From Krasilnikovozyma curviuscula (Eukaryota; Basidiomycota; Tremellomycetes; Cystofilobasidiales; Mrakiaceae), in assembly GCA_014825775.1 (NCBI GenBank), contig MVAQ01000122.1, positions 1-60,806 of the forward strand: 60,806 nucleotides of DNA, read 5' to 3'. Each line of letters starts with the position of its first letter. Positions within the stretch are counted from its first letter, which is position 1. Below, one piece after another: positions 1 to 60,806 of the stretch. The translations under genes and the position numbers were made by a program. Below the pieces are notes generated by a model. It worked only from the letters and a program-made list of their open reading frames with translations, was not told the origin of the DNA and did not search any database.

Positions 1-1122
1 GCTCTATCCTGTCTCCAACAGGACACTCATCGTGTCTGTTGGTGCTCGGCAGTGAGCAGCACTTGGACACTGCACACGCTTGGCGCTGCGACTCTGTGTG
101 CAACCAAGCAAGCAACCTTGTTGTTCAATCGGGCACTGAGTACCTTCGAAGCCACCGCCGCCCGCGATGCCCTTTCTGGCTGAGCGAAACCCCAGGGCAC
201 AAGCGAGACCCAGTCACTGCCAGTTCCTGGCAACAGGGCGGTTGAGAAGGGGGGAGCATAGGGTATAGCCAGTTGCCGTTCTTCACATTGTGTCGGTGTA
301 ACCTCAGAGCAGCAGCTGCTGGATTTTTATTTCAATTGTCGTTTCTGGTTTAGTTTCAGTTGCGCTGCCGCCTGCTTGACCTCTCATCTCAGAACAAGAT
401 CTGTTTCTCCCTATCTCATTGAACAAATATGAGTGGGTGTAGGGGGTTTGTTTGTCTGCTCGACTGATCATCTCTCTTTTCCTCGCACCCCGCCGCCGCC
501 ACGGTTCACCAGCATGGTTCCTTTTGATCCCCAGTAGATAACATAGAGTACCGTCCAGTCCCGTCCCATTCCTCCCTGTAACATAACATCTCAATCTCCT
601 TGGTCGATACAAGCACGTATACTCGAATTTGCTGTCCCAAAGCCAATAGTGGCTACGATATCCCCGAAGCCGACGTCGGAGGCCATCTCAACTGTTGACT
701 CGAACATCGACTCCTCCTCTCCTCGTTTTCCCCACACGCAACGTGAGTGATCGCAGCAGGAGATAATCTTTTTGGGAGCATTTTTCCTAAAAATACACAG
801 AAAAAGTAAACGAACCGCCTCAGGTTGAACGGCGGCGGCGATCCAAAAAGTTGTGTGGAATTCAAAACGTTTTTTTCCACTGGACTCTTTTCTTACAGCA
901 TTGGATCGCCTGGCACACACAGTAAGCTCCAGTACTCTTGTAGTTCCCTCCCGGTCCCTTCGTAGGATTTGGAGAGGAGAATTGGTCCTCTCGTCGTCTC
1001 GCAGCTTCTCACACGTCGCTGACGTTCCTTCGACGCCTCTTTCGAAACAGATCTCTTCCTTGTCAAGCATTCTCCCTCAACTTCATTACACCAGAACTGC
1101 TCTCTAGCTGTAATCCTCAACC
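1..1122. other. Upstream region without a recognised gene
   Basis: No gene could be supported here. The last 250 bases or so before the first ATG are pyrimidine-rich, as expected of a fungal promoter and 5' leader for the gene at 1123. An open frame on the minus strand (591-1070) lies opposite this stretch, resembles nothing known and has no convincing splice partners. Confidence 0.5.
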
Positions 1123-2624
1123 ATGATCTTTGACGAAAAGCACTCGTTGAGGGAGCTACCTCCTGTTCCACCTCCCCCACCACCGCCAACTTCCTCACCG
1201 TCTTATTTCAGTCAGAGCAGGGTGATTTATATATTTTTGTTCTATTCTGTTCCTCTCTGAAGAATCCTTATTGACTTTTTTTCTACTTTATCTCTGCGTC
1301 AGACTGAATCTCCATCACGCTTGAACTCGAATTCAGACGTACTACTCTCCCCAGACGGCACAGCTTCAGGATCAGGAGGCGACTCGACGCCCGCATTCGA
1401 TACTATCACATCACCTGCCTCTCCAATTTACAACGAGATTGAACCCCATGGAAGCACTTTCTACCGAGGTCTCGTAAGTTGAACCCTCTTTCGGCCTTAT
1501 AATCCTTGAATTGCCCTCTTGAAATTGAAGAAATTCTTCATTCTCGCGATGTTTCTCCTGGCTCGCTCGAACGCGGCTCAACCTCACTTCGCAGTCTCCA
1601 CTAGGACCTCAGCTCCAGTCCAAGTCGACAGACTTTCTCGACCCGCCGGAAATTACCAACTGCAACTACCCTCGCTCTTCCCACACGTCCCATGAATCAA
1701 GCTCCTCCTCCTCCGACGTCGTCACAAAGCACCTCATCGACCTCGCTGCTCAGGTACCCCCCAGCGCCCTCCCGCCGTTGACAAATGGGGAAGTTCGAGA
1801 GAAGAGGTTTAACGGTAAATTTGTCGCTACCAAAAAGGGAAAGGTCAAGGTCAAGCTCGGGTTGAAGTCGGGCGGCGGCGGAGGGGGTAGTGGGTCAACT
1901 TCGCCAAGTATGGTCAGCGAAGGTAGTGATAAGTCTGGGGAGAGAGCACGATTGTTAGTCAAGTCAGACAAGGGCAATATAGAACTCAAAATCGTACGTG
2001 GGTCTTTCTCGTCGCTTTGACCGATCTTTTGATCGGCTTTCAAACCAATTTGACATTTACTATACATTCTACAGTTCGCCCGCTCGCCTGGGCTACCATT
2101 CTCTTTGAAGTGCCACTCAGCAGCTGGATCAATTAATCTCATGATACCGTTCGATTTCAATGGTTCAATACGGTAGGTGTCTGGCATTTCTCTTATCCAT
2201 CTTCTGCCACCTCTGACACATTTCTGTTCTTTTCCCTAGACACTTACACCCAAATGGATCACTAACAACCGACAAGATTGTAAAATCCAAAGCCGTCACT
2301 CTCCACACTAAAGGTGAAGCTGGCCTCCTCTTCATAGGCGAGCTGGGCAACTGGACAGACCAGCATGAGAGCCTTGACGGCGGGGAACTGGACGACATCT
2401 ACATCGAGACAATGAAGGGAAACGTCAAAGTGTCGTTCTATGAAGGCAAGAAGAAGCTGACGGAACATGTTGCTGCGTGGGAGGCGGGTTAGTTTGAATT
2501 CTTCCTTCCTCACACAGAGAGTCAACCGTTGTTCTGTTCTGACTCTTTCTTTCTGATTCCTTTCATCTTCACAGAGTCCAGAAGAATGGCAGAGAAGGCT
2601 AAAGAGCTGAAGAAGAAGATCTAG
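1123..2624 (+). CDS. DUF7330-like protein, cytosolic, function unknown
   Basis: Six exons (1123-1221, 1303-1473, 1595-1993, 2075-2172, 2240-2487, 2575-2624) splice in phase to about 354 residues. The N-terminal half is disordered: a proline run near residue 15, then Ser-rich stretches and a glycine run just before the folded part. The C-terminal half is beta-rich, with the pattern SDKGNIELKI, later NGSIRHLHPNGS, FIGELG, and finally ELDDIYIETMKGNVKVSFYEG, which resembles the repeated strands of the fungal DUF7330 family. It ends in a short Lys-rich helix. There is no signal peptide or membrane segment. The family match is from memory of the pattern, so it needs a profile search; the gene model itself is well supported by clean splice phases. 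Confidence 0.75.
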
Positions 2625-2985
2625 GTCTCATTCTGCGGATGCGGGACGATCTGAGTTGTTGCATTTAGTTCACGAGGCACTTCACCCACTTGTACATAAT
2701 GATACCTCCACGTATGATATACACAAACCATATTTCTTCTGCTTGAAGCACCTTGCTCAAACAACAGCGCTGCAAACTCCATCATCGACTTCTCCGCTTG
2801 AGCCTGAGTCTGCAAACCAAAACAACAAACTCCGATCTAATGCTCGGACCGCTTCCACTTTGTTCACTGAGCACTACATCTGCCGAAAAAACTGTTTACT
2901 CTCACAAATTTATATCTCTTCATTTCATACTCATACCAACGACCTCTTGCTTCTCATTGAGGTTTTCCTTTCACCAAGTCACGCC
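2625..2985. other. Intergenic, 361 bp
   Basis: This holds the 3' end of the DUF7330-like gene and the promoter of the SUR7-like gene, which reads in the same direction. No separate element was recognised. A frame open from 2656 runs in phase into the SUR7-like start at 2986, but the sequence before that Met does not look like protein. Confidence 0.5.
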
Positions 2986-3921
2986 ATGCCTGCCGTCCTG
3001 TTTGCCATTTCAACCATCTTCATCCTATCCGCTGCAGTTCTCCTTTGGTTGATCACTTTTTCGACTCCATATATTCATGCAATCTACTTCATACAAGACG
3101 GTAAGTCTCCGATGCTTATTGATTATCAGTGTGCCTAATTGGTGGAATCACTTCGCATTTCTCCCTTATTCAGGCTACTCCAACGGAGGAAACGCAAAGT
3201 TTGGAATATGGGGATGGTGTGTGCCCGATTACTGTTTGCCTAAGCAGCTGGGATATACGTGAGAATAACTTTCAGCTCTATGTGGACTGCTTGATCAAGG
3301 TGTTAACGGAAAGGACTTTCGGATGATGTACTCACCTTATTCCGTGAATCATCTAGCTGGACTCCAGAGATTCCTGATGGAAAGAAACTTACTACAGCTC
3401 TGGTTCTCTACCCAGTCTGTACGTTCTTTGATGTTTCCTCATCCACTGATATGATGCTGATCGCGCCTTCTTTGTTCTCATTTACCTGGGTCTTTCGATC
3501 CCAGCCACCGCTTTCGCTACCGTTGGTCTGCTGCTGACCGTAGCGACGGATGTACTTGTACCTATGCTACATCTTCCAGCTAAGATTGTCGTTTTCTTAG
3601 CGTGGTTAACGAGCGTGATCGTGATCATTTTCACGGCTGCCCTCTGGAGCTCGACGCTGCACAACTTCGGGGCTCAGGCTAGCTGGGGGCCAGCCATGTG
3701 TAAGTTCAATGCATTGAATTACGCTAATTTCTTGTGAGAGCTGGTAACTGATTGTCATTGTGTGACTGGTTACATCAGGGATGGCTGTAGCTGCTGTCGT
3801 GTTGCTATCCATAGCTGTCATCCTTCAGAGTGGTAGCCATTGGATGGGAGAACATAGAGAAGAAAGAACTGTTTATATCAGGAAAGCCAAGACGACGACT
3901 GAAGGGACTGGTGGGTGGTAG
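2986..3921 (+). CDS. SUR7/PalI-like four-helix plasma-membrane protein
   Basis: Five exons (2986-3100, 3174-3258, 3357-3418, 3505-3699, 3779-3921) give about 199 residues. A first membrane helix (residues about 3-25) is followed by a short extracellular loop with FGIWGWCVPDYC, matching the G-F-G-x-x-G-x-C signature of the SUR7/PalI (Rim9) family. Three more hydrophobic helices follow (around VGLLLTVATDVLV, VVFLAWLTSVIVIIF and MAVAAVVLLSIAVIL), then a short charged tail. Family members sit in eisosomes or help sense ambient pH through the Rim/Pal pathway; which of these roles applies cannot be told from the sequence. The ATG at 2986 is chosen because it directly precedes the first helix. Confidence 0.75.
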
Positions 3922-4158
3922 TCTCGACATGCGGAGAGCGTTGGAGCAGTCTGCGGTTTGACGATTTGGCTGAAGGAAACCAGTCGGACATTGATGACAC
4001 GGAAAAGTAAACGAAGTAAGGAACAACGACTGTGGACCTAGCGATGATGACCATGATGAAAGCAAACTTCATTAAAGTTAGACACCAAGCTGATCTGCAA
4101 ACTCGATCGGTGTTCTCGAAGTAGCCTCTAACCGGATTCCCACTCTCTCGCTCAATCA

Positions 4159-7100
4159 ATGGAGCTGGCGTTCCACGTTGGGAGCTCTGTCCCCCCTCTG
4201 AGTGAGCCAGCAGGCCCTTCGGGTGGTTCATCAGGCGACGGAGAAAGCCCAGTCACTGCTGCTCCGGTCAAACAGAGACGAAAGGAGGCGTCAGTAACAA
4301 CTGCGATCAGTTTCTCACACGCGGGATGTGCACATTGCTGACCTGTATATTTTCACTTTTGATAGATGTCTAGCTTGTAGAGAGATAAAGGTAGGTTGGT
4401 TCCGAGTATTGGAAGGAGAAAGAAAAAAAAAAACTGACTGCTTACTGCTTCTTTTGGTGCAGGTAAAATGCCACCCAATGAGCGAGGATTCCCCACCACG
4501 GTCAAGTTGTCAACGGTGTACCAGATTGGGTATCGGATGCCTATACCATGTGAGTATGCGTCACCTTTTGTTTCGCTCTAGGAGCAAATTACGACATGGA
4601 CTGAGTTGACTCTGACTCGTGTTTGGAACGTCCTTCTTGGCTCTTGCAGCAAGAGAAGAGGGGCAGAAAAGTCAAGCAAAGGGAACACTACTTCCCAGCA
4701 GTACCACTGCAGCAGCAGATACCTACGACGGCGGTGCCTTCAATAGCTCAGTCTGTTCCCACCTTTGCTCCAGTTGTCTCCGCACCACAAACACAACCAG
4801 ACAAGCGTCACCGGATATCTTCCATCTTTGAACGCTCAGCATCGCCTTCTATGCAAGCATCAACGTCGTATCTACCTCTCCAGTCTGCTGTCAGAGATGA
4901 GATCTCGCCGAGCAGCCTTCAAGGAGCAGCGGCAGCAGCAGCATACAACAACAGGAGCTCCTCGAATCATTCACCAGGCTTACTCCATCATACAACAACA
5001 AAACCTGAATCTGGAGGCGTTATTAACGTCGAATCTTTCGTAGAGCCCAACACCGAAGAAAGCACCAGTTTAAGTTTGGCCAAAGTGTTGCAACCGAGGG
5101 GAAAGAAGAGGAAGATATTTCATGATGACGAAAATGAGGTTGATGAACTAGCTAGTGATAATGATGATGCGAATGGTCGAGGCAGTGTTTGGGATGATCC
5201 TGTCAAGTTAGGTTTGGTGCCGGAGGGGAAGATCAACGAGCTTTTCCACTTCTTTCACGATCAAGTGAGTGCCCTACATTGGTATTTTGGTTTTAACCAC
5301 TTGTTCACTTATACTGGTGTCTTTCAGCTCAATCCTTTCATCGCACTGCTTGATAGGAAACTCCACACACCTGAATACTGCCTGCGTACCTCAGTCATCC
5401 TCTTCACCGCTATTTTAACCGTCAGCACCAAACTCTCGATGCCTGAACTATACAAACCATTGCTGGTACTAAGTAACAAGTTCATTGGGCAAGCAGTGAT
5501 GGATGGTATGTCTACTGTTGGGTTTGCTCAGAGTTTGAGGTGAGTTGTCAAGAGATGCATGCATTTGCGAAGATGTGCTGACTGACGTACACGCCGTTTC
5601 CAGTATTCTCTGCTTCTGGAAAGAACCCAAAGACAGCACTGCTTTTCAGAGGATAGGGTTTGGGATCAGAATTGGGTTTGAGTTGCAGTTGAATCTTCCT
5701 CCAAAGAGACCCTTGCCAGAGAATGAAGCTGAGGCTCGAGAAATCTTGGTATGTTACATCTCTTCTTATTATCAGAAAATATCTTCAATTACTTATTTCA
5801 ATATATTCCTCCGTTCGTGATTACAGAACCGAGAAAGGACTTGGCTTCGTAAGAACACCTTCGACCTGCTGGCTCTTTTTTTTTTTCAGCTTGACTAACT
5901 CATCCACTCTTCATGATCATTGATATTTTCTCCCCAGAGCTCTATGCTTTTGACCTGACACTACATCTTCACCAAGGAGGACGTCCCCGAATGATCGATT
6001 CCACATCCATTTTCGACCACAGCGTCTGGTCCCGAGATCATCTTCAGTTTCCGTGTCTATGCGACAGTATGCTGCATGCCAGTCTCGAAATTTTTCAGCA
6101 CCTCCATCTTGCTTCGACCATAGCCAGCTGTGAAGATATTGGCATTCGAAAAATGGTGCTAACGCAGTGTGTAGCTGCTGCCAATCGGTGGAAGACTTAC
6201 TGGTTGGATGCTCCTGAAAAGAGTTAGTTTCCTCTTTATGCGTTGAGGATTACGGTTAGATGAGCTGAAAGTTTACTCCATTAATTCCCAGCCGGCATGC
6301 TTATGCACGCCAACAGCTTGGCCATAATCGCATACTATCACAAACTCCTCACCCTCTGCTGCTCAGAACTCAACCTCGGCATCGCCCTCACGGGCTCAAG
6401 TCGACCAGCTGCAATGGTTGCATTCTTTGAGACAATTCAGCAGGCTATGAACCTTCTTAACAGCATCAGCTTAACTCTTGTTCCCGCTGGCATTCTCACT
6501 TATCAACAGGATACCATCTCGTTTGGCGGTGCGTGCGAGCTGCTCTTGTGAAAGTTCGCTTTCAGTTACTAATCATTTTGGGGATTTTCGTTTCTCTAGC
6601 TGTCCATGCTGCGCTAGTTCTGGTCAGGAATATCAGTGACTTAGATCAATCTCTTCAAGCTGAGGCTTTGGGTTCTCTTGCAGCGTCTGCTTCAGCCTGT
6701 AAATCAGCGTCGGTGTGAGTGAATTATATACCTTGCAAAGACTACCCAAAGACTACCCACTCCGGCACCTTACCTATCTGCTTTCTCTCCAGTCAACCCC
6801 GAGACAACCAAGCTTACCTCGCCGCATTCCTCCAGAGTCTGATCCAGGTGTCGACTGGAGGGCCGGATTCGTCATTAAATTCTCATGCACCATCTCCAGC
6901 CGCCAACGGAATCTCCTCGAATAATCACAGTCACATTGATCAGCCTTCGTTACCTACATTCGCAGACTGGCCGAATATGGTGAGTAGAAATTCGATTCTC
7001 AATACGTCCCAGTCAGACCACTTAATGAACTTGTTGGGTTCAGGACGTCACCTCACCTGGACGGAACGACATGATTGAGGATGCTTTACAAGGCTTCAGC

Positions 7101-7273
7101 GACTGGTAAGTAGAACGTTCCTCTAAGCACCCTCTCGAACATGTTCATCTTTCTCACCTCTCCCATCGACTTTGTCTGTCAGGTGGCCCGGTCTGGCTCA
7201 ACCAATTTCCTTCCCAATTGACAGCTTGGACTTTGACACTCTACTAGCTGGCTCAAACTTCGATCAGGTTTGA
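4159..7273 (+). CDS. Zn2Cys6 fungal transcription factor
   Basis: A multi-exon nuclear regulator. The binuclear zinc cluster is assembled from small exons: exon 1 (4159-4289) ends RRKEA; exon 2 (4366-4390) adds CLACREIK; exon 3 (4463-4549) adds VKC and the second Cys triplet, giving C-x2-C-x6-C-x12-C-x2-C-x6-C. Exon 4 begins at 4650 with a basic stretch (QEKRGRKVKQRE), then a long Ser/Gln-rich linker. The middle-homology region follows across exons from about 5328 (LNPFIALLDRKLHTPEYCLR), with RTWLQLYAFDLTLHLHQGGR typical of the fungal_trans domain. The C-terminus is acidic and aromatic (SLDFDTLLAGSNFDQV), a plausible activation domain. Exon 1 uses a gtcagt donor, which is needed to keep the cluster in phase. 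Target genes cannot be inferred. Confidence 0.85.
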
Positions 7274-8076
7274 GTCGCCTTCAAGACTTGGTGGCTTTTC
7301 TTCGATATCTATGACAGCAATAAATTGATCTTCCGAAAAAAAATTGGGATTGGGATCTGCAGCATTTTGGGTGGTTTGTAGACTTAGAGGTTTACGTTAG
7401 GTTTGTTTTAGGATATCAGAAACCAAAGAACAGGTCAAAGTTGACTATTAAGGTGTTTGTACCTGAATTTATTGTATTCATTAGATTTTAAGGTCTGCAA
7501 GATGAGAGAAGAGAGATGGATATCTGCCGCCAGCGCGACCTGTCTGAAGAAGAAGTAACTTGGCCTGATTTACAGATTTTACTTTGTAGCTGGAGCCTCT
7601 ACACAGAAGCTTGCCAATACCTCAGTAACTCGAACGTAGTCTTTAAGATGGGGTTTTTAGGGTTGGACAAAGATGGCGAAACAGCTCCTGAACAAATCAA
7701 AACAAACCTCGTGAAGAGTTGCGCTTGTCGCTGCATTATGTTTGAAGTCTCCATTACCTCTCATTCATGTACTAGAGGCTACTGTTGTCTACCATGGAAT
7801 TTATTAGAATTTCGTGACCTTTGATAAGATAGCAGCCCGCAAGGTTTCGACGCACCAGACACACCGTCCAGTGGCAAGAAAACCAGGCCAACTTCGAACT
7901 TTTCGCAGGTGTCGCACCTTTGAAAGCCACCTCGACGACCGATCCGCTTGCCATCCATCAATCCCAACTCCTGAAGCGTCTCTCTGCTGTGCTCCTTTCC
8001 CCTTTACTGGACGAAGGGAAGCCCCTCGAGGAAAAATCAACACCAGAATAACCAGAGTCGATTTCTTTCGCGGGCC
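7274..8076. other. Intergenic, 803 bp
   Basis: This carries the 3' end of the zinc-cluster gene and the promoter and leader of HFI1. An A-rich run occurs at 7337-7345. Open frames at 7516-7824 and 7814-8122 show no recognisable protein and have no splice support, so nothing further is called. Confidence 0.5.
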
Positions 8077-10716
8077 ATGGCGTCGACGCTGGCACAACAG
8101 AGGCTCACCACTTTACGGATAGTGAGTTAGACACCACTCTGTGATAGGTGGATGGGATGGATCCTGACTCTCTGGATCGTGGTGTCTGACACGTTTCGTT
8201 TGTCAATTCTTCTAACTTCAGAAAAAACAATTGCACGACAAATTGGGTGAAAATGGCCTCCCTTACTGGAGCGCTCTTGGTCAGTTTCTCACAGGACAAA
8301 TGGGTAAAGACGAGTTCGATTGGAGAATCAATGGATTACTGGATTATGCTGGAGGTGAGTTTCATATCGTTTCGCTTGCGTTTGAGGTGGATTGGTCGGT
8401 GCGATGGGCATGGGTCCCGTTTTTCAACTTTTTCAAAACTCGAGTCTGGCACCGCGAGGGAAAAACCAAATCTTTTCCCAGCATCAGCTCGGTGTGAACT
8501 TCCTGACCGGATGGATAGATGGAAGGACAAGACCCCCAGCTGGCTGCACCATTCCAGCTTTTGGATTGGTCGAATAGCCCCGTCAACAGCAACTTCTTCT
8601 CAACCTTCCAGCCGGTGATTCAAGCGTTTGTTTGCCATGCGGTTAACTGAATCTCAGCCCCATCCCTGCATCCACACTTGATCCGAACATCTTATCGGAT
8701 TCTTGAATCCTTTTCATATTATCTTGGGCTAGTCTGTCTCTTCTCGAGAAGACCTTCCTATTCACCGCCGAGGTTGCGTCTACATCCGACAAAACCTTGC
8801 GGTCACCACCCCGCCACTTATCCGAGCCCATGTACTCTCCCAAAAGGTTACCTCTCCTCTACCTTTCGTTCTTTCTCAAAAAGCTTTGAATGGGGTATCT
8901 GTGGGCTGACTGCTTTTGTTCAATCTGTTAGTTGTGCTCCACAACGATCTGTTGATGTCTCTGATGGCCTCAACTACCCACTCCACCCCTTCGGCCCCAT
9001 TATCATCGTCCTTCTCTACTAACGCAGTCTCAGTCTCCAACTCAGCCAAACGCCCCTCATCAGCAGAACCCGAAGAGCTTGCACCACAAGCGAAGCGGCG
9101 CGTATCGAAATGGGTTCTGGAGATGGGCTCGAAAGAACGGATGAGAATTAGATCGTTATCCGCCAAAGCAGCAGAACGGGAACTTCAAATCAACCAGGAA
9201 CTTGCTACTGCTGATGTTGAAGACGAGGATGAGGATGCTGACGCCGACGGGGAAGATGAGGATGGTAACCCAATCATGCCCGTTCCCAAAGTTAAGGTTC
9301 CACTTGAAAGGAAGATCAGACTGGTGTACAACTCTGGTGAACTGGGTAGAGAACGAGCTATGCTTTCGATGGACTCGTCGTTGCAGCTTGGTGCAGAAGC
9401 TGGCTTACCCTCTGGTTCATCTACACCTCTCCGTAAGTTTTTATTTTATTTTCCAACTCAAATACCCACGTCATCAACTTCACGGCCTCATCCCTTGTTA
9501 CACTCTATCAACTCTTCTTTCTCTCTCTCTCTCTTTCATAATCGCAAAAGCGCTGGCTCACTCTACAATGTTACCTGGAACAGCCAACCCACTGTCCGCA
9601 TTGATCACCAAGAAACTACCGTCTCACGCAGAGCTCGCAGCTCTTGTCTTAAAAGGAGCAACGGAGCATGGACTCACTGGAGGTCTTGGTGCTTCCAAAG
9701 GTGGTGTCAATGCTGGTGTTACTGGTAACGAAGAGATTGGTAAAGTTTTAGGACAGGCCGTTGATGTGAGTTTCAGGCTGAAGACGCTGAGAGGATGGTC
9801 GAACGTGTTTGTTGATGCTCTTCGGATTCTTCCTTGGCGTACCTCTCTCTCTCTCATCAAAGGAATTTGTGTCCAACTTGACCCTTAAGCACCTGTCGAA
9901 CAACCGATCCAATCTCTCAAATGCGCCATCCATCTCACTCCCTTCGACTCCCACCTCACTTACACCTCCTGCGATGGAAGATATCCCAGCACTCTCGTCA
10001 TCTGCATCTTCATCCTCGTCAGCTTCCTTAAAGAGTCTAGATCCTGAAGAGGGTCTTCCTTCGAAAAAGAATAGAGTATGGTCCATGAACGAGTTCCAGG
10101 CGACTGCGGAGATGCATCCGACGGTGATTGGCCTTAGGGGGTCAGCCATCAGACGGCTATCTTCTGGTCTTTACTACGACCAGATCAACCCTGACAACGA
10201 AGAAGATGAGACGTTGATGGTCGAAGATGAAGATGAACTCTTCGAAGCTGATTACTCTGTGGTCGATGAGTCCATTTTGGCCAAGAGTAAATTTGCTGGA
10301 CTTGACGAGTTGCCAATGATTCCTCTCCATCCAGCAATAAAAAATTCGTTAAATCATCATTTCCAACAAAGTGGTTCTGATCAACAAGACGAAGAGATGA
10401 CGGCCATTGACAATAAGGTTGGCGTCAACATCGGTGAAGCTATCGCTGGTGGTGCTTCAAACGGGGTCAAGGAAAGGAAGAAGAAAGGGTGAGTTTTCCT
10501 CTTTTATATGTAATTTAGGCGAGTCATTTGGCGTTTTTTGCGCCGCTCGATTCGCTAGTGGAAGTTACACGTCCTCAACTTTCTACAGTCGTCGTACTCG
10601 GAACCGCATCAGTGACTGACTCAACTTCCTGATTCTAATTTTCTGTTTTATTTAGGAGGAAAGACGACTATGATTACGTAGATCCTAAATCAATTCTGGA
10701 TGTTCTGCTTGGTTGA
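8077..10716 (+). CDS. HFI1: SAGA complex subunit Hfi1/Ada1
   Basis: Six exons (8077-8121, 8222-8354, 8932-9432, 9551-9765, 9863-10488, 10656-10716) splice in phase to about 526 residues. The N-terminus matches the SAGA-Tad1 family: RIKKQLHDKLGENGLPYW, then FLTGQMGKDEFDWRINGLL, and after a long intron VLHNDLLMSLMAS, the conserved L-H-N motif. An acidic stretch near 9220-9270 follows. The second half contains the segment starting LPGTANPLSALITKKLPS and a helical segment EFVSNLTLKHLSNNRSN. The last exon ends DPKSILDVLLG, resembling the end of animal TADA1. Hfi1 carries a histone-fold-like module that pairs with Taf12 and is structural in SAGA. The 576 nt second intron is far longer than the others in the window. 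Confidence 0.88.
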
Positions 10717-12088
10717 TCTCTTCACTCCCATCAGCCTCACTTCGCCGACATTCACTTCAGGACTCATTCCCTCAGTCTCTTTACTTTCCTCTTCAACCCA
10801 ATACTCTCAGCTGTGAAAACCACCAAAATGTCGATAACCACACTTTCCCTGTAAAATACTTTACTACAAGCTCAACTTCGACTTCTCTTCTTCGCTTCGA
10901 TTTTGGTCAATGATTACCCAGAAGCCACCAGTCTACATCAAATCGCTCTGAAGCAGCCGTAACCATCATTAACAATAACAAAAATTACCAAGACAGACTA
11001 AACGCAACTATTCAGGTTGTTCCAATGGCGAACCTTCCACAATACTGAACTTACTATCGGACGCATAACCGTAACATCCACCCCATCATTCCATCGATTC
11101 CACCGCCAGTCTCCCCTTCAGACAGTGACACCTCAAAATCATGGAGTCTCATGAAGACTGCCCTTGTCATCGTCAGCAACATCACAAAAACCTTCCGTTG
11201 AGGATCGAAAAAAAAGAGGTGTCGCATCGCTACTTCAATACCATCAACAGCAGCATCAGTAGCAGCAGCAGCCTCATCGCCCCGTTCGTTTTACAAATAA
11301 AAAGGTATTCATCTTACTCCTTTGCATTTACCTGTTTCCTTGTTATTACCTCATTGTTTTCGAAAAACCATCTTTGTTTCTTTACATTTCTACTTTTTCT
11401 AATCCGTTGTAACCTCTATATTTCTTCTCTTCTTGTTGGTAACACTTTCTATTCTTGTTTCGTTTGTTTTTCCGGGCCTTCGATTAGCCTCCAGATCGCA
11501 CAATACAAGGTTGAGTTTCGGTGCTCCACTTACTTCCTTCTCAAGGCGGTATAGTGTTGTTCCTTCCATTATCTTCTCTTTGCAGTCAATACTAATTGGA
11601 ATGCATTCATTTCGTCTCATTAAAGACGAGTTCTCGCAAAAAACAAATGTATGACACAAGAGGGTTGAACTTGTTGTTGCGCAAGGCCAAACAAAGGGTC
11701 ACAACGCTCCACATTTTGCATTTGAGTCTATAGATAGCATCCAAGGCACAAAATCTCATGTCAGAGAGAAATCTAGAAGCATATGAATTCAAGCAGGCTC
11801 TGGTGACATTTCCTGCAGTTTGAGAACTTGCAAACTTTCGCTCGCGAAACTAAGAAAGTCCAGCTCTCACATTTCATGATAAGCGAAGTACAGAACACAT
11901 AAAAGATGCCTGATGAGTTCAACGTGCTCTGAAAGGGTTGGGAAAACAGAAGCTCACAAGAAACCAAACGGTATAGTTTTAACCGTGGGAAAAATAATTC
12001 CTGAGATTCTCGCCACCTCGCGCAAGTTAGAATACCCCGGCAGCGGCGAATCTAAGGTGTACCTTGTACGGGAAGTCAATCAGCAAAC
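10717..12088. other. Intergenic, 1.37 kb between HFI1 and RPL18
   Basis: No gene was recognised. The first part is CT-rich and holds a short CAG-type run near 11253-11270 (agcagcatcagtagcagcag). A frame is open without an early ATG around 10930-11050 but too short to call. The stretch before 12089 is presumably the RPL18 promoter and leader. A noncoding transcript cannot be excluded. Confidence 0.45.
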
Positions 12089-13326
12089 ATGGTGCGTACT
12101 GTTACAGGTTGGATAGTAATGATGAGCTAAGGGTTAAAGAACTAACCTGTATTAATTTGGCTATTCAGGGTATCGATCTTCGTCACCACCGTACGTTCCT
12201 AGTTTCTAAAGCTCGGGCTGAAGGCTTGAATAGCAGGACGAGGAGCTAGAGGGATAGGAAATCATGGCAGTGATTGTAATAGGAAGGCTGACTTTGTGTG
12301 TTTGATCTGCTGGACTAATTAGACGTCAAGAAGGGAAACAGACAATCCCCAAAGTCTGAGGATCCATACCTCCTCCTCTTGGTCAAGGTCAGCCTAATAC
12401 CTCATATCCTCTTCTTTCATGTACACACAGAAGCTGATTTCTTTGATGGTTGTCGTGGTTTTGGTTGCTGAATTGATTTGTTGGGCCGGATTGGTGTTTG
12501 GAATATAGCTTTACCGATTCTTGGCCAGAAGAACCGATTCCAAGTTCAACAAGGTCATCCTCAAAAGATTGTTTCAATCTAAGATCAACAGACCACCTCT
12601 CTCCATCTCCAGAATTGTCAAGGAGACCAGAGGTTCCAACGCTGACGTGAGTAGAGCTTTCACATGTGGATGGTGGTCTCAATCGGTGGATAAGTGTGAA
12701 AAGGGTTGCGGCTGCTGGTTTCTGGGACAATTAATAAAGCGGCTTCGAGTTGTGCTTTACACGGTGGTTGGCGATATTGGTTTAGGTGGACGAAAGGAAT
12801 TGGTTAGGCCAGCAGCAGAAAATCTTCTCCTTACGTTAACACAAATCAGCAGCCACTACTTTCTCCCCCATCTTCTCAACCTTCTTCACACGAAACTGAC
12901 ATCTCATTTCCTTTATAGCACTCTAAGACCATCGTCCTCGTCGGTACCGTCACTGACGACGAGAGATTCCTCACCGTCCCAAAGCTCTCCGTCGCTGCTC
13001 TTAGATTCACTCGATCAGCTCGTGAAAGAATTGTCAACGCTGGAGGTGAAGCTTTGACCTTGGATCAACTTGCTTGTGAGTGTAGAGTGACTTTTAATCT
13101 GAAGGTCCAGCTCAGAAACTGACAGGTTTACCTGTCGATTGGGAAATCAGTGAGAGCTCCAAAGGGATCCAACACCGTCCTTCTCAGAGGAAAGAGAACC
13201 GCCCGTGAGGCTTTCAAGCACTTCGGTATGGGTCCACACAAGAACAAGAAGCCATACGTTATCTCGAAGGGCAGGAAGTTCGAGAAGGGAAGAGGAAGAA
13301 GAGCTTCCAAGGGTTTCAAGGTGTAA
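12089..13326 (+). CDS. RPL18: 60S ribosomal protein L18 (eL18)
   Basis: Six coding exons: 12089-12091 (the ATG alone), 12169-12190, 12323-12387, 12509-12646, 12919-13075 and 13151-13326, joining to 186 residues, the family's usual length. The product begins [20 protein letters not shown] and continues with [20 protein letters not shown] and [20 protein letters not shown], then the basic C-terminus ending RRASKGFKV. It binds 25S rRNA on the solvent side of the large subunit. The start is fixed by the conserved MGID N-terminus, which requires the intron directly after the ATG. The fourth intron (12647-12918, 272 nt) is unusually long. Expression is expected to be high and growth-linked. Confidence 0.96.
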
Positions 13327-14545
13327 GGAGAGGGGATGTTCTCTTTTTTCTTCATGCATGTCTTTTCGGAAAAGCAAAAAGAATCACAAAACGAGCAAGT
13401 GGGATAAGGAAAGGAGCGGAGCAAAAAAAAAACTAATAGGGAAAGCAACAGTGAAAAAAGAAAGAGAAGGGAAGAAGAGGCAGAGGGAGAGAAGGAAAAG
13501 ACGAGAGAACTCAGTAATGGGTACTGAGCTGAGAAAAGAAGCAATGCAAAACAGGTTTCTCGCGCAGAGAGCGAACTTTTTTGCGAGAGAAGGGAGTAAT
13601 TGGCTTGTCCCACCACCAACAGCGAAGTCATCTATAGGCAGAACTGTAGATAGATACAGTAGCAAGAACCGCATAGACAACGCATGAGTGGCACGAACAA
13701 CAGCTTGTCAACCTCGAACGGGTGCAATTGGCGACAGGGGCACTCTTTATTAAAAGGCATTGTATGGCTCGACACCATTAATCAGGCGGATATATACGAA
13801 TTTGGCTCTTAGATGAGCTCTCTGTTGCGTATCTCGTGTGAAGCGGTAGTACTTGGTGGAGACTGATTTTGTATCTCACGTGCTGATACCATTGTTTTCT
13901 TTCGTTAAATGTAAAGCTTCTCACTCCAACTTTGAATGATTTTATATACCAGCTCCACAACTAGGCGGTCCGAACTACTCATTGTCTCTCTCGAAAGGTT
14001 CCTTCCATGAGTTTGAACTCGTCTATTTATTTCGTGTCAGGCGACACTCTTGCCGGTTCCCCTTTCCTAGCCGGACTATTCCTTTCCTAAACGCACTCCC
14101 CTCCCCTAATCACATGAAACCCCAGAAGAATTCCAGCTATACTCTTCAACCTGCATTTCTAGCGATGTACATATCAAGGGATGGCCTCGGAACGAGGTCG
14201 GAGGGGTTTTAAAGGCTTCGCCCGCTGGTTTGGCTGGATCTAAAAGCTACAAAGGAACAAGATTCATCTCTTGATCTAAACTGGTTTCTTTGTGGTTATG
14301 ATCAGAAGTAATTACGTTCAAAAATGCCCGAGGAGCGCATTGCAAGTGTCAGTAATTACTCCCGCTGCCCATTCCTCCGTTCCTTTCCCATAGCTTTGGT
14401 AACGACCCCTATCCTCATTCACCCACTTGAATCTTTAGTTCGTTATTTCTTTCAACAACTTTGGCTTATAACCAGCCATCATAAGTGCCCTTCTTGAAGC
14501 GTTGTTTCCTCTTCTTTCGCCATCACCAACACTTCCAACGCTATC
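13327..14545. other. Intergenic, 1.2 kb between RPL18 and the GPCR gene
   Basis: The proximal 350 bases are strongly purine-rich on the plus strand (many A and AAAG runs at 13370-13510), a probable RPL18 3' UTR and terminator area. The distal part (14390-14545) is pyrimidine-rich, consistent with a leader for the receptor gene. Frames open on both strands at 13128-13690 reflect base bias, not genes. Confidence 0.5.
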
Positions 14546-16551
14546 ATGGTGCTGTCAGGCTTGAACGAAACTATCACCATTATCTCTCCCTCAACCTACG
14601 GAGGATGGGGCAATTTAACAGTTTACGGGATCAGCCCACTTTACCAAATCTCTGGTAAGCAAGCTGTCATCTCTATAAGGAAAAGAACCGCTTGACGACC
14701 TTTCCTTCTCCAGTCGGAGGTTTCATCTGGCCAAATAAGTCTTATGGAACTGCGTTGATTCCTGCTGCAATCTTCAGTGTTATTTCGTGTATCAGTATCA
14801 CTTCTTTGTTTGTGTACGTCGGCCTCCAAACGACAGTGAAGGGTAATCGAGGCATGGCGAACTTTGTGAGTCTTATTGCTTCTTGTGTTGTTAGATTCTT
14901 CTCTTGTTCATCTTTAGCTCTCCGGCTGTGGTGCCATTCTTCTGGCCACCAGTTTTTCCGAAACTCGATGGGAGCAGTATTGCTGTCAATGTTTTTAGTA
15001 GATTTCCTCGGATCTCTTGGTTGGATAGTCACTTGGAAATGGATTGCTATTGGTGGTACGGACGCTGGCCATCACTGTACTTTCCAAGGCGTGACTCTGC
15101 AGCTCAGCAGCATGGGCGGCGCTTTCTTGTGAGACCCATCATATTCCACTAGATATCTTTCCTACCACTAAACTTTTTTTTACAGTAATCTTCTCCTTGC
15201 TGGTCTGACCTTTAGTGTCCTCGTCCTCCGGGCCCGAATTAACATGAAAATTATATACGCCATCTTAATACCCTGCTGGCTGCTAATCTTTTTGATTCTA
15301 ATTGTGGGACCCCTCATCTATGCGGGTATTGGATATGGAGCAGACAGATTCTACGGTCCGTCTACCAGGTATGGCCATCTCATTCAGCCCGCCTCAACTC
15401 ACTGCTGACCCCAAGATCACCTCTCTAACAGTTGGTGCTGGATTGGTGGACTATCAGGGATACCACACGTCTTCATCGGAATCACTGGCGTCATTGTGAG
15501 TGGCGCTTTTGTTATTGGTTCCAACCCTGTCTACTGATGCTTTCGGTTACGGTTCTCAGTGTGTCTTTGGAGCCTTGATTTCGCTTTGTCTGTATACCTC
15601 GGTCCTCATGACCATATCTGGCAGAATGGTGAGTGGTATATTACAACTGATTGGATGTTTTACAAGCTTGTTGTTCTAATGCCTTCTCATTAGACTATCA
15701 ACAAGAGTGGCATCAAATTCCATTGGTCGCAGTCATCACGAAGCAAAGGAGAAGGCTCCAACTCTGGACAACACTACTCCAACAGCGGTAACCCCAAATC
15801 AGGAGCCATGAAGACTGGTATTTCTGAAGTCGAGTCCATTGGTAAACAAGTAAGGCTATGTCTTGACGCCCTGCTCGTGGCTGGTCATCGCTGACACTCG
15901 TTGTTTTAGGTCACTCGTGTCTGTCGACGATTACGATTAATGTGGTATCCAATTGTCAGCATCATCAGTCTTTCTCCTATGGCAGTTTATCGATTTTACT
16001 TGTTCAGTCATCCCGATGCTGGTAATTACATAAATAAGAACGACTGTAGACCAAGAGGAGCTGACTCGCCTATCTTGACCCATGTCTGTTCATGATGACA
16101 GATTCTAGAATAGATTACTCAATCACTGCTTGGGCAGCAAGTTTCGAGTCTCTAACTGGTATCGCTAATGTTTTACTCTTCTTCTTCACTCGTAAGTGTG
16201 GCCTTATAGCGCAAACCTCTCCCTCATGACATCTATCTCACCTCTTGTTGCTTCTCAGGACACTCGTTGTTTATCAACGCAGCAGCAACAAATGGTAATG
16301 CAACTGGAGTTCACGTTCAAATCACCACCCAGAGATTCGAAGACTCAGATGGGCAGTTCCAGCTCAAAAGCATTAGGAGGAAGAAGAACGCGACTGGGAG
16401 TGATGAAGATTTGGTCGCTGATGTTGAAGCTGGCAATACTCGCCTGGGTAGCACGATTAGTGTCGACTCGAAGAGTCACACTGAGAATTTGTCGAGTACA
16501 GCTGAGCTGGTACGGGAGGAAATGAGGAAAGAAGCTGTCAAATGGAACTGA
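14546..16551 (+). CDS. Seven-transmembrane GPCR, Git3/cAR-like
   Basis: Ten exons (14546-14654, 14714-14865, 14953-15128, 15186-15368, 15432-15495, 15560-15628, 15694-15849, 15910-16021, 16102-16191, 16259-16551) join in phase to about 467 residues. The N-terminus is short with N-glycosylation sites. Seven hydrophobic segments follow, starting TALIPAAIFSVISCISITSL, with SMFLVDFLGSLGWIV and the TM3 entry CTFQGVTLQLSSMGGAF (a conserved Cys before TM3), then YAILIPCWLLIFLILIVGPL and WCWIGG. The third loop is Ser/Gly-rich and the sixth helix opens with CRRLRLMWYPIVSIISLSP, typical of fungal Git3/Gpr1 and Dictyostelium cAR-like receptors. The Ser/Thr-rich cytoplasmic tail suits phosphorylation. 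The ligand is unknown. It ends 140 bp from the convergent USP gene. Confidence 0.85.
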
Positions 16552-16691
16552 CAGGTGATCTTTTGATATATAAAGATTGTTGTTTAATGTGTTTGTCCTT
16601 TATTTATTGGGGAAAGGAAATTTGGACGCATTCGTTAGAATCAAACAACGTGATATTAAACAATGCTACCAAGATGATCGTAAACACAGAT

Positions 16692-19600
16692 TTAGGCTGA
16701 TCTCTGCCGCCTATAGAACAGGACATAAGCTCGATCGTCCTGGAAAAGGAGAGGAAGAATCATATTAGCATAGTTGACGGCTAACCTTGATTTGGAGGTC
16801 AGAGCTAACTCTACTCACAACAACTTCGTTTGCCGTCAAAACATCCGAGACCTGCAGATCAAAGAACTGCCTCCATGTTCCATCTAAGTTCAATGACTTA
16901 GCAGAGTACTCTCCTGAGCTCAGACCACCTCTATGCTGACTGACAGAGTCTGTGACATCCGAAGTCATGTCAGAGTGGCCATCAGCACATCAAAAAAAGG
17001 CAGCTGGCTCACAGAGGTCATACAACAATCTTTCTCCCGTCTTATAACCTGACTTCACATACTGTGTTAAGTCAAGATTCTGAGGTGGAAAGGCCTATCA
17101 GATAGAAAATTGGTTTCGTCAGACTGTGGTTTTATCATAAGCATCACTGCGTATGAGTTTTAGTTTAGACCTACTATGAAGTCCTCGATCTTGTCTTTGT
17201 AAGAGTAGCCACCAGAGAAACGCTTCAAATGGACAATCAAGATATCAGGGGTGCTCCATATTTCCATATTCTTTGAAGCTGGTTGGAGCTTGTTGCACTG
17301 ATGGTGAAAGAAGGAAGCTGTCAGGAATTGAGAGTTGCTTGCTCTTAGTCATCGAGGCGTACTTGTGAGCAAAACCAGAAATCCTCAAAAGACAAAGTGT
17401 CACTCTTTGAAAACTCTTGAAGACAATCGTAGATGCTGATGATGGGCTGTTGCGGTGAGTCATCTTCGAAAAGTTCCCATCCAACCGGCGTTTCTTCAGC
17501 TGCCGAGTTGGAAGAGCAAATCACTATGTCACCACTCGAAAGAGCATCAGAAAGATCAGAGAGCTTGACTGAGTCGGAAAGGTCCGGAGAACCCGCTTGA
17601 AGCTCTCTCGTCGTCTTTTTGATAACTGAGATCGAGAACGCAGGTGAATCTGATGCACTAATGATAAAATTCTTTATCATGTTGTCCAGTAAGGATGGTG
17701 AGGATCCCATATCCATGGTAATGAAAGAGGGAAGTCCAAATAGAGCATCATAATCTGTTCCATCCGTTGATGTAGCGCGTTGGGATGTAAACACTGGCAA
17801 TACAACTTTGTCGGAAACTGCGATGATGACGACTCCGTTTTGTACGGAAACCTTAGAACCAACATCATAGAAAGCAAGAGTATCGCCTTCTGGTATAGGC
17901 TGTAAAGAGGTGGCATCGTCGAAGAACTGATAAAACCGTCCACCGAAGACGTCTCCCGCGATGGTCTTGAAGGTAGATGCGTTATATCAGGGATTCAATC
18001 AGCTCTTCAGCCATCAAGACGGAGATTGATCCAAAATGTAACTCACCGCGCTGGGATCGATCCCAAACTTGTCCCTTAGTATACACTTGATGTCCCATAT
18101 CGAAGCATCTGAAGGTACTGTGACAGTAGCCTAAACCCTTTTTCGGTCAGATTCATTACAAACAAGCAATAGCGCCAACGAGCTCACCAAGGATGATAAC
18201 TCACCTTGATTTTTCTTCTTTTCGGGGAAGTGCTGACCACATACACATCTCTTGTGATTGTTCCCTGCACTGGGATCGGAAGACTCAGGAACATATAGGG
18301 GTCGAAAGTAATTGATTCCTGAAGCAAATTAAACCATCACGTTATCATGGATAACAAGTTTCGAGAGAATGGAGGCGAGGAGAACGCACATTTTTGCATT
18401 CGGGACACTGTACACAGCTCTTCAACTGCCCTTGGAACAGGTCAACAATCAAAGAGTCATTTCTCTTCTTGTGCTGCTCCCAACAGACCATCGCATACTC
18501 TTCAAGTGCTTGATGATCGCCGCCAATCCATTCAGGTCTGTCCGTGTACGGCTTCACTTGAATTCTATTCAGATCTTCGTGGAGAGAGTCCAAGAGAAAG
18601 GCAAGAAACTCCTGAGAATCTTGTTCCTGGAACCCTGCGAACAAGGAAGAATGCTTTGAGATAATCCGTTTGAAGTTCCCCGCTGAACCATAGTCTCGAT
18701 CTGAACTCCTCCACAGCTCATTGAAGAGATCACCGTATGCTATAGCTACTTCTCCGGACGTTCCAAGAGGGTTGGAGAGGTTGAGATCGGCGAGATGAGA
18801 GTTTCGAAGGAAGTAATCCTTGAGTTCTGGGAGTCGAATGACGCTTTGTAATGAAGCATTCATGAAACAGGTATGTCCCCTATGAAGTGAAGGAAAGACG
18901 TCAGGAATGGTTGTTACAGACGAATATGAATTACTTACAGGTTGTTCAAGCCTTTGACAAGGACATCTGATACCGGCTTGCTCGACCATTCTTCATTCGT
19001 CTTCAATTCTCCCATAGCCCACAGATCATCAACCCGATAGTCCACCAGTAGCATGCTCCTGTTTATACTGGCAGACTCCACGGTTTCCAGAGTCAACTCG
19101 GAGCCTAGATCTAATGGAACGCATCGCAGATCTTTGAGCGCGACTTCCGAGGAGACGATGCGGCGGTTAGAATCGATAAAGGATGGAACTTGAGGCTGCC
19201 ATTGAGTAGGGATCTTCCAGAGTCGACAAACAGAAGGATCCAACCCAAAGTGGTCTTTGCAACAAAGTTGAAGGAGCTCTTCGTATGGCATTGCTGCTGA
19301 AAGAGTTGCGACGTATTCGGAGCGTGTTGCTGGAGGGTGGGGGTCGTACTTGTGGTTGATGAGAAAGATTGAAACCCTAGGAGGCTGTCATGGTTCTTCA
19401 ACAGTCAGAACAATGCTGTGATTGTTGGATAAAACTCACCAACATCTCAATCCGAAGTTCTCCAGCGGGAGCTGTGATCACTCTTCGTGTCACAGTGAAG
19501 TTAGCAGGCCCATACCTACATCCCGAAGAATACATTTAACTTGATCAAAGAGAGGACAAGAAGTAGATAAGCTAGTAGCTTACCAGGACTGAAGAAGGTC

Positions 19601-20027
19601 CCATGCAGCCTTAGGCAGGCAAGTCACTTCTTGGTCTTCCAAGTACGAAACCCCATCCATCCCAACTATCCTAGAGTTATCTAATGGTGGAACGGTGGGT
19701 GTTGGGTTACTACTGTAGGATATGGAGCTGCTGTTGATGTGCTCGAATAATCGATACCACTGGAGTTCCAGCCCGTTTGTCAACTGGCCATCTTTCAACC
19801 TTTTGGGGTTCATGGGGAGACTCAGCAACTGCTCACTCTATTGTCTACAAGATACCAGTCGTCCCCAAGGATATAAGGCGAGTGATTCTTGAAGTCTACG
19901 TGAATACGTGAAACCAACCACAAAATGAGCCGAAGCACGCAGCAGAACACATAAAAGGAGAGTTGGAGGCTTGGTACCGACCTGAAATGACCTGCAGTCT
20001 GCTCGTGGTTGTTTCACAGCCCTCCAT
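16692..20027 (-). CDS. Ubp12/USP15-like ubiquitin protease with degenerate active site
   Basis: Multi-exon gene, roughly 850-900 residues. Exon 1 (20027-19982) starts MEGCETTTSRLQVIS; exons 2-3 give the DUSP domain (ILGDDWYLVDNRWYRLF, later AAWDLLQSWYGPANFTVTRR). A ubiquitin-like segment and the USP catalytic core follow. The Cys box NLGHTCFMNASLQS is intact (Cys codon 18869-18867), as are EQDSQEFLAFLLDSLHEDLN and the zinc knuckles CVQCPEC and FCSQC. A ubiquitin-like insert (DASIWDIKCILRDKFGID) sits between the knuckles, as in USP4/11/15. The His box reads SVSQHRGGLSSGEYSAKS, with Glu (16911-16909) where GGGHY has His; the next box reads WRQFFDLQVSDV, with Phe (16863-16861) where W-x-x-F-D/N-D has the acid. 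The C-terminus AYVLFYRRQRSA is normal. It may bind ubiquitin without cleaving it. Confidence 0.87.
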
Positions 20028-20234
20028 AGTTCCTTTGGCAGCAGCGAAAGTTAGGAAACACTTCGTTTCAGGTACGCGGCGACGTGGAGATTTTGCATGA
20101 ATTCAAGATTATATGAGGAAAGAATTGTATCGAGCTCTGAACAGATAACCGAAAGGGGCTGAGAGAAGGAAATACAACTTGTACCAATGAAATACAGATA
20201 CATTGCTTCGATAAACATTAAATAGTCATGGAGC

Positions 20235-23200
20235 CTAGGAAGATGAAGATCGACTGGGCGCGGTAGGCGAGAGCGGCTCTCCATACATGGCATGATGAGG
20301 AGCAGTGTCGTTGAAAGATACAGAATGAAAGAGAACAGGTCGTTGGGTTGTCATTAAAGGAGATGCGATGAAAGTTGACGAATGTTGGAACGTCGGAGAT
20401 GGGCGTTGGCGAGACTGTGGTGTGAACGCGAACTGACCGAATTCAGGTGTTGAGAGTTGCACGACTGCTGAAGACGATGGCACAAGGAATTTGTCACCGG
20501 TGGTTTCTGGAACTTCTGGGTACTCGAAGTATTGGTATTGAGGACCGTCGAGCGGCGTTTCGACGTAGTGCTGATTGGGGAACGAGAATTCGTCCCACTC
20601 GCTGAACGATGACAGGCTACTGAGCTGAGGCGTTAATTGCCGGGTACTGGCAAAGGAGTGATGGTTGTCCCTCGGGGTATCGATAGAGACGGATGAGTTA
20701 GTGTACGACCCTATGTTGAAATACTGATGAGAGACACGCTCCGTCATGAGTTCAGGGTCGTTCCTTTCCGTCACCATCCCAGAGGGGTTCATGAAGTCGA
20801 CTAACGACAGCCGACGGAACTCAGAAGAGAAGGTGAGATTGGTTGAACGAGCATGCCGTTCACGGTCCAGGCGCTCCTCCCAGAGTTGGTGGATCGAAGC
20901 AACTCTCTCTTCCGATTTGGTGTGGGCGAACCTCATCTCTCGGAAGGCAGATACAAAAGCATTCAACTGCTCTTCCGTCCCGTTGGTTTCAGCGAGAGTT
21001 ATTCCAGCCAGGAAGGTGCCAACTAGCAGAGAGAAGGTCAATCTCAGCTGGAACAATCGAAGGAGGAAATGGAAATCTTACTTTGAACGGCGGCGGCATC
21101 GTACTGGAAGAACGAGGTGCCCAGTTGTCGCTGAACTATTTCTGCGATGCTCTTTACCAATGAATCGCATCTGTTGCGAACTAACGGAATCATGCGAGTG
21201 TGAATCGCTGTGGTGACTTCAGCCGTTTGAGTCGGTGTCTTCTCCAAAAGAGTAGCGTACATGATGTGATCTGTTTGAAGACGATTCCAAAATCAGTAAT
21301 TCTCCAGCTATCGAATAAACCAAAATTCTTTACTCACAAGCTGAAAAGATCTGTATCTTCCACGAATCACACCACCTCTCCGTGTCTTCCTGAGTCATGA
21401 CGCCAACTGGTTCGGCTCCTCTGATACTATCCAAATCAGACCAACACCGGTCAAAGATTTCGACTGCAGCTACGAGATGGTTCTCGCTGACGGCGCCCCT
21501 ATTTCTGCGGTTGTGGAGTGCTTTGTGGACCAGTCGTAAGGCTGAGGAGATGTTGGAGACAGGGGCAGTGAAGGCGGTGAAGTTCTGGTAGTATGGTGAG
21601 ATACTAGTGAGGGCCTGAACAATGGGGGATTTGGGGCTGAAAATCATGATGTCTTCATGATCGCTGTAGAAGGTGGTAGAGATGAGAACGTCGTCGTGAC
21701 ACCTACAGGATTGAAAGTGTGCTTACAATATGAGACGTCTTCCAGTGAGAGAAAAGTTGGCCGATTCATGCTGCAGAAGATAAAATCAAGGTCAGTCAAT
21801 AGTCTACTGTGGGATTTGATGTCCTTGCTCACCGTGAAGCAGTACCAGAACACGCGTGTTCGAACGAGCAGACTTTCGCTCTCATGAATCGCGAACGCAT
21901 CAACATCCCCATTCCAACTCAGCGAGAGAGGAGTATTTGTAGTCAGAGCCAGTACCTGAGAGTACATCGTCTCATACATCGATTGGATTTGGACGGGTGG
22001 GAGGAGATCACCCGCGAGGGGCAGCAGCAGAAGCACGACTCTGATACCATCCCAACTCGGTTTACGCATAATTCCCAGAGTGTCGACGTCTCGAAGGAGG
22101 TGTTGGAGGATTGCATTGCAGTGTTCTTTGGTAAGATGGCGTTGCTGTTCGTTTGGCGGGTCGGTGGGTTCATAACCTTCGTGCGACACACCGTACGCCG
22201 CCGCCCAAGCGTAGAAAACGCGAGAAAGACAAGTTCCCTGCACAAATAAAATGAGAAAATATGATTCAACTGTTGTTGTCTGGGGCCTAGGAAATCGAAT
22301 GAGCACGTACGACCTCTCCGAGCTCGTGGTTTTCAAAACGCGCTGAGAAGTCTGCTGGATCGACGATTGGCCCTAGAAAACACACAAGATTACCATTCAG
22401 TGCTACCAAAAATATGCCCGGATCATCTTTGGACTTACGTTGAACATGAAGGCGACGGTAAAAGGGAGACTTCAAAAAGCGCAGCGTGATTTCTGGATAG
22501 GGCCATATCTGCTGCTGTTGTTGTTGCCGGTGTACGCCTTCTTGCTGTTGCTGATGGCTCTTATATTTACTGGTGAAGGGCTGTTCCTCAGCCTCTTCAA
22601 CTGTCGCGATGCTCGCTAATGTGGCGCTATCACGCTGCTGCGACTGACTCCAGTCGAGTGAGCTGCTGATGGGAAGGGATTGATAAGCGGGCGACAAGCT
22701 GGTGACGGTCTGTTTGTTCTGTTCAAGCTGTTTGATGAGTTTTCCCTTTCGTAAGATTTTGGGCTTTCGAGTCGAGGCGAACTCGTCCCTGGATAATCCG
22801 CGCACAGGGTTTGTTTGATAAGCACGGGGAAATGGCAAGGTCAGATAGAGCGTTGCACCGGAAGGAAGGGTGAAGCAGTCTCTTACACGCATTTCAGGCC
22901 TCTTTCCTCACAGTTTGAGCAGCTTATCAACGAGATATCGCTAATTCCATCATCCTCAATCCCCAGAACTTTGTTCTTTGCCACAATCTCTTGGACAATG
23001 CTCTGTCTCTCCCTCAGATTGCATTTCACCCTTCGAAGCTGAATGGGAAAAAAGAATTTCCAAAATAACATCAAGGGTAAAGGGGAACAGTCAACAAATT
23101 ATGGCCGCTTGACACGAGCTTGCGAATGTTTCCAAACGCCTGTAGCTGCGACGTTACGAAGACAGATAGCAAAACAGCCACTCACTCGACAGATGCTGCA

Positions 23201-23338
23201 ACTGCTGTTCTGAGTCCTTCCTGGAGCATTCGTAGGCTTGGATTTAGCTTTCCTGGTTGGCTTACTGGCGAAGCGGGGAGGGGAGAGCGACGAGGAAGAC
23301 GCCGGGCTGATATCTGTGCCAGACTGCAGCTTGGGCAT
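20235..23338 (-). CDS. Zn2Cys6 transcription factor with long cluster loop
   Basis: Exon 1 (23338-23186) is basic and ends SSCSICR; exon 2 begins at 23038 with LRRVKC and ends CSNCEERGLKC. The cluster is therefore C-x2-C-x6-C, a loop of about 33 residues, then C-x2-C-x6-C. The next exon, after an acceptor at about 22800, gives DEFASTRKPKILRKGKLIKQ, a basic linker and probable coiled coil, followed by Gln-rich runs (about 22500-22560) and PYPEITLRFLKSPFYRRLHV. The fungal middle-homology region continues with WAAAYGVSHEGYEP and MNRPTFLSLEDVSYC. The C-terminal 270 residues are Ser/Thr/Pro-rich and end PTAPSRSSSS. It is nuclear by inference, and its targets are unknown. It ends 207 bp before the USP start, in the same direction. 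Confidence 0.82.
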
Positions 23339-24065
23339 TTTACTGGTTCAGAAGTCGCTGTGATGGAACGTGGTGTTGAGCAAGTGTAAACCAGCTACAA
23401 CAAAGGCATTGCAGCTCACTATTCACACACACTGGACAGGTTTGGGTTTGGGTGATAGAAAAAGTTGTAAGAGTTTCGATTGCTGAAAAGAACATCGAAT
23501 ATTTCAAATACACTCCCCAGGTGCGGCACAAATCACATGTGGCAGAGACAATTTAAGAGAAGTGGGGCAGCCGGCTGCAGTCCTAGACAGACTTTCAAAA
23601 GATGAGATTCGCCATGTCTCCCATCTTCCCCTTTGCGACCATGATAAGAAGGAATGGTCGTGCAACAACAAAGTTGCAGGTAGAAGGAACCCAGCATGCA
23701 TAGCTATCTGTCTAGAAAGTCTAGAAGGACACAGAACGATGCGTTGCGATTGTAAACACTCGACGAAGGCGGTGTCTCTTCGTTGGAGGGGTGTGAAAGC
23801 TCAGTAGTAGATAAATCGGCGAGGAAAATTCTTTCCGTGGGAAGTTCAGTCCAAAAGACTCATTTGCAAATCCCTCACCCGCACAGTGACAGAGGGGTTG
23901 GACGAGAAACAATCTTGATCGACGCTTCCTCAAGCCACCGAGCAGCGCCGGAAGTGAGTTCGGAAGCTGTCCATGTTGGGTTAATCGGCGCCAAAGTTAT
24001 GCAGTTCGCTGAAGGATCGGTAAATAAAAGACAGGTTCAAATTTGGGAAGGAAGCCTTTTGATGG

Positions 24066-24086
24066 AAAAAAAAAAAAAAAAAAAAA
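24066..24086 (+). repeat. Homopolymer A tract, 21 nt
   Basis: An uninterrupted run of 21 A on the plus strand (T on the minus strand), much the longest homopolymer in the window. It lies in the 3' flank of the minus-strand F-box gene. It could be a simple slippage tract or the relic of a poly(A) tail from a retroposed transcript; no source gene was recognised in the bases before it. Confidence 0.8.
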
Positions 24087-24142
24087 CCTCGTAGTGCTAC
24101 GCGACTCAGCGCTGCGCAGGCCAGCACACAGGCAATAAAAAA

Positions 24143-24185
24143 TACCCTACGTATATCGCGTTGCTTTTAAGCATGCGTAGGGGTA
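24143..24185. repeat. Inverted repeat, possible 3' hairpin
   Basis: The left arm taccctacg (24143-24151) pairs with the right arm cgtaggggta (24176-24185), one base bulged, around a loop of 24 bases. It lies 81 bases beyond the stop of the F-box gene, so it could fold in that transcript's 3' UTR or mark its end. It could also be chance. Confidence 0.45.
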
Positions 24186-24265
24186 TACAACAAGATAAAA
24201 AATATATACAAGTATTTCATCGAAAGCCAGATATCTTCCACAACCCACCTCTCGCACATTCCCAG

Positions 24266-26062
24266 CTAAAACCGATATTTCTCAACCTCCAACACTCTCC
24301 CGTCTTTCCTCATAAATTCGCTCTTACTCTCCTCTCCATAAAAGTCCTGAAACATCAGTTTGGCCAGGTGCGTGAAAGTCGTTGCGAACCAGTACGGGAT
24401 CATGGCGTAGTATCCTTCCCAGATCCTATAGGCCGAGTCCGCGTCGAACGTCGTCTCAAAGTCAGTCGGCTGCTTGTTGAGCATATCTGTTGGGATGCGC
24501 AGTTCTCGGAGGTATTGAAGTTTCTCGAGAGATTGGAGGTACCGAGGCTGTAGGTTGAGGAAGTGGTGTCGGTGAGATGCGATGAACCCAAACAGAATGT
24601 GGAAAGTGAGGTAACTCACAGAATGTCTGATCGCTGAACCACCGGGGTTGATTATAGCAAGCTGGGTATCAAGAAAGATGTTGAGTTTGATGACCTCCCT
24701 TGAATGATCAACTACCAACTTCAACAGCTCTGGTGTCCATTCCGCAGTTTCCAAGCTCAGCCCGCCAAACTTCCATCCTTCATCCCTCGTCTTGGCATTC
24801 GACAGATTTCTACTCAGCTCTACACTTGAAAGACCCAAACCTTTTCCATTGGCCGAGACTCTGCGGCTCTGGTGGATCAAATTGCGACAGATGGGAACAC
24901 ACTCCAGTGCAGACTGAGCAGACGCCTGCGAGTCCTCTCCATAGACCGAAATGGAAACAGACTCTAGTGTTGGATGTAAATCCAAAAAGTTTTGCTTCAG
25001 CTCGTGGAAATAAGCGAGCTGGAAAGCTGAGCAGTGCAGGCTGATGATATGCTGGCTGAAGTTGCTCGAGACCATGGCGATGACGGTGAGTTGCATAGGG
25101 TCCAGTCGTGCGAGTGACAGTTCCTGCACTTTAAACCCGAGGTTGCTGTCAATCTCGAGCAGATTGTCGCCCGACGTGATGCTGAGTACCGTCACCCGCG
25201 ACCGGACGTCGATTGGAACTTCTGATGTTTTAAGGCTTTGGACCATAGAGTAGGGAACAGCAACTTCGAGCTTCGGATGGGTGGTCATAATAGTAAGAAA
25301 CTCGTCGTCGAAGGTGCAAAAGAGACCGGCTTGGATGGAGCGGAGGTTTGGGAGCAGGTCGACGATGACTGACAGTTGAAACTGACGAGCTGGTAGTGTC
25401 GTGTTGTCCTGGCTTTTAAACTTTACTGAGAATTGTCTTGAGAAAGAGACAGGTTTCTATGTCAGACCGGAGGAAGGGATAATGAGGAAGCAATTGGGTC
25501 GCCAACTCACTTGACGACGACTCGGACCCTCTCACTCGTCTTGATGAAGTGCACAAACTCAGACATACGTTGTTGCAGCATCATCACACTCGTACAGCTC
25601 CTTCCCAAACATATGACGCTGAAGATTGACGGCAGTGCCCTGGATCTGAGCTTTCTACAGCAGCTCGACACGGCAACCAGATTCCTCTGGCTACAGAGAC
25701 CAATGATAAGCCTGTCGGCCAAGTGAGAGATGATAATGTCGAGAACTGCATCTGGTAGGCTGAGAAGAGGCGATCGGTTGGCGAGTGAAGCTGTTAGAGG
25801 ACCTGCACAGAAGGGGGGAAAACGGCGGCCTTGAAGTAAGCAACATACGCTCGGACAGGACAAGGACCATCGCTCACTGATTTGACTCTGTCCCACAGGT
25901 ATTTTGGTATCAAATTGCTGCTGCTGCTGCTCCTGTTCTTGGCCTTTACTTCGAAATTGATAGGCCTCCAAAGAGTATTGCTGCAGGTGTTTCACTTCAC
26001 GGCAGGAAAAGTAAGTCATCCTTTTCTCACAACAGTACGAGGGACTACTCACACATTTCCAT
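24266..26062 (-). CDS. F-box protein, leucine-rich C-terminus
   Basis: About 540 residues in several exons. The best start is ATG at 26062 (MEM, then an intron), followed by a Gln-rich segment (KGQEQEQQQQQFDTKIP). After the next intron comes the F-box: LLSLPDAVLDIIISHLADR and LVAVSSCCRKLRSRALPSIF. The rest, including QFQLSVIVDLLPNLRSIQAG and LTVIAMVSSNFSQHIISLHC, has the irregular leucine-rich pattern seen in fungal F-box/LRR proteins, and ends in a charged tail VLEVEKYRF. F-box proteins join Skp1-cullin-F-box ubiquitin ligases as substrate receptors; the substrate here is unknown. Its 5' end is close to the plus-strand thioesterase-like gene. Confidence 0.75.
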
Positions 26063-26603
26063 TCTGAATTCAAGAAAGTCAATCTGTACGTTCAGAAGCC
26101 GGTACTGTCCTTCGTGGAGCAACCCTTGCAACCAGCAAAGACGAGACGTCAATCGGGACGATGTGGCACTGGCACTTCGGACTTGGGACTTCGGTCTGGA
26201 ATTGATTTGCTTTGCTTTGCCAACGGTCCAAATGTAATGAAAGGTGGCTTTTGAAGCTCCCTTCTTTCCTTCATTGCATGGGTTGCGGTATCATCATCGA
26301 CGAAAACGCTTCCAGAAAATGTAAATAGTTAGATGCACAGAGCGAAACTCAAGGAGATAAAGAAATAAGGAAGGGATCTCGAAGCTTTCTTCAAAGGCTA
26401 TGCTGCTTCTTCAAATATCTATTCCAGGAGGCCATCATTTTCATGGCCGTTGCTTACCTCTTCATGGATTCCGGTCTCCGGTAAACAAAGCTGGCTATCG
26501 CACCCCCAACTTTTTGTAATTCTTTCCGAGCTTGATAAGCCGCAGCAAACAGTTCCTTTTCACTCTCCCTAACCATCACCACCTTGAAAATCCAAAGGCA
26601 AAG
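26063..26603. other. Divergent promoter region, 541 bp
   Basis: This lies between the start of the F-box gene (minus) and the start of the thioesterase-like gene (plus), so it must hold both promoters. No TATA element or known operator is obvious. Confidence 0.5.
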
Positions 26604-27786
26604 ATGTCGCTCGTCGCTCAGTCGAAATCCCTCCTTGTAGATGTCTTGTCGCTGTCCTTCATTCCTGCCCCTGTTAAATACATCGCCGTTGGGATCCTTC
26701 TGGTCAACGCACGCTCCCTGCCATTTGTATGGCACATCAAGGTTTTCTACCCCTTGATCAAGTACAAGCTCTGGCTCCTCCTCAAAGGACCAATCAGGCA
26801 TGTCAAGGACCTAAAATTGTCTGGCAAATCACCATTTGACGACGTTCTATCGACCTCCCACTTCTGGGCTGGACCTGATGACTGTGATTTTAACGGTCAT
26901 CTCTCCAACAGCTGCTATGCAAAGCACTTGGGTAAGCAGCAGCTGGCGCCTGTTCTTCCTTTTTTTTTTTGGTCCGTCCGAAAACTGCTGATTATTTTCC
27001 GTGTAAACAGATTTCCTCAGGATGAAAGCATCGCAGGAATGGTGGACTCCGTTCTTCATGGCAGGTGGTTGGATTGGTTTAGGAACCGCATCTTACAGTT
27101 TCTTGACTGAGGTTCCAGCCCTCGCCATGTACATGACTTTGCTTCTCATTACCCCAATAGTAACTGACCAGGGGCTCTTATTGTGTCTTAATTGGCTCCA
27201 GGTGTGAGGTCGAAGGCCGTATGCTGGGCTTGGACGACAAGTGGTTGCACTTGGAGGCCACGTACTTGACCAGTGGTGGGAAGAAAGGTGCCAAGGGTGT
27301 CAGAGACGATGGAAAGACCGTTCGTTGCGCTGGTATTACCAGCATTGTAAGCATCCTCAATGTTCTTGTCCTTGACCTGAGTTGAGAACTGAGGGTGCTT
27401 TGATCTGTTTACTTTCGCCACCTCTATGATTCTCTCATGAACTCGACATCATCCTCTGTCTCTGTTCTACATCCCCTTATGTACCCAAATTTCCCTTATT
27501 CATTGATGCCCAGTGCTTCAAAATCGGTCGTCTGACGATCCCACCAGCCATCGCTCTCTCCTGGTGCACGTATGGCAACCCACGAAACCTCGCCCGCTTC
27601 GTCTCTCTCTACGGCTCTGGCTCCCCAAAGGATATCAAAAAGTGCCAGGAATGGTTGAAAGAAGGTTGGAAGACTGAGAACAACGAGTCGGAAGGCGAGG
27701 TGCTGAGAGAGTTTGAAGAGATTGGCAAGGTCAAAGGGAAGGTTGCGAAAGAAGGAGTCGAGGGAATGAGATCGTACCTCAATTAA
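26604..27786 (+). CDS. Hotdog-fold thioesterase-like protein (THEM6-like)
   Basis: Four exons; the first is 26604-26931 and the second starts at 27011. The N-terminus is hydrophobic (LLVDVLSLSFIPAPVKYIAV), probably a membrane anchor. Then comes DDCDFNGHLSNSCYAKHLDF, matching the D-x-N-x-H-x-x-N motif of acyl-CoA thioesterase-like hotdog proteins of the THEM6/YbgC type. The following segments fit the fold: SFLTEVPALAM, joined across an intron to CEVEGRMLGLDDKWLHLEAT, then KIGRLTIPPAIALSWCTYGN. The C-terminus is charged and helical. The likely activity is hydrolysis of an acyl-CoA or acyl carrier, but the family is poorly characterised. Splice phases agree through all joins. Confidence 0.78.
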
Positions 27787-28368
27787 AGAGGGATGAAAAC
27801 ACCTCTGGAGCTTGTTGTTCCCGCTTGGAGAAGATGTGAGGTGACCAGGCATTATGATTGATCCCTTGAGAACATGTCGTCGCCACTTTAGGTCATTGGT
27901 TTGTGTTCCTTTTAGAGTTTTCAAGATACATGCACTGCAGCGATGGATTTAATTCGATTCAAGGAACGCTTTCAACAACAGACACAGATGAGGTACAGCC
28001 AAACGGTCTAAAATTGTGGCGATTAATTACAAGCCAGGCATACTTCCGCATCGAGGCGTGTTTATTCCGCCCTTTCAATTTGTCCAACGACATTTTCTTT
28101 GACTGTATAGAGTCGAATCACTTTCTGTTGTAGCCGTAGAACATCTGTAGTCTAAAGGCTGCTGCTTGGAATCGTAGGCTCAAGCCCAAGGTAACGTTAC
28201 CCGACCCCCCGCACCCTTCGACCGCGCCGTGGGGTTATTCTGTTTCTGTCCAAGTCTGAAGCCTGTCGTGAGTTGCACGCCTTTGCTTCTCTCTGTTGTA
28301 TACCAAGCTCACTTGTCACTGAATAAGGTCAAAGATTCATCTAGTTTTCTCAAGCACAAACAGGAGAA
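27787..28368. other. Intergenic, 582 bp
   Basis: This holds the 3' end of the thioesterase-like gene and the promoter of the hydrolase-fold gene. A C-rich patch (acccgaccccccgcacccttcg) occurs near 28200. No tRNA or other element could be supported. Confidence 0.5.
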
Positions 28369-30254
28369 ATGAACGAATCCAGCAGCAACAGCAGCAATTT
28401 AGACACCATCTTTTCCGCCCTCGAATTCTCCTCACCGCCGGCGCCCACGCCTCCAAAAACATTCTCCAACTCAAGCCAGCTATACTATGTTCAAGAGTTT
28501 GATCATGCTCTCAGCTACTTCATATCCACCCCTGAAATCGATGGAGCAAAGGAAATCGACGGCAGACTTCCCACGCTGGTGTTCATACCGTCACTATTCT
28601 TGAGTACGGTCGGGGGTGTCAGTGAGTTCAAACCACCTTCACCCTGTCACTTGGAGCTTATAAGCTGACAAGGTTGAGACTCAACGCATTTGGGTTACAT
28701 TTACATTAGCTCAGTTCGAAGACCCGATCCTCAAAGACTCTTACAATCTCGTCTCTGTCAACCTGCCAGGACATGGTGACAGTGTCAGCCTACCACCCGA
28801 TGAATACAACCTGGAGATTTGCTGCAAGATGATGGCAACATTTATCAGAGCCGTGTGTAGAACAGCAACTGTAATGGGGTCCGGGGTGTCTTCATCTGTC
28901 GCTGTTGGGCTCGCTGTCAAATATCCTGACGTTGTTGAGGGACTTATACTAAATAGCTACTTGACGAGAGAGGAGGTAAGTCTCTTATGAAAGCCATTCC
29001 TTTGCATCGCCCGCTCATTGGAGGCAAATCGATTTCTGTAGCTTTCTGATTTCACTCCAGGATTCGCAGAAGCAGATGAAGCGTTCCAAATTGCGGCTGA
29101 GAGTGACCTCAAAGTACATCAAATGGTAGCGAAAGAGGCCTTGGATGCGCTCGTGAACCTCTTTTTCTCCGATTACACGTTGGGATGGGCACCAGCGTTG
29201 GTTAAATATCACGGCCTTCACGGAGTCAGTGATTTTCCGCTTCGCCATTGCTCACACAAAGTGCTGATTTTAAGACTCTGGGTGGAATACAGAGGAAAAT
29301 GCGACAGAAATACGGAGTGCGTATCTGTCTCTGTCAAGCCGTCAATTGCGAAGCTGATCCCTCCTCCTCCCGCAGCACAAGTTCAGGTCTCTTGGATATC
29401 TAGCCCTATCATCTAATCCATTCCCTTATTCTCTGAGTCAGGTGAGGTGTCCAGTGCTGTTAGTCCAAGGAGAACTGTAAGTCTCTTTGTATTCCTACTG
29501 GGAATTACAGCTTTTTTACCTATAACTTACTGTATCTTGACAGAATAAGCGATACACCAATGAACAAAGCCGCTAGAAGAGAGTGTGAAGGAGCTTTACA
29601 GTCTGGTACAGATATTAGATGGGAAGAGATCCCTGCAGGGCCGGCGGTAAGTTGTTGTCTTTGATTGCTCACACTATTGTCAAGTATTTTCAGTCAACTA
29701 AAACTTCTTGATCTTCCTCTTACTGTCAGTTATGCGCTCTCACACATCCAGCAATCGTCAACCGAGTGATTCACTCGATCCTACCTCCGTCCCCCGCATC
29801 AACCCTCCACCTGACGTTACGGCCCGATAGAGGGCTCATTCGAGATCACCTCCTTTACGGTGCATATGGACTTCTTCGACCTTCACCAGATGCAGCAGCA
29901 GCAGCCTCTTCGGTAGTGCAAGAATCTGATCCTTCAACAACTGTCGGCTTCATTCCCAATAAAGTCATCAAGACAGCATACTCAGCTGCATCTTCAGCAT
30001 CAACACCGAAGGAAGCTGACAGTACTTCTCAAGCTCACGAATTGGACTTCGTCCAGAACCCTTTCTTCAGTACTGGAGGCGCGGAGATTATTTGTGAGAA
30101 GGTTGTATCGAGGAGAGTCAGTGTGGTCAGTGAGGATGGGAATGAGATTGAAATTGACGTAGAGGAAACAATTGAAGAGCTGCCAGAAAAGCAAGATGAA
30201 ATAGGTGAAGAACAGGGTATTGTAGATGATCTACAGGTTCAGTCGATGGGTTAG
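28369..30254 (+). CDS. Alpha/beta-hydrolase-fold protein, probably non-catalytic
   Basis: Several exons from ATG 28369. The core shows the fold: GRLPTLVFIPSLFL, NLVSVNLPGHGDSVSLPPDE, then the elbow region TVMGSGVSSSVAVGLAVKYP (about 28868-28927) and CPVLLVQGEL followed by ISDTP. In the elbow the usual G-x-S-x-G reads G-S-G-V-S, placing Gly at the nucleophile position when aligned on the following helix. The catalytic His motif (AGH) reads AGPALCALTHPAIVNR, with Pro in place of His. The C-terminal extension is acidic (EIEIDVEETIEELPEKQDE). The next gene, convergent on the minus strand, is a paralogue with comparable losses. Family membership is firm; loss of activity is inferred by alignment by eye. 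Confidence 0.75.
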
Positions 30255-30377
30255 TAGCATGACATACTCCCGACACATTGACCACTTTTCGCAAGTTGAA
30301 GGAAGTTTCTTTCGCAAGGCATGATTGGCGAAACCACCACCCAAGTATAGCTAAGTATACTGAGGAATAACCAAATT

Positions 30378-32001
30378 TCACAGCTTTATTGAATCCAGAT
30401 CGTGTACAGTGCCATCTAAATCAGAGTCATCCCAAGGGGGCTGATAGTACGCGTGCTCCCGCTGATCCTCCACTACGACAGTCACCACTTCGACAGATGA
30501 GCTGATCAATCCAAAGTCAAACATCGTTCTCAAGTCCTTGTTCTGTTGAGATTTTTTGTTAACCTTGGCTATCCAGCTGTCTGGGACAACACAGCTGTCG
30601 AAGAAGGGTTGGAAAGGGTCGCTAAAATCAGTTTCAGGTGATGAGGGCAATGCTGGTTTAGGGAGATGGTGAATGAGGAGTTGGTTCACGATCTGAGGAT
30701 GCGTCACATTGCAGAACTGCATTGAGTGAATGGTTAGTCAAAAGAGACGCAGATCCTAGCATATGAGGAAATATTGCTTACAGAAGGAGCTCCCGGTATT
30801 CGCTGAATGCTTAGAAGAGGAATCTCAGACCGCAATCTTTCCTCGTACCCTGTTGCAATAAAAGGCTGGTTACGTATGAGCATGACAGGGCATTTTATGT
30901 TCAGGAACCCCGGTGGAAAGGTCCGTTGAGCTCTGAGCCATTGTCCGACGCTGAGATGAAGGTATGAAGGCTGAAAAGAGTGAGACTATCACAATCAACC
31001 ACGAGCTTGGATGTTTGAAGCGGATCAGTGGAGTACTTACCCCAAATGCCTCGTGAATTTTCACGAAGTGGACGAGATTGGCTTTCTGAATGGCGTCGAC
31101 AGTATCCGAGAGAACTTGGTCGTTCCGGAATTGTTGGCCGTAGAACAGCTCTTCTGTACACTTTTCAACGTCACGGAGTAGATCAGGGTCCAATTCTAGG
31201 AGATTTGGCCGAAAAGCAAACGTTATTGAAAATAGAAACAACAGCGAACCTAAATGAGAATCCCAGCACTCAGTACTCACCCTCCATACACAAGACATCT
31301 GCTACTTGCTCCAGACCCTCTTTGATTATTGGAACCTGTACGTCATCATCAGTGAGCCAATTTAGAATGGCGATGCTGAGGACTGCTTCTGGGTGCAGCG
31401 TTGCAAAGAGTAGAGCTGGAGGAGTGGAGCTAGCGCAGACAACTAAGTGTACTTGTTGCAGATTCTGAGACTTGAGTATGTTCTTAAATAGTGCAGATGT
31501 CATTTGAGGGCCATAATCTTCTGTTATGCGGCAGTTGCTCCCTCCATGACCAAGCACGTCAACGAGAATGCTGAAACACGTCGAAGATCGAGCGCGGTTA
31601 TTTCCTTTCTGTCCTTTCCTGATTAACTCTACTCACAAATTGAAGTTATGTCTTAGCACTGGGTCTGAAGCTTGAAGCGTATAGAACCACCGTCCTGTGA
31701 GAATTGAGTGAAGGAAGACGATGGTTTCACGTGTCGGCTAGAGGAATACCCAGAAGAGAGGCGTTAACTCCAAGGACTAATTGCATTACATAGTAAGATA
31801 GAGCTGATAGAAATAATAGAACCACTTACATCTATGGTTTTGGCGTCATTTGAATAAGGGGTCATGATTTGAATACTGACAAAAGCCACAGGTTCGTTAG
31901 ACCAAAACGATTCAGAGTACACAGAGCAGGATCAGAATAAGACAAACTCACTGCGTCCAACACGCAGGCCAGATGTCATCCATCATAATCCTGTGTCCCA
32001 T
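30378..32001 (-). CDS. Alpha/beta-hydrolase-fold paralogue, probably non-catalytic
   Basis: The start is taken at 32001 (MGHRIMMDDIWPACW); ATGs at 31986 and 31983 are in the same frame. Exons then give IMTPYSNDAKTIDPTRETIV, FLHSILTGRWFYTLQ, LVDVLGHGGSNCRITEDYG and the elbow HLVVCASSTPPALLFATLHP (about 31400-31455). The C-terminal match to the neighbour is clear: IPGAPSFCNVTHPQIVNQLL here against IPAGPALCALTHPAIVNRVI there. At the elbow, Ala falls at the nucleophile position and the glycines are gone; the usual His is Pro. It stops 123 bp from the stop of the plus-strand paralogue. The exon boundaries near 30870-31300 are less certain. Confidence 0.7.
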
Positions 32002-32278
32002 TTCTACAGCCCACTCTGCTCGAAATTCTCGAAGATGTTGGGTGGAAAGTAGGTTGTAGATGCGAGAGACCTAATGACTATGAGAGCTAGCTTCTTTTCG
32101 AAGCTGGAACTTTTCTGTAGCCTCTGTGGGTCATTGATATATAAGGGGATGATGTTATTGGATGAAGACCAGAGTTGAAGCCGTTGAGAGAAGTTTAATC
32201 GTCGTGTCTCGGATAGAAAGCAGACCAACACCTTGCTTGGTTGGAGTAGAGAATAATATCCTATACACCTGCAATATT

Positions 32279-35115
32279 CTACACATTAATACTCAAAGAT
32301 TTCTCTTTTCTATCGTCACTCATCGCCCTATTATACTCGAGCAGCAGCAGAACCATGTACGCCTGCATGTCGCGCCAGTTCCAATGTTCCTCTACAAAAT
32401 CTCTTCCGTTCTTTCCTATCTCAGCTGCGAGGGGCTTTCCTACCTCAGACGTGAAAAAAGCCATGACATCCCTAAGTACAACAAGAAGTTGTCAGTGGAT
32501 GCACAATAAAGCTGTTCTAGACCAGAGAGCTTACATGAGGTCAGACAGATCGTTCTGAAGTGGAACATAGTGGTAATAAGGGATCAACTGGAGATCAGAA
32601 GGCGATATCAGATACCCTTCTCAAAAGATCAAATGCAGTTAATCTTGACTTACAATGCTATTGAACCACTGAAATGATGAAAGACAGCGCAAAACTCAGC
32701 TTCCATAGCTTTGATATATCATGTCAAAATGCAGCTTACCTCTGGGAATATTGTCATTTTGAGAGTGACAGAACCCGTATGAAGCAATCTTCTAAATCTG
32801 CTACTCCAGCCATTTCCATCAACATCAATCTTGATAGAGAACAACTTGTCAGTAATGGGTCACGTCTAGTGAGAACCAAGACACCACTTACGTTGAACTG
32901 ATATTTCAAGGATGGAGATTCTCCATCTCGAGACTCCACACGTTCGTAGAACTATTGTAAAATTAGAATGAGAAGCAATCATTGCGTTATGAGAAGGATC
33001 AAGGTCAATAGAAGTGAGCTCTGGACTCACATCAATTTCTTCATCAATTTCAGCGCAAGTATCGTCGTCTTCCTCACACTGGAAAGGGCCTCCCACAAGT
33101 CCCACATCAAAATATTTCCTTGCAGCTTCCTGATGGTTTACTTTTCTTCTCTCCCACCCCTTCCCATTCGGCTTCGGAAGAATGACAGTTTGGGTATCTG
33201 TTGGCGACTGTGGGTTGGTGTAGTGATGAAGTCGCACTCGTTGAGCTGATCTCCAGTCTAAAGCTTTAGAGTTCCACATTCCTAGAGAGGACAGCAAAGA
33301 GTTCAGTGGTATGAATAGATCAAACGTGAAAAGTATGTTTTACCCGTCATCTGTCCCCTCCAGAAGGCTTTAGGGATAGTCTTCTTCATCCAAGGATGGA
33401 AAGGCATAGCCTCCCTGACGGCATCCAAGGGAGCACTCTAAAGTGAACGAGAGAAAGAATATAATCAGCAAATTTTCTGCTGCCGCGGCATAGAGTTAGT
33501 TAACCCACCGGAATGTCCATGCTCCAGAGCGTTCTGCAGGTGGACAGCAGAGGGATCAGAACATCAGGTTGAGGAGCACCATATATCAACAGCCCATGTT
33601 TTTTCATAATGTCTGAGTTTTCACAGTAGTCCATGCTCTTGATGTGGTCATAGACGAACGTTTTTTGAGCTTTGCCTGGTCAAACGGCAAAGAGTAAGTC
33701 AAGAGATCCACTAGAATTCGCTATAAATACGAACCGGAATTCTCTGATGGCTTGAGGACGATATCCCTTGCATTCCGAGATACTTCTGACTGTCGACGAC
33801 AGGGCCTTGGAGAGATGCATTGTAAGGAAAACATCAAACAAAGTGGAGTGATGGTGGCCACTCACCAGTGGAATCCATGTGTTCCTTTTTGTGCATCTTC
33901 CAAACGAGCACGTTCAGATTCTGGCCATACTTTATCAGAGAAAGAAAATGTAATCGGTTCTGGTCCGATCTTTGATTTATATCGTGGCTGATCACTCACA
34001 TTCACCCCTGCTTCCGTAAAACTTCGTCGCGTTCCAAACTCTATCATGAGCAATAAATCGAGGCATGTCATCCGTGTTGAAGAAGACCTTTAAGTCAGGA
34101 ACCAAGTGCGTGACTGGACCGAGTAGATCGCGAATTTCAACCGCTCGATATTCGTCCTTATGAGAGCCTGTCGACTCAATGATCTTCCCATTCCTAAGCC
34201 ATAAATAGTCAGCGGTAGCTCTTTTCCAAAAGGACTCTTCGGCACTAACTTGAACTCCAAGCTAAAAGTCTGTCCCTTTCCCTCTAATAGAGCTAGTCTC
34301 TCCGTGAGCTTCTTACCACTTATCGAGAGGTAAGGAATGAAAGATTCATGAGCAGCACGGATGATGTCAGGTGCATGGTGATTAATGGAAAAGTATTCGA
34401 ACCTGGAATATCGAGACATATAAGTTTGTATCTACCGTTGATGGGTCGCGGAAGAACTCACCACTTGTCGAAACCGAGCGGCGGTGGGTAGTTCCATTCA
34501 GTAACATAGTGATCTATCGCTGCCCTTAAAGTGGTAGGTTTAAGAGCATCCATAAGATGAGCTCTAATGCGAGCTTCCTGATACACGTGTAGTCAAAGTC
34601 AGTAAATCATTTCAACGGCGGTAGTGAAGAGATAGTGAAGTACATACTTCGACCAAGTCCTCAATAGGGTGCTTTGACATAGTATCTGCAGCATTTACAG
34701 ATACCAGACCTCTGTTCTCAATGATGTCCCACCTCCCCTTCCACTTTTGCCCATCGGTACCTTTTGTGACCCCACTCCCTAATGGGCCACCAAGCGTCTC
34801 TGTTACCTTCGACAGAGCACCGTCTGTGAAAGACTTCCACCAGCTAGGCTGCTCGTGAGCCCCTTGTGAGTCTCGTCCACCTGTTACGGCGTTGCTATTT
34901 GCTAGCCAAGCTGGTCCTGTCCCTGAGAGGTGCGGCTGCTCGTATAGCTCACTTGAGTAATTCTGGTTTTGAGTGGAGGAAGGTTTCAAGGAGTACAGCA
35001 TTCCAGAGATGACGACAAGTCCCAGGACAAGAGAGATCAGGTAAGACTGCTTTGAGCGGGACTTTGTGGGCATCCTTAACAGACTGGTCTTTCGAGGGGC
35101 GACGTCGGAAGGCAT
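32279..35115 (-). CDS. CAP10-family glycosyltransferase (GT90)
   Basis: About ten exons. The N-terminus is that of a type II Golgi protein: a basic stretch, then the anchor YLISLVLGLVVISGMLYSL (residues about 25-43), then a Ser/Gly-rich stem. The CAP10 domain is shown by AAIDHYVTEWNYPPPLGFDKW, GSHKDEYRAVEIRDLLGP, FFNTDDMPRFI, HPWMKKTIPKAFWRGQMTG, the signature DVDGNGWSSRFRRLLHTGSV with TLKMTIFPEWFNSILIPYYH, and YVPLQNDLSDLMD. It ends with EHWNWRDMQAYMVLLLLEYN. Family members in Cryptococcus include Cap10, needed for capsule, and the beta-1,2-xylosyltransferase Cxt1. Which sugar this one transfers cannot be told. The presence of this family supports a tremellomycete source. Confidence 0.92.
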
Positions 35116-35666
35116 GTAGAGCTGGATGAGAACCAGGACCTGCTAGTATTACTAAAGGAAACCAACATTAGATTGGCAACTGTAGCATCCGGGAATTGGG
35201 CTGTACCTGCTCACCTTCCCTCGATATTATGCTGGCAACTGAATACCACTCTACCGATCAGCAGAACTGGGACCGAACGTTCTTCTTGTCCAACAGAGGG
35301 GCCTGTTCGGTTGCCAGTCTGTGAAAGATGTCCGTCCCAAAGTATGCAGCCTCCAGCTTCCTGTACTGAAAATTGTGCTGCTTGGCGTTTGAGAAACTCA
35401 ACGAAGGGTTCTCGCTCGCCGCTGGCACAACATCTCACCAGGAACTTAAAATTCCGCTGTATCGAACCCGATAGATAACTGAGTAATTGTACCTGCTTCA
35501 AAAACTGAGAAAACTTTCTGAAGTCTTTAGGTTTATGATTAGCACTGCCTAAACAGCGGCAGAGGGTACCAAATCCATCATACATCACAGAAGCAGTACA
35601 CGTCCAAAACTAGCACAGGAAACCAAAAGCATAATACAGAAAGAAAGACATCAATCGTGATCTGTT
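35116..35666. other. Intergenic, 551 bp
   Basis: Between the CAP10-type gene start and the NOP15 stop, both minus strand. A 125-codon open frame on the minus strand (35211-35588) has no recognisable motif and sits where the promoter should be; it is not called as a gene. Confidence 0.45.
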
Positions 35667-36886
35667 CAGGCAGTAGCCGTGTAACCATCGAAGGTGTAAT
35701 CGATTCCATGAGCTTTCAAAGCATCTTTCTTGGCGGCCTGCCTCTTCAGGAGTCTGGTTTCAGCCCTAATTTGTTGTTCTTTAGTTCGTGGCTGCATATG
35801 GAAGGAAGAAGCAATTGATTAAATTTCTGTGTGTTGAAGAAGAGAACTTCACCAAGAAAGTGCAACTGACCTGATCCAGACGGGCGCGTTCAACCCTCAC
35901 GGAAGGTACGGCTCTCCATTTCCTGTTGCTGCCAATCCAAAGGGCTGGGTGAACTTCATCGTTGGGGATAACCTGTGCATAGGGACAATGGAAATTAGCA
36001 CAGTCACAGCTACAGCTTCAGGTTAAGAGAAGCACCGACCTTGCACCTCAGTATATGACCCATGAGAAGGTAGTTGTCCATCGTCTCAGCAACAATCTCA
36101 GCTACAGCCAAGTTTGCAAATTGCAGGAAAGCGTAGTGTTTTGATTTCCCGGTCTGCAAAGAGGCGCAAATGCCGTCAAGAGATTAGCAATTGAGAGCTC
36201 TCGAGCCTTGATAGTGGGAGACCCAAAATCTAACCTTCTTATTTCTAGCGAGTCTGAGTTTTTCCACGTCACCAAACTGCGAGAAGTAGCCCTTCATTTG
36301 GTCTTCGTAGAAACCGTGAGGAATTCGTCCGAGGTAGAGGACACCCTTTGGTTGGTCCTAAACAAGCACAGAGGAAAAAGAGAGATATATAGAGAGCAGA
36401 TCAGTATTATCTCTCAACATTGAGAAATGTAAAGTCTGATGTTTCCTGTGCTCAGCTCGAGGGATTTACATTTTTCTTCTTTGCCTTCTCCAATCGCTTC
36501 TTCACGTTTGTTTCGTCCTTGTCCACTGTTGGAATCTTCAACAGCTCAATTCCTTTTACTGGCCCATCGTCAACTTCACCATCGTCGTCCTCATCGTCCG
36601 ACGATTCAGAATCCGAGTCGAAACGAGAGAAATCCTGCTCTTTAGCCTCAACTTTCTTCTCTGAAGCTGATGTTCCTTCAGCAGTAGAAGCAGCAGCTTT
36701 TCCCTTCTTTAAAGGAAGTGAACTTGGAGGAGGTTGCACTCGGAGTTTCCTGTTGCTGATAACCTTCTCTGGTTTTCCGGATTTCGAGACGGCTGGTTTG
36801 GTTGAGCTCGAAGGAGCCTTCTCTGACACAGCTGGAGCTGTGCGTGGCTTCTTGGTATCTTTCTTGACCGTTGCTGATGGTGCCAT
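35667..36886 (-). CDS. NOP15: Nucleolar RRM protein Nop15/NIFK, ribosome biogenesis
   Basis: The start is taken at 36886 (MAPSATVKKDTKK), since upstream in-frame codons look non-coding. The N-terminal 145 residues are Lys/Ser/Pro-rich with an acidic patch (SESSDDEDDDGEVDD). The RRM follows after an intron: RNP2 as GVLYLGRIPHGFYEDQMKGY, RNP1 as KSKHYAFLQF, then IVAETMDNYLLMGHILRCKV and HPALWIGSNRKW, all hallmarks of the Nop15/NIFK family. A basic coiled segment (RAETRLLKRQAAKKDALK) closes the protein, ending DYTFDGYTATA. Nop15 binds pre-60S particles and acts in ITS2 processing in the nucleolus. Confidence 0.92.
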
Positions 36887-37123
36887 TGTTATGGCTGAAA
36901 CTGGCGAAGGGTGTTTTTGACGGTCGGTTTCAACAAATTTTAGAAGTGGCGGAGCAAGGATACGAGATTTCTTTCTCATGTCGCATATTTTTTCAGAGGT
37001 GTAATTTAGCAGGTGGTCATGATAGGTCATACATTTTCAGCAATAAATTTTAGTAACTAAGCCAAACATCTGTATTCGGGCTTCCATCTTCAAGACATGC
37101 GAGATAAGATACAGAGGGCCGAA

Positions 37124-40100
37124 TCACAAAAATGAGATAAGGCGTGCAACATGGAGTGTCAACGGCTGGTTGGAAGGCTGTGAGGAATGATGGGGTTTGA
37201 GTTGATTAGAGCTGACGCCTTGAGGTTCTGAAACTTCCGAAGAGGCAGATGAATGCCCAGCTCGAACGGACGCGAGGATCACCTCCGAATCTCCTCTTTT
37301 ATCTAGAATTGCATAAGAGTCATTACTGTGTTCGAACTTTTAGGAAACGTAACGTTGTGCCACTTACAGAAGTTGACAGACCTTTTTGATCGCACTCCGG
37401 AATCTGGAGTATTTCCGCTGCTCGTTCGAGTACGAGGCTGTTTTGAATTATCCTCCAATCCAATACCAAAAGAAGACTCTTCATTTTCCACATGGTCAGC
37501 AGATGAGTTCGATTCAGTATTGGCGCTTGGGATTTGAGATTCTTGTGGTCGAGGGTTGATGGGTCGAGCAACTGTCAGTGTTTGGAAAGAAGATTCGCCC
37601 AGATTAGAGTGTCCATGGTCCGTCTTATTCACATTTGAGCTTCCTCCTGAAGAAGTCTTCATCTTTCTTCCAGATGAGGTTGCATCTGATGATTGTGTTC
37701 CAATGCTGGATTGGTCGTATCCAAAGAAGGTGATTTGGCGACCAATAACCAAGATGCTGGGACAAGCAGCAGATATATTATCCTGCGGGTTTATTTGGTC
37801 GATGGTACAGCATGCAGCGTCCAGGAAAAAAATTGGTGCCTCAGGTTTGGCATCAGCTTGGGGAGCTATGTGTGACCGCTGCCAATGACACGTCTCGGTA
37901 TTGAAGATGCACACGGATTGTATACTGTAGACGCCTGACCAAGAGACAAGGTGAACTTTAGCTCATAGACCAAGGAAAGAAAGAGCCTGGACTTACAACA
38001 ATCATCGTAAAGGTTACCTACTGCGTCCTCCTGCTCCAGTAGAGTCATTCCACCTAATACAGCAAATCTGTTACTACCGACAGGCAATAACATAGCATGG
38101 AAGCGTTCAAAAGGCGATATTCCAGAGGTATAGATACCAAAGCTATTGTTTGAACCAAAGCTTGGATCGCCGCTAGAGTTGTGAACAGCTGGAGCCACCG
38201 AGACCTGGCTGGATTCCGAGACAACTTTAGTACTGATCACATGCATCGAACCATCAGCTTCTGATGTGACGTTTTCATTTGCGTCACCGCGTTCGTTTGG
38301 ACCTTGGCCACTCATCACCGTCAAAGGAGTATCGTCGTTGAGGACTTGATGGGTCTGAGAGGGGTTTTCAGGAACAATTGTGTTGGTATCTGGTACTTGT
38401 TGTTGAAACGGTGCATTTTCCCGGTTGCGAGTGATTGTTTCACTCTGATCCATCTCTGGTATGTTGACGTCTCCAAGCATTCCACCCACTGGCGAATGGA
38501 ATGAAGGACCATCATCTGGTTGACCTGAATCTTGAGCATTCGAGCTATGCAGTTGATTTTGACGCCTTCGCAATTCTTTTCGACGAGATCTGTAAGCCAA
38601 ATCATCCGGGGAACGGTAAAGAACCCATCGCCATTCGCCTGGAGCTCCTACACACGTAAGTCTGTACAGAGAATTGAAGATAAGATCCCCACTATAGTGT
38701 AAAAAGTTTCTGCATTCGAAATCAATTCTGATCTCAGGACAGAGTCGAGAATACATACTATGGCTGATCGCGCTGAATACCACCAAAGAGAAACACGCAG
38801 TCACCGAGGCAGACGGAGCCGTGTGCGAAAATGGGCGAGGGCACCTGACCGGAAAGCACTTCAGTAAACCAAAGGCCTGTTATCTTGAAACCGTGCAGCC
38901 GTTGTGAAACATGACAGGATTCAGAAAGGTGTTGACGAGGAAAAGTAACACCACAATAACATACGACATCGTAGATCCACAGGTCGGAGTCACCAGAGAT
39001 ATTCTCCAATGTACGGCCACCGAAGACGACAAGATAGCGATCCCTGATGATATCAAAAGACTGTAAAAGGTAAGTTAGTGGATCTGCGCAACCATCAAAT
39101 AATTGGGAGAAACGAGAATCGCTTACATGGTCTTGTCTGGCTGGTGGCCAGTTCCTCACGAGTTCTCCAGTAGAGCCTAGTAATTTTTGAGAAAAATCAC
39201 AGTATTTTGAGAAAAGTCGTTTGAAAAGGAAGAAAAATGTCTTGACATACCATCGACAGTCACAGGAAACATTGCTTCATCTCCTATCTTCGTGAGCTCC
39301 CAACTGCTTAGAGAGAGCTTGTACATTGAGCTGTGTATTTCCTGATCATCTGGTAACGATAGGAGTGTCCCCGTTGTCCAAGACGATGTGGATTTCTTCT
39401 GCTTCTCAAAGTCTGAGCCATACTTCTGTCTACAACCTCCATAGAAATACAACGCTGGTTCGATGTCGAATTCCTTACTTCCTGAAAAGTATTGGACTGG
39501 TGATGTAAGAGGTATCCACGGTGAGAGAGATGACAGAACGACGACTTGTGCAACGGCCCAGGAATTGGTCGAGAGATCCAAGATGTGGCACACCGGATGT
39601 TCCAGAGTGAAAGATGGCTGGTAAAGTTTTCCACTGACCAGAACTGACATTCGAGTTGGGAACGAAGAGGGGAATGACGCGGCTGGTGGCGCTGAGACTG
39701 GAGAGACCCTTTCAGCAAAAACGGTTGAAGGGTTTGCGTCTGTGTCGGAATGACCTGTTGCTGAAGCTGAAGGAACGAGTGATTGTGAAATGAAGATGTT
39801 CGGTGTCGGGGTGCTGATCTTGATACTCCTAAAGCCCCCAAATGCCGACACCGAGTCCCTCATCCTCTTGCAGGTCTGCGAGAGCCTGGCGAGAGATTTC
39901 TTCGAGAGGAAATGCAGAATTCGAGTAAGGATCAGGTAATTGAGAAGTAGAATGTGTTGAGTAGAAGGTCCTGTTCCGGAGAATGAGGCTACGGATGAAG
40001 TAGTGTGGGAGAAGCTGCAACCACTCTCGCACCAAGCTAGGAGGGTCATGTGGATTCACCTGGTGCAAAGGGGACCTCATATGAATCTGGAGCAGCTACA

Positions 40101-40237
40101 GTCATCGACGGCCCAGCAGAAAACTCTGCCTTCGCTGACGTTGTTGTACGTTCTATTGATCTGCTTTTCCTGGAAACAAGCCCATGTTCCTCGTCGTCCA
40201 AAGATGAAGATCTCTCTGAGGCTTGTCGTTTCGACAT
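37124..40237 (-). CDS. F-box/Kelch-repeat protein
   Basis: The start is ATG 40237 (MSKRQASERSSSLDDEEHG). After an intron the F-box reads LLLNYLILTRILHFLSKKSL and ARLSQTCKRMRDSVSAFGGF. Kelch-type blades follow: PALYFYGGCRQKYGSDFE, YLVVFGGRTLENISGDSDLW, SVCLGDCVFLFGGIQRDQP, FAVLGGMTLLEQEDAVGN and ILVIGRQITFFGYDQ, each with the V/F-F-G-G type turn. A long Ser/Asn/Gln-rich insert (about 38130-38560) interrupts the blades, and the tail is disordered. The last exon (about 37313-37124) was added because an acceptor and phase fit (KRGDSEVILASVRAGHSSAS) and it keeps the same composition. Probably a substrate receptor of an SCF ubiquitin ligase; the substrate is unknown. Confidence 0.78.
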
Positions 40238-43200
40238 TGACGCTTCTGAAATTGATGACTTTGAAGCACTGGTAACGTGAGCGAATTCACTGGCGACAAA
40301 GAGACGAATGACAGTTCGGGTTCGAGAGTGGAGATCACGAGTCTGCAAACTTTCTGCAAAATCCAGGATGTTTGATGTCAGCAAAACTGCTAGCAATTGA
40401 GACTAAGGTTTTCGATGTTAAGGTTCTCCTATGTTGAGAAACCACTTTTAAAAGGAGACAGGTCGAGCACGTTGAGAAAGACCTGAACGAACGATGTTTG
40501 AAGTAAGGCACTCCTAAATGCTCGACTAATACTCACAATATTCTTGTTGATGAAAACGCGGTAGCGGGTTCGAAGAAAAGAAGCTTCTATATCCTGGGAA
40601 CACCCCGCAATGATTCCAATAACGCCACTTCTCCTGAAGGGAAGGCGTGAGCCGAAAACTCGAGAAACGCCACATATATATCCAGACGGTTGCCCTTTCC
40701 TCCGGCTATGCTCAAGAAAATAAAGAATGGAGGATGACTTAAGGTACAGGTGGGAGACACATCCTGTAGATCAGCAATGAGTGGGGAGTCAACAGGAGTC
40801 ACTTTGGTAAAATAGTTTTGATAAGTCAAAGCTTTGATGGATTGAATGAAGTCAAATAGCTATCCCCTACCATAATCTAAAGATTGATACGCTGAAATCT
40901 GCCTCAAAATTGTTACAGGAAGTGAAAAGGTGCAAAATTAAGCTCACTGGAATCGAAAATGGCCTCTTCGCCGCTCCGAAGCTGCTTCTTGCACGCGCTG
41001 CTCTGACCTACAAAGATAAACCTCAAAGGCCTACAAAGTGTAGAAGTGACGAAACTGCAGAGTTCTCACTTCAAGCTGTGCCCACGCGTGCTCCTGCTAG
41101 CATTGTTTTCATCAGCATAGTCCTTGTGTCTCTGTTGGCGTCGGCTACTCCTCACCTCCATACCAGCAGAACCATCTTCCTGCCACTGTACCTTCTACCT
41201 TCACACTTACTACAGCATTACCTTCTTTCTACACTATGCCACCAATCAGCATCAGCTGGCTCTGCCCTTTGACTCGACTATAGTCTATGCTCTTACTGGA
41301 TACTTGGCAATTCTCTTCTCAAAAACACTCTTCTCAGCCTCAAGCTCTTCAAGTAAGCATCCAACCCGTGCTATTCATCTTTCTTTAATTCTGTTACCTT
41401 AGTCTTGAAGATGGTTAGTTGTGGGCCAGAGAGAGTAGATGGACGATTGTGCTGATTGTAGAAAGTCAGGCGGTACTCCAGGAGCTTTGTCTGAAAAGAC
41501 ACAAGTTTCTTGGGAGATAAACGTCTCTTAACCATCGGTGCGAGAGCCCTGCACCGTTACTTCGACAAGCCGTCATTTTCATAATTCAAGCAGTCGACAT
41601 GTCTTCTTTCGTTCACTAACGGGTGCCTACTTATCCCTGCCGCCCCGTCGATACGTGTCCTTATCTATTGATACCTACTGCCCATTGCAACGTGATACGA
41701 AACATAACTTGCTCTCCATTAGCCATTCAAGCCCTCATCGTCACCCCATCTCAACTGACCCGTCGTTAGGAGCTGGGACCAGCGTTCAGCGACAGGAGCT
41801 GCGGCTGCCTTCCAGCTCCCTGCACTTTCGACAGAAATAAGTACATTGGTAAATTCAGACTTGGAATATCAAACAGATCTCCAGAAACCGAGCAAACCTT
41901 TGAAGGGGAGCAGATTGAAGGGGCTGGCTTTGACACCACACTGTGACTCTACACCTCCACAATCTTTCGACACCACCTTTTCATAATTCTTCCACATCAA
42001 TTATACTCACATTCTATCATACACCACTAGATGAACTAGAATCCTTCCTTTGGCCCCTATCTTTCTTGTTTTGATCTGCGGCTTTGAGAACGTGCTGGTT
42101 CACATCTTCGTCTTGTCACTCGCCTTTTTCGTCTCCAGGACTCAGCCGTACCCTGGTTCGAGAGGGTTGATACTGTTTTAAAAATACAGAGAGTTGAAAA
42201 TCGTAGTAGTGTCCTCTCAATTGTAAGTACTGGTTTAAGTTCGAGGGCTTGTGGTGTTACTTTGCCCTTTCGTGTTACCTGCACGATTGCTTCAGCAAGG
42301 CTTGTCAGCACACCAGCATGGTCCAATTAGTAGATACAATAAGAAGACCAGTTTTTTCTTTTCGTCCACCACAGGAGCAGCACCTTTTCTTCGTCTCCTC
42401 CTCAGGAGCCTCCAGCATAGTGTTGAGATCTTGACTGGCCGTTTGAATGGTGCGTTCCCATTCTGCGCTCTCCAGTTGAGAGGAAACGCAGGATATTATT
42501 TGACATCGGGAAATATAGTTCACTCACAACTTCCAGTACTCACAAGCCTAGAAAAACAGTATTAGAGTCAGCGTGTCTGATTTGCATGCCTTGCGTGGTA
42601 TTTCAGAAATTTATAGGCTACCGCGACATTTTGACCCTGCGATACCCTTGTTGATCTCAGAGCCATGTACCACTCATTTTTTTTCTCTCTTGCACACTAG
42701 ATCTCACTCCCCATCAGATTAGTCTTAAATAATAAAACTCTCATCGCAATTCTTTGAGCGCTAGATCTTACGGTTGCTCCTCGAGTGTAAATGCATGAGC
42801 TATCGATGGCTAGATCCCTCACTAATCGGCTGCTGGGGTGCTTTCGTAAGAGAAAACATGGCAAGTAGTCCAGCATCTGATGCGCGACCACCTCATTAGC
42901 GTATTTTCTTCATCGGCCAGCTATAATCTCTCTGAGCTGGAAATTTCCCTCGACCAAAGCCTTGGAATCACACCTAGTAACCAACACAAAGTCACAGCAG
43001 GAGGAGGACATTTTTCTTGCGGAGAAATTCTCGACATAATGTGCTCAAACTCTGACGACGCCGTTTTAGAGCGCTGGAATCGTCGCAGGAATGAGTAAGC
43101 ATGCCACTGTGCTTTCCTTCAAAGCGCCTTCGTGAGTGCCTACCGTAGTCTCCTAAGGGTTTTCAGGTACGAATCTATGTCAATAGGTATCGCTTCTTAG

Positions 43201-43545
43201 ACCTGAGAAAGTTTGGCGGGGTTCTGATCAGCCAAAAACAATCAATTGATAAACCTCTAAACTCTGTTAATTTGAACAGGGACGAGACTGCTTGACCAAA
43301 ACCGTAAGTTTTTTCTATCGCCCGCGTGGTTGTCACCAAAGAGCACTGGCCAGTATACTGAGTAGCTCCTCTGAACTCGAAGGGGTGTGAAATAGTTCGG
43401 TACAGTCCAAAAAAAAAAAAAAACTCCACATCAATTTGAGGAGTCGGAGAAGAAATCACTCTCAATCAAAAAAAGGCTTGCCTCTGTTGGGCCGCCGAGA
43501 AATCCCAGGTATCCCAGGCTCTTCTCAGGCCATACTTCACTGGGT
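40238..43545. other. Long gene-free divergent region, 3.3 kb
   Basis: Between the F-box/Kelch start (minus) and the velvet start (plus). All open frames are short, lack homology that I recognise and do not join through sensible splice sites. Pyrimidine-rich stretches occur at 41540-42030 and 42249-42430, and a run of 14 A sits at 43410-43423. It may carry a long velvet leader with upstream ORFs, or a noncoding RNA. It is the longest empty stretch in an otherwise compact window. Confidence 0.5.
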
Positions 43546-46253
43546 ATGTCTGGTACACCAGGCTCTCAGGGTAGTGGGAGTTCTCGGCGTGGTCAGCAGT
43601 CGACGTCCAGCCTCGCAGCATCGTTTCCAACACATGCAGCGGACGCCTCCAGTACCTTCAGTTCATCTTCATCGATACTATTACCCCAGCACGATGAATT
43701 TCCTCCCTTGGCTCCTTCAGTTCAGCCCTTTGATGCGTCCATGCCACCTGATAGGCAACCAGCTTCCTCTTCTTCCACCGGCCCAGCCGATTCAAGCAAC
43801 CTTCCGTACGATGACACTACCGCTCTGGGTTTGGTTGATACCCTCTTGCAGCTGAAAAAAGGTAGCAGCTCTACTGTGAGATTCCAAGAGGTACCTCGAG
43901 TGTCCTCTGAAACCATCTCTCGCCCTGTCGACGCCAAACCAACTCCTTCTGGAATCGAAGGAGCTCCCATCTCGTACGCGAAGAGCATGACTGAAACTGA
44001 GGGGAGGACCGTATTCGTCAGCACCCTACATAGGGAACGTGATCCGGATCATAGGCCGTGAGTCCCTCGCCTCTTGCGCACTTGCATTGCTCAGAAAGCC
44101 CTTCCTGCGTATGGGTCTCAAACCCGCCACTGATGGCTCATCTTCTCAAAACTGACTGTTTCATTTGGCACAAATTCTCAGTCGCTACAAACTGGTCATT
44201 CACCAACAACCTCATAAGGCACGATTGTCTTCTTACAAAGAAGCAAATGAAACTGGTAAATGCTCTTCACACATTTCATTCCTCTCCTTTGATTGCCGCC
44301 TGCCTAACATCTTCTTCGGCTTCTTCTTTGATTTCTTTCTGATTGTTCTATAGTTGACAGCAGACCAGTGAGGGCATGCGATCAAACCTAACTTGCAGCA
44401 AGTATCTGATTACCTTGTTCTTGTCGTCGTTTGACACTCCTTTAGGTTGATCCTCCACCCATCGTCGAAGTCATCACAGATGAAATTCAAAAGAGGTGAG
44501 CCAATCAAATTCTTACTTGGATGGAGCATGTGGTGAATCCAGTCTGATCCTTTGCGACATCTGGCACCTCAACTTTGACAGCGAGTTCTTGGAATCTTCG
44601 TCGTTGTTCATTCGAGTTCACGTCGTCAATGCGGATGACCCAACAAAGATCATCTACCATGGAGAGCTCTTAGATCATGAAGCTGCTGCTGGTGAAACTC
44701 AATGCACTCCTTATAAGACGAGGGGCATCGATGGTCAGCTTGGTCAGTATTGTCGATGATCTCACATTTTTTAATCATTCTGATACCTTTGCATAATAAA
44801 TTTTAAAGGCTTGTACTCTGTCTTTACCAAGCTGAACATCAGAATCCCAGGAACATATCGTTTGAGTTTCAGGTTGTTTGAATACTCACCGGTGGAGTAA
44901 GTGTCTGCCTGCTGATGAACCTCTTACTTCGGTCAAGTATTAATTCTCTTTGCTGCACAGTGCGCTCATGGCTCAAGTGGGTTCAGTAGTTAGCGACAAA
45001 TTTACAGTCTTTAGTCCGAAGGCAAGTCGACTCTCTGGTCCACCGAGGGTTAGGATGCTGACTTGACTCTTTTCAGAGATTTACGGGAATGGACAAGTTA
45101 ACACCAATAACAAAGCACTTTGCAGAGCAGGGCTGGAAAATTAAAATCAGAACTCCTACGTCGGTTGCTGCTATCGCGAAGAAGAGGAAGGCTGTGAAAG
45201 ATTCAGCTTCCAGTGCTGGTACATCTCCAGCGCCAACAAAAAACTCGCGGAGGAAAAACATCTCTGCATCATCGAAAGCTTCTGCAAGCGATCCAGGTGA
45301 GTCTTCACCCGCTTCTTTTCGTTTCTTATGGCTGTCATCTTCGTCTCTGACTCCTTATTCTGGTTTTTTCGGCAGCAACGTCTCTTTCTGAAGCGGATTC
45401 TCATTATGAAGCTACCCATAATTCATCTACAACATCCCATGGGTCGCATCGACCAACAATGCTGTCGATGGGGTCCTATGGCACTGACATCAATGGTGCT
45501 TCTTTATCAAATATTCCTAGCATTCTACCACCAGCACCTTCTCTGCGAAAAGAAAGTTTCTTTCTTTCCAACAACAAACTACCGATGGGCAGCTACAGTT
45601 CGAAAGACACGGTTGGGCCGTCACTCAATGCTGGTACTTCTCGGTGGCAGAGGGTGGACGAAAGACCTGGGCAGTTGGAGAGGAATTCTGGCGGAGAATC
45701 AGGTTTGGATACGTCAACGCAGCCTGGGAGTCTTGTACCAGATGATTCTTCTTGGAACACGACCCAGGACCAGTTACCTCCTATCAGGCTGGCATTAGCC
45801 TCGTCTCCCAGCTACTCCCCCGATCCCCTCAATCCTCAATCGGGTTCTCACCCCGACTTGCGAGGTCCGCAAACCCAACAGGGGTATCTGACATCCAACA
45901 GCAGCCCTAATCCTTCACCTCTCTATTGGTCACAGCAAATGGGACGTCATTCCATGCCTTCTCTGCTGCAAACACCACAGATTTTGCAACAGCAGCAGCA
46001 CCCTCAAAATTATCAACTGTATCATCATCAGCACGCTCCATATTCGCAGATGCACCACCAACCGCACCCACCGATTCAGCGGACGGGAGCTCCAGCCTCG
46101 GTCGACCTGCCCTTGCATCCGTTTATGGTAGGGTCATCCGGTAGATCTTCTGCTCCCGGCGCTCTCCCATCTTCCTCTGGAACAGTCGGACCTCCCACCA
46201 GCGCAAAACCAGGCCTTCCGTCATCCCTGTCCCACCTCATGAACCCCTTTTAG
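43546..46253 (+). CDS. Velvet-domain transcription factor
   Basis: At least eight exons. Exon 1 (43546-44057) encodes about 170 disordered residues (Ser/Pro-rich, SSRRGQQSTSSL). The velvet domain begins RYKLVIHQQPHKARLSSYKE, continues VDSRPVDPPPIVEVITDEIQ, SSLFIRVHVVNADDPT, LYSVFTKLNIRIPGTYRLSF with RLFEYSP, and closes SDKFTVFSPKRFTGMDKLTP followed by ITKHFAEQGWKIKIRT, the usual end of the fold. A basic stretch follows (AKKRKAV), then a long Ser/Gln/His-rich tail ending LSSLSHLMNPF-like residues. Velvet proteins bind DNA with an NF-kB-like fold and control development and secondary metabolism with partners such as VelB/VeA. Subfamily (VelB, VosA or other) was not assigned. Confidence 0.88.
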
Positions 46254-47058
46254 AAACATGAGTGGTTTTTCATCCCATTTTGCACCACATTCCCCGCAAA
46301 GGATCAAGCTGTTTTTCAATGTTTTTTTTTCATCTCGTACTCCCCCCCCCCATAGCTCCTGCCAACATCAATGTTTTAGCACCCCACTTCACAATCTATA
46401 TCCAAGCATTTTTTTTTCATTATAAAATAAAATCCTTCTGGAAATCAAACGATATTAGATACATTATTTGATTGTCGTCTTTTAAGCATTCTTCTGTGCT
46501 TGTGTCCCCGCCACTAGTTGTACCTCTTTCTTGTTTATGTGTACTTGGCTTCTCTCTCTTCCTGTCATTCATCTTATTTGATATATTCAATTTGATGTAA
46601 GCTCGGCGAGAACAACAAACAGTGCGGTGAGGAAATGATGAACATATGGTACGGCCCAGTCGCGAAACTCATTTAGTGTGCCGAGACGAGTAAATCGCAG
46701 GTTGGATAACCGCCTCGCTCATAATAGTAATCTAAACCTGAGGAAAAATAAATCATTCAGAAAAAGTCGTCAGAAAAGCTTTAGATTGCCTAAAAAGAAG
46801 AATGAATGTATGCAAGACGCACCAAGATAGCTACATAGCCACACGCAGGCGGCCATGCGAACAAAATGCACGATGATAAACGATCTGCAGGTTATCGATA
46901 CAGAAAAAGAAACAAATGGATACAGGACCAAAGCGTATGAAACGAAGAGAAGATGAGTCTGAGTCCCATTGTAAGGCTTGGAAAAAGAGATGCGCATGCC
47001 AAGTTTCGTAGTTGCAGCGCTGAATAAGGCCGAGGTGGTTCTCAGCCGTTGTGTTCTT
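46254..47058. other. Convergent intergenic region, 805 bp
   Basis: Between the stops of the velvet gene (plus) and the Ser-rich gene (minus), so it holds two 3' UTRs. It contains a T run and a run of ten C (about 46322-46350) and is AT-rich near 46400-46460. Nothing else was recognised. Confidence 0.5.
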
Positions 47059-49420
47059 TTAAGAAGGAGCTTTCTTCGAAGGAGGCGAGGGTAGATGAGG
47101 AGGGGAAAGAGGTTCAAATGACGTGGTGCTGAGCGGCTGCGAGATGGTGGAGTTTTCATTAGAGAGGTGTCTTCCTGGAGAGCTCAGGTCGTTCATGCCG
47201 ATACCGGATGAAAGGGGTGGTATGCTGAAGAATGCACTGCTATCGTTATTTTGTGAGCGTTCTTTGTGTTGGAGAGTGATTTGTGGGGAAGCGTCGAATG
47301 ATGAGGTATGCGAATGAGATGAAACGTTAGATTTGATTGTTCCCGTCAAAGCCCTGTGTTACGAATCATCCAGTGAGAAAAAAATCCAAATGAAGGGAGA
47401 AAAAAATGCAAGCGAGAGGGGCGCCTACATTTGCTCCTGTTGGAAAGCTTTGACCAGTTTTTCATCTCTGTGTCTAGCCAAACGCATCTCGCCCCTCTCA
47501 GTCTCGTGCTCAAGCTCATCCTTCTTCTCTGCAACAGAAAGCTGTCGCTTCATCGCCTCTGATAAAAGAGACTCATCTGATCCTTCTCCCACCACGTCCA
47601 AACTGGCTGAAGCGTTTTCGATGCGACGCTGAATGGATCCTCCACGAGAAGCTCTTCGGAAACCCTTGTTTCTGAAATCCGAAAAAAAAACTTGTATGAA
47701 CTACTACTCATGTATAGAAAAAAGAGAAAAATCGTTCTACTCACTCCTTAGCTACAGGAAACATCACCGTCGAAGTTCCAAAAGCCGAGAAGCCACCCAT
47801 CAACTCAGACAGAGCCAGCGGACGATTCGACGACCCAGAACTCGGCACTTCCTTCAAACCACTTCTCGTTGACTCTGCAGCCAGAGATCTCACCGATGAC
47901 TCCCCACTGATGACGGACGAGAAAGTGGACTCAGAGTCGGATGAGAGAGATGGTGTTCGAGCGAGGTCGGCTCTGCTAAAGGAGTGGCTTCTGAACACGG
48001 ATGACCCTATGCCTCTCAGAGCATCAGATAGGGATGGTGAAGCTGCAGATACAGATCGAGTTTCTTCCCGATTGACACTCAAAGGCATTGTCGAGCACCT
48101 CTGTATCTTCGGCAGAGCTGGTTTGGGCGATGATAGGTCAAAATCTCTATCGATTGAGTCAAATTTGAAGTGACCAGACGCGTTGAGATTGACGGAGGGG
48201 GGGCCATGGGACCTGCTTCGAAACGGCTGAGGTCTTTGTGGATGAGAAGATGCTAATGTCGAGGAGGAGACTACAGGATCTACACGACTGCTTCCCAAGC
48301 GCGCTGTCTTGATAGAGACCAATCCCACTGAGTCTGTACTAGTCAGCGCGATTCCAGAATCTGTTGACGGGCCTGTTAATGGACGCCGGCTAAACGTAGC
48401 GGGTTGGGACTGGCGTGGAGAAGAAGAAATCCCTAGCGAAGGAGTCTGAACAGTGGTGGTAAACCTACGCGATTTTCTATGCTTTGCTGTAGACGGTGGG
48501 AGAGGGATGTTCTGGGGGAGAATTTCGGTCTCAAAAGAAGGCGATGCAATAGGTGTTGTGGGGGCAGAAGGCGCTTGATATTGATGCGAAGATGCGGGTT
48601 GACCAAGAGCTGAGAAAGAGGATGGGAATTGTGGGAAAGGATAGCCTTCAGACTCAACCATCAAATCAGGATGAGTGACCACACGAGAAGTAGAACTCCT
48701 GCTAGAAGGTGAGCCGGAAGACAACGCATCGAAGTCGCGAGGGAACTTCGAGAAGGATGGCGTAGTAGGTGTCGTATGAGTAGGTACATTCAATGAGCGG
48801 TATCGGCGAGGAGAAACTGGTGTGAATGAAGGTCCTGCTTCAGGAAACTGAGACCCTGTCTCTCTTTCTGCTACCCGTTCCCTCCTGGCTCTACCATCAC
48901 CAGAAACTGATTTAGCTCTCAACAGCTTCTCTTTCTCTTTCTTCCTCGAAGCTTTTGGTGTGATGGATTCGAGTTTCCCGCCTTGAGTGATGGCATAAAA
49001 AGTCGAGTAGGACGAGGAGGTATCGGTGACGGGAAGAGATGTCATCGACGCTGGTGACGAGGGTGAATCGACGAGAAGAGTGGAAGATTTCCTAGAAGAG
49101 GTGGAGGGAGCCTTCTTGAGTGTGATGGGCGGAACACTGACGGTGTTCCTTCTCGATTTGGATCGGCTGGGTGGAAGAGGAATATTTTCCGGTGCAACTT
49201 CTTCTGGAATGAGTCCGGATAGCTCTGCTGTAGGTGAGGAGAGAGGATGCAGAGATGGGAGAAGGTTGCACTGCTGCTGTGATGTTGAGGGTGTTCCGGC
49301 TGCCTTCCACTCGCCTGCATGAAATGGATTCTCAGCATCAAACACTAAATCGAGCAGTTCACCAACCCCACACTGACCTGAATCTGACCATTTCTGGTCT
49401 GATATCTTTTCTAGCGACAT
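47059..49420 (-). CDS. Large Ser/Pro-rich disordered protein, function unknown
   Basis: Start at ATG 49420 (MSLEKISDQKWSDSGQCGVG). Exon 1 runs to about 47745 and encodes some 560 residues without a stop, rich in Ser, Pro and Arg, with two copies of a short motif: APENIPLPPSRSKSRRNTVS and LPQNIPLPPSTAKHRKSRRF. Two further exons follow: one with SLLSEAMKRQLSVAEKKDEL and ETERGEMRLARHRDEKLVKA, a charged coiled coil, and a last exon ending LPSPPSKKAPS. The basic S/T-P sites suggest regulation by phosphorylation, possibly as a cytoskeletal or polarity scaffold, but no family was recognised. The repeated N-I-P-L-P-P-S motif could be a short binding site. Confidence 0.7.
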
Positions 49421-50437
49421 TTTTCTGACAGAGGCATTCAAAAGAAAAGGCTGAAACAGTGGATTGCAGCGCTCGATGCTACCGTGGCTTCACAGCGAGC
49501 AAAAGCGAACCTATCCAGTCCAAAGGAGGCGCCAGACAAAAGAGAAAATGCCCCAGAACCGTATCAGGTAAGGTTGCTGGGGCAAGGTTGAAGATTATTG
49601 TAGGGCAGAACACACGGGGAGGAGAGATTTATTTTAATTGCTGGGAAGGCAGCCGTCGTCGATGGGGGGACCTGCAGGAAAAAAGAGGCTTCGACGCCTC
49701 TTCGCTCGGAATCGCCTGGGCAAACAAAGGCTTCAGTCCCTGATCAGACTGCTGGTGCTGCGTTGGCTCGAGAAAGACGGGTCTCTGTCGGAGGGAAATG
49801 AGTATTCGCTTGACTGATAGCAGATCAAGCAGAACCAAAAGAAAAAGAAAAAAAAAAGACGTAGTCGACCTTTTAGTGCATGACGCCGCTCTCGCGAAGC
49901 TTGGGTCATAGCCATAAGGAGCTCCAGAAACGCAGTCTTCTGTCGTGTCGTGAACTCACCCTGCTGAGAAGTCAAGATTCGAGTTAATTTCTTCGCTGTA
50001 TCGAGTTCTGTTGAGGTTGGATTCCAACTTTGTGGTACAATTTAGACGATGGAGTCAGTGTGCGCGTCTGCGATGATCGGCGCCTAGTAGGTGGTGGTGC
50101 GTTGACGCGTCCTTTCGCGTGAGAGTAATAAGAATAGTACCTGCTTTTTCCTTGCCATGCTACAAGCAGATAAAATATAGGAAAGATAGTGTCGGTTCCG
50201 CGCCAAGGCCAGTATCTCATCTCGTTTCTCGAGCTCCACTTTCGTAGCCACAAAAACAGATATCGCAGCTTGCTTCTTGAGCAAGTAATGAATGAAATAG
50301 ATCATTAAATTTACTATCCACCTCGCCCACGATGACGCCTACATCTCACATTGAAGCGAGATGTGAGGTTGTACACAAGAGCTCAAACCACAGCACATAG
50401 GAGTCAGACCCCGCTAGTTGAGCGAGTTCGCTGTCCA
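49421..50437. other. Intergenic or degraded region, 1.0 kb
   Basis: Between the Ser-rich gene's start and the stop of the cullin-like gene, both minus strand. If the latter is a decayed full-length cullin, its missing C-terminal coding sequence should have lain here, but no cullin-homology-domain motif or neddylation-site-like segment was found in any frame. Frames on the minus strand (49733-49975, 50084-50305) are short and unrecognised. Confidence 0.45.
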
Positions 50438-51258
50438 TCATTGTAGCTCTTTGCCAGTAAGAATGTCTCCGTTCGAGTATCGCGCTGGTTTGAGCCTCTC
50501 TTGCAAGTCCTTTATCTGTTGAAAGGCGCCTGAGGAGAGCTCCGTTACGGAAGGTGGTAAGAGCGCAGACTGGATATCTGGATATTTGGGTTCCGAATGA
50601 CACAGAAATGCCTCGTAGAACAATGTCGTGCCCATTTGAGAGATTGATGGCTGGTTGTGAACCTTCACCCTTGTCCGATTCTATCACAGAGCCATTCGGT
50701 GTCATTCAGGTAGTAGAATAATACGGCAATCTTACAACACAAGAAAGAATTACATACTAAGTAGGTTCCCACTCTATTTAGATGGGCCAGGCCGACTTCA
50801 AAGATATTTGCTGTCGATAAGAAGAGCGCTCTGAAGGCGTCGTCTTGTTCAGCACCTTCCGCTGCTGTCGGGCATGATGGCAGAGCCGGCAGAAGGACAT
50901 CGGTAGCAATCTGGCCCACACGCTCAACCAACAACGACTCTATGAGTGTATAAACCCGGTTTGTGTACAGGGAGATTTCAGTCGGGGTGGGGCAACACAG
51001 AAGAGAAAACGAAGAGAAAACGAAGAGAAAACTCACAGGCACAGCACCCTTGTACCTCGGCGGCGTGGTGCAGATATTATAAATGAGAACATATATCTCC
51101 ATGTATTCGTGGTAGGACGAGTGTGCGTTTAATCCGTTGATGAGGGTCTTCCTACAGAATGCAGCGATTTCATCTTCTGCAGCTTTGAAGTCGACTTCTG
51201 TAGTCAGACGACGTTGAGGAATCTCCCTATTTGGATCCATATTTGTGGGAGGGCTCAT
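50438..51258 (-). pseudogene. Truncated cullin-like gene, possible pseudogene
   Basis: The minus-strand frame from ATG 51258 gives FKAAEDEIAAFCRKTLINGL, then HEYMEIYVLIYNICTTPPRY, matching the first cullin repeat (Y-M-x-L-Y-x-x-x-Y-N-Y-C-T), and FEVGLAHLNRVGTYL, which with the next exon becomes LNRTRVKVHN, like the cullin I-N-R-L-F-x-Y-L-N-R-x-W-V-K segment. It stops after about 230 residues at 50438, so it lacks the cullin-homology domain that binds Rbx1 and the neddylation Lys. Upstream, a frame starting MDEPALI hits an in-frame TAG and then continues open into this gene. A 97 nt intron-like stretch (51035-50939) would shift the frame if removed at its strongest donor, while the unspliced frame stays open. 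It may be a pseudogene, a short regulatory protein or a mis-modelled gene. Confidence 0.5.
51000..51034. repeat. Three tandem copies of an 11-mer
   Basis: The unit gaagagaaaac is repeated three times, so the minus strand reads as a pyrimidine-rich gttttctcttc repeat inside the intron-like part of the cullin-like gene. Slippage here changes length in units of 11 and would shift the frame if the stretch is translated. Confidence 0.75.
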
Positions 51259-51612
51259 TCGGAAGATAGAACCTACCTTACCTGAGAGACCTCGACTGGT
51301 TTCTTGCAACAAGTCAGGCGTGTCGGACGCGAGAGGGGCAGCCGTGTCCTGCTAAATGAGCGCTGGCTCGTCCATTTTCTACGCAAAGGTAGGTGTTTTT
51401 GATATCATTGGAAAGAGAGGAATCTTAAGTCTCCAATGAGATCATCTCTGCATGAAAAAAAACGACAAAAGTCAAAATGATGTCCGTATCACCAGAAAGG
51501 GAACCGCAAAAATGATCTTCACGCTTCCTTCGTATGACTTGATTGGGTTATCACCCTTTGTCCTGGCTCGTCCAAACACCATCTGCCCCTCTGTGCTGAT
51601 ATTGTCGTCAAG
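51259..51612. other. Divergent promoter region, 354 bp
   Basis: Between the cullin-like gene (minus) and the secreted-protein gene (plus). It contains the upstream frame MDEPALI with its TAG (about 51352-51375) and an acceptor-like tttag on the minus strand. No TATA or known operator was seen. Confidence 0.4.
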
Positions 51613-54049
51613 ATGAAGGTTTCCTCCCTTGCTGGAGCTCTCGTGCTCCTCAGCTCCGTCTCTCATGCGGCAGATATCTCCAAGCTGCTCCAGGCTGCTG
51701 CTGTCGAACGAGTCGACGCGCTAGCTGCTCCTGCCCTAGCCCCTGAAAACAAGGAGTGGGAATGCTCAGTTGGTGCTTGGGTACGAGCTCCAGATCTCTC
51801 ACCAAACGTATTCATCCAGGGCGATGCCAGGCTCAGAATGAACGGCTCGTCATGCTGGGAGGTCAACAAGTGGGAACTAGGTTTGAGGCTCAAGGAAAGA
51901 GCAATTGTCAGACTGAGGTATGTGACATCTTCACTGCTTCGATTGGAATCTGAGTGGTCGTTCTTATCGAGATCTGTGTTGTTGTTTGGGTGCAGAGCCG
52001 AAGGCGTCGAATTCCCTGTCAAACCTGTGTGGAACAAGACACTCCATGGAGGTGGATCTAACCTGAAAGATGGTATCTATGATGCTGGTCGTCACTTCAC
52101 CCAAAACCAAAACGAGTTCTCTAAAGCCATGAGCAATTACTGTGCGTCGATTGTTTTGAGGTGTGCGGCCCCCCGTCACCCAACTGCTAATATGTTTTCT
52201 CGTCCTCTTAGCCCAACAGTTGATGAACAAAGATCTCTGGGAAGTCCATGGAGCTGAAAGATCTGTGTTTGATATCACGACCGTCTTGAGACGCACGACT
52301 GGTAGATAATTCGCCCTGCATTACTTTGTCATTAGTTTCGTCAGACTGACAAGAACCTTGTCCATATCGTAGATTCTGGCGCATTCCCCACAGCTGATGT
52401 CCAGTCCTTCTCCCTTCATGTCCCAAACACCAACGTATGTGTCTTTTAACCCCCCTCCCCTTGATTTGATGAATTGCTGCTTCTTGCTCACTGGCTCGCT
52501 CTCTTCACAGTTCCCACCAACAAAAGCTCGCTCGTTCAGTTACCAACGCAACGAGCTTGACTTTACCTCATCTGAGACTATGTTCGAATACTACTTCAAG
52601 TTGTCACTGAACAATGGATCTATTTTGGACTACCCAGCCGGACACACCGCCTTCATTCCCTCTGGAGTTGAGAATGTAAACATTGCGCTCAGCGCAGACA
52701 GTGTTGTTGAATTGGAAAATCCTAACAGGAGAAAGCGTGTCGCTCCAGAAGGTCGTCTCGATGAGAAATGTGTAAGTCTGTTCCCCCTTCATCCTTCATC
52801 TCGAGTTTTCAAGCTGATGCTGCCTCTTCCACAACACAGGATAATGGTGGTGAGGCTCGGTTCTCAGTCAAGTTAAACAATGCTCCCAACCAGTTTATAC
52901 AAGGTGAGTATTTTAAAGCGGTTAACGTTCTGGTGGACGATTTCTCATCAGCCTTTCGGTTTGCTTGTCTCATCAAGGCGATGTTGTCCCCCTCAACCTG
53001 ACTATCATCCGTTCCGGAAATGGCACAGAGTACCCATTCCGAATCTCTCTCTCACATTTGTCGACTGCTCATCCGTCGTGGGCTTTCACAAAGGCTCACT
53101 CCGATGACCAAAGAACCGGCCTGGCGGCGACCAGGGTGAGAGAAGGATTCATGTTCAATGATCGGGGAGGTCAAATGTTGAAAGCAAAGACTCATCATAA
53201 AAGACCTGAACAATTTGCGAAGGCAAATCGTGTCGTTCATATGACCTCCAGTGTGATGTTTGGTGAAGAGCGAGGAATGAACTTGACTCAAGTCGATGAA
53301 CAGCACATCATCTACAACTTCAACATGTAGGCCTCTCGTTCCGTCCCTTTTGAAGGCCTGAAGCAGTCCGTTTACCTTTTTTGATCTTCTACAGTACCAA
53401 TGCCTCTCTTCCATCTTTCAACAAGACCTTCATCGATTTCGTCTCACTCCTCAAGTTCAATCTCCACACTCGTTACTACTGCGAACCTTCAACAATCTCA
53501 CCAGAGACAAGTCTTTCAGTGTTACCTTCGAATTCTCTCGACAAGAAGAAGAAGTTTGACATAGAATCTGACGACAACTGGCTCGAACGCAGCCCTAGTG
53601 CCCGATCTATCAAGATCGATGACTCTTCGTCTTCCGCTCTCGTTTCTGCAATGCAATTCAGCCACTTAGGAAACATAACCATTACCGTGCTGATGCCACC
53701 CACTCCTGACTCTCTCAGAGATCCTCCTACCCATTACACCTCTACCTCCGCACTCGCTCCCACCTTTGGAGCAGCCAACGCTTGGCTCAAAGACTCTCAG
53801 CAATCAGCTGTCGCATTCGGGCTTGTTAACACGACATGGGAACTCCAAGATGAAAGCACTGAATTGAAAAGTGGCGAGTACAATACAGAAAAAAGGGTGC
53901 CGGGTGGCATGAAGTGGGTCAATGGTCGTGCCACAACAGGAGCGAGACAGCACGTCGGAGAGGTTTGGGAGGAGAAACTACTGAGAGAGAGGTTGGAGAT
54001 GGAGGAAGCCTTGTCAGATGTTGAATCAACTTTGATTGTCCAGGCTTGA
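51613..54049 (+). CDS. Secreted protein with two related beta segments, function unknown
   Basis: Starts with a clear signal peptide (MKVSSLAGALVLLSSVSHA). Eight or so exons follow. An early segment reads LSPNVFIQGDARLRMNGSSC, and a later one APNQFIQGDVVPLNLTIIRS; the shared P-N-x-F-I-Q-G-D suggests two copies of one beta-sandwich domain, reminiscent of arrestin-like folds. Between them lie FSLHVPNTNFPPTKARSFSY and YYFKLSLNNGSILDYPAGHT. A dibasic site NPNRRKRVAPEG could be cut by Kex2. Several N-glycosylation sites are present (NGSS, NKT, NGT, NNGS). The C-terminal third is less structured and ends VESTLIVQA, with no anchor visible. Probably extracellular or cell-wall located; no family was recognised. 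Confidence 0.72.
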
Positions 54050-54386
54050 TAAACTCATGATATGGTGCCGTAGTCATTAACTGCTTAGCTCCTCGTCGCC
54101 ATCACTTCATTTGGTTTGCCTACTAAATTTTTCTTCTGCTTCTGCTTAATGCACATATCGTAATTATAGTTATAGATGTTTGAGTATTCAGTCTCATTCT
54201 GGAGCCAGTTCATTTTAAAAGTGATAGAAGTGATTCGGTACTTGCAGAGGACTTGCACAGATAGGCGCAGGCCCTAAAAACGAAAACAAAACTCAGGGCG
54301 TCTCGCTTGGACGGAACTCTTGATCTCAGTCTCTTCGACCTCCCCATCTCGGCTTCAAACTAGTCCAGCTCACTGACTTCTACAAA
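54050..54386. other. Intergenic, 337 bp
   Basis: 3' end of the secreted-protein gene and promoter of BIG1, both plus strand. Nothing distinctive was seen. Confidence 0.5.
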
Positions 54387-55541
54387 ATGCCATCCATGAA
54401 GCCAATCCTTCTTTCCCTCTCGCTGGCTTCAGTTGCATCAGCCTTCGTAGGAACCTCGCCGTTCGTTGCTTGGACTGACAGGGCTGATTTGAGGTAAGAC
54501 CCGAGCTCTTCTTCTCCAATCTGTCCGCCCTTCCTTCTCTGACCCTAGTCTCTATATCTGTGGGTGGTTTTTTCGGTATAGTCTTCCAGTCTCAAAGTCT
54601 TTGCTGGCATCGAATGAAGTCCTCAAGGTCTTGTCGAGCGACGTCGTTTGCCCTGCGACGGGAGAGGGCTCGTTAAAGCATGTCGTCCTCCTCCTCATCG
54701 AAGATGTAAGTGTCATCATTTTTCCTTCAATGATCTCAGAAGCACATTGGTGATCTGTACACGGGAAAGCTGTAACTGACCGACCAATGGGACCTTTTCC
54801 TTTTCACCTCACCCTACCCGCTTCTTTCGCATCGTCATTTTCGAATCAACTCAGCTCCACGCCTCCTCTCTACCATCCCTCTCGCTCCCTAAATCATCTC
54901 TTACGGTTCCGTACGTCAAGCCAGTGTCAGGCGAAAGCGAAGATATCTTGTCGGCGTGGGAGAAGCTGAAGTCGGAATGCGCTGATGTCGAGTTCAGGAT
55001 GGCCTCTTCAAGCAATGCTGATACATCAGGTACGTCTTTGTCTTCTTTCTCTTTCTTTGAAATGCATTAGTGTGGTTTTAGTTTCGACTCTAAGACTGAC
55101 CATCTGTGTTCTTTTGCTCTCCTAATCACTGCCCACTCTCCAGCGACATGGGCAAACATGTACATCAAGAAATACACTTCCTCCCCATCACACCTCATCA
55201 TCCTTTCTTCTGACCCACGTTCATCTCATCAAAGCTCCGATAATGAAGCCCCAGCTCTCCGAATTCAAGAACGAGCTGAGCAACCCCTGACAACACCGTA
55301 CAACCTTCACCCTGGCGCCATCTCCGTTGCAGCTAAGAACTCGACGAAGCATACCGTCAAGGGAGAACTACTGGATCGATATACGGTCCTCAGTGCCCCT
55401 CTCATCGGCGGCTTGTTGGTGACATTTGGCATCTTCTTCCCTATCTTGGCTTTAGGAATCAGTGCGCTGTTGAGCGTCAGTGTCCCTCCTAGGATGATTG
55501 AGGTTGCTAAGGCTCCAAGTGATGAAAAGAAGAGGCAGTAG
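54387..55541 (+). CDS. BIG1: BIG1-like ER membrane protein (beta-1,6-glucan synthesis / V-ATPase accessory family)
   Basis: Four exons from ATG 54387. A signal peptide (MPSMKPILLSLSLASVASA) is followed by FVGTSPFVAWTDRADL, the N-terminal motif of Big1. The luminal part includes SNEVLKVLSSDVVCPATGEG and HVVLLLIEDQ, and the C-terminal helix reads LIGGLLVTFGIFFPILALGI followed by SALLSVSVPPRM, matching the conserved transmembrane domain shared by Big1 and the V-ATPase accessory protein Voa1/Ac45. The tail is short and Lys-rich (APSDEKKRQ), compatible with ER retention. In yeast, Big1 is needed for normal cell-wall beta-1,6-glucan. Length, about 290 residues, is near the family's. Confidence 0.82.
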
Positions 55542-56156
55542 GCTGCTTCCTGCCTCGGTGCATGGGTGGATAATTGGTAGTGACGGGAAGCATAATACTG
55601 TCGAACGGATGGTTCACATGATTAAACCTCTTTGTGGGTCAAGAACTGATGATTGTGTTATAGAATTTTGTTTACTTTATCTTGCCGGAATGGGCTAGCT
55701 ATGATGGGCTTCAATGCGCAATCGTATATAATATTTGCAGAACCATTTATTGACGTACGCTCACCGAATATCTGGAGCTTCTAAAGGTGGGAGACTGAAA
55801 ATATAGATTGCCATTTCTTTTTTGGACGTCTTTCCATCTCACCCACCTTATCTGTTGCGGACGACACAAAAATCGATCGCTCCGATCAAACGCTTGCGAC
55901 TTACTCATCTAGCTCGTGATTTCGGTTTTTAAGCTTACCATAAGCCCTCATAATTATTTCTTTAGCGGTAAAACTATAAAGACAAGCATCTTTGCTCCCT
56001 CTGCTTCTGTCCCCAACTAGATCCTAACTTTCCCTCTCAAACATCTTCTATCTCATCCAAACATGTGAGTATGAACCTGTAACTGCTTGAACTGTCACCA
56101 TTTCATGACATCCTAATGAAACTTCGCTTGCTTCTTGAGGGCAATCGATAATGCAG
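55542..56156. other. Intergenic with ADH leader intron
   Basis: Contains the BIG1 3' end, an AT-rich promoter (near 55960, cggtaaaactataaagacaa, includes a TATA-like tataaag) and the leader of the alcohol dehydrogenase gene. A leader intron is proposed at 56065-56156: its donor gtgagt overlaps a start-stop ATGTGA at 56063, and its acceptor ag directly abuts the coding ATG. Confidence 0.55.
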
Positions 56157-57789
56157 ATGGATCTTCCAAAGACATACAGAGCTGCTGTTGTTCCTAAAGT
56201 TAGCTGCTTTTACACTTTCGTTCATACACAAAATATGTTGTTTTCAGCTTTTCCTGAATAGGGCGGGGGACCATTCCATATTGTTGAGAAAGCAATGAAG
56301 CTTCCTGAAGAGCACGAAATCTTGATCAAAGTCGAAGCCTGTGGCATCTGCAAATCGGATGATGTTGTTAGAGTAAGTTTCCTCTCGAGTGACCTCCCTC
56401 TTGTACCTCGGGCAGTCGTAATTTTGATCTTCCTTCGAACGTAACTACCTCTCTCTTTATCGACCTACATGTCTAAACTTTGTCTTGCTTCGTATGAACA
56501 GCACGGCGAAACTCACGGCGGTGGTATCCCAGTCGATCGAGTTCCAGGTCACGAGATTTGCGGCACTATTGTGGCCGTCCCAGCTAGTGAAAGAAGTTGG
56601 AAGGTCGGTGACAGAGTCGGATCGGGATGGCATGGCGGGCACGACTTCATGTGCGAGAGATGCACCAGAGGAGACTTTGGACTGTGCAGGAACGAGACTG
56701 TGAGTGTTCCGTTTTTCACTACATTTGTTTTTAGAATACATTCAGTACAGAGATCCTTTGGAACTAATCATTGTCATCTACTATCCGCAGATTAACGGTA
56801 TCAACGTCGATGGTGGATGTGAGTGACACGGTTTCGCATCTTTTTTGAAAGACTTTTGTGAAGCCTGATGAACTTTCCTTTCAAAGATGCTGAATATGCC
56901 ATCTTGAGACCAGAAGCACTAGCAAAGATCCCAAAGGATGCAGACGCTGCTAAAGTTGCCCCTCTCCTGTGAATCGATTCAGCGAAGCTTGACCTCTCTG
57001 ACCTCAACTGATGGCAGTGCTCTCCTTTCAGTTGCGCTGGTGTTACCGTTTATAATTCATTGAGAAATATGGGCATCATTTCTGGAGGAATTGTTGCCGT
57101 TCAAGGTGTCGGAGGTTAGTCGCCATTGGCTAAACGAGCACCCCGGCGTGTAATGATGGTCATAACTCATCAACAGGTCTAGGTCATCTAGCAATCCAGT
57201 AAGGATTTCCTGTTTTTTTCTGCTGCCTTCTTACTTCTGTTGGATGTTTTATGCCTGCAGATTCGCCCATCACATGGGATACAGAGTCGTCGCCATCTCG
57301 CACGGCGACTCCAAAGAACCTCTCGCCAAACAACTCGGTGCTGAGGCGTACATCAACACTTCCAAATCCAAACTTTCTGAAGAACTTCAAAAGCTTGGAG
57401 GGGCCGAATGTATCATGTATCTCGCCGGCGGTGATGCCTCTGAGCTGATCAAGGGTCTTGCGCCAGGTGGAACCTTGCTTGTCCTAGCGCTCAACAGTGA
57501 GATCAAGTTCAACTCAACTGATCTTTTGCTCACCCGTTTAAAGGTTATTGGTTGGCCCTCTGGTACCGCTAGAGATTGGGAAGACTGCAGTGAGCCATGG
57601 GCTTGACTTCTCCTGGTCCTTATCTCGTCTCGTAGCTGACATCCACGTCTTTCATTCTATCTAGTCTCTTTCGCTGAGAGATTTGGGGTTGAGTGCGCTG
57701 TTGAGAAGTTCAAGTTTGACAATGTTGAGCAGGCTTACAGCGCCATGACTGATGGAAGCGTCAGATTCAGATCAGTCATCATCATGTAA
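56157..57789 (+). CDS. Zinc-dependent alcohol dehydrogenase (MDR family)
   Basis: About ten short exons; starts MDLPKTYRAAVVPK. The GroES-like part has GPFHIVEKAMKLPEEHEI, ACGICKSDDVVR (catalytic zinc Cys), VDRVPGHEICGTIVAVPASE (zinc His-Glu) and WHGGHDFMCERCTRGDFGLC (structural-zinc lobe; the first ligand is Asp, as I recall from some fungal homologues). The NAD(P) fold follows: IVAVQGVGGLGHLAIQFAHH, with the G-x-G-x-x-G turn, then VVAISHGDSKEPLAKQLGAE. It ends AYSAMTDGSVRFRSVIIM, closely typical of this family. It should oxidise an alcohol or reduce an aldehyde using zinc and NAD(P); the substrate is unknown. Cytosolic, with no targeting signal. Confidence 0.92.
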
Positions 57790-58040
57790 CTGTTGTCACA
57801 GTTACCCTTTAAGGAAAACGTGACCTCTTATACATATCCTTCTTTATGACATCTTGAGAACTTCTATAATGAAGGCGCTTCCAACTCTTTACCATTCACT
57901 GCGAGACAGCGCAATTCCATGTCTCTCCGTCCATTTCGACATCCCCAGCCATTTTCCAGCGACGACCAACCGCCAACCTCATGTTGCTCTAAAATTCGAT
58001 TGAACCAGCAACATAGTTATATTTAAATTGACGTATCATC

Positions 58041-59503
58041 ATGTTAATCACACATGCTGTACGAGATCCAACGGCCTCAAACGTATCTCTCGTTGCGCCT
58101 CCGACATCGACGCCAGCTACCATGCTTACCAAAGGAAAAATTGCTCAAAACGCTACCCAGGACAGCCTTATGGGTTCTGATAATGATTTGAGAGATAATG
58201 AGGATGCTGAAGGATGTCAAGACATCCCTGACGGTCAATTCAGCTGTGTTATTCTCATTTGGTCCTCGCTGCGGCTGATTGGCTATGAATCTTCTTTCAA
58301 TGTCGATGCTATAGCTCTCATGGCTCAAACAAAGGAAATCCTCGATTTTCAGGATGACTCCAGCGCACTGGTTGTTGAGGAAGAAAACCGTCTAGATGGT
58401 GAGTTCCGTATCCCCAGACACTCCCAACCTTTCAATTCGCGAAGAGATGGTGGACGGCGCGACTTGAAGACACTGTGGTTTCCCAAGGTATCTTGATCCA
58501 GTTTATGGATGGGTAGTTTTCACTTCTAGCATTTGGTTTGTAATTCTCGGGAAATTGTTGGGATTGGGCTGAGTAATGCGATGGCTGCTTTCCTTCTCTG
58601 TTCTGCTTAGAATCTTCCAAATCCCTTCCAAACTCTCAATACAAGCGCAAGAGGTTATCAAAAATCCCATTCAATCATAAAAAGTCAAAGATACAGGAAC
58701 CTTTGCCTTCCTCTGAAACACAAAGTACTACTTCTCTTTCCGAAGCAGACGAGTCCAGGCAGCTCGCACAACAACACCAAGAGATGGAGACTTTCATCAG
58801 CAATATCTTTCATTACCCTGGAGGTGACATGAATGTCGTTTATGATAAGGTTGGGAGTGGTGGTGCCCTTAGAAACGAAAACGGCTCTTCTGAAATTCAA
58901 GGTGCAATTGCAGATGATGTAGTAGTCGAGGCAGAAGTTGCTGTGGAAGAAGACGAAGAAGAAGAGATTGAAGTTGTCTGTATCAAGAAGGTTCTGCCAA
59001 AACTTTCGCAAGGTGCCGGCTCGGCGATCTCTTCCTGCATTGAAGCAACAGTCCCTCAAATTACTATCGCAACCACCTCTACGACCGGACCCACCAACAA
59101 TGTCAGCACTACTTTGAATTCGGCAGCTTTAGAGAAAGCGGAAGACTTGAGCATCTCAGAATCCACAAGAAAAGCGGCACCACAACCAGCATTAGCCGTA
59201 ACTGACGCAGCACTAACCACCGATGAGACTATCACGACCGCTGTCTCTTCATTTTCACCAAACAAGAGGACTCGCTTTGCCGACCCGCTCGCTTCATTCA
59301 AATCAGCAACTTCTGTCAGCCTCAGCGGTGACAGTACGGACTCGACCAGCTCGACCGATCTAGAGATTAGTCCCAGTAAAGGCATTACCAGTTTTTCATC
59401 AATTGGTGCTTCTGGTAGTACCGGGGGTGCAGATGAAATAAAGCAGAATGATGCTGGCAGTAATAAAAGTGAGAGTACCAAGGATTCAGTTCTATCTCCT
59501 TGA
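58041..59503 (+). CDS. Acidic Ser/Thr-rich protein, function unknown
   Basis: Two exons. Exon 1 (58041 to about 58399) holds an acidic segment (NDLRDNEDAEGCQDIPDG) and a hydrophobic one (FSCVILIWSSLRLIGYESSF). Exon 2 (from about 58611) begins with a basic cluster QYKRKRLSKIPFNHKKSKIQ, likely a nuclear signal, followed by VVVEAEVAVEEDEEEEIEVV, then Thr/Ser-rich sequence with NKRTRFADPLASFK near the end, and stops DSVLSP. No domain was recognised. ATG 58041 is the first in frame, but the Met at 58122 is equally possible. The composition suggests a nuclear, largely disordered regulator. Confidence 0.62.
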
Positions 59504-60096
59504 GGATGTAGAGACAGGAAGGTCCGTCTTTTTTTTCTGCATTGTTAATTTTAGCTACTTAAATGAACTCGGCTGAAGATTGGCATTTATCTCTTTAGTG
59601 AAATGTTGTTGGTAGAGTGTCCCTTCCACTTTCAAACACCCTCTACTCGATCGACCCGTTCCTCCTAGGAGTTCACATATACCTGTAGTACACTACATAA
59701 TTTCTACGTTCTCTTGCTTAATCGTTGTACTACAATCTTCTCCATTACCTTCTTCTCTCTCCAACTCCTCAGGGTCTCGACGCTAACTTTGAGAAATATT
59801 TCTTGGCCATCGAATATATAATACGTCTACAAGTAAAATTATTTCGCTGAACCATCATAATCTCATTCAACGGCCGCAGTGTGAAAGGACGACCCCGGAA
59901 ACGGAAGAGAGAGAAGTGTTTTCAGTGGAAGGGCGAGACGGCAGTCGATTCGCACTGCTTACATAAGCGCCATTCCTTTCGCCTCGCCCGGTGCGGTGGA
60001 ACTATAAAGGCCACGAGCCTTTTCCAGCCCTTCGTCCTCACCTCCAACTGTAACCTCACTTTCTCATTCAAACCTCGTCCTATCCAACTCAAACAG
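59504..60096. other. Polyubiquitin promoter and first leader exon
   Basis: The 3' end of the previous gene lies in the first part. The last 100 bases hold a TATA element at 60003 and the pyrimidine-rich transcription start area of the polyubiquitin gene. No convincing canonical heat-shock element (alternating GAA/TTC at fixed spacing) was found by eye; gaagtgttttcagtggaa at 59914 is only loosely similar. Confidence 0.5.
60003..60008 (+). promoter_or_regulatory. TATA box of the polyubiquitin gene
   Basis: TATAAA in the context ggaactataaaggcc, about 90 bases upstream of the leader-intron donor and just before a pyrimidine-rich stretch where transcription could begin. A TATA promoter suits a strongly induced stress gene. 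Confidence 0.55.

Positions 60097-60806
<710 letters not shown>

Follow-up and report, generated by a model that had tools for sequence, protein, structure and literature searches.

A Ubp12 paralogue in Krasilnikovozyma curviuscula with glutamate at the catalytic histidine position: a probable lineage-specific pseudo-deubiquitinase

The genome of the basidiomycete Krasilnikovozyma curviuscula appears to pair an intact Ubp12-type ubiquitin-specific protease (USP) with a lineage-specific paralogue that is catalytically dead and has been retained, in other words a pseudo-deubiquitinase. Judged from the sequence, this reading has a probability of about 0.7. The window analysed here, by which is meant the whole stretch of 60,806 nucleotides of contig MVAQ01000122.1, carries the coding region of this second copy on the minus strand at 16692-20027. 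The predicted protein is of the Ubp12/USP4-11-15 type and is 825 amino acids long; its nucleophilic cysteine is kept and its catalytic histidine is replaced.

The proteins of the window gene and of the intact paralogue were both spliced on homology and splice-site grounds. In the resulting model the window gene (20027-16692) has 13 exons and 825 codons with no internal stop, and its 12 introns, which are 55-86 bases long, agree with those of the paralogue in place and phase at 12 of 12 positions. The intron boundaries are GT-AG pairs that were picked where they are homologous to those of the paralogue, which makes the count of GT-AG boundaries partly a matter of construction, while the presence of a fitting pair of the same phase at each of the 12 places is not.

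The domain order can be followed along the exons, all on the minus strand. Exon 1 (19982-20027) encodes a short N-terminus with a putative start codon, the DUSP domain begins in exon 2 (19837-19895) and runs through exon 3 (19584-19759), and exon 4 (19440-19515) holds its end and a linker. The Pfam DUSP model matches residues 26-107 with 39.7 bits, against a cut-off of 29.3. Exon 5 (18939-19384) lies between the DUSP domain and the catalytic core, where a ubiquitin-like domain would be expected by analogy with USP4 and USP15, as another would be in the insert. The region after the DUSP domain aligns with the paralogue, and neither protein has a Pfam UBL match, so that of the two accessory domains that the initial annotation supposed to be kept, the DUSP domain can be confirmed and the ubiquitin-like domain cannot. 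The Cys half of the USP core, with the Cys box, the switching loop and the first zinc knuckle, is encoded by exon 6 (18390-18879), which is followed by exon 7 (18205-18318) and by the catalytic-domain insert in exon 8 (18047-18130) and exon 9 (17363-17965). The insert part of exon 9 is longer in the paralogue; this exon also supplies C696 of the second zinc pair, whose other member, C699, is encoded in exon 10 (17175-17297) together with the VHLKRF stretch. After exon 11 (17013-17094), exon 12 (16819-16949) contributes the His box and the third-residue box within the product SVSQHRGGLSSGEYSAKSLNLDGTWRQFFDLQVSDV, and exon 13 (16692-16739) ends the core with AYVLFYRR and a stop codon, without a C-terminal tail. 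The Pfam UCH model matches residues 264-819 with 213.8 bits (cut-off 23.9) over profile positions 2-254 of 254, with an overlapping UCH_1 match, a match to the USP (peptidase C19) fold across the whole core. The best PDB matches are 6crn (USP15, E 3.3e-85), 2y6e (USP4) and 8oyp (USP11); these matches, and a tree built from 31 selected rows in which the protein is the probable sister of the Ubp12 of its own genome, place it in the USP4/11/15-Ubp12 subfamily.

For the analysis of the active site, the window protein was aligned with 224 relatives, namely the paralogue from its own genome and 223 different proteins from the first two of three database lists. The three protein searches found 317, 3176 and 120 proteins under their thresholds; the lists comprised the 120 best rows for each of the first two and every row for the third, and about 8000 candidates were scored in the first two. 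The relatives are thus the best matches listed in a collection gathered by similarity, beyond which dead copies may exist. Glu-780 (16909-16911) stands in the His box, SVSQHRGGLSSGEY, at the position of the catalytic histidine, which is present in 224 of the 224 relatives. The third-residue box reads WRQFFD, with Phe-796 (16861-16863) at the canonical third catalytic residue, where 195 relatives have Asp and 29 have Asn. The adjoining Asp-797 (16858-16860), which corresponds to D880 of USP15, the essential "fourth" residue, is kept, as it is in 223 relatives (the remaining one has Gly). Cys-272 (18867-18869), at the nucleophile position, is shared with all 224 relatives, and the zinc cysteines are all retained, both in the first pair, C426/C429 (18396-18407), and in the second, C696 and C699. 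The initial annotation had placed Glu and Phe at exactly these two catalytic positions and had described the cysteine and the zinc knuckles as intact, and it was correct on each of these points.

Changes are also found in the loops that surround the active site, at 4 of the 4 compared: N270H in the Cys loop, Q353E in the switching loop, R729Y in blocking loop 1 and GG777-778SS in blocking loop 2. His-270 (18873-18875), which lies two residues ahead of the nucleophile, and Glu-353 (18624-18626), at the position of Q349 in USP15, replace residues that are Asn and Gln, respectively, in 224 of 224 relatives. The appearance of the new His-270 accompanies the loss of the catalytic histidine. The switching-loop Gln is described as closing the channel in USP15 (PMC6231127). 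Retained, on the other side of the ledger, are D355, Y781, the zinc site and E358, the equivalent of USP15 Glu-354, for which a partnership with Arg-72 of ubiquitin has been proposed (PMC6231127), and also N267, to which the oxyanion role is assigned from the analogous N35 of USP54 (PMC12037411). These ubiquitin-contact assignments come from the papers and not from coordinates.

It is the replacement of histidine by glutamate that carries the argument for inactivity. For human USP15, the reported catalytic efficiencies are 0.35 (wild type), 0.38 (D879A mutant) and below 0.0001 (D880A mutant, which is dead) (PMC10867860). D879 is thus dispensable and D880 essential, and the window protein retains the equivalent of D880 as Asp-797. 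The initial annotation had read the two substitutions together as the mark of a pseudo-deubiquitinase; that reading stands on the loss of a histidine found in every relative, and the part of the argument drawn from the third residue is weak. Mutation of the catalytic histidine is reported to abolish cleavage by USP53 and USP54 (PMC12037411), and Glu at position 780 would not be expected to stand in for it. We infer, with good ground, that the window protein lacks isopeptidase activity.

The presumed active counterpart was found in a whole-genome family scan, as a second strong UCH-family locus of the same type on contig C2 (54417-59151, minus strand). It encodes a Ubp12 of 1260 amino acids with a complete triad, its His box reading AVSNHYGGLGGGHY and its third-residue box WHYFDD. 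The two copies are identical at 306 of 783 aligned residues. The C2 protein is extended at its N-terminus and continues for about 180 residues beyond the USP core; the window copy lacks both extensions, as well as part of the catalytic-domain insert. A search of the genome with the window protein gave 17 scored matches, of which 11 belong to the window gene, 5 to the C2 locus and 1 to contig C108, the last covering part of the core at 42% identity. A third copy or a haplotype duplicate was rejected, since the scored matches comprise the two genes and this partial one.

A tree of 31 rows chosen from 225 (LG+C20+F+G4) joins the window protein and the C2 paralogue as sisters with support of 97/95, next to Phaffia rhodozyma at 100/100. 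The window copy is therefore likely to be the sister of the Ubp12 of its own genome; the end branches are 2.54 for the window protein and 0.30 for the paralogue, about eightfold apart, and the placement of so long a row in the tree is unsure. A duplication older than Phaffia, which would make the paralogue the sister of Phaffia, is weakly rejected (p-AU 0.037), and here too the long branch leaves doubt. Residues that are rare elsewhere do not decide the branching order: the window copy and the paralogue share 11, of which 7 are absent from Phaffia, and counted in a comparable way the paralogue and Phaffia share 13 and the window copy and Phaffia 11. Among the matches listed, Phaffia, which belongs to the Cystofilobasidiales, stands closest to both copies. 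On the evidence of this one gene pair, the source organism would probably be placed in that order and not in the Tremellales, as had been supposed.

A central question is whether the window copy has been kept for some function or is simply on its way out. The alternative that survives best, improbable as we take it to be, holds that the Ubp12 on C2 does the work and that the window copy is a functionless gene under relaxed constraint, heading towards a pseudogene. The branch some eight times longer than that of the paralogue fits such a history, as do the missing N- and C-terminal parts. Furthermore, 89 alignment columns show conservation of 97% or more in the relatives, and at these the window protein has lost 10 residues, the largest number in the 225 rows (the median row has lost none and the paralogue 2). 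No orthologue of the window copy is present among the matches listed in the three protein searches (the best 120 of 317, the best 120 of 3176 and all 120), and the only Phaffia protein in these lists is the Ubp12 P0001. Nor did exon-sized fragments among the listed matches yield an orthologue: the best-scoring match to exon 6 is 48% identical, and the highest identities listed (up to 55%) span only part of the exon.

Against this reading stand the 825 codons without a stop, the splice sites that can be used at every one of the 12 intron places and the 79 of 89 near-invariant positions that are retained, including N267, C272, D355, E358, Y781, D797 and the four zinc cysteines. When the 783 aligned codons of the paralogue were left to change neutrally in simulation, down to the observed identity, they acquired a median of 22 stops and a minimum of 13 (100 runs), and neutral change continued until both catalytic codons were two bases away from their starting point produced a median of 30.5 and a minimum of 9 (300 runs); the figure to be set beside these is zero stops in the window gene. 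The differences between the window gene and the paralogue fall on codon positions 1, 2 and 3 at 49, 38 and 68%, a coding pattern, which includes change on the side of the paralogue. The absence of stops, together with the 79 retained positions, makes simple decay unlikely. The initial annotation had named an intact paralogue beside a copy decaying with stops as the finding that would overturn its proposal; the paralogue exists, and the stops do not.

The Rhizopus protein P0071, with a branch of 2.46 against 2.54 for the window protein, has lost 7 of the 89 near-invariant residues and retains both the histidine and the WYDFDD box. In the window protein, 6 of the 10 losses fall in active-site segments; these segments, chosen post hoc, account for 27 of the 89 positions (P 0.04, hypergeometric). 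One of these six, A277S, also occurs in the active paralogue, and when the count is limited to the 87 columns that are intact there, the proportion becomes 5 of 9 losses (P 0.086). A clustering of losses around the active site is thus no more than suggestive. From these patterns we conclude that the fold was probably constrained along most of the branch and the catalytic histidine was not; relaxation may have begun recently.

A second and distinctly less probable alternative is that catalysis persists and that the window protein is a cysteine isopeptidase whose centre has been rebuilt, in which His-270, or some other residue, would replace the lost histidine as base for Cys-272, with Asp-797 kept and the old histidine position acidic. 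The gain of His-270 at a position where every relative has Asn would fit such an arrangement, as would the retention of Cys-272, Asn-267 and Asp-797. To our knowledge, no USP has its base two residues before the nucleophile, which counts against a centre of this kind, and a Glu at the histidine position should disfavour the thiolate. In USP53 and USP54 an unusual loop before the cysteine can be required for activity; these same enzymes, as reported, retain and require their catalytic histidine (PMC12037411). Were the centre indeed rebuilt, the protein would cleave isopeptide bonds through a novel Cys-His arrangement and might act on a different ubiquitin-like modifier.

The least credible alternative, that the motif changes reflect a hidden exon or an assembly or splicing artefact, can draw on the homology-based nature of the gene model and is opposed by several observations: no GHY-like or W-x-x-[FY]-[DN]-[DNS]-like stretch occurs on either strand of 13501-23000, so that an alternative exon restoring the motifs is rejected; the altered codons each differ from those of the paralogue by at least two bases (CAT/GAG by 2 and GAC/TTT by 3), which a single-base error does not explain; the flanking SVSQH-GG, W792, D797 and AYVLFYRR remain in register; and the gene is a single locus among the scored candidates in its own genome. 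The view in the initial annotation that a sequencing or splicing error was unlikely is borne out by these observations.

The surroundings of the gene were also surveyed. Of ten neighbouring open frames scanned against Pfam, two have matches. One holds part of an exon for ribosomal protein L18 (12509-12640, plus strand; 64.6 bits, frame residues 1-44), and the other is an F-box open frame (39180-40055, minus strand; 27.4 bits against a cut-off of 20.5). Reading frames downstream of the latter, at about 39276-37303 on the minus strand, have by eye the look of Kelch-type repeats. The window has no Rfam match at the gathering score and no tRNA.

If the window protein is indeed a dead and retained Ubp12 paralogue, a role can be suggested for it. 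Without the catalytic histidine, Cys-272 would not be activated and ubiquitin would not be cleaved. With less certainty, the protein might work by occupancy, through the docking surfaces of Ubp12 on the DUSP domain and the USP body, and would then compete with Ubp12 or modulate it at its partners, whether or not it holds ubiquitin. Specific competition with Ubp12, a proposal made by analogy, is tentative and carries a minor share of the confidence placed in inactivity and retention. The Aspergillus orthologue UspA/Usp15 is reported to interact with six subunits of the COP9 signalosome (PMC6627422), which makes this complex, again by analogy, the first candidate partner. The binding of ubiquitin or shielding of substrates that the initial annotation proposed is uncertain. 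For free ubiquitin, the reported binding strengths are 0.092 uM (USP4) and 0.0006 uM (its Cys-to-Ala mutant) (PMC4243247; PMC6172466), showing that a dead protein of the USP4 type can hold ubiquitin strongly; the altered active-site loops of the window protein mean that such binding could be lost or changed.

Comparison with known systems helps to place the protein. Human USP4, USP11 and USP15 are described as having the catalytic histidine (PMC10637973) that the window protein lacks. With the fungal Ubp12 proteins (S. pombe Ubp12, Aspergillus UspA, the C2 paralogue and Phaffia P0001) it shares the DUSP domain, the split USP core, the Cys box and the zinc knuckles, and it differs from them in the changes of His to Glu and of the third residue to Phe, in the altered loops and in its shorter ends and insert. 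USP39/Sad1 and USP52/PAN2 are old families. Both are classed as pseudo-deubiquitinases. They resemble the window protein in combining a USP fold with an incomplete triad, and have non-catalytic roles in splicing and deadenylation; they are described as lacking typical triad residues including the cysteine (PMC10919355), whereas the window protein retains its cysteine. The window protein differs from both, furthermore, in having a DUSP domain and an active-enzyme paralogue in its own genome. USP30 is an active enzyme of another subfamily. It naturally carries Glu at the switching-loop Gln position, as the window protein does (PMC6231127). USP53 and USP54 have unusual active-site loops, which lay behind their label as pseudoenzymes; like USP52, which once bore the same label, they were later reported to be active, and they differ from the window protein in having kept the catalytic histidine (PMC12037411, PMC10919355).

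Pseudo-deubiquitinases as a class are already known and are put at about 13% of deubiquitinases (PMC10919355). A dead paralogue of the USP15/Ubp12 type was not found among the listed titles and abstract beginnings of open-licence PMC papers. Few pseudo-USPs are known, and in the present case one genome pairs an active enzyme with an apparently dead sister whose introns match. With the genomes of related species sequenced, the route by which an enzyme became a non-enzyme could be traced. The histidine and the third residue, which is dispensable in USP15, have gone together, and the essential fourth Asp has stayed.
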